A DNA stretch of 39,236 bases from Candidatus Gastranaerophilales bacterium (lineage in GTDB: Bacteria > Cyanobacteriota > Vampirovibrionia > Gastranaerophilales > Gastranaerophilaceae): contig CANQMP010000016.1 in the NCBI GenBank assembly GCA_947624975.1, positions 1-39,236 on the forward strand, written 5' to 3'. The notes under the pieces are model-generated. The model was given only the letters and a program-made list of their open reading frames with translations. It did not search any database and was not told the origin of the DNA. The translations under genes were made by a program, and so were the position numbers. Of the stretch, positions 1 to 39,236 are shown one piece after another; position 1 is the first letter of the stretch, and each line of letters begins with the position of its first letter.

Positions 1-219
1 AACAAATACGGTATTGATGTGTTTGAGTTTACTATACTTAATAAAGGTCTTCAACCATACGGTATACAGGGAGATACTTTCTTCCCTTTTGAATCAAGTT
101 GTGCTAAAGGTTATAATAGTGATGGGCATGGTTGTACGGCATGGGTAATATACAATGAAAACATGGATTATTTGCATTGTGATGACCTATCTTGGAATGG
201 CAAACACAAATGCGATTAA
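1..219 (+). CDS. Prepilin-type N-methylation protein, C-terminal fragment (5' end outside window)
   Basis: An open frame runs from base 1 to a TAA at 217-219 and has no start inside the window, so this is the 3' end of a gene that begins upstream. The 72 visible residues include N-K-Y-G-I-D-V-F near the start and G-C-T-A-W-V-I-Y-N further on. This resembles the C-terminal part of secreted pseudopilin-like proteins that are abundant in Vampirovibrionia genomes, where a calcium-loop-like 'D-x-N-G...G' stretch precedes the 'G-x-D-x-F' segment. Cysteines near positions 29, 39, 54 and 71 fit an exported, possibly disulfide-bonded domain. The prepilin peptidase motif itself cannot be seen. Family assignment is by resemblance to the two pilin-like genes further along and is fairly secure; the precise role is unknown. 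Confidence 0.65.
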   Translation, partial: NKYGIDVFEFTILNKGLQPYGIQGDTFFPFESSCAKGYNSDGHGCTAWVIYNENMDYLHCDDLSWNGKHKCD

Positions 220-302
220 TAGCTCCCTCCCCAGTGGGTTTTAGCAAAAAGTAGGATGGGTGGAACAATTGTCATTTCACCCATCAATTATCGATATAAT
301 AT

Positions 303-720
303 GACCTCTCACCCTAACCTTCTCTCGCAGTGGGAGAGGGGGTTAACCCACCCCAGCCCTCCCTTGAAAAGGGAGGGGAAAACCGTACCCCACCCTTGCC
401 CTCCCCATTGGGGGAGGGTGAAAAATTAGTTCCTTCCCTTTTTAAGGGAAGGTTAGGATGGGTTTTATTAGCTGAGGCATTCGCTCGCAATGACAGTTGA
501 CCCCTCACCCTAGCCCTCTCCCGCAGGGGGAGAGGGGGTTAACCCACCCCAGCCCTCCCTTGAAAAGGGAGGGGAAAACCGTACCCCACCCTTGCCCTCC
601 CCATTGGGGGAGGGTGAAAAATTAGTTCCTTCCCTTTTTAAGGGAAGGTTAGGATGGGTTTTATTAGCTGAGGCATTCGCTCGCAATGACAGTTGACCCC
701 TCACCCTAGCCCTCTCCCGC
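303..720. repeat. 196-bp tandem repeat, two units plus a partial third
   Basis: Units start at 303, 499 and 695 with GACC(C/T)CTCACCCTA and have an exact period of 196 bp. The first two are complete and almost identical; their differences sit in the first 25 bases. The third breaks off after about 26 bases at CTCTCCCGCA, where a different module (GAAGGTCAATTCGACGGGG) begins. Each unit holds four consecutive hairpins with stems of about 9 bp and ends with GAGGCATTCGCTCGCAATGA. That last module is also present, reversed, at 19602 and 38577. Confidence 0.9.
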
Positions 721-777
721 ATGAAGGTCAATTCGACGGGGCGAGGAAAAATCTCACGTTAGCACCAAATATTGCGT

Positions 778-837
778 GCAGGCTCAGCCTGCCACTTTTC
801 ACTTCTCACTTAAAGTTTGCGTGCAGACTCAGTCTGC
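778..837. repeat. Two GCAG-stem hairpins with paired base changes
   Basis: Two copies of a 15-bp palindrome-like hairpin sit at 778-792 (GCAGGCTCAGCCTGC) and 823-837 (GCAGACTCAGTCTGC), each followed by CACTTTTCACT. The fifth and eleventh bases differ together (G-C versus A-T), so the stem is kept. A third copy of the A-T form is at 20002-20016 in island B. Confidence 0.8.
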
Positions 838-1021
838 CACTTTTCACTCATTCAAAATCCTTTTTCATATTCTGACCTTTCTTGTAAACTAATTTTGCCT
901 TTTTAAAAAAAATCATTAAGTTCATGGAGAAATTTATCTACTGAATTTGAATGATTTTTTGACTTTTCGGTGTATAAATTTCGCAAACATACGATAATAT
1001 AATTGTAGAAAGGCAGGAAAA

Positions 1022-1363
1022 ATGTTTAACGGTTTTTATCCGAGATATGAATTAGCAGGCAGAATACAGCATACCAAAATTGACACGGGAGTCGGAAATA
1101 TGCCCTCTGCAAGGCTTTCACGTGTTGAAGATAATACTTCTCCTGATTTTAAACAGGTATTTTCGGGACTTGTTGAGGATTTGAACACCGAGTTAAATGC
1201 TCCCGATAATTTGCTGAAAGACGTTATGTCTGGCTCAAAAAACGTTGATATCCACGATGTTATGACTGCAATCTCAAAATCCGAAATATCAATCAATGTA
1301 GCTACACAAATTACGGGAAAAATCATTCAAGCGTATGATAGAATTACGCAAATTCAGGTGTAG
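1022..1363 (+). CDS. fliE: Flagellar hook-basal body protein FliE
   Basis: FliE is a small rod/MS-ring junction protein that links the FliF ring to the rod and is exported by the flagellar type III system. The 113-residue product has the expected C-terminal FliE pattern: P-D-N-L, then V-D-I-H-D-V-M-T-A-I-S-K-S-E-I-S, and a last segment Q-I-T-G-K-I-I-Q-A-Y-D-R-I-T-Q-I-Q-V that mirrors the usual 'VRNKLVDAYQEIMRMQ' ending. The N-terminal half is not conserved, as is normal. An AGGAAAAATG start context supports the ATG at 1022. It begins the operon and lies 20 bp before fliF. Its size and position match canonical fliE-fliF order. Confidence 0.85.
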   Translation: MFNGFYPRYELAGRIQHTKIDTGVGNMPSARLSRVEDNTSPDFKQVFSGLVEDLNTELNAPDNLLKDVMSGSKNVDIHDVMTAISKSEISINVATQITGKIIQAYDRITQIQV

Positions 1364-1383
1364 TATAATCTTGGGGACTAATT

Positions 1384-3051
1384 ATGGACTTCAAAGCATT
1401 ACTTGAGAATAAAGTTTTACTTTACGGACTTATCGGAGGAATAGTCCTGATACTTGCTATTGCTTTGATTTGCGGAATTGCAGGGTCTTCAAAAAAATCC
1501 GCCGCAGGAACGGAAATTACAAACGAACCGCTTAAAGAAAATGTCGATTTGCTTACAACCGATAATGCCGGAAAAGCTATTGAAATTCAGGCATTACTTG
1601 CAAAATACGATATTGTGGTAAGCAGAAGATTAGACGGTACAAAATCAATTCTTTATTTGAAAAAAGGCGACTGCAAAACAGGCAGAAAAGCTTGCTACAC
1701 GACAGACAGAGATATGGCACTGATACAGATTGTCCAGAGCGGTTTAATGGATCAAAATGTCGGCTTGGAAATATTTGATCAGGGCGATTTTACATCAACA
1801 AAAGAAGATAAAAAAATAAGACTTTCAAGAGCGATAAACGGCGAACTCGCAAGGTTAATCAGACGTATTGACGGTGTTGATACCGCATCTGTTTTTATCT
1901 CTATTCCCGAACAGACAATGTTTACCTCAATGCAAAAACCCGTGACCGCAACGGTTCAGCTTACTCTCGCAAAAGATGCTTCAAAACTAGACCAGTTAAA
2001 AGTTAAAGCAATTACGAATTTACTCTTGGGCAGTGTGTCGGGGTTAACGGCTGAAAATATTGCGATTACAGATACTAACGGAAACACTTATCACAGTATT
2101 ATGGACGCGGAAGATGAAATGCTTCGCAGACTTGAAGAAAACGACAAATATATGACCTCGAAAGTTAATCAGCAGTTGGACAGACTTATCGGTCAGGGTA
2201 ATTATATAGCGACTGTCAGCACGTTTTTAAGACAAGCTCCTGTTGAAAAATTTACGATAGATTACGATCCTGAAAGAAAAGCATCCGTCAGCGAACAGAC
2301 TTTCTCCGAAGGTTTGGGCGATCAAACTTCCGACACCAACAGAAACGTAAATGCGGTAAGTGTTTATCTCCCGAACGGTTTGCCTAACGGTTCTTCCGAT
2401 TCAAGTCAGAACAGAAATTATTCACGTACGGCATCGGAAACGCAGTACGGAGTTACAAAAACTCAAACTAACGAATACATTAAACCGGGCGTTATAGAAG
2501 AAATTTCCATTGCGGTTACACTTGACAGAAACGCACTTCCGTCAAATACGACTTTGGAAGAACTTAAAGAATTAATAGCAAAAGCCGCAAGCCCGAAAGT
2601 TACGGCAGAAAATGTATCCATAGCATTTTCGGATTCCACCGATCCGTATCTTGCAACCGACAGACCCGCAAATCTGCCTAAACCCGATGAAACAGGAAAT
2701 CCGTGGTGGCTTACTATCGCTTTGAGTGCATTAGGTTTAATTGTGTTATTTAAGATTATATCAAATAAAGTTCAGCAAATTCAGGAAGCAAACGAACGTG
2801 AAGTTGAAATGCTCAGAAAAATGAATGCTCAACAGGAACAACAGTTAACCGATATTAACCAAAGAGCGGCACAGCTTGCGGAACGTCAGTCCGAACTGGC
2901 ACAAGGACTTGTTGAACAACAACAGAGAGGTTACATCGAACAACAGCCCGACAGGCTGCTGGATACAATTAATGAGTTGTCAAGCGAACTTGCAAACGCT
3001 GACGAAGAAGAAGCGGGTGAAAAAATAAAAAGCTGGATTGAACAGGGTTAA
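1384..3051 (+). CDS. fliF: Flagellar MS-ring protein FliF
   Basis: FliF forms the MS ring in the cytoplasmic membrane, the platform for the export apparatus and the rotor. The 555-residue product has an N-terminal membrane helix (about residues 12-33), a periplasmic ring-building region with R-A-I-N-G-E-L-A-R-L-I-R-R-I-D-G-V-D-T-A-S-V-F-I-S-I-P and the low-complexity Asn/Ser-rich insert near 305-350, a second helix (W-W-L-T-I-A-L-S-A-L-G-L-I-V-L-F) and a cytosolic Gln/Glu-rich coiled coil. The last residues, G-E-K-I-K-S-W-I-E-Q, resemble the short FliF tail that binds FliG. This supports a partner for the next gene. A GGGGA box precedes the ATG. Type III secretion SctJ is the alternative, but SctJ is a much shorter lipoprotein, so FliF is preferred. 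Confidence 0.88.
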   Translation: MDFKALLENKVLLYGLIGGIVLILAIALICGIAGSSKKSAAGTEITNEPLKENVDLLTTDNAGKAIEIQALLAKYDIVVSRRLDGTKSILYLKKGDCKTGRKACYTTDRDMALIQIVQSGLMDQNVGLEIFDQGDFTSTKEDKKIRLSRAINGELARLIRRIDGVDTASVFISIPEQTMFTSMQKPVTATVQLTLAKDASKLDQLKVKAITNLLLGSVSGLTAENIAITDTNGNTYHSIMDAEDEMLRRLEENDKYMTSKVNQQLDRLIGQGNYIATVSTFLRQAPVEKFTIDYDPERKASVSEQTFSEGLGDQTSDTNRNVNAVSVYLPNGLPNGSSDSSQNRNYSRTASETQYGVTKTQTNEYIKPGVIEEISIAVTLDRNALPSNTTLEELKELIAKAASPKVTAENVSIAFSDSTDPYLATDRPANLPKPDETGNPWWLTIALSALGLIVLFKIISNKVQQIQEANEREVEMLRKMNAQQEQQLTDINQRAAQLAERQSELAQGLVEQQQRGYIEQQPDRLLDTINELSSELANADEEEAGEKIKSWIEQG

Positions 3052-3068
3052 GGAAGGGAAAAAGCCTT

Positions 3069-4082
3069 ATGGCTATAGAAGGATTTGATTATCAAAATTT
3101 TGCTCAGAATTTGGCACAGCAGGCGTTGGAACTTATCCCTGCCGATTTTAACGAAAATCAAAAAAATTATGTGGCAAATACTCTGCTTAATTTCTCAACG
3201 ATAGCTGGTCAGGCGCTTTACGACGATAAAGAATCGAATTTTAATGCCGATCAGGCGGTGATGATTACCCAAATTATTGCGGAATGGTCGTTTCACAAAT
3301 CCATTGACTTAATTCGTTCGGGAATTCCTCAACAGTATTGGGATCCCATTATGCAGAAAATTGCGTTTACGATTTTTGAGGTCGCCAAAAACGCATTTAA
3401 ACAAAATCTACCGCAAGACCAGTGTTTACAGGTTATTGAACACCATGTTAAAAAGACGTATCTTGACTGTATTGCAGAATTAAAAGATAAAAACCTTATA
3501 GATGACGGGTTAATGGAACAGGCGGCACATCAGTCAAATATTGATGCAATGGTTCAACAACAGATAGAAACGCCTGCCGAACAACAAATTCCGCAGGTTC
3601 GGGAAGAAGTTCCGCCTGCTCCTCAAAATGGTGTGCCCGCTCAAACCCCTCAAGACGCGTTTTCAAATGTCGATACAAAGATTTTGAAACTCGCTACGCT
3701 TGCCATGCTTTTCAGACAGGTTAAGCAGGAAAAAGTTCAGTCCATCTTGAATAAAATTGATTCCGACGATGCCACATCCGTTATAAAATTTATGGATATG
3801 GATAATTTGGATGAAAAAGTTGACCATAAGGCCGCAATGAGGTGTTTGGAGGACTTTAAGTCCAATGTTCCGAGAGGTAAAGCTTCTATATCTACGGCAA
3901 GCATAGTTGAAAGAATTAAAAATGTTGCGGAAAATTTAGATAAATCACAGTTGGAATTGATATTAAGACCCGAACGTGCAAAGGTGAAAAAGTTTGTCTT
4001 TACGGCTTTAGAGGGAGAATATTATGACATACCGCCGAGAGTTGCAAATATTATTGCCACACATCTTGAAAATAGTGTATAA
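3069..4082 (+). CDS. Divergent FliG-like protein (position of rotor protein FliG)
   Basis: The 337-residue product lies between fliF and fliH, the usual place of fliG, and has the usual FliG length. Residues 1-145 are helical and unlike anything I recognise. A Gln/Pro-rich linker follows (about 165-198). Residues 200-337 are helical, and the stretch M-L-F-R-Q-V-K-Q-E-K-V-Q-S-I-L-N-K-I-D faintly resembles the FliG middle-domain 'EHPQ' region. The C-terminal torque helix of standard FliG, with its conserved Arg/Asp residues, is not evident. The product has no membrane segment. FliG by context is plausible, but a switch-complex or export accessory protein specific to this lineage is also possible. 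SD-like GGAAGGG lies upstream of the ATG. Confidence 0.5.
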   Translation: MAIEGFDYQNFAQNLAQQALELIPADFNENQKNYVANTLLNFSTIAGQALYDDKESNFNADQAVMITQIIAEWSFHKSIDLIRSGIPQQYWDPIMQKIAFTIFEVAKNAFKQNLPQDQCLQVIEHHVKKTYLDCIAELKDKNLIDDGLMEQAAHQSNIDAMVQQQIETPAEQQIPQVREEVPPAPQNGVPAQTPQDAFSNVDTKILKLATLAMLFRQVKQEKVQSILNKIDSDDATSVIKFMDMDNLDEKVDHKAAMRCLEDFKSNVPRGKASISTASIVERIKNVAENLDKSQLELILRPERAKVKKFVFTALEGEYYDIPPRVANIIATHLENSV

Positions 4083-4083
4083 T
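4054..4083 (+). promoter_or_regulatory. Possible internal promoter before fliH
   Basis: TTGCCA (4054-4059) is separated by 18 bp from TATAAT (4078-4083), and the fliH ATG follows 10 bp later at 4094 with no Shine-Dalgarno sequence in between. This would give a very short leader and could let fliH-flhA be transcribed separately from fliEF. It overlaps the 3' end of the preceding gene. Confidence 0.4.
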
Positions 4084-4093
4084 AATATTAATC

Positions 4094-4804
4094 ATGATTA
4101 TTAAAAAATATACGACAAAAGAAAACGAAAACTTGCCGGAAAGTGATGTTGAAAACACTGCCGAAGTTTTAGAGGAAAAAACCGAACCCGCCGAAGAAGA
4201 AATTGATATTTTCAATCTTGATAATATTGATTTCAAGCAGCGTCAGGAAAGACGAAAAGGCGACAGACGAAGGGGATTTCGACGTACTGACGACAGAAAT
4301 TTAATTTCACGTGCAAGAGAAGAAGCCCAAAGTATAAAAGAGGCTTCGGCAAAAGAGGGTTACGAGGACGGTTTGCGTCAGGCAAAAGCCGATGTTGAGG
4401 AGGTTAAAAACGCAATTTCAGCTTTCCTTACCGCTAAACAGGATGTTTTTAACTATATTGCACCGAGTATTCTTGAAATAAGTATTGATATTGCAAAAAA
4501 AATTATTAAAAAAGAGATAGAACAAAATTCTTCAATCGTTCTTGATAACATAAAAGAAATGCTGAAAACCTTATCAAGAGAAGAAACAAAAGTTCAATTA
4601 AAGGTTAACCCTGCTCAGGTGTCGCTTTTAAAAACGGAAGTTCCTCAAATTGCGAGTGATATCGGACTTGAGGCAAAAATAATAATCGTTGGTGATGAAT
4701 CTGTAATGGAAGGCGGGTGTATGGTTACTACAACAAACGGTGTGATAGATGCGACGATTGAAACTCAGTTGTCGGTAATAAGTGAGGCTCTAAAAGGAAT
4801 TTAA
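4094..4804 (+). CDS. fliH: Flagellar export apparatus stator protein FliH
   Basis: FliH is the cytosolic stator of the export ATPase FliI and binds the C-ring. The 236-residue product has an acidic N-terminus, an unusual Arg-rich block (residues 53-68), a helical region with E-G-Y-E-D-G-L-R-Q-A-K (88-98), and a FliH/SctL/V-ATPase-E-like C-terminal domain with V-Q-L-K-V-N-P-A-Q-V-S-L-L-K and G-G-C-M-V-T-T-T-N-G-V-I-D-A-T-I-E-T-Q-L (207-226). The last motif is the hallmark 'GG(C)xxET..G.IDA....QL'. Its TAA overlaps the flhA ATG by one base (TAATG), implying coupled translation. fliI, the usual next gene, is absent here. Confidence 0.8.
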   Translation: MIIKKYTTKENENLPESDVENTAEVLEEKTEPAEEEIDIFNLDNIDFKQRQERRKGDRRRGFRRTDDRNLISRAREEAQSIKEASAKEGYEDGLRQAKADVEEVKNAISAFLTAKQDVFNYIAPSILEISIDIAKKIIKKEIEQNSSIVLDNIKEMLKTLSREETKVQLKVNPAQVSLLKTEVPQIASDIGLEAKIIIVGDESVMEGGCMVTTTNGVIDATIETQLSVISEALKGI

Positions 4805-6897
4805 TGGCACAGGAACAAGCAGGAGGAGGTACAAATTTAAGTGAAGTCTTTATGGCAATATTTGTATTATTGCTCATAATTCTTTTGCTGTGCGAACTTC
4901 CGAACTGGGTCATTAATGTTTCTATCTGTTTAAATATTACGCTGGGTATAGTTTTGCTGATGATTTCTTTGTATGTAAAGAAAACACTTGAACTTGCTTC
5001 ATTCCCGTCAATTATCCTTATCGGAACGATGTTCAGGCTGGTGCTTTCTATAGCTTCAACAAGATGTATTTTGGCAAAAGGCGAGGCGGGCGAAGTAATT
5101 CACGCATTCGGAACGTTCGTAACCGGTGGCAACATGATAGTCGGAGGTGTAATCTTCCTTATTATCACGGTTGTACAGTTCATGGTAATTACGAAAGGTG
5201 CGGAACGTATCGCCGAAGTTGCCGCACGTTTTGCCTTAGATGCCATGCCCGGTAAGCAAATGACTATTGATGCGGATTTTAACGCAGGTTTAATATCGCC
5301 CGAAGAAGCGACAAAAAAACGTGAAGATTTACAAAGAGAATCAAACCTTTTCGGTAGCATGGACGGTGCTATGAAGTTTGTAAAAGGGGATACGATAGCG
5401 GGTATAATTATTACGTTAATCAACATCATCGGCGGTTTGTGTATCGGATGTTTGATGAACCAGATGCCTATTGCGGATGCTGTTTCAAAATACACAACAT
5501 TAACTATCGGTGACGGTTTGGCATCACAAGTTCCGTCTTTGCTGATGTCAATAGCGGCAGGTATTTTTATGACGCGTTCTTCTGCTGCTGACTCTTTAGG
5601 TACTGATGTTACGGGACAAATTATGAGTAAGCCGAATGCTCTCTTTTTGGCTGCCGGATTTTTGTTACTTCTTGCCGTAACAAGCGGTTGGACGGGTTTG
5701 CCGTGGATACCGTTTACTCTGTTTGCAATAGGACTTGGTGTAGGCGGATTTTCAACTTTAATTAATGCGGATGTTCAGTCACAACTCGGTCAGTTGGAAA
5801 GCGTTCGTCAAAATATGCAGGATTTGGTTAACCCGAACCGTATGTACGAGCGTTTGGGGGTTGATGTTTTGAGTTTGCAAGTCGGCTCTAACCTTCTTGT
5901 AATAGCCGACCCCGATCAGGAAGGTCAGTTGCTTGCCAAAATTGCCGCTTTACGTCAGAGGGTAACGGATGAACTGGGTTACATTCTGCCAAACATAAGA
6001 ATTATGGATTCATCCGCACTTGATGCGAACGAATATATGATTTCCATTCGCGGAAATACCGTTGCAACAGGTTACGTTTATCCGGGTAAATTTATGGTTA
6101 TTGCCGACCAGTGGGATGCCTTAAAAAAACAGGTTCCTCAAGATGCAATAATCGGTATTGATCCGACATATCAAACTCAGGCATATTGGATTTCGCCCGA
6201 AGATGCCAAAATGTCACGCTCCGTTACGGCTGTTGATTCAACCGATGTTATCGTAACTCACCTTCAGGAATGCGTAAGAAAACATGTCGATGAAGTCATG
6301 ACAAAAACCGATGTATTGAAATTGATGGAATTGGTTCGTTCGCAAGACCCGACACTGGTTAATGACCTTGTGCCGACAATTATTTCCACAAGCGATTTGA
6401 GAAAAATATTCGTTAACCTTATTCGGGAAAAAGTTTCCATCAAGGATATCATTTTTGTGTTTGAAAGACTTTGTGACTACGCAAGATTTTCAAAAGAACC
6501 CGATATATTATCGGAACGATTACGTGCAGCTTTGGGACGTCAGATTTGTCTTTCAAATGTCGGTGATGATAAAGTTTTGTATGCTTTGACGCTCTCTCCC
6601 GAATGGGAAAAAACACTTGACGACAGTTGTCAAAGAACGGAACTCGGTACGATGTTTCTGTTAAACCCCATGCAAGTTCAGGAGTTAATCGAAACGACTG
6701 CGACGACTTTGATGCGTGCTCATCAGGCATGCGGACAACAGCCTGTAATTTTGTGTTCGCCGAGAATAAGACTTCCGCTCTATCAGCTCCTTGAACGTCA
6801 TATTCCGACGATTGTAGTTATATCGTACTCCGAACTCATAACCGATATAAAAGTGGAGGCTATTGACACAGTCGGGGAATCTTACTCGGTAGAATAA
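4804..6897 (+). CDS. flhA: Flagellar export gate protein FlhA
   Basis: FlhA forms the nonameric export gate in the membrane. The 697-residue product has eight or so membrane helices in residues 15-310, the conserved loop F-P-S-I-I-L-I-G-T-M-F-R-L, and the FHIPEP-family signature at about 131-165 (R-I-A-E-V-A-A-R-F-A-L-D-A-M-P-G-K-Q-M-T-I-D-A-D). The cytosolic domain (about 340-697) binds chaperone-substrate complexes. AAGGA upstream of the ATG within fliH serves as ribosome site. SctV of virulence systems is homologous, but the fliE/fliF context favours FlhA. The gene ends 2 bp from the stop of the convergent transglycosylase gene. Confidence 0.92.
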   Translation: MAQEQAGGGTNLSEVFMAIFVLLLIILLLCELPNWVINVSICLNITLGIVLLMISLYVKKTLELASFPSIILIGTMFRLVLSIASTRCILAKGEAGEVIHAFGTFVTGGNMIVGGVIFLIITVVQFMVITKGAERIAEVAARFALDAMPGKQMTIDADFNAGLISPEEATKKREDLQRESNLFGSMDGAMKFVKGDTIAGIIITLINIIGGLCIGCLMNQMPIADAVSKYTTLTIGDGLASQVPSLLMSIAAGIFMTRSSAADSLGTDVTGQIMSKPNALFLAAGFLLLLAVTSGWTGLPWIPFTLFAIGLGVGGFSTLINADVQSQLGQLESVRQNMQDLVNPNRMYERLGVDVLSLQVGSNLLVIADPDQEGQLLAKIAALRQRVTDELGYILPNIRIMDSSALDANEYMISIRGNTVATGYVYPGKFMVIADQWDALKKQVPQDAIIGIDPTYQTQAYWISPEDAKMSRSVTAVDSTDVIVTHLQECVRKHVDEVMTKTDVLKLMELVRSQDPTLVNDLVPTIISTSDLRKIFVNLIREKVSIKDIIFVFERLCDYARFSKEPDILSERLRAALGRQICLSNVGDDKVLYALTLSPEWEKTLDDSCQRTELGTMFLLNPMQVQELIETTATTLMRAHQACGQQPVILCSPRIRLPLYQLLERHIPTIVVISYSELITDIKVEAIDTVGESYSVE

Positions 6898-6899
6898 GA

Positions 6900-7988
6900 T
6901 TAGGTTAATGGTCTTTCTTCATACTTGAAACTTGAAATCGCGCCTGCACTATTGTTTATTTTGTTATGATAATCTTCTACCGCAGCGCCGTAAGCAAGTT
7001 TAGCAGAACTTCCGTTATATGCGATCGCCGCTGATTTAATATCGCCTTTACTTTTGTTTAAGTATCTCCTTAATACCAGCGTACCAAACCTGATATTAAA
7101 TTCGGGGTCTTTGTTTGAATGTAAATAATCATATATTTTTTGATAAAGAGCCTCTCTTTCTTCCTGCGTTTTTGCGGATTTAGGCTCAAAATCTCTGCTT
7201 AAAAGTAATTCTTCCATTTCGGGGCCGTAAATATTTTCTTTTATTTCATGGTATTTTTTATCTCCTGCGTAGCCGAGATAATCTTTTATCGGTGCGGATG
7301 TTAATTGCATGTAGCCATTACCGTTTTCCCCGACGACTTTTGGACTTAAACCTTGAAATGCTACTTCTCTTTGAATAATTGCGATAACAAGTTTCGGATC
7401 GACCCCGTATTCAATACCTGAATTAATTGCAAAATTAATCATATCACTAAATTCTTTGAGTAATTTTTCCTGTTCCGGTGTTCTGTCAGAAGGCGTAATA
7501 TTTTTAATTTCAGGGATTTTACTGAAATATTTTATGATATTATCGTTTGCATCCGTACCTTTATTTATGACATAATCTTCCAAAAGTTCTTTGTTGTATT
7601 GAAATTCTGCCTCATTTTCGTAAACTTTTTTACCGTAATATCTTTTTATATGGGTTTTAACATTTGTTATATCACCGTCTTGTGTTATTTCCGTGTTGCT
7701 TTCCAGCAAAACTTTACCTGTGGTTTTATCGGTTATGGTTTTATTTACTGTGTCGCCGTTTTTTTGAATATTTGTTTCGTAATTACATTTATCTTCCGAA
7801 GGTTTGTCCGTATTTGATAAATCCATTACACGGCTGAATGTTCCTTTTACGGAATCGTCCTCACATTTATTATCTTTAAAGGAATTAAAATTGAAAATGA
7901 GTTTTTTAAAATCAGTGAAACTAAATTCTATTTCCTGTTTAGGAGGTCGAAGCGGTGAGATAAAATCTGTTTTTGAAATGTCCGTCAT
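6900..7988 (-). CDS. Cytosol-start lytic transglycosylase-like (SLT) protein, no signal peptide
   Basis: The 362-residue product has a lysozyme-like SLT domain at about 180-345. It contains I-A-I-I-Q-R-E-V-A-F (candidate catalytic Glu208), G-N-G-Y-M-Q-L-T (223-230), N-I-R-F-G-T-L-V-L-R-R-Y-L and A-I-A-Y-N-G. These match the E-S, GLMQ, N(I)..G..YL and AYNGG motifs of the family, although the residue after the Glu is Val rather than Ser. Residues 1-170 are polar and low in hydrophobicity, with no signal peptide or membrane helix. An AAGGA box 6 nt before the ATG fixes the start. It converges on flhA with a 2-bp gap. Rod-cap hydrolases such as FlgJ cross the membrane through the flagellar export system, so this could be an export substrate; that is inference. 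Confidence 0.7.
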   Translation of the reverse strand: MTDISKTDFISPLRPPKQEIEFSFTDFKKLIFNFNSFKDNKCEDDSVKGTFSRVMDLSNTDKPSEDKCNYETNIQKNGDTVNKTITDKTTGKVLLESNTEITQDGDITNVKTHIKRYYGKKVYENEAEFQYNKELLEDYVINKGTDANDNIIKYFSKIPEIKNITPSDRTPEQEKLLKEFSDMINFAINSGIEYGVDPKLVIAIIQREVAFQGLSPKVVGENGNGYMQLTSAPIKDYLGYAGDKKYHEIKENIYGPEMEELLLSRDFEPKSAKTQEEREALYQKIYDYLHSNKDPEFNIRFGTLVLRRYLNKSKGDIKSAAIAYNGSSAKLAYGAAVEDYHNKINNSAGAISSFKYEERPLT

Positions 7989-8121
7989 AATTTTTCCTTA
8001 ATCTTCTACACTGTTTTTAACGGCATAAATCCTTTTAAACTTTAACAATTCTTTTGCGGAAATTAATAAAATTTAATATTTCTTACCAATGTTTAAAAAT
8101 TTCTTGTATTATTAAAATATA

Positions 8122-8328
8122 ATGAAATCCGTTATTTTATTTTTAATAAGTATTTATCAGAAAATATCAAAGCACACTCCTCCTGTTTGCAGGTTTACGC
8201 CGACATGCTCGGAGTATACAAGGCAGGCTGTTGAAAAATACGGTGTTTTAAAAGGTTTGTGGCTCGGTGTTAAACGGATTTCCAAATGCCATCCGCTCCA
8301 CGAAGGCGGTTATGACCCCGTTCCATAA
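8122..8328 (+). CDS. yidD: Membrane protein insertion efficiency factor YidD
   Basis: YidD is a small membrane-associated protein that assists YidC-dependent insertion. The 68-residue product has an N-terminal hydrophobic helix and the invariant [10 protein letters not shown], followed by A-V-E-K-Y-G and the G-x-K-R-I-x-K-C-H-P-x-x-x-G-G-Y-D-P-V-P ending. Length and motif order are those of the family. No Shine-Dalgarno sequence is present; TATTAT at 8107-8112 lies close to the ATG. Canonical neighbours rnpA, rpmH and yidC are not here, so the gene is displaced from the origin-type cluster. Confidence 0.93.
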
Positions 8329-8345
8329 TATTTCTTTATAATTAA

Positions 8346-8374
8346 TTGCAAATAATTTAAAATTTTTATATTAT
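8346..8374 (+). promoter_or_regulatory. Promoter of response regulator gene, leaderless geometry
   Basis: TTGCAA (8346-8351), 17-bp spacer, TATTAT (8369-8374), then six bases to the ATG at 8381. No Shine-Dalgarno sequence is present. A start site 7 bp past the -10 would coincide with the A of the ATG. Confidence 0.6.
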
Positions 8375-8380
8375 TTGTAT

Positions 8381-9088
8381 ATGAGTGAAAAACGTATCTT
8401 AATTGTCGATGATGATGATGAAATCAGAGAACTTTTGGAGTTTGATATTGCCCAGAGCGGTTATTTTGTTGATTCCGCACGTGACGGGCTTGAAGGTTTG
8501 AATAAAGCTTTAAACAATACTTACGACCTGATTTTGCTTGATGTTATGATGCCGAAAATGAACGGTTTTGACGTGTGCAAAAACATCCGTCAGGCAAAAC
8601 TTTCCATCCCGATTTTAATGCTTACCGCAAAAGGTACGATTGATGATAAGACGGAAGGTTTTGACTGCGGTGCTGACGATTATTTGGTTAAACCGTTTGA
8701 TGTGCAGGAAGTCCTTTTGAGGATAAGGGTTTTATTACGCAGAAATCAGGTTGAAGATAAGAATGCACTTTCCGATGAAGTCTTGAAAGCCGGAGATATT
8801 GAGATTTTCCCCGAAACTCTTGAAGCCGTTGTGGTTAATAAGAAAGTTAAATTAACTCCTACGGAATTTGAAATTCTGTACAGTTTAATGCAGCATATTA
8901 ATCAGGCTGTTACGCTTGCGACGCTTTTGGATGAGGTTTGGGGTTACGACAGTAACGAAGATGTCAGAATGCTCAGAGTTCATGTCGGCGGGTTAAGAAA
9001 TAAAATTGAACCTGATACAAAACATCCTAAATATTTACACACTGTGACAAATGTCGGGTATAAATTAACCCCTTTCGGAGAAATTTAA
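8381..9088 (+). CDS. OmpR/PhoB-family response regulator (RpaB-like)
   Basis: This is a two-component DNA-binding regulator. The receiver domain (residues 1-120 from M-S-E-K-R) has the acidic pocket I-V-D-D-D-D, the phosphoacceptor Asp54 in L-I-L-L-D-V-M-M-P, the Thr in L-T-A-K-G and the Lys in L-V-K-P-F-D. The C-terminal winged helix (about 138-233) has K-L-T-P-T-E-F-E-I-L and V-R-M-L-R-V-H-V-G-G-L-R-N-K-I. The domain style resembles cyanobacterial RpaB/RpaA. An in-frame TTG six bases upstream exists, but the ATG at 8381 is preferred from promoter geometry. The sensor kinase starts directly after the stop, so the two form a pair. Confidence 0.88.
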   Translation: MSEKRILIVDDDDEIRELLEFDIAQSGYFVDSARDGLEGLNKALNNTYDLILLDVMMPKMNGFDVCKNIRQAKLSIPILMLTAKGTIDDKTEGFDCGADDYLVKPFDVQEVLLRIRVLLRRNQVEDKNALSDEVLKAGDIEIFPETLEAVVVNKKVKLTPTEFEILYSLMQHINQAVTLATLLDEVWGYDSNEDVRMLRVHVGGLRNKIEPDTKHPKYLHTVTNVGYKLTPFGEI

Positions 9089-10762
9089 ATGTTCGGTAAG
9101 CATTTGAAAATCGTTGAACAAATCGCAATAGTCTTTGTTTTTGCCGTGGTTGTTCCCATGACAATTAGCGGTTTGATAATTAACAACGTTAATCAGCATT
9201 CAATGAGAAATCAGCTCAGAGAATCCGCCGTATTAATTGCAAATATGGTTTCCGATGAGATCGATTTCTTTAATCTTACCGTGAAAAACAGCCTTGAACA
9301 GGTCGCCTTTACCCTGAAATATTTTCCGTCAAATGATGCAAAAAAGGCTTATTTAATGTCGGTTTCGGCAAAATATCCCGACTGCGAAAGCATGGAAATC
9401 GCACGTAATTCGGATGAATTAAATTCCATACGGAACAGAAACAAAGAAAATAAAAAAGCTACGATTTATGTTGAAATTCCCGAGGGTTATCTTGTTGCAA
9501 CGTACAAGCTGGATGCCGTTAAGGAAGAACTTTTTCGTTCTTTGAAAGATGATAAAAGACAAATTTACGTTCTTTCGGATGAAGGAGATTTAATTGCCGA
9601 ACATAACCTCACAAACGAAGATTTTCACAAAACAATTTCACTTTTGCCAACCAGGTTAAAGAAAAATTCTCCCGTGATTTTTGGCGATGTAAAAAACACT
9701 CCGCTTGTTTACGTTTCAAAAGAAGAACCCAAAATTACAATAGTTGTTAACACGACCGAAAAAGTCACGCAAAGAGCCATTAACGACAACAGTTTGAAAA
9801 TAATTCTTTCTTGTCTGTTTGCGACTCTGGCGATTATTTTTGTTGTCGGACTTTACACGTATTACCTTTATATCAACATAAGACAGCTTTTCAAAGGTAT
9901 TATTGCGATTTCAAAAGGTAATTACGAGCGTCAGATAAGACTTTTGACAACGGCGTTTACGCCGCATGAAATTATATTTCTTGCTTTTGAATTTAACCGT
10001 ATGGCAACGGAAATTCACAAATCTTATATTCAGCTTAAAAAGAATAACAAAGAACTGAAACAGCTTAACGAGTTTCGTTCAAACCTTATTGATACGGTAA
10101 GTCACGAACTTCGCACACCGCTCACGAGTATTCAGGGTTATACTTCACGTCTTATGAGGCAGGATATTGTCATTGATGAAGAAACCAGACAAAAGTCTTT
10201 GCGTGTGATTAAAGACCAGTCGGAAAGGCTCAAAAGGCTTATCGAGGACTTGCTGACTATTCCCGATATTGAGGGAATGCGTTTGAGAGTTACCGATGAA
10301 CAGGTTTATCTGCCCGAAGTCCTTGAAGAATCAAAAGTTCTGATTAAAAATAAATCAGGCAGAGAGATTATATTCAACCTGAATGAAGATTTTCCGCTTG
10401 TTCTCGGTGATAAAGACAGGCTTATACAGGTTTTCGTAAACTTGCTTGAAAATGCCGCAAAGTATTCCAAAGACGACTCGAAAATTGTTGTCGACGGTGC
10501 CGTTGTCGGGAATAAGGTTAAAATGTTTGTCCAAAACGATAGTGATGTAATTCCGCAGAAAAAATTGAACATGCTCTTTGAAAAATTTATCCGTCTTGAT
10601 GACAATACCACAAGAACTACACGGGGAACGGGTTTGGGACTGTTTATTGTTAAAGGCTTAATTGAAGCCATGAACGGACAAATTGAACTCCACAGCGATG
10701 AAAAATGCGGTTTTTGCGTGGAAATAACTTTGAATAGGGCGGACAATGAAACGGGCAATTAA
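9089..10762 (+). CDS. Membrane sensor histidine kinase paired with the upstream regulator
   Basis: The 557-residue kinase has two membrane helices (about 11-33 and 238-262) around a roughly 200-residue extracytoplasmic sensor, a HAMP-like linker (about 262-315), a HisKA domain with phosphoacceptor His339 in D-T-V-S-H-E-L-R-T-P-L, and an HATPase domain. The N box is N-L-L-E-N-A-A-K-Y-S (451-460) and the G2 box G-T-G-L-G-L-F (513-519). The G1 position reads V-Q-N-D-S-D-V-I-P instead of the usual D-x-G-x-G, so the nucleotide-contacting Asp is Asn and both glycines are missing. A GGAG box within the end of the regulator gene precedes the ATG. It overlaps tadA by 17 bp. Confidence 0.9.
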   Translation: MFGKHLKIVEQIAIVFVFAVVVPMTISGLIINNVNQHSMRNQLRESAVLIANMVSDEIDFFNLTVKNSLEQVAFTLKYFPSNDAKKAYLMSVSAKYPDCESMEIARNSDELNSIRNRNKENKKATIYVEIPEGYLVATYKLDAVKEELFRSLKDDKRQIYVLSDEGDLIAEHNLTNEDFHKTISLLPTRLKKNSPVIFGDVKNTPLVYVSKEEPKITIVVNTTEKVTQRAINDNSLKIILSCLFATLAIIFVVGLYTYYLYINIRQLFKGIIAISKGNYERQIRLLTTAFTPHEIIFLAFEFNRMATEIHKSYIQLKKNNKELKQLNEFRSNLIDTVSHELRTPLTSIQGYTSRLMRQDIVIDEETRQKSLRVIKDQSERLKRLIEDLLTIPDIEGMRLRVTDEQVYLPEVLEESKVLIKNKSGREIIFNLNEDFPLVLGDKDRLIQVFVNLLENAAKYSKDDSKIVVDGAVVGNKVKMFVQNDSDVIPQKKLNMLFEKFIRLDDNTTRTTRGTGLGLFIVKGLIEAMNGQIELHSDEKCGFCVEITLNRADNETGN

Positions 10763-11171
10763 TTATGCAAAATCTTCAAACGGTGAAATTCCCGTCGGTG
10801 CGGTTATTGTAATGGACGGCGAAGTTATTGCGGGCAGTTGCAATAAAAAAGAGGCATTAAACGATGTGACAGCTCATGCCGAAATTTTGGCAATTCGTGA
10901 GGCTTCCGAAAAACTGGGATGTTGGCGGCTTGACGGGTGCGAAATGTATGTCACTCTTGAACCCTGTCCGATGTGTGCGTGGGCTATCGTCAATTCAAGG
11001 TTAAAAGCGGTTTATTTCGGGTCTTATGATTCCAATTACGGTGCTTTTGGCTCTGTAATTGATGTCAGAAAACTTGCCAATTCAAAACTCAAAGTTTACG
11101 GCGGAATTATGGAAGAAGAATGCGATGAAATACTTAGTCAATATTTTTTGCGGTTAAGAAATAAATATTAG
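10746..11171 (+). CDS. tadA: tRNA-specific adenosine deaminase TadA
   Basis: TadA converts the wobble adenosine A34 of tRNA-Arg(ACG) to inosine. The 141-residue product has E-I-P-V-G-A-V-I-V, the zinc and proton-shuttle motif T-A-H-A-E-I-L-A-I-R-E-A, and the second zinc motif T-L-E-P-C-P-M-C-A-W-A-I, all as in bacterial TadA. D-S-N-Y-G-A-F-G-S after the catalytic core also fits. Its start lies inside the kinase gene in another frame, implying co-transcription with that pair. The stop overlaps that of the convergent pilin-like gene. Confidence 0.93.
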   Translation: MKRAINYAKSSNGEIPVGAVIVMDGEVIAGSCNKKEALNDVTAHAEILAIREASEKLGCWRLDGCEMYVTLEPCPMCAWAIVNSRLKAVYFGSYDSNYGAFGSVIDVRKLANSKLKVYGGIMEEECDEILSQYFLRLRNKY

Positions 11172-11955
11172 TTTTCTTCCAAAAATTCTTGATTCCAAGG
11201 ATAATCGTCTTTAATTTTCCATCCATCCCTTTGAATTAGTGCAGAACAAGCGTGTCTTCTGTTTTTTGATGACTTTTTAGGATTATCGGTGTTTCCATAT
11301 TTACATTCTTCCAATAACTTTTCACGGGAATAATTTTTATATTTAGCAAAACCGACGTATAATGACCTATTAAGAATGAATAAAAACGAATTTTGTCCGT
11401 CATATTCATCAAATTTACACATTTTATTCGGATTTACGCAATAAAATATATGCAGCAAATTACCAGAGACATAACCTGAAAATACAGAACCGTCAGCCAT
11501 TTTTACGGCAAAACAAGAATAATTACCATTTCCGCAAATTTGTTCATCCGTATCAACTGATAAAGTTTTAATGTATAATCCGATAGTATCTTTAAACCAT
11601 TTTATTGAATCTTCTGCAGGTATTTTACCACTACCTAAGGGTACTATATTTTGACCGAGCATATTTTCATCTGTTTGATATCTCAAAATAGCTTGTGACA
11701 TAATTGAATAAAATCGCGCAAGATGAGTTTCAACATTTTTTTTCTGATATTTTTGTATGAGTGTTGGCATCGTCATTGCTGCTACAACACCGATTATGCC
11801 CAAAGTGATTAAAACTTCCGCTAAAGTGAAAGCTCGTTTTTTTGAGGTAACTGGTTTGGAACACCCGTAAGAAATTTTTCCGAATAGCCTAAAAAGCCCT
11901 AAATGACAACCTTTCTTGGGGGGGGGGCTATGTGTGAAGTTTTATTAAAATCCAT
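11168..11955 (-). CDS. Prepilin-like protein interrupted by frameshift at a poly-C tract (candidate phase-variable gene)
   Basis: The sequence from 11846 down to 11168 encodes S-K-K-R-A|F-T-L-A-E-V-L-I-T-L-G-I-I-G-V-V-A-A-M, a class III prepilin N-terminus with Glu5, followed by a polar secreted domain ending near residues ...E-E-N. No ATG, GTG or TTG lies in this frame upstream of the hydrophobic core. The only well-placed start is ATG 11955-11953, with GGAGG at 11961-11965. From it the reading frame (M-D-F-N-K-T-S-H-I-A-P-P-P) enters a run of ten C (minus strand, 11918-11927) and then stops after about 18 codons. One extra C (11) or two fewer (8) would join the leader to the pilin frame with no stop. 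Either the gene is in an OFF phase, or the homopolymer was miscounted in assembly. Confidence 0.7.
11918..11927. repeat. Homopolymer of ten G (ten C in the coding strand)
   Basis: Ten consecutive G on the plus strand lie within the leader codons of the minus-strand prepilin-like gene. It is by far the longest G or C run in the window, in a region otherwise rich in A and T. Slipped-strand mispairing in such runs is the classic basis of phase variation. Confidence 0.85.
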
Positions 11956-11986
11956 AAATACCTCCAAATTCTCTTTTAACATTCCT

Positions 11987-12015
11987 ATTATTTACTATTT
12001 TTTTAATTTTGTCAA
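11987..12015 (-). promoter_or_regulatory. Promoter of the poly-C prepilin-like gene
   Basis: On the minus strand TTGACA (12015-12010) is followed by a 17-bp spacer and AATAAT (11992-11987). The RBS GGAGG is about 20 bp further on. The box is embedded in TTGACAAAATTAA, which is also found in front of the prepilin-like gene that ends at 12822. Confidence 0.6.
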
Positions 12016-12087
12016 GATGAAATTTATATTAAATCCAAACTAATTTTATACTTTTTTTTGGCAAAGATTTGTGCTAATCTTTTAACT

Positions 12088-12825
12088 ATGATAAGCAAAA
12101 TTGAGATCGACAAGCTGGCTGAAACCTATGAAACCGCCGATTTTATAAAAGATGACCCCGTGCAGTTTCCGCACAGGTTTAAAGCAAAAAAAGATATCGA
12201 AATTGCAGGTTTTATAGCATCTTTGCTCGCCTACGGTAATCGGAAAGTCTTTATCAGAAAACTCGATGAGCTTTTTAATATAGCTCAAAACGAACCTCTG
12301 AATTTTATTTTAAACTTTGAACCGAAAGTTTTGGGAAATTTTAACTATCGTTTCGGGAAGACCGAAGATTTTGCGGAAATTTTTCGCGTAATGCAGGGTT
12401 TATATAAAAATGACGGAGGTTTGGAAGAACTTTTTAAATACGGGCATGAAAATTGCGAAAACATGTTTATCCCCGTCACGGATTATTTTTATTCAAGGTT
12501 TAGCGAAAACGTCGGTCAGGGTGCATATTTTATGATACCTGACCCCAAAAAAGGCGGTGCGATGAAACGCATGTGTATGTTTCTGCGGTGGATGGTCAGA
12601 AAAAGTTCGGTCGATTTAGGCGTTTGGGATTTTATGAAACCGTCGGAACTTCTTATTCCGCTTGATGTTCATGTCGCAAGACTGTCAAGGGAAACGGGAT
12701 TATTAACAAGAAATTCAAACGATTTTAAAGCCGTGCTTGAAATAACCGAAAACCTGCGAAAATTTGACCCTAACGACCCCGTCAAATACGATTTCGCCCT
12801 TTTCGGCTACGGAGTTAATCATTAA
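12088..12825 (+). CDS. TIGR02757-family (DUF2400) protein
   Basis: The 245-residue product matches the conserved but functionally unassigned TIGR02757 family found in Bacteroidetes, spirochaetes and others. Visible landmarks are D-P-V-Q-F-P-H-R-F near residue 21, D-I-E-I-A-G-F-I-A-S-L-L-A-Y-G-N-R-K, the M-K-R-M-C-M-F-L-R-W-M-V-R-K block, P-L-D-V-H-V-A-R-L-S-R and the C-terminal D-P-V-K-Y-D-F-A-L-F-G-Y-G-V. The helix-rich pattern with a late conserved Asp and the F-x-L-F-G-x-G end recalls HhH-GPD DNA glycosylase-like folds, but the enzymatic role is not known to me. The ATG at 12088 is chosen; an in-frame TTG at 12058 lies too close to a run of T. Its stop overlaps that of the next, convergent gene. 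Confidence 0.8.
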   Translation: MISKIEIDKLAETYETADFIKDDPVQFPHRFKAKKDIEIAGFIASLLAYGNRKVFIRKLDELFNIAQNEPLNFILNFEPKVLGNFNYRFGKTEDFAEIFRVMQGLYKNDGGLEELFKYGHENCENMFIPVTDYFYSRFSENVGQGAYFMIPDPKKGGAMKRMCMFLRWMVRKSSVDLGVWDFMKPSELLIPLDVHVARLSRETGLLTRNSNDFKAVLEITENLRKFDPNDPVKYDFALFGYGVNH

Positions 12826-13496
12826 AGTTTATACGGATAATCATCCTTGAATTCAAAATTATCGTAAAAAAGAAGTAACGCACAGTAATATCCAGAATTT
12901 TTGCACGCTTTCAAAGCAGTCTCTCGGGTTTTATATGTTTCCGTACCTAAAGCACAAAAATGTTTGCCTTCCCCGCAATGACCTTTAGCCATGTCGTTAC
13001 TTATGCACAAAGTAAATCCAAAATCATCATATCCTACGGAATTTGGTTTTTTATCACCGTTTATGTCAACATAAATATCAACACAGGAACCATTATGCAA
13101 TATTAACTTTGTTCCGTCGGCTAAATAAGCAGCAAGTTCAAAATCAGCAGCCGACTTTGCTTTTTGTATAGAATTATATTTAATATATGGTGCGAGATAT
13201 TGTGTAAAAAATTTTTCTGACAAATCGGCATTAGCAAGTATATCAGTCTTCCCATCATCATTAAAAACTTCGCTTGATTTATTCCAATATTCAACACTGC
13301 CGTTATCAATTTCGGATAATTTAATTACTTGCTGCATCATGCTATAGAATTTTTTCAACCTTGTTGAAGCTTCTTTTTTCTTATAATTTTGCACAAGTGT
13401 CGGGATAGTCAAAGCCGCAACAACGCCGATAATTGCGAGTGTGATTAAAACTTCTGCAAGAGTGAAAGCAAATTTTTTAGATTTAATATTATTCAT
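12822..13496 (-). CDS. Prepilin-type N-methylation (pilin-like) protein
   Basis: The 224-residue product starts M-N-N-I-K-S-K-K-F-A|F-T-L-A-E-V-L-I-T-L-A-I-I-G-V-V-A-A-L, a prepilin peptidase site with Ala before the cleavage and Glu at +5, then the helical Y-K-K-K-E-A-S-T-R-L-K-K-F-Y-S-M-M-Q-Q. The C-terminal part has D-I-N-G-D-K-K-P-N-S-V-G-Y-D-D-F-G-F and several cysteines, matching the expected exported domain of this family. It is processed at the membrane and probably assembled or secreted through a type IV pilus-like machine encoded elsewhere. The DNG-D-x-x-P-N segment is comparable to the window's first, partial gene. It is intact, unlike its relative at 11168-11955. Confidence 0.82.
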   Translation of the reverse strand: MNNIKSKKFAFTLAEVLITLAIIGVVAALTIPTLVQNYKKKEASTRLKKFYSMMQQVIKLSEIDNGSVEYWNKSSEVFNDDGKTDILANADLSEKFFTQYLAPYIKYNSIQKAKSAADFELAAYLADGTKLILHNGSCVDIYVDINGDKKPNSVGYDDFGFTLCISNDMAKGHCGEGKHFCALGTETYKTRETALKACKNSGYYCALLLFYDNFEFKDDYPYKL

Positions 13497-13534
13497 ACTC
13501 TATAATTTCTCCAAAACTTAACTACAACATTAAT

Positions 13535-13563
13535 ATATTATACTGGTAAGTTAATTTTGTCAA
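13535..13563 (-). promoter_or_regulatory. Promoter of pilin-like gene
   Basis: On the minus strand TTGACA (13563-13558) lies 17 bp from TAATAT (13540-13535); the overlapping TATAAT at 13542-13537 has a 15-bp spacer. TTGACAAAATTAA is shared with the prepilin-like gene starting at 11955. Confidence 0.65.
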
Positions 13564-13622
13564 GTATCTAACCTACAGATGTATTTATTGTGTTTGCTAA
13601 AATTGTTAAGATAGGAGTTGAT

Positions 13623-13934
13623 ATGAATAAAAAAGAGCTTTTGGGTAAAAGATTTCGAGAAATAAGAAAAAGTTTCGGCTATACGCAGGAAAAAATTGCG
13701 GAAATCGCAGGAATTGAGCCGCAGTCAATAAGTAAAATCGAGTCAGGAAAAAACTTTCCGCTATTGAGTAATCTAGAAAAAATTGCAGATAGCCTCAATA
13801 TCGGACTTGAAGAATTTTTTAACTACGAGCATAAAAAAGATTTTTCGGAACACGATTTGATAAAAATATACAAAAATCTGCCTCCCGAAAACAAAGAAAA
13901 ACTTATCAGAATTGCTCATATTTTGGAGTTATAA
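13623..13934 (+). CDS. XRE-family (HTH_3) transcriptional regulator
   Basis: The 103-residue product has an N-terminal helix-turn-helix: L-G-K-R-F-R-E-I-R-K, Y-T-Q-E-K-I-A-E-I-A-G-I-E-P-Q-S-I-S-K-I-E-S-G-K-N-F-P, L-E-K-I-A-D-S-L-N-I. It is followed by F-F-N-Y-E and a short helical tail (about 75-103) that may mediate dimer formation. AGGAG at 13613-13617 sits 5 nt before ATG 13623 and selects this start over an in-frame GTG at 13590. It is divergent from the pilin-like gene, so it may act on the intergenic region 13497-13622, but no clear operator was found there. The target is unknown. Confidence 0.85.
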   Translation: MNKKELLGKRFREIRKSFGYTQEKIAEIAGIEPQSISKIESGKNFPLLSNLEKIADSLNIGLEEFFNYEHKKDFSEHDLIKIYKNLPPENKEKLIRIAHILEL

Positions 13935-13940
13935 GGTTGA

Positions 13941-14816
13941 TTAGTTCTCGCCCAAGTTAAGCTGTGAGAATTGAACGATTTTGTTCTTACCCCGTTTTTT
14001 AGCATTATAGAGAGCATGCTCAGCGTAACGAATTATTGTGTTTGCATCTTCTTCCGTATCTTCTATGCAGGGATAAGTTGAAATTCCGCCCGAAATAGTA
14101 ATCGGATGTCTTTCTTCTTCGCCTGCGGGAATAAATTCCATCTTTTCGATATCACGTCTGAATCTTTCCGCAAACAAAAATGCGTTTTCTTCCGAAGTGT
14201 TAGGCAGAATAAGTAAAAATTCCTCATCCCCGTAACGTGTCAGGATATCTTCTTTACGGATTAACTGTTTTAACTTATCGGCGATAGAACGAAGAAGAAC
14301 ATCACCCCATTCGTAACCGTAAATGTCGTTTACGACTTTGAAAAAGTCCAAATCAAACAACAGGCATGAAAGTTTATTTCCGTATCTTCTTGCACGTGAA
14401 ATTTCCTGTTCAAGGCGTTCCTGCAAGTATTTTCTGTTATGAAGTCCCGTCAGCTCATCTGTTGTCGACACAAGTTTGAGCTTATCTCTCAACTCTTTAT
14501 ATTTTAAAAGTGCGTTAGCCCTGATAACAAGTTCCAGATTATCAACGGGAGTTTTGATAAAATCAAAAATCACTGCTCTGACGGTGGAATTTTTAAAGTC
14601 CTCTCCGATAAAAAGTGTCGGTGACTTGAATTTTGTAGTCATTAAAACATCGTTAAGATTAGGAACACTTTCAACAACAACAAGACCCGCATTCAAAGTT
14701 TCGTAATCTCTAATGTTTTCGGCATTTTCAATTCTTACGTTGGCATCTTCGATTTGCGACAATACATCCGCCAATTTAGATTCGTTTTTGTCCGTATAAA
14801 CTACAATATTCTTCAT
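13941..14816 (-). CDS. GGDEF-domain protein with REC-like N-terminus, motif GDEEF
   Basis: The 291-residue product has a receiver-like alpha/beta domain (1-110) with I-V-V-Y-T-D-K but no clear phosphoacceptor context, then a coiled linker and a GGDEF domain (about 115-285). Landmarks are D-E-L-T-G-L-H-N-R-K-Y, L-L-F-D-L-D-F-F-K, and an inhibitory-site RxxD (R187-K-E-D190) five residues before the signature. The signature is G-D-E-E-F (196-200) rather than GGDEF/GGEEF, so the second glycine is an Asp. Diguanylate cyclase activity is therefore doubtful; a c-di-GMP receptor through the I-site is an alternative. GAGGG 7 nt before the ATG supports the start. It converges with the XRE regulator. 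Confidence 0.82.
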   Translation of the reverse strand: MKNIVVYTDKNESKLADVLSQIEDANVRIENAENIRDYETLNAGLVVVESVPNLNDVLMTTKFKSPTLFIGEDFKNSTVRAVIFDFIKTPVDNLELVIRANALLKYKELRDKLKLVSTTDELTGLHNRKYLQERLEQEISRARRYGNKLSCLLFDLDFFKVVNDIYGYEWGDVLLRSIADKLKQLIRKEDILTRYGDEEFLLILPNTSEENAFLFAERFRRDIEKMEFIPAGEEERHPITISGGISTYPCIEDTEEDANTIIRYAEHALYNAKKRGKNKIVQFSQLNLGEN

Positions 14817-14849
14817 AAGCTAACCCTCTGTTAAAACTACTCTTTGTAC

Positions 14850-14878
14850 AGTTTAGCATATTGAGCTTTACAAATCAA
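14850..14878 (-). promoter_or_regulatory. Promoter of the GGDEF gene
   Basis: On the minus strand TTGATT (14878-14873), 17-bp spacer, TAAACT (14855-14850). It lies about 33 bp upstream of the ATG, with the GAGGG ribosome site between. Confidence 0.5.
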
Positions 14879-14900
14879 GCACTAAATAAAAATTAATAAA

Positions 14901-14929
14901 TTGCAGGAGAAAACTTTTGATGTTAAAAT
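14901..14929 (+). promoter_or_regulatory. Promoter of rimI-bioY, leaderless geometry
   Basis: TTGCAG (14901-14906), 17-bp spacer, TAAAAT (14924-14929), six bases, then ATG 14936. No Shine-Dalgarno sequence lies within reach of the start. Confidence 0.6.
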
Positions 14930-14935
14930 CAAATT

Positions 14936-15457
14936 ATGTTATCCGTGAAGATAAAACCCATGACAAAAGATGATGTTCAAAAAGTGATAGAGATTGAAAA
15001 ATCAGCTTACGGCGAACATCATTGGTCTTATGATTCTTTTATGTCAGAGCTTTCAAACGATTTGGCAAAATATTTTTGTGCTTACGGCGAAAACGATGAA
15101 CTTATTGCCTATTGCGGAAGCTGGCATATTTTGGAGGAAGCTCATATCACAACACTTGCCGTGTTGCCCGAATACAGAAGAAATCATGCCGGCGAACTTC
15201 TTCTTAAAACCATTATTGATGAATGTTACAAAAATATGGTGAAATTTATTACGCTTGAAGTCAGGGTCAGTAATGTTGCCGCAATTTCGCTTTATGAAAA
15301 ATACGGGTTCAAATCTCTCGGTACAAGAAAGGGTTACTATCAGGATAACAACGAAGACGCACTGATTATGTGGACTGAGAACATATTTTACCAAAAATTT
15401 AAAAACAGATACGAAAAAAATATATTGGAATTGACGGAGAAAATTAATATTTTATGA
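14936..15457 (+). CDS. rimI: Ribosomal protein S18-alanine N-acetyltransferase RimI (GNAT family)
   Basis: RimI acetylates the N-terminal alanine of ribosomal protein S18. The 173-residue product has the GNAT core: W-S-Y-D-S-F, E-E-A-H-I-T-T-L-A-V-L-P-E-Y-R-R-N-H-A-G-E-L-L-L (acetyl-CoA loop), and the RimI hallmark L-E-V-R-V-S-N-x-A-A-I-S-L-Y-E-K-Y-G-F, ending R-K-G-Y-Y-Q-D-N-N-E-D-A-L-I-M. The loop Q/R-x-x-G-x-G/A has His at the first Gly position (R-R-N-H-A-G), a mild oddity. Some 25 residues extend past the usual RimI end. It overlaps bioY by 4 bp (ATGA). Confidence 0.88.
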   Translation: MLSVKIKPMTKDDVQKVIEIEKSAYGEHHWSYDSFMSELSNDLAKYFCAYGENDELIAYCGSWHILEEAHITTLAVLPEYRRNHAGELLLKTIIDECYKNMVKFITLEVRVSNVAAISLYEKYGFKSLGTRKGYYQDNNEDALIMWTENIFYQKFKNRYEKNILELTEKINIL

Positions 15458-16101
15458 CGGAAGAAACTAAATTAGTAAAAAGACATATTGAAGGCATAAG
15501 ATTTTCACTGGGAACTTTGTTACTTGTGATATGCTGTACGTTTTTGATAGTTTTTGCAACGTTTATTCAGTTGAATATAACGCATTTGATTATACCTTCG
15601 GGAGTTTTTCACGGAGATGCTTTGACGGTAAAAGATTTTTTACATACGTATAAATTAATTCCGCAAATCCCTGTAGTAATGTTTGTCGGTGCGTTTTTGG
15701 GGAGAAAATACGGAATTATAAGCGTTATTTTATATATTCTTTTGGGTTTGTTTGTAATCCCTGTTTTTGCATTGGGCGGAGGGATTAAGTACATATTTGA
15801 GTATGGTTTCGGGTATATTTTAGCCTTTATTCCCGCAGTATTTTTTGCAAGTTCCATATTAAAAAGCGGGTTTACAATAAGAAATATGCTCCATGCCGTT
15901 TTGGTCGGAGTTTTAACAATTCACCTTATAGGCGTTCTTTACATGCTGTTTATTGCGGTGTTAAAGCACGAAAGTCAAGCATTTATGACAAGCTGGATAG
16001 TATATCAAAGCGGAGTGAAAATCGTTTATGACTTTATTTTCAGTTTCGCTGCGGTTTTTGTTGCAAAGTACGCAAAGATTATTCTGTGGTTTTTTATGTA
16101 A
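15454..16101 (+). CDS. bioY: BioY-family biotin transporter (ECF S component)
   Basis: BioY binds biotin at the membrane and works alone or with an ECF energy-coupling module. The 215-residue product has about six hydrophobic segments and the BioY-type core P-Q-I-P-V-V-M-F-V-G-A-F-L-G-R-K-Y-G, L-Y-I-L-L-G-L-F-V-I-P-V-F-A-L-G-G-G and Y-G-F-G-Y-I-L-A-F-I-P-A. It is somewhat longer than many BioY proteins because of the N-terminal 20 residues and the loop near 50-70. The ATGA overlap with rimI implies coupled translation. No ecfA, ecfT or biotin synthesis gene is nearby. Confidence 0.82.
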   Translation: MTEETKLVKRHIEGIRFSLGTLLLVICCTFLIVFATFIQLNITHLIIPSGVFHGDALTVKDFLHTYKLIPQIPVVMFVGAFLGRKYGIISVILYILLGLFVIPVFALGGGIKYIFEYGFGYILAFIPAVFFASSILKSGFTIRNMLHAVLVGVLTIHLIGVLYMLFIAVLKHESQAFMTSWIVYQSGVKIVYDFIFSFAAVFVAKYAKIILWFFM

Positions 16102-16116
16102 AAAATCCGAGCGAGT

Positions 16117-17499
16117 TTAAACCCTTCCGTAAATGTCCTCGTAGCGAACGATATCATCTTCAATAAGCGGAGAACCTTTTTGTACTTCGATTATTTCAAG
16201 ATGTTCTTTGTAGGGATTTTGGAGTGAATGAATTGCCTTTAACGGTATATCCACACTGTGTCCGGGTGATAAGATTATCTCTTTGCCTTCCAAAACGACC
16301 TTTGCCGTTCCCGATAACACAACCCAGTGTTCGCTTCTGAAATTGTGCGACTGAACGGAAAGCCTTTGTGCGGGGTTAACATGAATTATCTTTGTCAAAA
16401 ACCCTTCTCCCTGAGCAATTACCGTGTAAAATCCCCACGGACGGTAAACCGTTTTGTGAATGAGATGTGTGTTATCGTTTTGCTTTTTGAGCATTTCATA
16501 AATATGTTTTACATCCTGCGTTCTGTCTTTTTTACATGCCAAAATCGCATCTTCGGTTTCAACAATTACCGTGTCCTCTAAACCTATTGTTGCAACGAGT
16601 TTTGAGGAAGAATAGACAAATGAATTTTTTGAACCTTCGTCTAAAACATGCCCGACAAAAACATTTCCATCTTCATCTTTTTTGCTGATATCATAAATAG
16701 ACTGCCATGAGCCTAAATCGTTCCAGTCGCTTTCAAGCTTGACGAGTGCAATTTTATCCGATTTTTCCATTACGGCATAATCTATTGAAATCGAAGGCAT
16801 TTTGTCAAAATTTATAAACGGAATTTCATCGGATTTTGTAAAATCAAATTCTTCCGAAATCTTTGCTATATCGGGGGCATGCTTAATTGTTTCTTCAAGA
16901 AGAACCGACGCTTTGAACATGAATATTCCGCTGTTCCAAAAATACGTTCCTGCTTGAAGATATTTTTTTGCGGTTTGAACATCGGGTTTTTCGACAAATT
17001 CCTTAACATTGTATCCGTCGAAGATTTTTTCGCCCGTGTTAATATATCCGAAACCTGTTTCGGGATAATCGGGTTTTATGCCGAAAGTTACAATATATCC
17101 GTCATTTGCGAGTTGTTCGCCTTTTTTGACCGTTGATAAAAATTTTTCGTTGTCGTTGATAAGATGATCCGACGGCAAAACGATAATTACAGGGTCGGAA
17201 TTTGATTTAGTCATTATGTATTTAGTTGCCAAAACGATAGCGGGAGCCGTGTTTTTCGCAACGGGTTCGGATAAAACAGTCGGATTTTCGCAAAGTTCGC
17301 CAAGCTGCATTTTTACATTGGAAACATGTTTGGTATTGGTTATGCTTACGATATTTTTTGTACAGCCCGAAAGTCTTTCAAATGTCGCTTGTAAAAGACT
17401 TTTTTCAGAATTCAAGTTTAAGAGCTGCTTTGGATAAAGCTCCCTTGATAAAGGCCATAACCTGCTCCCTGAACCGCCCGCAAGAATAATTCCGTACAT
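16117..17499 (-). CDS. manC: Mannose-1-phosphate guanylyltransferase / mannose-6-phosphate isomerase-type (ManC)
   Basis: The enzyme makes GDP-mannose from mannose 1-phosphate and GTP for polysaccharide synthesis. The 460-residue product has the nucleotidyltransferase signature A-G-G-S-G-S-R-L-W-P-L-S-R-E-L-Y-P-K-Q (residues 7-25), F-V-E-K-P, W-N-S-G-I-F-M-F, W-N-D-L-G-S-W, and a C-terminal cupin (about 345-460) with R-P-W-G-F-Y and S-V-Q-S-H-N-F-R-S-E-H-W-V-V. That is the ManC/CpsB two-domain layout. AGGAG 7 nt before ATG 17499 fixes the start; an in-frame ATG at 17523 overlaps this box and is rejected. It is divergent from slt. No GDP-sugar or capsule genes flank it. Confidence 0.9.
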   Translation of the reverse strand: MYGIILAGGSGSRLWPLSRELYPKQLLNLNSEKSLLQATFERLSGCTKNIVSITNTKHVSNVKMQLGELCENPTVLSEPVAKNTAPAIVLATKYIMTKSNSDPVIIVLPSDHLINDNEKFLSTVKKGEQLANDGYIVTFGIKPDYPETGFGYINTGEKIFDGYNVKEFVEKPDVQTAKKYLQAGTYFWNSGIFMFKASVLLEETIKHAPDIAKISEEFDFTKSDEIPFINFDKMPSISIDYAVMEKSDKIALVKLESDWNDLGSWQSIYDISKKDEDGNVFVGHVLDEGSKNSFVYSSSKLVATIGLEDTVIVETEDAILACKKDRTQDVKHIYEMLKKQNDNTHLIHKTVYRPWGFYTVIAQGEGFLTKIIHVNPAQRLSVQSHNFRSEHWVVLSGTAKVVLEGKEIILSPGHSVDIPLKAIHSLQNPYKEHLEIIEVQKGSPLIEDDIVRYEDIYGRV

Positions 17500-17545
17500 A
17501 TCTGCTCTCCTGTTATGTAACATTTTAACATAAAAAATTAATTTC

Positions 17546-17574
17546 TTGAAATATATATTAATTTTTGGTAATAT
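17546..17574 (+). promoter_or_regulatory. Promoter of slt
   Basis: TTGAAA (17546-17551), 17-bp spacer, TAATAT (17569-17574), nine bases, then ATG 17584. No Shine-Dalgarno sequence is present, so the leader is a few bases at most. Confidence 0.5.
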
Positions 17575-17583
17575 ATTTATATA

Positions 17584-19554
17584 ATGTATTTTGGGGATAG
17601 GAAAAAGACGGTTATAGTATCCGTAACAACTTTGTTACTGTTGATTTTTGCGGGAATTTTTACAACGGTTTACCAATCACGTGTAAAGGCCGACAAAATA
17701 TATTCAAGTGCCTTGGAAGATTTTAACAAAGGTGATTATCGAAATGCGTATTATCTTTTTTCTAAAATTTCGCTTTTTTCCGAACTTAAACCCTTTGCGA
17801 TTTATCACAGGGCTGACTGTGCAAGGATGTTGGGCGATGACAAATCCGAAATTAAGCATTATGAATTGCTTTTTAATAATTATCCGAAAAATATTTTGAG
17901 CATTCGCACAAGATATCTTGCGGCGCAAAAACTTGTTGAAACCCGTCCCGCACTTGCAAAAAAATATTTTGAATTTGTTATAAAAAATTCTCCCGACACC
18001 GATTATGCACTCGCATCGGAATATTATCTCGGTGTTTTGCTCAAGAATAAATACAAAGATGAAAAAATTGTTCCAAAATCCGTTCGAGATGATGTTGAAG
18101 GGTATTTTCGCACGTATTTGAAAAAAGCCCCATCGGGCAGGCATGCTTTTAATGCCGTTCAACAGTGGCTTGAATTTTCGGAGGATATTTCCAAAGACGA
18201 TTACCTGCTTATGGCAAAAACCTGTTATCTTTTCGGACGGTATGAAAACGCAAAACAACTTCTTTCCCGTTCGGGAGTTGAGGAAAGCTGGGCATTGGAT
18301 GTAAAAAATTCCGCAGCGATGAAAGATTTTAACAGAGTGAAACTCTTGACCGAAGAAGGTTTGGCGGAATATTCCAATTATGTTCCTGAAGATGAAATTG
18401 TGGATGTAATTGATGTTTACCTTGCAAATTCAGGGTCGTTAGACAAACTTTTGTCGATTTCAAAAGGCAAAGGCAGAGATTATTTGATGAACCTGAATTG
18501 CCAAAACCAAAACGATAAAACCGCTTGTTACAGCAATTTGTATTTAAGTTACCCGAACGGAAGATTTTCTGCTGATGCACTTTCAAACATATTTTTTGCA
18601 AAAATAAAATCAGGCGATGTCGAAAACGCCGTAAAAATCGGGCATGACCATTTGAAAAAATTTCCGAATTCAAACTCTGCACCGATGGTTATGTTTTGGC
18701 TCGGAAAACTTGCACAAAGACAGAATAATTATACCGAATACACAAACCTTTACAGAAATGTGATAATGAATTATCCCGACAGTTATTACGCTTATCGGGC
18801 ATATTTGGCGTTAAATCATTATAATAATGCACTTATTACTGGTAATATTAACCCGAAACCCGTTTTATACCCATATAATTATTCAAACGCAAACATTGCC
18901 GTAAAGCTTGCGGAATTGGGGGATTACGGTGTATTGGAGGAATTTGTTTCCAATGATGACTTTATAAAAAGCTGGATTTTATATAAAAAGGGTGAATATT
19001 CAAATTCCATGCGTCTTGCACGTGATGCGATGGCGAAGCTCGACAAAAAACCTGACAAGTATGATTTACGCTGGAGGCTTGTTTATCCGCTGATATATTT
19101 TGATGATATCCGAAAATATTCGGCTCAAACGGGGAATAACTTACCGTTAATGATAGCTTTGACGAGGGAGGAAAGCTATTTTGACCCTCTTGCGCAGAGT
19201 TCTGCAGGTGCAAGCGGGCTTATGCAGCTAATGCCCTCGACCGCATCAGAGATTAACCGCAGATTTTCGCTGGGTTTGAATATATCCGATGCACTTTTCT
19301 ACCCTTCTTATAATATTATGCTCGGAAATTATTATTATGAATTTTTACGTAAGAACCTTGAGGGTTATGATATATCTTCAGTTGCGGCATACAACGGGGG
19401 AATAGGTTCAATAAAGGACTGGAAAGCAAGAATTCATTACAACGATACTGATGAATTTGTGGAGCAAATCCCTTATCCTGAAACGAAAAATTATGTAAAG
19501 AAGGTTTTTGCTGGTTATTGGAATTATGTTCGGATTTACTCGGGTAACGAATAG
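17584..19554 (+). CDS. Slt-type soluble lytic murein transglycosylase with TPR-like repeats
   Basis: The enzyme cleaves the MurNAc-GlcNAc glycosidic bond of peptidoglycan to give 1,6-anhydro ends. The 656-residue product has one N-terminal membrane anchor (about 8-27), a long alpha-superhelical TPR-like region (about 35-490), and a C-terminal SLT domain with L-P-L-M-I-A-L-T-R-E-E-S-Y-F (catalytic Glu530), G-A-S-G-L-M-Q-L-M-P-S-T-A, N-I-M-L-G-N-Y-Y and A-A-Y-N-G-G. Slt70-family length and architecture fit. It is divergent from manC with no convincing RBS. It is bordered downstream by repeat island B, whose first hairpin (19569-19588) starts 15 bp past the stop. Confidence 0.9.
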   Translation: MYFGDRKKTVIVSVTTLLLLIFAGIFTTVYQSRVKADKIYSSALEDFNKGDYRNAYYLFSKISLFSELKPFAIYHRADCARMLGDDKSEIKHYELLFNNYPKNILSIRTRYLAAQKLVETRPALAKKYFEFVIKNSPDTDYALASEYYLGVLLKNKYKDEKIVPKSVRDDVEGYFRTYLKKAPSGRHAFNAVQQWLEFSEDISKDDYLLMAKTCYLFGRYENAKQLLSRSGVEESWALDVKNSAAMKDFNRVKLLTEEGLAEYSNYVPEDEIVDVIDVYLANSGSLDKLLSISKGKGRDYLMNLNCQNQNDKTACYSNLYLSYPNGRFSADALSNIFFAKIKSGDVENAVKIGHDHLKKFPNSNSAPMVMFWLGKLAQRQNNYTEYTNLYRNVIMNYPDSYYAYRAYLALNHYNNALITGNINPKPVLYPYNYSNANIAVKLAELGDYGVLEEFVSNDDFIKSWILYKKGEYSNSMRLARDAMAKLDKKPDKYDLRWRLVYPLIYFDDIRKYSAQTGNNLPLMIALTREESYFDPLAQSSAGASGLMQLMPSTASEINRRFSLGLNISDALFYPSYNIMLGNYYYEFLRKNLEGYDISSVAAYNGGIGSIKDWKARIHYNDTDEFVEQIPYPETKNYVKKVFAGYWNYVRIYSGNE

Positions 19555-20045
19555 CGGAATTTTTTCTCCCTCACCGAATGGTGAGGGATGGGGTGCGATC
19601 CGCCATTGCGAGCGAATGCCTCAGCTAATTATTTCGCACGAATTGCCGTAATATTTCCCTCTCCCGCAGGGGGAAAGGGAACAAACCCACCCTAGCCGAA
19701 ATTTCTAAATTCGCATGCTCATTAAGAAATTTCCCTCTCGCGGAACAATTCACCGGATTGTTCCGCTCGGCAGAGTCTTACAAAGGGAGGGGAAAACCGT
19801 ACCCCATCTATCCTCCGGACATCTTCCCTATCTGGGGAAGAAATGTTAAGACCCTTAAATATACATTTAGGGTAACAGAAAAGTTCCCTCCCCGGATGTG
19901 GAGGGCTGGGGTGGGGTGCAATTATTTTGGTGCTTTAGCACCCGTAAAGGTCTTCTCACTTCTCACTTTTCACCTTCTCACTTATCACTTAAATATTGCG
20001 TGCAGACTCAGTCTGCCACCTTTCACTTCTCACCCATTTCCCCGC
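19555..20045. repeat. Repeat island B: GC-rich hairpin mosaic
   Basis: This stretch is gene-free. It opens with the hairpin CCCTCACC-gaat-GGTGAGGG (19569-19588), then the ATTGCGAGCGAATGCC module, CCCTCTCCC hairpin, a compound module with a long A/T palindrome and a GCGGAACAAT stem (19698-19766), CTTCCC-tatct-GGGGAAG, CCCTTAAAT/ATTTAGGG, GGTGCTTTAGCACC, and a GCAG-stem hairpin (20002-20016). Nearly every module also occurs in islands A or C, with order and orientation shuffled. The reading frame across 19758-20108 into the downstream gene is a by-product of repeats. Confidence 0.85.
19698..19766. repeat. Compound palindrome module (reverse of 38867-38934)
   Basis: GAAATTTCT...GCATGC...AGAAATTTC (19698-19733), followed by the stem GCGGAACAAT/ATTGTTCCGC (19740-19766). 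The A/T palindrome is the exact reverse complement of 38899-38934. The second stem differs from its counterpart GCAAAACGAT/ATCGTTTTGC at 38867-38891 on both arms, while the flanks are the same. Confidence 0.85.
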
Positions 20046-20081
20046 TACCTGCCATTTTTGAATAGAAAGAGAATAAACATA

Positions 20082-20110
20082 TTTACTATTTCATCAATAT
20101 GTTATATAAT
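20082..20110 (+). promoter_or_regulatory. Promoter of the gene at 20118, leaderless geometry
   Basis: TTTACT (20082-20087), 17-bp spacer, perfect TATAAT (20105-20110), seven bases, then ATG 20118. It has no Shine-Dalgarno sequence. Confidence 0.6.
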
Positions 20111-20117
20111 GTCTGTT

Positions 20118-20819
20118 ATGAACTTGTTTGAAAATATTCTGTACTCATATCTCGCATTTAAAGAAAAATTGCTCCGAAAAAAACTTGAAAAACATCTTAA
20201 ATTTTCAAGCCAAAATTCAACATCTAAAAGGATTTATTCATCATCCGCTACGGTTACTTTAAACGCAGAAACCCAAAAAAACGCTCAAACCGCACTTAAA
20301 AACGCTCAGGATATCTTTACTGCAACAAATGGCGAACCCCATAAAATCCTTGAATTTATTAAATCCAAAGGCACTAAAGTCGTTAAACTTCCAAATGCCG
20401 ACAAAATACTTAACATTATCGGCGAAGAAGAAGGTCTGATAACACCCCTTGAAGGTCTTGAAGCTCTTTATCTCAATATCGTCACTAATTCAGGGTTTTC
20501 TCTAAAGTCAAAACAAATGTTTGTTTTGCGTGAAGGCTCGCTTGACCCATATTATACGGCTCATCAGCTTTATAAGTGGTGTGCCGTCGAATTGAAACTG
20601 CCGGGGTTTGATTATTTGTCACAAAAAATATTTAAAATCTATCTGAACTCCGACGGTTCAATGATTTCTAATCTTAATCTTGATGAAATGCTAGGACTTA
20701 AAGAGGCTATTAATCGCGACAAAGAGGCAACCGATTTTGCACTGGCACTAGTAAGAGTCAAAGAAGGCGGGAAAAAAGTTATCGAAAAAATGAAAACCGA
20801 TGAAGGTGCTCAAATTTAA
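20118..20819 (+). CDS. Hypothetical protein, 233 residues
   Basis: I do not recognise this family. The product begins M-N-L-F-E-N-I-L-Y-S-Y-L-A-F-K-E-K, has a basic helical N-terminus, a Ser/Thr/Ala-rich stretch (about 30-60), and a mixed alpha/beta remainder with W-C-A-V-E-L-K-L-P-G-F-D-Y-L and N-L-D-E-M-L-G-L-K-E-A-I-N. There is no signal peptide or membrane helix; it is probably cytosolic. The ATG at 20109 overlaps the TATAAT box, so 20118 is chosen. Codon use resembles the neighbouring genes, and a strong terminator follows, so it appears to be a real single-gene unit. Confidence 0.7.
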   Translation: MNLFENILYSYLAFKEKLLRKKLEKHLKFSSQNSTSKRIYSSSATVTLNAETQKNAQTALKNAQDIFTATNGEPHKILEFIKSKGTKVVKLPNADKILNIIGEEEGLITPLEGLEALYLNIVTNSGFSLKSKQMFVLREGSLDPYYTAHQLYKWCAVELKLPGFDYLSQKIFKIYLNSDGSMISNLNLDEMLGLKEAINRDKEATDFALALVRVKEGGKKVIEKMKTDEGAQI

Positions 20820-20820
20820 A

Positions 20821-20849
20821 AAAAGAACTCTTTATTGAGTTCTTTTTTT
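20821..20849. terminator. Rho-independent terminator, probably bidirectional
   Basis: Stem AAAAGAACTC / GAGTTCTTTT with loop TTTATT, followed by T residues. An A run on the left gives a T run on the other strand, so it can serve both the 233-residue gene and the minus-strand genes ending at 20875. Confidence 0.85.
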
Positions 20850-20874
20850 ATACATCGAGGAAAAAGGAGGAATA

Positions 20875-21033
20875 TTAAATATCTTTTTTGCCATTAAAAA
20901 TTGAAATTTTATCAAGATTTTTTAGTGAGAAATCTGCGTTAATATCGGTAAGATTTTGACCGTCATTCTTGTTTTTTAAATCTTCCCAATATGTTTTGCT
21001 AAGTTGCGGGTACCCTTTTTGAATTTCACTCAT
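20875..21033 (-). CDS. Small hypothetical protein, 52 residues
   Basis: Start ATG 21033 (M-S-E-I-Q-K-G-Y-P-Q-L-S-K-T-Y-W) has AAGGA at 21041-21045, 7 nt upstream, a strong ribosome site. The frame continues to an earlier ATG at 21087, but that has no such site. The product is polar and has no signal or membrane segment; it ends ...F-N-G-K-K-D-I. It lies just after the GH57 gene on the same strand and before the shared terminator, so it may be its operon partner. The family is not known to me. Confidence 0.5.
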   Translation of the reverse strand: MSEIQKGYPQLSKTYWEDLKNKNDGQNLTDINADFSLKNLDKISIFNGKKDI

Positions 21034-21110
21034 ATTGATTTCCTTTACACAATTCTTATCGGCACAAATTTTAAATAACTTTAACATTTACTGTCTATTG
21101 TAAACAAATG

Positions 21111-23330
21111 TTACAATCTTTTAATTGTCAACAGCATTTCGTTCGGCACAAAATAATCTTTTACGCCGAAATTCGCACTTACAAAGAAAAATTCCATCGT
21201 ATCGCCTTTTTCAATTCCAATATCATCAAACGGAATACTTACATCAACAACGTTATCATAGACGGCTTTTATATTTTTAGCCGTAGAAATCGCCCACAAA
21301 TTGTTCGGAATTGCCTTTACGAGCCTTAAAAGATTTATTTCATTTTCATAAATTGAAATCTGAATTTCGTTATGAAACTTCTCTTTTGAAATAGGCATAA
21401 GGCTTTCCGCCTTTTGAATAATCCTTATGGGCGATAAAATCTGCTTTCTGCTTTGATTTCTCGTGTAAACGTACATCTGATAAACACTATTCAAAACGGT
21501 TTCATTCATTTTGATGTACTCATTAATATAAAATCTCAGGTAGAAGTTGTCTTTATCGTATCCGAAACAAATTTTATCGTAGAATTTATTTTCTTTCAGC
21601 ACAGGTCCGTCGGGAATTTTTATACAGCCTGCGTTTAGCCATCCTGCATCGTCTTTGCCGTCCAATACGGGTGTAAATTCGCCTTTCGGATATCTTGACG
21701 GCTTTGTTATTGCGGAAATCAACGGAGTATCAAGATATTTCGGAACTTCCAAATCAAGATATTTATAAATATTTTTCAAATGTTCTCTGAAAATATAGTC
21801 AAAAATATTGTCACGTCCCGAATCGTTCGGCTCGCCGTACCACCAAAACCAGTCACTACCTTCGCAAATAAACAATTCCCGTCTTGCATCTTCGATATTC
21901 GGGTGAAGCGGATTTTGTTTTACAAATGTGCAAAAATCGTCCCGAACTTGTTTCAGGTAAGTCCATGCCAAATTTTTCAGCGGTTCTCCTATCCAGAGTT
22001 TAAAATTTCTGTTAACCCAGGAGCCGGCACTGACTTTTGGCAGCGGTTTTTGAACATCATGTTCCAGATAATCACTGATAAGAACTGTTTCCAACGTATC
22101 ATCGTTTTCAATAAGAGAATACAAAGTGCTTAAAAATACCGCTCCGTCCTCGCTGTAATTTTCCCAGCAATTTTCCCCGTCCATCGCTATCGTCAAAAGA
22201 TGATTATTATCAGGAGATGACAAAAGCTTACTCTGCTGGATTTTTATACGGTCATAAAGGTCGTTTGCCGCACCTTCGGGCGAATGGTTCGGATACTCAA
22301 AGCCGATAAGGTTTGGTATCAAAGCATCACGGAAAATAATCTTCGTTCCGTTGTAATCGTACGTTTTTAAAAGGTGGTAAGGTTCTTCAATATGACCTCT
22401 GAAATCCCTTGAAAATTCAAATTTTATTGACTCGGACAAAATTCCTTCATCCGAAATCGTCCATTTTACGCCTAATTCCTTGAACAATTCAAGTTCATTA
22501 GCGTCAATACATTGTTCTGACGGCCAGATACCCTTAGGGCGTCTGCCAAAAAGTTCTTCCATCCTGTCAAGTGCAAGCTCGGTTTGAACTTTCGCATCAA
22601 GCGACATTTTTAAATCCGACGGTAATTCATCTTCCGATGTCTTTTTCAAAGATTTTATATCAAGCAATATAGGTAAAATCGGGTGATAATAAGGACTTGT
22701 AGTTATTTCGATTTTGCCCTTTTCCATGAATTTCTTGTACGAAGGGATTATCTGCCTTATAATATCGCGTTGAATTTCTATAATGTTTATTCTGTCATCA
22801 AGCGAGTAGTTTTTTCCTTTTTTAATCAGGTTTTTTAACTCGGGATAAGAATTTTTGTACGACGGGTCAATCCATGCGAGATTAAATAATGCCATTAAAT
22901 CCGAATACTCTTGATTAGAAAAAATTTCGGTATTGTTTTCCTCGTAAAACCTGCATTTTTGGTATAATTCGTTGTATCGCTTGTTCGGAAGTATCATTGA
23001 ATGATAGTTTGCGTCAAAAAAATTGTTTATAATAAATTCTTTGTCATCATTTGTTAAATCGTTGACATCAGTGACCGTAAGCCTTGAATGTATATCGTGA
23101 AAATTGTATTCGCCATAGTTAATCAAGGCATCCAAAAGTGCAGGCACAAGGTTAAAATTCAGTTTTAACTTTTTGAACTTCCTGCAAATCAGCAGCATAT
23201 CAAGATAATCCTTGACAGCGTGAAGTCTTATCCACGGCATCAGATAATCTCCTTGCGGATTAAGCTGATAAACAGGCTGGTGCATATGCCAGTAGAATGC
23301 TATGGACAGTTTTTTGTTTTGACTCATCAT
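21111..23330 (-). CDS. Glycoside hydrolase family 57 protein (alpha-glucan active)
   Basis: GH57 enzymes hydrolyse or transfer alpha-glucans such as starch and glycogen. The 739-residue product starts with the family's F-Y-W-H-M-H-Q-P-V-Y motif (residues 12-21). The nucleophile region is G-I-W-P-S-E-Q (Glu272), and the general acid region is I-A-M-D-G-E-N-C-W-E (Asp384). A GH57 core (about 1-560) is followed by a beta-rich C-terminal part (about 570-739) with W-L-N-A-G-C-I, as in the two-domain amylopullulanase-like members. There is no signal peptide, so it is cytosolic, likely acting on storage glycogen. ATG 23327 is an equally possible start three bases on. Confidence 0.88.
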   Translation of the reverse strand: MMSQNKKLSIAFYWHMHQPVYQLNPQGDYLMPWIRLHAVKDYLDMLLICRKFKKLKLNFNLVPALLDALINYGEYNFHDIHSRLTVTDVNDLTNDDKEFIINNFFDANYHSMILPNKRYNELYQKCRFYEENNTEIFSNQEYSDLMALFNLAWIDPSYKNSYPELKNLIKKGKNYSLDDRINIIEIQRDIIRQIIPSYKKFMEKGKIEITTSPYYHPILPILLDIKSLKKTSEDELPSDLKMSLDAKVQTELALDRMEELFGRRPKGIWPSEQCIDANELELFKELGVKWTISDEGILSESIKFEFSRDFRGHIEEPYHLLKTYDYNGTKIIFRDALIPNLIGFEYPNHSPEGAANDLYDRIKIQQSKLLSSPDNNHLLTIAMDGENCWENYSEDGAVFLSTLYSLIENDDTLETVLISDYLEHDVQKPLPKVSAGSWVNRNFKLWIGEPLKNLAWTYLKQVRDDFCTFVKQNPLHPNIEDARRELFICEGSDWFWWYGEPNDSGRDNIFDYIFREHLKNIYKYLDLEVPKYLDTPLISAITKPSRYPKGEFTPVLDGKDDAGWLNAGCIKIPDGPVLKENKFYDKICFGYDKDNFYLRFYINEYIKMNETVLNSVYQMYVYTRNQSRKQILSPIRIIQKAESLMPISKEKFHNEIQISIYENEINLLRLVKAIPNNLWAISTAKNIKAVYDNVVDVSIPFDDIGIEKGDTMEFFFVSANFGVKDYFVPNEMLLTIKRL

Positions 23331-23341
23331 ACTTCAAACTT

Positions 23342-23370
23342 ATTATATCATTTTTATGCAAAAAATGAAA
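23342..23370 (-). promoter_or_regulatory. Promoter of the GH57 gene
   Basis: On the minus strand TTTCAT (23370-23365), 17-bp spacer and perfect TATAAT (23347-23342). The ATG at 23330 follows 11 bp later, so the leader is only about five bases and carries no Shine-Dalgarno sequence. Confidence 0.45.
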
Positions 23371-23390
23371 CTGTTTTATCTTTTCTTAAT

Positions 23391-24905
23391 CTAATCACGA
23401 TTAATCCAAGGTGCAAGCTGATGTTTTTTACAATAAGCGATGAAATCTGATTTGATTTCCGGTGCAAGAATGTAAAGTGCGATAATATTCGGAACGGACA
23501 TCGCTATCATCATGGCATCTGTGATGTTGATTACGGAAGCGACATTCATAGCCGAACCTATTATGATGAACAAACAGTAAATAACGTCAAATGAAAGGTT
23601 TCGTTTATGACCCTCACCAACAAGGAATGTCCAAGCTTTCTGTCCGTAGTATGCCCAAGAAATAAGAGTTGAAAGGGCAAAAAGTATTACAACTATTGAC
23701 AAAATGTACGGGAAGAACGAAATAACGGATTCAAACGCCGAACTTGCAAGTTCAATACCCGAAATATGACCCACCTGAGTATGGTCGAGAATTCCCGAAA
23801 ATACAATAGCGAAAGATGTCAACAGACAAAGAATACCCGTTAACAAAGTTTCCAAAAGTGCGACAAACCCTTGCGAAGTCGGTTCATTTGTTTTAACCGT
23901 AGCGTAAGCGATAGCAGCAGCACCCGTTCCGGCTTCGTTTGACTGTACCGATCGCCTTAAACCGATTATTATCGTTCCGAAAACACCTCCAGCAACGGCA
24001 TGCGGCGAGAATGCCTCCCTTACAATAAGTGCTATCGCATGAGGTATATGAACAAAATTGGCAAAAATTACGACCAAACCCGCTCCGATATACAAAAAGC
24101 ACATCGCAGGCACAAGAATTGTAGTAATTTTTGAAATACTTTTAATCCCGTCAACAACCGCAAGCCAAACCAAAACAGCGATTATAAGTCCGAAAACCCA
24201 AGCGTATCCGTGCATAAAGCTCTGTTCACCGCCCGTGATTAAGATAAGCTGGTGTGCAGACTGGTTAATCTGAATCATGTTACCGCCTGATATTGCTCCG
24301 CCGATACATAAAACCGCAAATATTGCAGACAAAGGCTGTCCGAGCCATCTCATTTTTTTACGGGTCAAACCGTGTGCAATATAGTGCATCGGTCCGCCCG
24401 AAACCGTTCCGTCAAGGTTAAATCTTCTATATTTTACCGCCAAAGATGCCTCAACAAATTTTATCGACATACCTAAAATCGCACCTGCAAAAATCCAAAA
24501 AGCCGCCCCGGGACCGCCTATTGAAATTGATATTGCAACACCCGCAATACTTCCGATACCTATTGTTCCCGATAATGCCGTCGCAAGTGCCTGAAACGAT
24601 GAAACTTCACCGTTAGAATCCGATGATGAAGAATCCGAAGGCTTTGAAACATTGTCTATCGCATGTTTTAAACCCCAAATAGACACCCCTCTGAAAAACA
24701 GCGTAAAAAATATTCCTGCAAATAATATCCAAAATATTATAATCGGCACATCGGAAGTACCTATTTTTACTGGATAAAATATAATATTTGCAACGGCATC
24801 GGATACCGGTGCAATATGTTTATCCATAAACGCATCAACATTGAATGCGTTTGCTGCTGGAATGTTTAAAAGTAATGTCAAAAATGCGGTTAAAATCTTA
24901 TTCAT
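23391..24905 (-). CDS. AGCS-family sodium:alanine/glycine symporter
   Basis: The 504-residue protein imports small neutral amino acids with Na+. It has about ten to eleven membrane helices and the family pattern F-Q-A-L-A-T-A-L-S-G-T-I-G-I-G-S-I-A-G-V-A, where the usual Asn of 'G-x-G-N-I-x-G-V-A' is Ser. G-G-P-G-A-A-F-W, G-M-S-I-K-F-V-E, G-G-P-M-H-Y and S-N-E-A-G-T-G-A-A follow as expected. The N-terminus is unusual: M-N-K-I-L-T-A-F-L-T-L-L-L-N-I-P-A-A-N-A reads like a cleavable signal peptide in front of the normal start. AAGGA before the ATG supports it. The region up to the TPR gene (24906-25069) holds a small hairpin and a promoter. Confidence 0.88.
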   Translation of the reverse strand: MNKILTAFLTLLLNIPAANAFNVDAFMDKHIAPVSDAVANIIFYPVKIGTSDVPIIIFWILFAGIFFTLFFRGVSIWGLKHAIDNVSKPSDSSSSDSNGEVSSFQALATALSGTIGIGSIAGVAISISIGGPGAAFWIFAGAILGMSIKFVEASLAVKYRRFNLDGTVSGGPMHYIAHGLTRKKMRWLGQPLSAIFAVLCIGGAISGGNMIQINQSAHQLILITGGEQSFMHGYAWVFGLIIAVLVWLAVVDGIKSISKITTILVPAMCFLYIGAGLVVIFANFVHIPHAIALIVREAFSPHAVAGGVFGTIIIGLRRSVQSNEAGTGAAAIAYATVKTNEPTSQGFVALLETLLTGILCLLTSFAIVFSGILDHTQVGHISGIELASSAFESVISFFPYILSIVVILFALSTLISWAYYGQKAWTFLVGEGHKRNLSFDVIYCLFIIIGSAMNVASVINITDAMMIAMSVPNIIALYILAPEIKSDFIAYCKKHQLAPWINRD

Positions 24906-24934
24906 TTATTCTTCCTTTATACCTCGGCATCGTA

Positions 24935-24951
24935 GTTGGGGTAAAACCAAC
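24935..24951. repeat. GTTGGGG hairpin (solitary copy)
   Basis: GTTGGGGTAAAACCAAC forms a small hairpin in the leader region of the AGCS gene. Close relatives are in island C (38730-38748 GTTGGGG..CCCCAAC and 39010-39030). This is the only module of that kind found outside the islands. Confidence 0.5.
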
Positions 24952-25034
24952 TTTTATAAGTGTAGCAAAAACATGCAAAAAAATGTCAAATAGTTACAAA
25001 ATATTAATAATTCTTTTCAAATGCTGTTATTTTT

Positions 25035-25063
25035 TTGTTTTAAGGAAAGATTTAGGTTAGAAT
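25035..25063 (+). promoter_or_regulatory. Promoter of the TPR gene, leaderless geometry
   Basis: TTGTTT (25035-25040), 17-bp spacer, TAGAAT (25058-25063), six bases, ATG 25070. No Shine-Dalgarno sequence. Confidence 0.6.
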
Positions 25064-25069
25064 GTTACT

Positions 25070-25543
25070 ATGGATTACAAATTTTATCTTGACAAAGGAA
25101 TAAGAGAAACAAATGACGGCAATTTTGACGAGGCACTGCATTCTTTGAGCCGTGCCGTCGGTTTAAACCCCGAAAGTTCGCTTGCTTACTTTTCACTGGC
25201 TATCGTTTATCACAATTTAAACGAACTTGACTCTGCATACGCAAGTTACACCAAAGCAATTCAAATAAAACCCGACATGGTCGATGCGTATTTCAACAGG
25301 GCACAGGTAATCCTTGCCGAAAAAGATGATTCAAAACTTCCCGATGCAATTAAAGATTTTGACAAAGCAGTTGAACTTGATTCGAAATTTATTGACGCAA
25401 TGTATTATAAAGCCGTAATTCAAAAGAAATTGAAAGATTATAAGGGCGCTGTCGAAACACTTGATAAGGTTATAGCACTTGACCCGAATGCGATTTATTC
25501 AAAAGCTTTGAAAATTCTTATCATGCAAAAATACATGAAATAA
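25070..25543 (+). CDS. Tetratricopeptide repeat protein
   Basis: The 157-residue product is almost entirely TPR: about four helix-turn-helix units with the classic A-x(3)-Y-x(2)-A pattern, for example A-L-H-S-L-S-R-A-V-G-L-N-P-E, A-Y-A-S-Y-T-K-A-I-Q-I-K-P-D, A-I-K-D-F-D-K-A-V-E-L-D-S-K and A-V-E-T-L-D-K-V-I-A-L-D-P-N. No signal peptide or catalytic domain is present. It is probably a cytosolic scaffold for protein-protein contacts. The gene is transcribed towards ppdK but separated by 116 bp with an inverted repeat, so it may be an independent unit. Confidence 0.85.
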   Translation: MDYKFYLDKGIRETNDGNFDEALHSLSRAVGLNPESSLAYFSLAIVYHNLNELDSAYASYTKAIQIKPDMVDAYFNRAQVILAEKDDSKLPDAIKDFDKAVELDSKFIDAMYYKAVIQKKLKDYKGAVETLDKVIALDPNAIYSKALKILIMQKYMK

Positions 25544-25571
25544 GATTTTTGTAAACAGTTATAAAGCAAAA

Positions 25572-25606
25572 ATCATGATTATGACAGCTAAAAACATGTT
25601 CATGAT
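25572..25606. promoter_or_regulatory. Inverted repeat upstream of ppdK
   Basis: ATCATGAT (25572-25579) and TCATGAT (25600-25606) are complementary arms separated by about 20 bp, 54 bp before the ppdK start. They could bind a dimeric regulator or form a weak hairpin. Neither a T run nor a clear promoter pair goes with it. Confidence 0.35.
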
Positions 25607-25659
25607 AGAATTTTTATATAAAAGTTAATTATTCTGTAAGAAAAAAGGAGAAAAAAACT

Positions 25660-28320
25660 ATGACAGAAAAACGCGTATGGTTATTCAGAGAAGGCAATGC
25701 AAATATGCGTAATTTGCTTGGCGGAAAAGGTGCAAACCTTGCTGAAATGACCAATTTAGGACTACCCGTACCTCCGGGATTAACAATAACAACGGAAACC
25801 TGTATGGATTACATTAACCACGGCAACACAATGCCCGCAGGCTTGATGGATGAAGTTAAAGCAGCTTTGAAAGATGTTGAAAGCCAGACAGGTAAAAAAT
25901 TCGGCGACAGCCAAAACCCGCTTTTGGTTTCCGTTCGTTCAGGTGCAAGACTTTCAATGCCGGGTATGATGGAAACAATTCTTAACCTCGGTTTGAACGA
26001 TGAAACAGTTGAAGCTATGATTAAGTTAACCAACAACCCGAGATTTTGTTATGATTCTTACAGAAGATTTTTGACGATGTTCGGCTCTGTTGCGTGGGAT
26101 ATGGACAGACAGAAATACTTTGAATCCGAAGTGGAAAAAGTTAAAGCTCGCGAAGGAGTCAAAGAAGATACGAAAGTTTCCGCAGAAGGCTGGAAATCTT
26201 TAATTCCCGTTTACAAAAACGTTATTAAAGAAGTAACGGGTAAAGAATTCCCGCAAGATCCTTATGTACAGCTTCAAGAAGCGATCGAAGCCGTATTCAG
26301 AAGCTGGAATATTCCTCGTGCGGTTGCTTACAGAAATATGAATAAAATCGACCACAACTACGGTACTGCCGTTAACGTTCAAACGATGGTATTCGGAAAC
26401 ATGGGCGACGATTGTGCAACAGGTGTTTCATTTACAAGAAACCCCGCAACAGGTGAAAACAAGTTCTACGGCGAATACCTGACAAACGCACAAGGTGAAG
26501 ACGTTGTTGCAGGTATCAGAACCCCCAAACCGATTGCGGAATTACAAAACGAAATGCCTGATTTATACAGACAATACGTTGATATCGCAAAAAAACTCGA
26601 ACTCGGTTACAAAGATGTTCAGGATATGGAATTTACGATTGAAAAAGGTAAATTGTGGATTTTGCAGACAAGAAACGGTAAAAGAACTGCTGCTGCAGCC
26701 ATCAGAATTGCCGTTGAAATGGAAAAAGAAGGCATAATCGACAAGGAAAGAGCAATTCAGCTCGTTGACCCTTACACGGTAAACCAAATTCTTTTACCCT
26801 GCTTTGACCCGAAAGCTATGGAATCGGCTCACAAGATTTGTACCGGTGTAAACGCATCTCCGGGTGCTGCTGTCGGTAAAATCGTATTTGATACGGAAGA
26901 AGCAGCTCAAAGAGGCGAAGCAGGCGAAAAAGTTATCCTTGTCCGTGTTGAAACTTGCCCTGACGATATTCACGGAATGGCTGTTTCGCAAGGTGTTTTG
27001 ACTTTAAGAGGCGGTGCAACTTCTCACGCAGCAGTTGTCGCTAAAGGTATGGGCAAACCCTGCGTTTCAGGCTGTGAAGATTTGAAAATCGACTTGGCTA
27101 ACGAAACTTTAACAGGATGCGACGGAACTGTTTACCGCAAAAACGACGTTATCTCGCTTGACGGCGGTAAGGGTATCGTTATGGAAGGTGCCGTTGAACT
27201 TGTTGAAGCAAAAATTGACGACAACTGGAATACATTCTTCGGATGGGTTAACGAAATTAAGAGAATGAAAGTCGAAGCTAACGCCGATACGCCGAAAGAC
27301 ATCGAAAATGCTCTCAAATTCGGTGCTGAAGGTGTCGGACTTTGCAGAACGGAACACATGTTTATGGATCCTGACAGACTTCCCTGGGTTCAAAAAATGA
27401 TTATTGCAGGAACTCCCGAAGCAAGAAAAGAAGCTTTGGATAAACTTCTTCCGATGCAGTATTCAGACTTTTATGCAATGTTCAAAGCATTGGGCGACAA
27501 ACCTTTGACCGTAAGACTTTTAGACCCGCCGCTTCACGAATTTTTACCTTCTAAGGAAGATTTAATCGCTGAAGTTGCGACATTAAAAGCTCTCGGTAAA
27601 GATTACAAAGAAAAAGAAGAATTACTTCACGTTGTTGAAGGCTTGTCGGAAGCTAACCCGATGATGGGCTTGAGAGGCTGCCGTTTGGGATTAACTTATC
27701 CTGAAATCAACGAAATGCAGGTCAGAGCGATTTTTGAAGCTTGCTGTGACTTGAAACGTGAAGGCGTTGCCGTTAAACCGTGGGTTATGATACCTTTAAT
27801 CGGTCATTTCAACGAACTTAAAGTCGCTAAAGACATTTTAGTCCGCGTTGCAAGAGAAGTAATGATTCAAAAGGGTATTGAAGTTGAATATAAATTCGGT
27901 ACCATGATAGAAATTCCCCGTGCGGCACTGACTGCTGATGAAATTGCCGAATATGCGGAATTCTTCTCATTCGGTACAAACGACTTGACACAGATGACGT
28001 TCGGTTACTCACGTGACGATGCGGAAGGCAAATTCCTCAACCGTTACGTTGAACAAAAAATCTTGCCGACCAACCCGTTTGAAACACTTGATACAAAAGG
28101 CGTCGGTCAGTTAATCGAAATGTCTATGGAAAAAGGCAAAAAAGTCAACAGTTCGCTTGTCGGCGGTGTTTGCGGAGAACACGGCGGTGATCCCGATTCT
28201 GTTAAATTCTGTGACAAAATCGGTTTAAATTACGTATCTTGCTCACCGTACAGAATTCCTCAGGCAAGACTTGCGGCAGCTCAAGCGGTTGTTGAGTCAA
28301 GAAAACTTGCTCACGTGTAG
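25660..28320 (+). CDS. ppdK: Pyruvate, phosphate dikinase
   Basis: PPDK interconverts pyruvate + ATP + phosphate with PEP + AMP + pyrophosphate and serves glycolysis or gluconeogenesis in many anaerobes. The 886-residue product has the N-terminal ATP-grasp region (G-G-K-G-A-N-L-A-E-M, S-V-R-S-G-A-R-x-S-M-P-G-M-M), the swivelling domain with phosphohistidine His456 in G-G-A-T-S-H-A-A-V-V, and the PEP-binding TIM barrel with G-L-C-R-T-E-H-M-F, L-L-D-P-P-L-H-E-F and Cys838 in G-G-V-C-G-E-H-G-G. Full length for the family. A strong AAGGAG precedes the ATG, and a terminator follows directly. Confidence 0.97.
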   Translation: MTEKRVWLFREGNANMRNLLGGKGANLAEMTNLGLPVPPGLTITTETCMDYINHGNTMPAGLMDEVKAALKDVESQTGKKFGDSQNPLLVSVRSGARLSMPGMMETILNLGLNDETVEAMIKLTNNPRFCYDSYRRFLTMFGSVAWDMDRQKYFESEVEKVKAREGVKEDTKVSAEGWKSLIPVYKNVIKEVTGKEFPQDPYVQLQEAIEAVFRSWNIPRAVAYRNMNKIDHNYGTAVNVQTMVFGNMGDDCATGVSFTRNPATGENKFYGEYLTNAQGEDVVAGIRTPKPIAELQNEMPDLYRQYVDIAKKLELGYKDVQDMEFTIEKGKLWILQTRNGKRTAAAAIRIAVEMEKEGIIDKERAIQLVDPYTVNQILLPCFDPKAMESAHKICTGVNASPGAAVGKIVFDTEEAAQRGEAGEKVILVRVETCPDDIHGMAVSQGVLTLRGGATSHAAVVAKGMGKPCVSGCEDLKIDLANETLTGCDGTVYRKNDVISLDGGKGIVMEGAVELVEAKIDDNWNTFFGWVNEIKRMKVEANADTPKDIENALKFGAEGVGLCRTEHMFMDPDRLPWVQKMIIAGTPEARKEALDKLLPMQYSDFYAMFKALGDKPLTVRLLDPPLHEFLPSKEDLIAEVATLKALGKDYKEKEELLHVVEGLSEANPMMGLRGCRLGLTYPEINEMQVRAIFEACCDLKREGVAVKPWVMIPLIGHFNELKVAKDILVRVAREVMIQKGIEVEYKFGTMIEIPRAALTADEIAEYAEFFSFGTNDLTQMTFGYSRDDAEGKFLNRYVEQKILPTNPFETLDTKGVGQLIEMSMEKGKKVNSSLVGGVCGEHGGDPDSVKFCDKIGLNYVSCSPYRIPQARLAAAQAVVESRKLAHV

Positions 28321-28335
28321 AAGATAACAAATAAG

Positions 28336-28366
28336 AAAGCGGAGTTTTGATACTCCGCTTTTTTTA
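28336..28366 (+). terminator. Rho-independent terminator after ppdK
   Basis: Stem AAAGCGGAGT / ACTCCGCTTT with loop TTTGAT and a run of T. It starts 16 bp after the ppdK stop. Confidence 0.92.
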
Positions 28367-28403
28367 TTGTCTTTTTAATGTCGTCTTTAAGATTAACTTA
28401 ACC

Positions 28404-29936
28404 CTAACCGTTTTTTCTCATCGTTGGGAAAGCGATTACATCTCTTATTGAGGGTGAATTTGTCAAGAGCATAACGAGTCTGTCAATACCCATTCCCATA
28501 CCGCCTGTCGGAGGCATACCGTATTCAAGGGCATTAATAAAGTCCTCATCAATTTCCATCGCTTCTTCATCCCCGTTTGCTTTGGCGATCGCCTGTGCTT
28601 CAAATCTCATTCTCTGATCAATAGGGTCAGTGAGTTCGGAAAACGCATTAGCAATTTCCCAGCCGTTAACTCTCGTTTCAAAGCGTTCCGTTAATCTTTC
28701 GTTATCTCTGTGAACTTTTGCAAGCGGAGAAATTTCCCTCGGATAATCAATAATATGGCAGGGCTGAATTAGTGACGGCTCGATTTTTTCTTCAAAAACA
28801 GCCTCAACAACCTGTCCCCAGTTCATATTATCATCAACCGCAACATGCAAACTTCTTGCGGTTTCAATAGCCTGCTTAGCACTGAAAATTTCAAGGAAAT
28901 CAACACCTGTCGCCTCTTTTATTGAACCAAGCATAGTTTTTCTGTCCCACGGAGGCGTAAGGTCAATTTCGTGTTCGCCGTATTTAATTTTTGTTGTTCC
29001 CAAAACTTCCTGTGCGACAAATGCGACCATATTTTCCGTCAATTCCATCATATCGTTATAGTCGGCATAAGCCTGATACAATTCTATCATGGTAAATTCG
29101 GGGTTATGGCGGGTATCTATGCCTTCATTTCTGAAACATTTTCCGATTTCATAAACTCTTTCGGAAACTCCGCCGACAATTAATCTTTTCAGGTAAAGTT
29201 CAAGTGCAATTCTCAAAGTCAAATCCATTTCAAGTGCATTATGATGAGTGTTAAAAGGTCTTGCATTAGCACCTGATGCGGTCGTTTGCAATATAGGAGT
29301 TTCAACTTCAAGATAACCTCTTTTTGCCAAAAATTCCCTAACCTTTTGGATTATCAAACTTCTTTTTCTGAAAGTATCACGACTGTCCTCGTTAACGATT
29401 AAATCAACGTATCTCTGACGGTATTTCAACTCAACATCCGTTAAACCGTGATAATGCGAAAGGGTTTCAGCCTTTTCTTTGCTGATTTGTTTATTCGGCA
29501 AAGGTAAAAGAGCTTTCGACAAAAGTTCCAAAGAAGTTGATTTTATGGACAATTCGCCTCTCGGGGTTCTTCTTATCGTTCCCGTAAAACCTGCAATATC
29601 ACCGATATCAATGAGTTTCAGAATTTTTATTTGTTCTTCCGATAAATTTTCTTTGTGAGAAAATATTTGAATTTTTCCCGTATCGTCCATCAAATCAATG
29701 AACATGCCTGTATTTCTGATAGCCATAACACGTCCCGCAACCGAATAAACGTCATCGGTTTCGACGCCGGCTTCCAAACTTTTATATTTTTCCTGTAATT
29801 CTTTTGCCGAAGCGGTTTTGTTAAATTTGTAAGGATAAGGATTAACCCCTTTATCCGCCAAATCGGCAAGTTTTTGAATTCTCGTTTGTCTTATCTGTTC
29901 TTTTGATGAATTGAATTCTTGTGTTTGTTGTGCCAT
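28404..29936 (-). CDS. lysS: Lysyl-tRNA synthetase, class II
   Basis: LysRS charges tRNA-Lys. The 510-residue product has an N-terminal OB-fold anticodon domain (about 60-165: V-A-G-R-V-M-A-I-R-N-T-G-M-F-I-D-L) and the class II core with Y-R-Q-R-Y-V-D-L, V-E-T-P-I-L-Q, motif 2 Y-E-I-G-K-C-F-R-N-E-G, H-N-P-E-F-T-M-I-E-L-Y and motif 3 G-M-G-M-G-I-D-R-L-V-M-L-L. AAGGA 8 nt before the ATG supports the start. It is read after the 809-residue gene on the same strand (60-bp gap), so the two may share a transcript, and it converges with ppdK. Confidence 0.97.
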   Translation of the reverse strand: MAQQTQEFNSSKEQIRQTRIQKLADLADKGVNPYPYKFNKTASAKELQEKYKSLEAGVETDDVYSVAGRVMAIRNTGMFIDLMDDTGKIQIFSHKENLSEEQIKILKLIDIGDIAGFTGTIRRTPRGELSIKSTSLELLSKALLPLPNKQISKEKAETLSHYHGLTDVELKYRQRYVDLIVNEDSRDTFRKRSLIIQKVREFLAKRGYLEVETPILQTTASGANARPFNTHHNALEMDLTLRIALELYLKRLIVGGVSERVYEIGKCFRNEGIDTRHNPEFTMIELYQAYADYNDMMELTENMVAFVAQEVLGTTKIKYGEHEIDLTPPWDRKTMLGSIKEATGVDFLEIFSAKQAIETARSLHVAVDDNMNWGQVVEAVFEEKIEPSLIQPCHIIDYPREISPLAKVHRDNERLTERFETRVNGWEIANAFSELTDPIDQRMRFEAQAIAKANGDEEAMEIDEDFINALEYGMPPTGGMGMGIDRLVMLLTNSPSIRDVIAFPTMRKNG

Positions 29937-29996
29937 ATTATACTTCCTTTTTGTTGTGTAATATCCTGATAAAATTTTAGCACAAAAATAAGAAAA

Positions 29997-32426
29997 TTAC
30001 GGCTGTTTTATTATACTATCCAAAATGCTGTTGTTTGTGAAGTTTATCGTTTGTGCGGGATAGTTTTTTGCGGGAACTTCATAAGATTTAATCGAACGTT
30101 TTCCTGTCAAACGTTTCATAAAGTCGTAATATTTACGTTCAAATCCTGTTGCATTGTTTTGTTTGTTTTCAAGTTCGATAAGTTCATCTCTTGTGTGAAC
30201 ACCGATAGGTACACCGACGGATTTTCTTGTGAGCCATTCACCCAATGTTGTGTTAGTCAACGTAATCCAGCTCATTCCGAAAAGTGAACCGTTGTATTGA
30301 TTTTTGAATGTTTTGTTAAATAAATCAATTAATAAAGTTTGGTAGAACAGTCTTGAACCTTCCTGAACGAACCTTTCCGTAAATTTGGTTTTAGCGCCTT
30401 CAACGTCGTTACCGTTTGATTTCAGCATAACCATGTTGTAGTTATCAGTCATCAAAAACCAAATTGTAGCGATAGATGCCGCTGTTTTTGCAAGATTTGA
30501 AAGCTCGCTGTTTGAAATATTCGACATCGTTTCAGCGTTAAATCCTTTCATTATGTTATCGCTTACGTAAGACTTGAACTGCTTTTCGTTAAATCCTTTT
30601 CTCAAAGCCTCTCTGCCGATTTTTTCAATACTTTTTGCAAACGATGAAACATCTGATATTCTGTTTAGAAGTTCATTTTGCTCGACGGTAAGCTGTGCAT
30701 CGTTTAACAATTTTCCATCTGATACGTTCTTAATAAACGCTTCCAGCGCTTTGGTATCTTTTATATTTTTATCTGATGCATAATTTTTCACAATAATATC
30801 AAGTGCCGTTTTATCTTTAATTTCGAGTCCCAATTTTTTGGGGGTATTAGAAAATGCCTTAATAACCTTTGTAAGCAGATTATAAGGAAGTGTTACGGTA
30901 TTCCATGCGAATTTAAAAGGTGCAATTAAAAAGTTTACAAACGGTCTTATTTTTCTGTTTTTAGCGCCGAGGTGAATCGTTTCACCGTCTTGAGCGCTTT
31001 TTGCAATGTTTCTGTACTTAGCCGCCAAATCTTTGAAGTTATTTTGTTCAAGTACATCGGCAATTTTATTTACATGTTCTCTTGAAACCTGATAGTCTGA
31101 TATTTCTGTTGCTTTTTTGTAAAGTTTATTGAAATAGCCTGAAAAAGCTTTCCATTTCGTTTCGACAAAATTGATTTTTCTTAAACCTTTTACCCCGAAT
31201 CCGCCCGCAATAACTAAAGCGGAAGCTTTCATAAGCGTATCAAACGAAAGTAAAGGCTTTTGGTGTGTTTCTTCTTTGGGTTTTTCTGCCGATTTGAACG
31301 AGAGTTCGGGTTTTATTTGGGCTTCGGGAGCGTTATTCGCTTCGTTTTCCCTGCGAGCCTCCTCGGGAGTGAGTCTTGTAATATGTTTTCCGTTAATAAA
31401 TCTTGAGAATGCCTCGGTAACAAGTGTCGTAAAGCCCGTCATAAGGAAAATACCGAGAGCCGAGTTATTAATATATTTTTGTAAAGCCCCCAGAGTTATC
31501 AGGGTAATATAAGCGTTAAAACCTACTCTTGCGGCTTCCTGTTTGAACCTCAAATTTTTTTCTTTTTTTGCTGCTTTGTCATCGTCATCCATCATTCTTG
31601 AAAGGTTATAAGCGTCATTTGCCAGGAACAATGCAGGAGGCATGCCTGATATAATTCTGTTTAGCGACCTTTCATGCTTTGTATCGTAATTTCCTGTTTC
31701 GGGGTCAAACATTTTAACCGACTGTCTGAACATGTTTGATGCGATTTCCGTATCGGATTTGTCTTTTAATTTATCAAACTTTTCAAACAGCCCTCTTAGC
31801 GAGTTAACCTCCGCATCAATTTTTGAACGCTGTCTTATTCCTACAAAGAATGAATGTTTTAATGTTTTTTCCGACCATGCTTTGAACGGTTTAATTTTTC
31901 CGATAAGTTTAACCACACCGTTGAGAATATCGGCAGGCATAATTTTTATAGGATACATAAGACCGTCCCAGATGTGCTGGGAAACTGTTTTTTTATTGAA
32001 AATTATTTTGTCGCCGTCGATTTGTATTAACTTTTTGGTAAGTTTTGAATTTTTCAAATGATTTACATGGTTTTCTATAACCGAAAGTTCAATACCCGAT
32101 TTGTCTTTTATAAATTCCGTAAATTTCCCGATACTGTATTCGCCTGCTTTTTTGTAAGCTGGAGCAAATCTGAGTGCCAAGCCTGCGCCTGCGAGAACTC
32201 CAAACATCGCAAGAACAGGTTTCATTTTGTCTTCTTGTTTTTTATTTTCTCCCTTAAAAGAAAGACCTTTAAAAGTTGAATTCTTAGAATTACTTTTTAA
32301 AGGTCTCTCTGAAATATTTTTTAATGACATGAACTCACCGGATGGAGGAATTATGTCGGGGAATAATTTTCCCGCCGCCTTTTTTCGCTGTACCAAATTG
32401 TCCGATGTGATACTTCCTACTAACAT
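29997..32426 (-). CDS. Large hypothetical membrane protein, 809 residues
   Basis: I do not recognise a family. The product has a polar N-terminus with a duplicated F-K-G motif (T-F-K-G-L-S-F-K-G, about residues 51-59), then several predicted hydrophobic segments: about 69-86, 307-325, 328-345, 395-413 and one near 655-675. L-S-F-K-S recurs near 375. Long basic amphipathic helices join these segments, and the C-terminal 80 residues are hydrophilic. It has no signal peptide, catalytic motif or nucleotide-binding loop. The start at ATG 32426 has AAGGA 6 nt upstream. Codon use resembles the neighbours, so the gene appears native to the lineage. A role at the membrane is the only inference I would make. 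Confidence 0.75.
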   Translation of the reverse strand: MLVGSITSDNLVQRKKAAGKLFPDIIPPSGEFMSLKNISERPLKSNSKNSTFKGLSFKGENKKQEDKMKPVLAMFGVLAGAGLALRFAPAYKKAGEYSIGKFTEFIKDKSGIELSVIENHVNHLKNSKLTKKLIQIDGDKIIFNKKTVSQHIWDGLMYPIKIMPADILNGVVKLIGKIKPFKAWSEKTLKHSFFVGIRQRSKIDAEVNSLRGLFEKFDKLKDKSDTEIASNMFRQSVKMFDPETGNYDTKHERSLNRIISGMPPALFLANDAYNLSRMMDDDDKAAKKEKNLRFKQEAARVGFNAYITLITLGALQKYINNSALGIFLMTGFTTLVTEAFSRFINGKHITRLTPEEARRENEANNAPEAQIKPELSFKSAEKPKEETHQKPLLSFDTLMKASALVIAGGFGVKGLRKINFVETKWKAFSGYFNKLYKKATEISDYQVSREHVNKIADVLEQNNFKDLAAKYRNIAKSAQDGETIHLGAKNRKIRPFVNFLIAPFKFAWNTVTLPYNLLTKVIKAFSNTPKKLGLEIKDKTALDIIVKNYASDKNIKDTKALEAFIKNVSDGKLLNDAQLTVEQNELLNRISDVSSFAKSIEKIGREALRKGFNEKQFKSYVSDNIMKGFNAETMSNISNSELSNLAKTAASIATIWFLMTDNYNMVMLKSNGNDVEGAKTKFTERFVQEGSRLFYQTLLIDLFNKTFKNQYNGSLFGMSWITLTNTTLGEWLTRKSVGVPIGVHTRDELIELENKQNNATGFERKYYDFMKRLTGKRSIKSYEVPAKNYPAQTINFTNNSILDSIIKQP

Positions 32427-32782
32427 TGTTTGTCCTTCCCGTTGTATATTTTTAATCTAAATAAAATTTTTTTCAAGTCCATGTTAAGAAAAAATTTACA
32501 ATATTTTATATAATTTTCATGCAAATAGAGGATATCATAATAAATAATATAGTTTATCCTAAAATTATACATCGCAGGCATGCCTCAAAGGCATGGAAAA
32601 ATTGACAATATTACAAAATATTAACGCTTTTTTTAAGAAATGTTAATCGGGCTGAAAACATGTAGTCATCATGGTTTCGGGAAAAAAATACAGACTTTAA
32701 AAGGCGGAAAATAAAAAAAGTTGTCCCGAGCTGATGTATAGAGTACAATTAAAACATTGAGCTTCTTGTAAGGGTAGGATTA
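32427..32782. other. Intergenic region between the 809-residue gene and yggS
   Basis: These 356 bp have no plausible coding frame. They are AT-rich except for AGGCATGCCT (32576-32585), part of a small hairpin (CATGCC-tcaaa-GGCATG), and AT-rich inverted bits around 32606-32650. A good promoter for yggS lies at 32721-32749. A structured leader or small RNA cannot be excluded, but I see no recognisable riboswitch. Confidence 0.5.
32721..32749 (+). promoter_or_regulatory. Promoter of yggS-sepF
   Basis: TTGTCC (32721-32726), 17-bp spacer, TACAAT (32744-32749). A start near 32756 leaves a leader of about 27 bases that includes AGGGTAGGA before the ATG. Confidence 0.6.
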
Positions 32783-33445
32783 ATGCAAGGAAAAGTTAAG
32801 GAAAATCTTTTACAAATACAGGAAGAAATCGTACCTTATAAACCGAATATTATCGCAGTAACCAAGTATTTTGACGAAACGGCCGTAATTGAAGCTTACA
32901 GCGCAGGGTTAAGGGATTTCGCAGAGTCAAGAGCGGTTGAGGCAATAGCCAAAATCAATTCTTTGCCTGACGAAATAAGGAAAAATTCAAAGTTTCATTT
33001 TATAGGACATCTTCAAACCAACAAGGTTAAAAAAGTTGTTTCAAACTTTGATTTTATCCACTCGACCGACTCTTTGAAATTGGCTGAAATTATATCCGAA
33101 GAAGCGAAAAATTTGAACAAAATCCAAAATATTCTTCTTCAGGTAAACATATCAGGTGAAGAACAAAAATTCGGATTTTCCGAGGCAGAACTTTTTGAAG
33201 TTTTCCCGAAAATAAAATCGCTTCTGTCAATAAATATTTCAGGTTTGATGTGTATGACTCCGTTAAATGCTTCAGATGACAGGCTTAACGAAATATTTTC
33301 AAAAGCCTTGAAAATAAAAAGCAAACTGGAAAATACATACAAATGCACTCTTGATGAACTTTCCATGGGAATGAGTCAGGATTATAAAATTGCTGTGAAA
33401 TACGGAGCGACAATGTTAAGGATTGGCAGAAGATTATTTAAATAA
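32783..33445 (+). CDS. yggS: YggS/YlmE-family PLP-binding homeostasis protein
   Basis: This is a non-enzymatic PLP carrier involved in vitamin B6 and amino acid balance. The 220-residue product is a single alanine-racemase-like barrel with the PLP Lys28 in I-I-A-V-T-K-Y-F, F-H-F-I-G-H-L-Q-T-N-K, L-Q-V-N-I-S-G-E, G-L-M-C-M-T-P and L-S-M-G-M-S-Q-D-Y-K-I-A-V-K-Y-G-A-T-M-L-R-I-G at the end, all of them family features. It lies 18 bp before sepF, the order seen in the ylmE-ylmF division cluster of Firmicutes and in cyanobacteria. Confidence 0.93.
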   Translation: MQGKVKENLLQIQEEIVPYKPNIIAVTKYFDETAVIEAYSAGLRDFAESRAVEAIAKINSLPDEIRKNSKFHFIGHLQTNKVKKVVSNFDFIHSTDSLKLAEIISEEAKNLNKIQNILLQVNISGEEQKFGFSEAELFEVFPKIKSLLSINISGLMCMTPLNASDDRLNEIFSKALKIKSKLENTYKCTLDELSMGMSQDYKIAVKYGATMLRIGRRLFK

Positions 33446-33463
33446 AAAAACGGAGGAAAAACG

Positions 33464-33964
33464 GTGGCAGTAGTAACGGACAAAATCAAATCGGTAGTAG
33501 ACTTTTTGGTAAAGGGTTTTGAACCCAGAGAAGATATCTTCAATGTGATGAAAGGTGAAATTGAAGACGATTATGAAGTACAGGATAACTTAGCGGTTGA
33601 TCCGGCTTATTCTTATCAGCCGGAAAAACAAAGTAATTTAAGAGTAGTAAGTCACCCGAGTTCAAAAGGTGCACTGGAAGTAAAAGTTGTAGAACCCCGT
33701 TCATTTGAAGATGCGGCTACAATCGTTCAATATTTGAGAGATGATAAAACCATCGTTCTTAACCTTCATCTTTTGGATAAAGAACAATCTCAAAGAACTA
33801 TTGATTTTATTTGCGGAGCAGCGCATGCTCTTGACGGTAAACCCCAAAAAGTCGGCGACCTCGTATTTGTATTTACTCCGAGCAAGGTAACTTTGTCCGT
33901 TGACGTAAACGCCGTACAAAATAAATTTAACGACTCATTGTGGAGAGCACCTTCTTTACAATAA
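33464..33964 (+). CDS. sepF: Cell division protein SepF
   Basis: SepF binds FtsZ and tethers the Z-ring to the membrane. The 166-residue product has an N-terminal amphipathic helix (about residues 5-18), a flexible acidic linker, and the SepF fold (about 70-155) with V-V-E-P-R-S-F-E-D-A-A-T-I-V-Q-Y-L-R-D-D-K-T-I-V-L-N-L-H-L-L-D and Q-R-T-I-D-F-I-C-G-A-A-H-A-L-D-G, ending in F-V-F-T-P-S-K-V-T-L-S. It starts with GTG at 33464, preceded by GGAGG. A terminator follows. Confidence 0.93.
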   Translation: MAVVTDKIKSVVDFLVKGFEPREDIFNVMKGEIEDDYEVQDNLAVDPAYSYQPEKQSNLRVVSHPSSKGALEVKVVEPRSFEDAATIVQYLRDDKTIVLNLHLLDKEQSQRTIDFICGAAHALDGKPQKVGDLVFVFTPSKVTLSVDVNAVQNKFNDSLWRAPSLQ

Positions 33965-34002
33965 GCCATATTATGAGAAAAGAGAGATAGTTGATAAATA
34001 AC

Positions 34003-34026
34003 GGACACATTTATTGTGTCCTTTTT
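34003..34026 (+). terminator. Rho-independent terminator after sepF
   Basis: GGACACA / TGTGTCC stem with loop TTTAT and five T. It separates yggS-sepF from nusB and rules out a nusB start at 34016. Confidence 0.88.
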
Positions 34027-34093
34027 ATTGCAGGCGAACTTTTTTTATGTTACATTTTCATTTGAGATAATTTATAAAAGAGGTAAAAAATTT

Positions 34094-34753
34094 ATGCAGG
34101 CACGCAGAGCATCAAGAGAATTAGCATTCATACTGTTTTCGCAGTTTGAAAAAACCATAACGAATTATTCAAAAGAGGATTTAGATGACATAATTCTAAA
34201 ATCCGTAAGGGTATTAACGGGAAATGCGAGTGATGAATTAAAAACGGCATTGGGTTCATTGATTTCCATGCGTGACACGATAGAGAATTACGAGGCTGAT
34301 TCAGAGGTAAATTTAAACCGGCCGATAGGTGCGGCAAATATTCCCGTACCGCTTCCGATGACGTCTGACATGACCTCAAGAATTAACGAGATGATAGACA
34401 TAGCGGAAAAATCGCTTTTGGCACTTGAGATTGCGGAATTTACCACACTGGATTCGCAAAACGAAGTTAAACAATATGCGATAGAAATTGCGGAATATTT
34501 TCAGAAGAACCGCAAAGAAATCGACGACATTATCCAAAAATATGCAAAAAATTGGGATTTAGGGCGTTTGGTAAAAATGGACAAAGACATATTGCGTATC
34601 GCCCTTGTAGAGCTTTTATACATAAAAGATGCGCCGATGAAAGTTGTTGTGGATGAGGCTTTAGAGCTTGCGAAAAAATATTCGACCGATGACAGTTCAT
34701 CATTTATCAACGGAATTTTGGCAAAAGTCATTGTTGACTACGGCGTAAATTAG
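34094..34753 (+). CDS. nusB: Transcription antitermination factor NusB
   Basis: NusB works with NusE at boxA in rRNA antitermination. The 219-residue product has the N-terminal R-R-A-S-R-E-L-A-F-I-L-F-S-Q-F and the C-terminal helix bundle with N-W-D-L-G-R-L-V-K-M-D-K-D-I-L-R-I-A-L-V-E-L-L-Y, V-V-V-D-E-A-L-E-L-A-K-K-Y-S and F-I-N-G-I-L-A-K-V. It is about 75 residues longer than E. coli NusB, with an insertion near 25-110, as in cyanobacterial NusB. The start at 34094 follows AGAGGT; an upstream in-frame start lies inside the sepF terminator. Its stop overlaps that of the next gene. Confidence 0.9.
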   Translation: MQARRASRELAFILFSQFEKTITNYSKEDLDDIILKSVRVLTGNASDELKTALGSLISMRDTIENYEADSEVNLNRPIGAANIPVPLPMTSDMTSRINEMIDIAEKSLLALEIAEFTTLDSQNEVKQYAIEIAEYFQKNRKEIDDIIQKYAKNWDLGRLVKMDKDILRIALVELLYIKDAPMKVVVDEALELAKKYSTDDSSSFINGILAKVIVDYGVN

Positions 34754-34968
34754 TCTTTTTTCTTTTCCCGAATAACGAGTTCATAGCCCAGAAAATCAAG
34801 TATTTCCTGAACCGTTTCAAATCTAATTCTTTTTCTGTTAACGGAATCGGACAAACCGCTGTCTTTGGGAATGTCGTAACCCTTATCACGAAGAATTTTG
34901 GCGACTTTTCTCATCGAATAGCCTTTTCTGAGTAAGCAAATAACCAATTCTTCTTTTAAATTTATCAT
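34750..34968 (-). CDS. Small HTH-like regulator, copy 1 of a tandem pair
   Basis: The 72-residue product has a helix-turn-helix-like stretch, L-L-R-K-G-Y-S-M-R-K-V-A-K-I-L-R-D-K-G, then R-I-R-F-E-T-V-Q-E-I-L-D-F-L-G-Y-E-L-V-I-R-E-K, the arrangement seen in short XRE-like proteins. It is about two thirds identical to the neighbouring 71-residue copy, from which it is separated by 6 bp, so it arose by tandem duplication. The 3' ends of the two genes match nearly base for base. It is presumably co-transcribed with copy 2. DNA binding is inferred only. Confidence 0.7.
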   Translation of the reverse strand: MINLKEELVICLLRKGYSMRKVAKILRDKGYDIPKDSGLSDSVNRKRIRFETVQEILDFLGYELVIREKKKD

Positions 34969-34974
34969 AATGTA

Positions 34975-35190
34975 TTAGTTTTTCTTTTCCCGAATTACAA
35001 GCTCGTAGCCCAGAAAATCAAGTATTTCCTGAATAACGTTAAAACGGACTCTGTTTCTGGTGAATTGCACGGATAAAGCACTTGAACAAGGGATATCAGA
35101 GCCTTTTTCTTTGAGAATTCTAATGATTTTTCTCATTGAATACCCTTTTCTCAATAAACAAATTCCGATTTCTTCTTTAATATTTAGCAT
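34975..35190 (-). CDS. Small HTH-like regulator, copy 2 of a tandem pair
   Basis: The 71-residue paralogue has L-L-R-K-G-Y-S-M-R-K-I-I-R-I-L-K-E-K-G-S-D-I-P and the same R-V-R-F-N-V-I-Q-E-I-L-D-F-L-G-Y-E-L-V-I-R-E-K tail. Differences cluster in the middle (residues about 30-46), where a recognition region could lie. It is the first gene of the minus-strand pair; the palindromes at 35192-35211 and 35234-35264 lie directly upstream, consistent with autoregulation. No clear Shine-Dalgarno sequence precedes the ATG at 35190. Confidence 0.7.
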   Translation of the reverse strand: MLNIKEEIGICLLRKGYSMRKIIRILKEKGSDIPCSSALSVQFTRNRVRFNVIQEILDFLGYELVIREKKN

Positions 35191-35191
35191 A

Positions 35192-35211
35192 ATAGTAGTT
35201 TAACCTACTAT
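35192..35211. promoter_or_regulatory. Palindrome 1 in the mini-regulator control region
   Basis: ATAGTAG / CTACTAT arms (7 bp each) around TTTAAC, immediately next to the start of copy 2. It overlaps a TATAGT that could be the minus-strand -10. It looks like an operator. Confidence 0.6.
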
Positions 35212-35219
35212 AAAATTTA

Positions 35220-35248
35220 TTGACAAATATTTGTACTAATGCTATTTT
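35220..35248 (+). promoter_or_regulatory. Divergent promoter overlapping the large palindrome
   Basis: TTGACA (35220-35225), 17-bp spacer, TATTTT (35243-35248). The -10 lies inside the left arm of the 15-bp inverted repeat at 35234-35264, so a bound repressor would block it. Confidence 0.6.
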
Positions 35249-35264
35249 TAAAATAGCATTAGTA
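35234..35264. promoter_or_regulatory. 31-bp near-perfect palindrome, probable operator
   Basis: Left arm TACTAATGCTATTTT (35234-35248) is perfectly complementary to the right arm AAAATAGCATTAGTA (35250-35264) around a single T. No T run follows, and it sits on the promoter between divergent genes, so a protein-binding operator is more likely than a terminator. Confidence 0.75.
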
Positions 35265-35288
35265 TCTATTTGATAGCAAAAATTAAGA

Positions 35289-35498
35289 ATGAGAAACACT
35301 AATAAATTATTACAACCATCCATCAACGACTTTGATGAAAATGAAGATATAATCCTTCCTAATTCCTATTTTGGCGAATTAATCTACATTGCATTTTGCG
35401 TTCTCGACATCATTAAAAACAAAAATAACAGAACAGAAAAATTTAATAATTTGAAAAGACAAATAACCCTCCACAGAAAATGGATGAAACTAAAATAA
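35289..35498 (+). CDS. Small hypothetical protein, 69 residues
   Basis: The product M-R-N-T-N-K-L-L-Q-P-S-I-N-D-F-D-E-N-E-D starts acidic, has one hydrophobic stretch (Y-F-G-E-L-I-Y-I-A-F-C-V-L-D-I-I, about 27-42) and a basic tail. Its promoter contains the large palindrome and it is divergent from the regulator pair, so it is probably controlled by them. The family is unknown. The ribosome site is weak (TTAAGA). The ftsY promoter lies in its last codons. Confidence 0.5.
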   Translation: MRNTNKLLQPSINDFDENEDIILPNSYFGELIYIAFCVLDIIKNKNNRTEKFNNLKRQITLHRKWMKLK

Positions 35499-35512
35499 TT
35501 TTATGTTATCAT
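35484..35512 (+). promoter_or_regulatory. Promoter of ftsY, leaderless geometry
   Basis: ATGAAA (35484-35489), 17-bp spacer, TATCAT (35507-35512), six bases, ATG 35519. There is no Shine-Dalgarno sequence. Confidence 0.5.
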
Positions 35513-35518
35513 CAGTGT

Positions 35519-36430
35519 ATGTTCGGATTTTTTAAAGACAAATTTGAAAATTTAAAGGAAACCGTTTCAAACACGGCACAGGCACTTGTCGGAAATGTTG
35601 TTAAAAATGTTGAAAATGAGGAGGAATTTTCTGAATTCGTGCTTGACGATATGGAAGATACTCTTATCAGTGCGGATTTAGGGGTAAATTATGCGGTCGA
35701 ACTCGTTGATAAACTGCGTTCTCAAACCAAAATTAAACCTGCAGAAGTTAAGCAGTATTTGAAAGACGAGTTTTTAAAAGTCCTGAAAGATGCGGGAAGC
35801 ACGGAATTGAATTATCAAGACGGCTTAAATATATACTTTATAACGGGGGTTAACGGAGCGGGAAAAACTACTCTGATAGCAAAACTTGCCCATAAATTCA
35901 AACAGAGCGGGAAAAAAGTTTTGATAGCGGCGGCGGATACTTTTCGTGCGGCGGCGGAAGAACAGCTTGATATTTGGTCAAGGCGTGCAGGTGCGGATAT
36001 TGTAAGGAGAGATAAAGCCGATGCCGCATCAGTCGTTTATGAGGCGATAGAAAAAGCCGAAAAAGAAGATTATGACGTTTTACTTGTCGATACGGCTGGC
36101 CGTTTGCAGAACAAATTCAACCTTATGGAAGAACTTTCCAAAATAAAATCGGTGATAGACAAAAAAGCACCTGACAAATTGCGTGAAAGTATTTTGGTTT
36201 TAGATGCAAATACGGGTCAAAACGGTTTACAGCAGGCGAAAGTTTTTTCAGATTCCGTTAATCTCACTTGTGCGGCACTCACAAAACTTGACGGTTCCGC
36301 AAAAGGGGCGATAATTTTAGCTGTTGCAAAAGAGATGAAACTTCCCGTAAAACTGGTCGGTATCGGCGAAAAAATGGAAGATTTAAAAAATTTCGATGCA
36401 GAAGAATTTATTAAGGCGATTTTTGAATGA
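35519..36430 (+). CDS. ftsY: Signal recognition particle receptor FtsY
   Basis: FtsY is the GTPase receptor that docks SRP-ribosome complexes at the membrane. The 303-residue product starts M-F-G-F-F-K-D-K-F-E, an amphipathic membrane-targeting helix, and goes straight into the helical N domain without the long acidic A domain of E. coli. The G domain has the P-loop G-V-N-G-A-G-K-T-T (110-118), D-T-F-R-A-A-A-E-E-Q-L, L-V-D-T-A-G-R, T-K-L-D-G-S-A-K-G and G-I-G-E-K-M-E-D-L. A longer in-frame start at 35480 is rejected because it lies on the promoter. The stop overlaps the next gene by 4 bp (ATGA). Confidence 0.95.
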   Translation: MFGFFKDKFENLKETVSNTAQALVGNVVKNVENEEEFSEFVLDDMEDTLISADLGVNYAVELVDKLRSQTKIKPAEVKQYLKDEFLKVLKDAGSTELNYQDGLNIYFITGVNGAGKTTLIAKLAHKFKQSGKKVLIAAADTFRAAAEEQLDIWSRRAGADIVRRDKADAASVVYEAIEKAEKEDYDVLLVDTAGRLQNKFNLMEELSKIKSVIDKKAPDKLRESILVLDANTGQNGLQQAKVFSDSVNLTCAALTKLDGSAKGAIILAVAKEMKLPVKLVGIGEKMEDLKNFDAEEFIKAIFE

Positions 36431-37065
36431 TAAAGAGTGCAAAAACGAAATTAGGCAATACGGTTGAGCTTGTGGGAAACCCGAAAGGTAAAGTTTTGAT
36501 AATAGGAGTTTTTCACGGCGACGAGCCGCAGGGAAAATTCCTGATAGATGAGTATACAGACAAATCGCACGGGCTTTTTATCCCCTGTTTAAACCCCGAC
36601 GGAATGCAAAACGGCACACGCACAAATTCTAACGGCGTTGATTTAAACAGAAATTTTCCGACAAAAAACTGGGGCAAAAATGAAGGAGAAAACGCAACCT
36701 GTGACGATAAAAGCACGGATTATTACGGCGGAACATCACCTGCAAGCGAGTTTGAAACAAAATTTCTTATTGAAGTCATTGATGAATACAACCCGAAACT
36801 TATTCTCACGCTGCATTCGCCCTACAAAGTCGTGAACTTCGACGGCCCTGCAAGAGATATTGCACAAGGCATTTCAGAAATCATCAATTATCCTGTTGAA
36901 GAAAGTATCGGCTATCCGACACCCGGAAGTTTTGGGACTTGGGCGGGAATTGAACGTCAAATCCCCGTGATTACGCTTGAACTTGACGAACAATGTACCG
37001 TTGAGGATTTACTCATGCCCGTTCATAGGGTTTTTGATTATGTTATAAAGTCTTTTTCGCAATAA
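36427..37065 (+). CDS. M14-type zinc carboxypeptidase, MpaA-like murein peptide amidase
   Basis: The 212-residue product has the M14 zinc motif H-G-D-E-P-Q-G (His34 and Glu37), N-P-D-G-M-Q-N-G-T-R-T-N-S-N-G-V-D-L-N-R-N-F-P, the third ligand in L-T-L-H-S-P, and the catalytic-end V-I-T-L-E-L-D-E. This is the compact MpaA arrangement, an enzyme that removes meso-diaminopimelate from murein tripeptide during recycling. There is no signal peptide, in accord with a cytosolic recycling role. A succinylglutamate desuccinylase-like function is a less likely alternative. Translation is coupled to ftsY by ATGA overlap. Confidence 0.78.
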   Translation: MIKSAKTKLGNTVELVGNPKGKVLIIGVFHGDEPQGKFLIDEYTDKSHGLFIPCLNPDGMQNGTRTNSNGVDLNRNFPTKNWGKNEGENATCDDKSTDYYGGTSPASEFETKFLIEVIDEYNPKLILTLHSPYKVVNFDGPARDIAQGISEIINYPVEESIGYPTPGSFGTWAGIERQIPVITLELDEQCTVEDLLMPVHRVFDYVIKSFSQ

Positions 37066-37101
37066 ACATGTTTGTTGTAAAATTTAAAAAAGAGGGAAAA
37101 A

Positions 37102-38475
37102 ATGAAATTACATAATTCTTACACAAATCAGGTTGAAGATTTTACACCTATAGACGGAAACAAGGTTAAAATGTACGTTTGCGGTCCGACGGTTTACGAT
37201 TACGCACACCTCGGGCATGCCAGATGTTATATTACGTGGGATGTTTTATACAGGTACTTGAAATTCAGGGGTTATGACGTCACATATTGCCGTAACGTAA
37301 CCGATGTGGACGATAAAATCCTTAAAAAAGCCGAAACGGAAGGCAAAACGCCCGAAGAAGTTTCACAATACTGGTATAAGCAGTTTTCTGCTTCAATGCA
37401 GGCACTTAACACCTTAAAACCTGATATAGAACCTTTTGCAACAAAGACTTTAGGCGAAATGATATCTATTGTGAAGGATTTGGTGAATAAAGGTTACGCT
37501 TACGAATCAAACGGTGACGTTTATTTCAGGGTGAAAAAATTCCCTAAATACGGCTATCTTTCCAAACAGCCGATAGACAGCCTTGAAAGCGGTGCAAGAA
37601 TTGAAGTTGGCGAACATAAAGAAGACCCGTTGGATTTTGCACTATGGAAAAAAGATGAAAAATTCGGTTACAAATCCCCGTGGGGTGTCGGACGCCCCGG
37701 ATGGCATATTGAATGTTCGGCGATGAGCAGAAAACATCTCGGCAAAACAATCGACATCCACGCAGGCGGAGCGGATTTGATTTTTCCGCACCACGAAAAC
37801 GAAATTGCACAGTCAGAGTGTGCAAACGGATGCAAATTCGTCAATTACTGGCTTCACAACGGTTTTGTAACAATTAATAAGGAAAAAATGTCAAAATCTT
37901 TGGGCAATTTCTTAACCATAGACGAACTTTTGAAAAAATATGACAGTAATACGATAAGATTTTTCATACTCACAAACCATTACAGAATGCCTGTAGAGTT
38001 TTCCGATGATGCTTTAGCGTCTGCACAAGCGGGAGTTAAGCGCATGCTGAACGCAAAACGCACACAGATAAACGAAAACCTCGACATTACAAAAAGCAAA
38101 GAGTATGAAGAATTTGTATCCGCAATGGATGACGATTTAAACACCTCAAAAGCACTTGCTGTCTTGTTTGAGCTGACTAACAAGGCAAACAAAGATGATA
38201 AAGACGCGTTTACGATACTTTACAAGCTCGCAACGACTTTAGGGTTTACGTTTGACAAACCCACGTTGAGCGAAGATGAGCTGAATGCGGCAGTTAAGCA
38301 TGTTTCGGAAAAGTTAGGCAGGGAATTTTCATCAATGGCTGATTTAATCGCATACCGCAAAGAGGCTCGCGAGGCTAAAAATTGGGAAATTGCTGATAAA
38401 ATCCGACTTGCACTCGATGAAGTTAATATTGTTTTAAAAGACTCAAAAGACGGCACAATTTGGGAAACGAAATAA
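37102..38475 (+). CDS. cysS: Cysteinyl-tRNA synthetase
   Basis: CysRS charges tRNA-Cys. The 457-residue class I enzyme has the HIGH equivalent H-L-G-H (36-39) in [12 protein letters not shown], zinc ligands Cys27, Cys205, His230 and Glu234 (C-S-A-M-S, P-H-H-E-N-E), and K-M-S-K-S (262-266) in [11 protein letters not shown]. The C-terminal DALR domain is complete. A GAGGG box precedes the ATG. Repeat island C begins at once after the stop. Confidence 0.97.
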
Positions 38476-38866
38476 ACAATATCATTCCGAATGCCGTAAT
38501 CTTTTCCCCCTCTATTTTTAAGGGAAGCGGCATGTGTGGGTTGAATTCTCACATGAAACTTTAAAATCCTACGTTATTGCGAGCGAATGCCCCAGCCTAT
38601 TATTAGCACGCAGTGCGGAAAATAGCTCCCTCCCTTTTCAAGGGAAGGGAGGGCTGGGGAGGGTTAATTCCCTCTCCCCCTGCGGGAGAGGGCTAGGGTG
38701 AGGGGTCATATATTATAATAAAAATGTAAGTTGGGGTTTTACCCCAACAAAAACTGCACCCCATCTGTCCTCCGGACATCTTCCCCATCTGGGGAAGATA
38801 TGTAAAGTCCCTTAAATATAAATTTAGGGTAATAGAAAAGTTCCCTCCCATTATGGACTCTGCCGA

Positions 38867-38934
38867 GCAAAACGATTAAGTATCGTTTTGCGAGAGGGAA
38901 ATTTCTTAATGAGCATGCGAATTTAGAAATTTCG
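38867..38934. repeat. Compound palindrome module (reverse of 19698-19766)
   Basis: Stem GCAAAACGAT/ATCGTTTTGC with loop TAAGT (38867-38891), followed by GAAATTTCT...GCATGC...AGAAATTTC (38899-38934). The flanks ACTCTGCCGA and GAGAGGGAAATTT are shared with the island B copy read in reverse; only the stem sequence differs, and it differs on both arms. Confidence 0.85.
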
Positions 38935-39201
38935 GTTAGGGTGGGGTGCAATTATTCTGGTGCTTTAGCACCCGAAACGGTCTTTTCACTTTTCACTTTT
39001 TAAAAATTTGTTGGGGTGGAACCCCCCAACTTACAGTTTAATTCCCTCTCCCCGTCGAATTGACCTTCGTGCGGGAGAGGGCTGGGGCGCAATTATTCCC
39101 CTCCCTTTTCAAGGGAGGGCTGGGGAGGGTTAATTCCCTCTCCCCCTGCGGGAGAGGGTTAGGGTGAGGGGTCCACTCCCTCCCATTATGGACTCTGCCG
39201 A

Positions 39202-39226
39202 GCAAAACGATTAAGTATCGTTTTGC
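39202..39226. repeat. Third copy of the GCAAAACGAT hairpin
   Basis: It is identical to 38867-38891, stem and loop, and in the same orientation; the window ends ten bases later inside the same module. Confidence 0.85.
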
Positions 39227-39236
39227 GAGAGGGAAA

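Follow-up and report, generated by a model that had tools for sequence, protein, structure and literature searches.

A poly-C tract in the leader of a type IV prepilin-like gene of a Gastranaerophilales bacterium is a candidate ON/OFF contingency switch

Most of what is known of phase variation comes from pathogens, among them Neisseria and Campylobacter, and from a few commensals. The pilC genes of Neisseria carry a poly-G run in the signal-peptide region, so that a leader homopolymer switches a pilus component; PilC is a pilus-associated adhesin encoded in two copies and, unlike the class described here, is not the pilin repertoire itself. The tracts of Campylobacter jejuni lie mainly in glycan and other surface genes, and elsewhere among bacteria slipped-strand phase variation typically acts on glycosyltransferase, polysaccharide and epimerase genes. 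In C. jejuni NCTC11168 there are 29 poly-G or poly-C loci of at least 7 (PMC4965091). The closest precedent for the locus reported here is given by the G-tracts of the sortase-pilus genes bbr_0113 and bbr_1889 of Bifidobacterium breve UCC2003, where a G10 locus was 93.4% G10 and 6.5% G9, and where the ON length of a pilus G-tract became more frequent on passage in mice (PMC9187656). As in the class described below, the host is a gut commensal, the G-tract of 10–12 lies between the start and signal region and the pilin body, the annotated length is OFF and a change of one base restores the frame (PMC9187656).

The window, by which we mean the whole 39,236 nt stretch of DNA that was analysed, constitutes contig 16 of a Candidatus Gastranaerophilales genome of 1.9 Mb (G000). 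The features of the locus are as follows.

12822–13496, minus strand: adjoining prepilin gene with N_methyl and DUF6613 matches (Pfam) and an ordinary ATG, a paralogue free of the tract
11987–12015, minus strand: promoter-like TTGACA (12015–12010) and TAAATAAT (11994–11987), read from the sequence and common to the poly-C leader class of relatives
11961–11965, minus strand: Shine-Dalgarno sequence GGAGG, read from the sequence
11898–11955, minus strand: leader ORF from ATG 11955–11953 to TAG 11900–11898, translated as MDFNKTSHIAPPPRKVVI (18 aa)
11918–11927, minus strand: C10 tract, candidate slippage switch (sequence and frame computation)
11828–11917, minus strand: pilin-frame remainder of the long prepilin leader, with ...SKKRA/F at its end (translation and N_methyl match)
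11168–11833, minus strand: prepilin-like protein (FTLAEVLITLGIIGVVAAM..., N_methyl and DUF6613; Pfam, alignment and AlphaFold2)

An earlier note on this DNA had proposed that ATG 11955, preceded by GGAGG, is held one base out of the pilin frame by a run of ten C, and the coordinates and the translation confirm this. At 10 C the start is in the OFF frame, and its product is the short peptide MDFNKTSHIAPPPRKVVI, which ends at TAG after 18 codons. When tract lengths of 6–15 C were computed, only 8, 11 and 14 C put ATG 11955 into the prepilin frame, with a full product of 261–263 aa; a change of one unit at C10 thus toggles between a full-length product and an early stop. The proposal that 8 or 11 C joins the leader to the pilin without a stop was therefore correct, and 14 C is likewise ON. 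The prepilin frame itself (SKKRAFTLAEVLITLGIIGVV...) runs uninterrupted from 11941 to its stop codon at 11168, tract included. As the earlier note had also claimed, no ATG, GTG or TTG is present in the pilin frame upstream of the prepilin motif at the window locus, ATT 11875 being the sole non-canonical start candidate upstream of FTLAE. The note had placed the stretch from start to tract correctly, but the pilin gene itself extends to 11168.

The tract is flanked as gC10a. A first-order Markov model gives 0.011 G/C runs of 10 per window, and C8 has 3 overlapping matches in the window against 0.26 in dinucleotide shuffles; a chance origin of the run is ruled out by these two comparisons.

The protein behind the tract carries an N-terminal methylation motif, [G/A]FTLxE followed by a hydrophobic stretch (PF07963, E 6.2e-6), with the putative prepilin-peptidase site between Ala 11833–11831 and Phe 11830–11828, and a prepilin peptidase is encoded in the same genome (PF01478 match, C12:14738). 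By alignment it shares 44–52% identity with proteins from other Candidatus Gastranaerophilales genomes. Since this conservation extends as far as a C-terminal RRHAC...DGWxIKDDYPWNQ motif, the gene is not a decaying remnant. AlphaFold2 modelled a helix at residues 5–56 followed by beta strands (pLDDT 81.8); the top PDB match of the model in a fold search was PAK pilin, with a non-significant E of 0.29. The prepilin motif and the helix-and-sheet model together make the product a candidate surface-exposed protein.

We conclude that the C10 run in this type IV prepilin-like leader is probably a contingency switch, turned ON and OFF by strand slippage, and we put the probability of this reading at roughly 0.6. 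Switching at this tract is something that we infer from sequence. DNA polymerase slippage would alter the tract length in single cells and give rise to rare ON cells, the gain of one C or the loss of two bringing ATG 11955 into the prepilin frame. The prepilin peptidase would then remove the leader, its proline run included; because the leader is cleaved off, the mature pilin would be identical at 8, 11 and 14 C, and only its expression would be switched. Dozens of prepilin genes of the genus stand behind interchangeable promoter, Shine-Dalgarno, ATG and tract leaders of the C or the G type, and with the tracts of related genomes almost all parked one base from ON, each cell would express few pilins of many. 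In the window's genome, the same kind of switch would also serve surface-polysaccharide genes, where this kind of tract is found as well.

That genome gave 103 N_methyl prepilin-motif matches and, counting both strands, 87 C/G runs of at least 8, mostly in prepilin leaders and surface-polysaccharide genes. A G/C run of at least 7 lies within 260 nt upstream of 36 of 102 prepilin starts. Most of these 36 have a common module, consisting of a promoter TTGCATTTTTTGAAAAATCGTTTATAATG, a Shine-Dalgarno sequence and MKKITISTLNPS-(G)n-FSPSKGF...FTLAE; n ranges from 8 to 19 across more than 20 prepilins with similar flanks, in a mixture of ON and OFF, and of the 29 with a recognisable Shine-Dalgarno start, 5 are in frame. 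Tract lengths in this genome range from 8 to 26. The FTLAE motif is doubled in prepilin genes at G000:C2:91302 and C38:9176 and at L151, the insert between the copies resembling a short palindromic repeat (GGCGCTACGCACGCAGCC).

Homologues of the window pilin were sought in 33 genomes of the genus, one per species. Their leaders contained C10, G10, C11 or tracts of other lengths, or were short and had no tract, and on this account the leader acts like an interchangeable unit. When a pattern of Shine-Dalgarno sequence, ATG, C or G run and FTLAE was scanned for, the arrangement was found in 21 and 19 of 32 genomes. Five relatives (G155, G138, G119, G073 and G006) were sampled in stretches, most of them picked near tracts. 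It can be seen that their runs of at least 7 are almost all of exactly ten: 56/57 in G155 (400 kb), 42/44 in G138, 25/28 in G119, 5/5 in G073 and 3/4 in G006. A contiguous 260 kb of G155 gave the same picture, all 35 runs of at least 9 being exactly ten, where 0.03 runs of at least 10 are expected. Of the 39 poly-C leaders from these five genomes, 33 have TTGAC in the 110 nt that precede the start.

The frame is as uniform as the length. Across the five species, 114 of 123 prepilin leaders need exactly one base more, so that both the slippery tract and its offset are conserved, and only 6 of 123 are in frame as against one third under random frame (binomial 1.6e-14, a value that overstates the evidence because the loci are related). 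The tract begins in all three codon phases with the same one-base offset, which is therefore not merely inherited with a single ancestral leader. Between the tract and FTLAE, the pilin frame is free of stops in 116/116 leaders, the other two frames in 27/232; an open frame over this stretch is needed only if translation passes through the tract. In the start frame, a stop occurs within 18 nt past the tract in 103 of 114 leaders, against 37 expected. Among 79 G-type leaders of the five genomes, 55 have GCTC or CTCC within 25 nt after the tract; these are complementary to the Shine-Dalgarno AGGAGC, and it is possible that a hairpin predicted from this complementarity hides the Shine-Dalgarno sequence.

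The same frame data bear on whether the gene has decayed, or whether the tract is part of a short upstream ORF and the pilin is translated from another start, such as ATT 11875, or by re-initiation. ATT 11875 does lie in the pilin frame, and the relatives' start-frame stops follow close behind the tract, as such a reading would have it. Against it stand the conservation of the mature pilin, the open frame from tract to FTLAE in every related leader and the want of an ATG, GTG or TTG in that frame at the window locus, and we regard this explanation as most improbable. A pseudogene is unlikely on the same grounds of a conserved mature pilin and an open frame in relatives. The earlier note had held that a ten conserved in relatives, combined with an alternative start for the pilin, would speak against switching; a ten is indeed the rule in the species of the genus that were read, but the pilin frame offers no alternative ATG, GTG or TTG.

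A conserved ten with a constant offset leaves two readings: either the loci are kept poised at OFF by mutation and selection, or a fixed tract is decoded by programmed slippage. According to the second, the ten C or G would be fixed in the DNA and the frame recoded at the RNA level, RNA polymerase adding a base or the ribosome slipping by –1; only a fraction of events would restore the frame, giving low, set levels of pilin, and both tract length and offset would be directly selected. Such a leader would resemble the programmed transcriptional slippage and ribosomal frameshifting of IS elements and dnaX in its conserved homopolymer, its downstream frame offset by one and its early start-frame stop. 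In bacteria the familiar examples depend mainly on A/T-rich runs, whereas the tracts described here are G/C runs of ten in both orientations. RNA-level recoding would account for a length of 10 and an offset of +1 being retained across five species with diverged flanks, for the early stops, for the identical offset in all three codon phases and for the scarcity of 9s in relatives, although 9 is equally OFF. It would also fit another genus (G122), where the tract is fixed at 11 and off by one in the other direction in 6/6 leaders.

Several observations nevertheless point to DNA. In the five relatives, a G run has C at either end and a C run has G, and these mirrored flanks make the two types one double-stranded element, GC10G, in either orientation; this flank rule is absent from the window's genome. 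C and G runs thus have the same length and flanks, yet they differ as RNA:DNA hybrids and as codons. The exactly-ten tract also occurs in unrelated genes of the relatives, about half of the time in frame, where recoding could only be harmful. A DNA-level process is favoured because GC10G is the same in both orientations and is found in these unrelated genes. One non-pilin gene (MLEAI...GGGG...KPDEFVKQ) has an exactly-ten tract with the +1 offset in two species (L183:6436 and L227:4917).

True length variants in DNA that are ON also exist. A pair of loci in G119, whose flanks are 97.4% identical and whose leaders do not differ otherwise, have G11 (ON) and G10 (OFF), and ON alleles of 11 (C11 or G11) were found in G155, G119, G006 and G160. 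Near-identical pairs differ in tract length in 10 of 15 cases in the window's genome and in 4 of 11 within the relatives' genomes, the latter not being an unbiased rate because some stretches were chosen for differing tract length. Length polymorphism between near-identical copies is thus seen for the tract class, at loci other than that of the window. Functional copies are accordingly not of invariant length at the DNA level, given these ON 11s and the range of 8–26 in the window's genome, and we consider RNA-level recoding, although it is the chief rival, unlikely.

Homopolymer runs as long as this one are difficult to sequence, and the true tract at the window locus might be 11 C, the gene being simply ON and the ten an assembly or sequencing error. 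The annotated G-tract lengths of B. breve can differ from those found by deep sequencing (PMC9187656). Contigs of the window's genome often end at such tracts, as C5, C8, C12, C27, C38, C39, C50 and C51 do at a G/C tract or within about 100 nt of one, and it follows that pilin loci are probably under-assembled in MAGs of this kind. Ten is also found, however, in related genomes that were assembled separately, and a tract of 11 C would only mean that the same switch is seen in its ON state. An error is in our estimation very unlikely.

The earlier note had called the arrangement a classic contingency layout. This is the best-supported reading, given the 87 runs, the common module and the tracts in glycosyltransferase and epimerase genes of the window's genome, but the relatives depart from the classic picture in being nearly all of exactly 10 with the same offset. 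The near-invariance of these lengths counts against a contingency switch, as loci free to mutate should be more widely spread in length. MutS was present in 22 of 22 genomes checked and MutL above the cut-off in 20 of 22, the window's genome included, and thus there is no obvious cause for raised slippage. For the same reason the spread of lengths is left unexplained by loss of mismatch repair, which was rejected as the source of the variable tracts in the window's genome because MutS and MutL are intact both there and in its relatives in the genus.

Tract length looks to be set per lineage, at 9, 10, 11 or 12–13. Over whole genomes, runs of exactly ten made up 73 of 77 runs of at least 9 in G138, 91 of 101 in G119, 12 of 79 in G000 and 1 of 95 in G101. 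In small samples of 60–140 kb, G11 accounted for 8 of 9 tracts in G122, and lengths were 10–11 in G022, mostly 9 in G123 and 12–13 in G101. What sets the length of a contingency tract becomes testable here, since the set length varies between related species, nearly all of which have MutS and MutL. A more sweeping proposal, possible in our view if doubtful, is that throughout this family of gut bacteria nearly the whole type IV pilin repertoire sits one base out of frame behind a tract of the length set for the lineage, that pilins are made only by a programmed slip, either at the RNA level or in DNA with a strong return, and that each cell would make a sparse random choice from dozens.

Contingency by G/C tracts is already known as a kind; what is new is its scale on type IV pilins, the rule that loci are OFF by one base and the lineage-specific set length. 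The pili of B. breve are sortase-dependent, with two loci and a Sec signal, whereas those described here would be built from type IV prepilins with dozens of loci per genome, in C and G orientations and of a length near-fixed across species. C. jejuni is alike in having genome-wide G/C tracts in surface genes that are ON or OFF by frame, but the tracts described here lie mainly in prepilin leaders, have a lineage-specific set length and are almost all OFF. In the open-access papers searched, we found no report for Gastranaerophilales or Melainabacteria of tract phase variation or of such a leader. A lineage of uncultured bacteria from animal guts, neighbours of the cyanobacteria, appears to run phase variation on an unusually large scale, on dozens of pilins at once, and standard annotation is predicted to miss the true starts of many of them.

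Outside the prepilins, the assignable runs of the window's genome fall in genes for GT8, GT2, polysaccharide deacetylase, polysialyltransferase-like, TupA ATP-grasp, epimerase and GT-D proteins, with a dense cluster on contig 4. There, 51–80 kb (L076 and L077) contains eleven C/G runs of at least 8 in 28 kb and covers glycosyltransferase, polysialyltransferase-like and polysaccharide deacetylase genes; this is likely to be a phase-variable surface-glycan region. At L103 (G000:C13:36298-45671), three adjoining genes, two of the GT8 type and one other, have a common poly-C leader, MKH(K/I/V)NI(V/S/G)QCPPPP, with 12–14 C.
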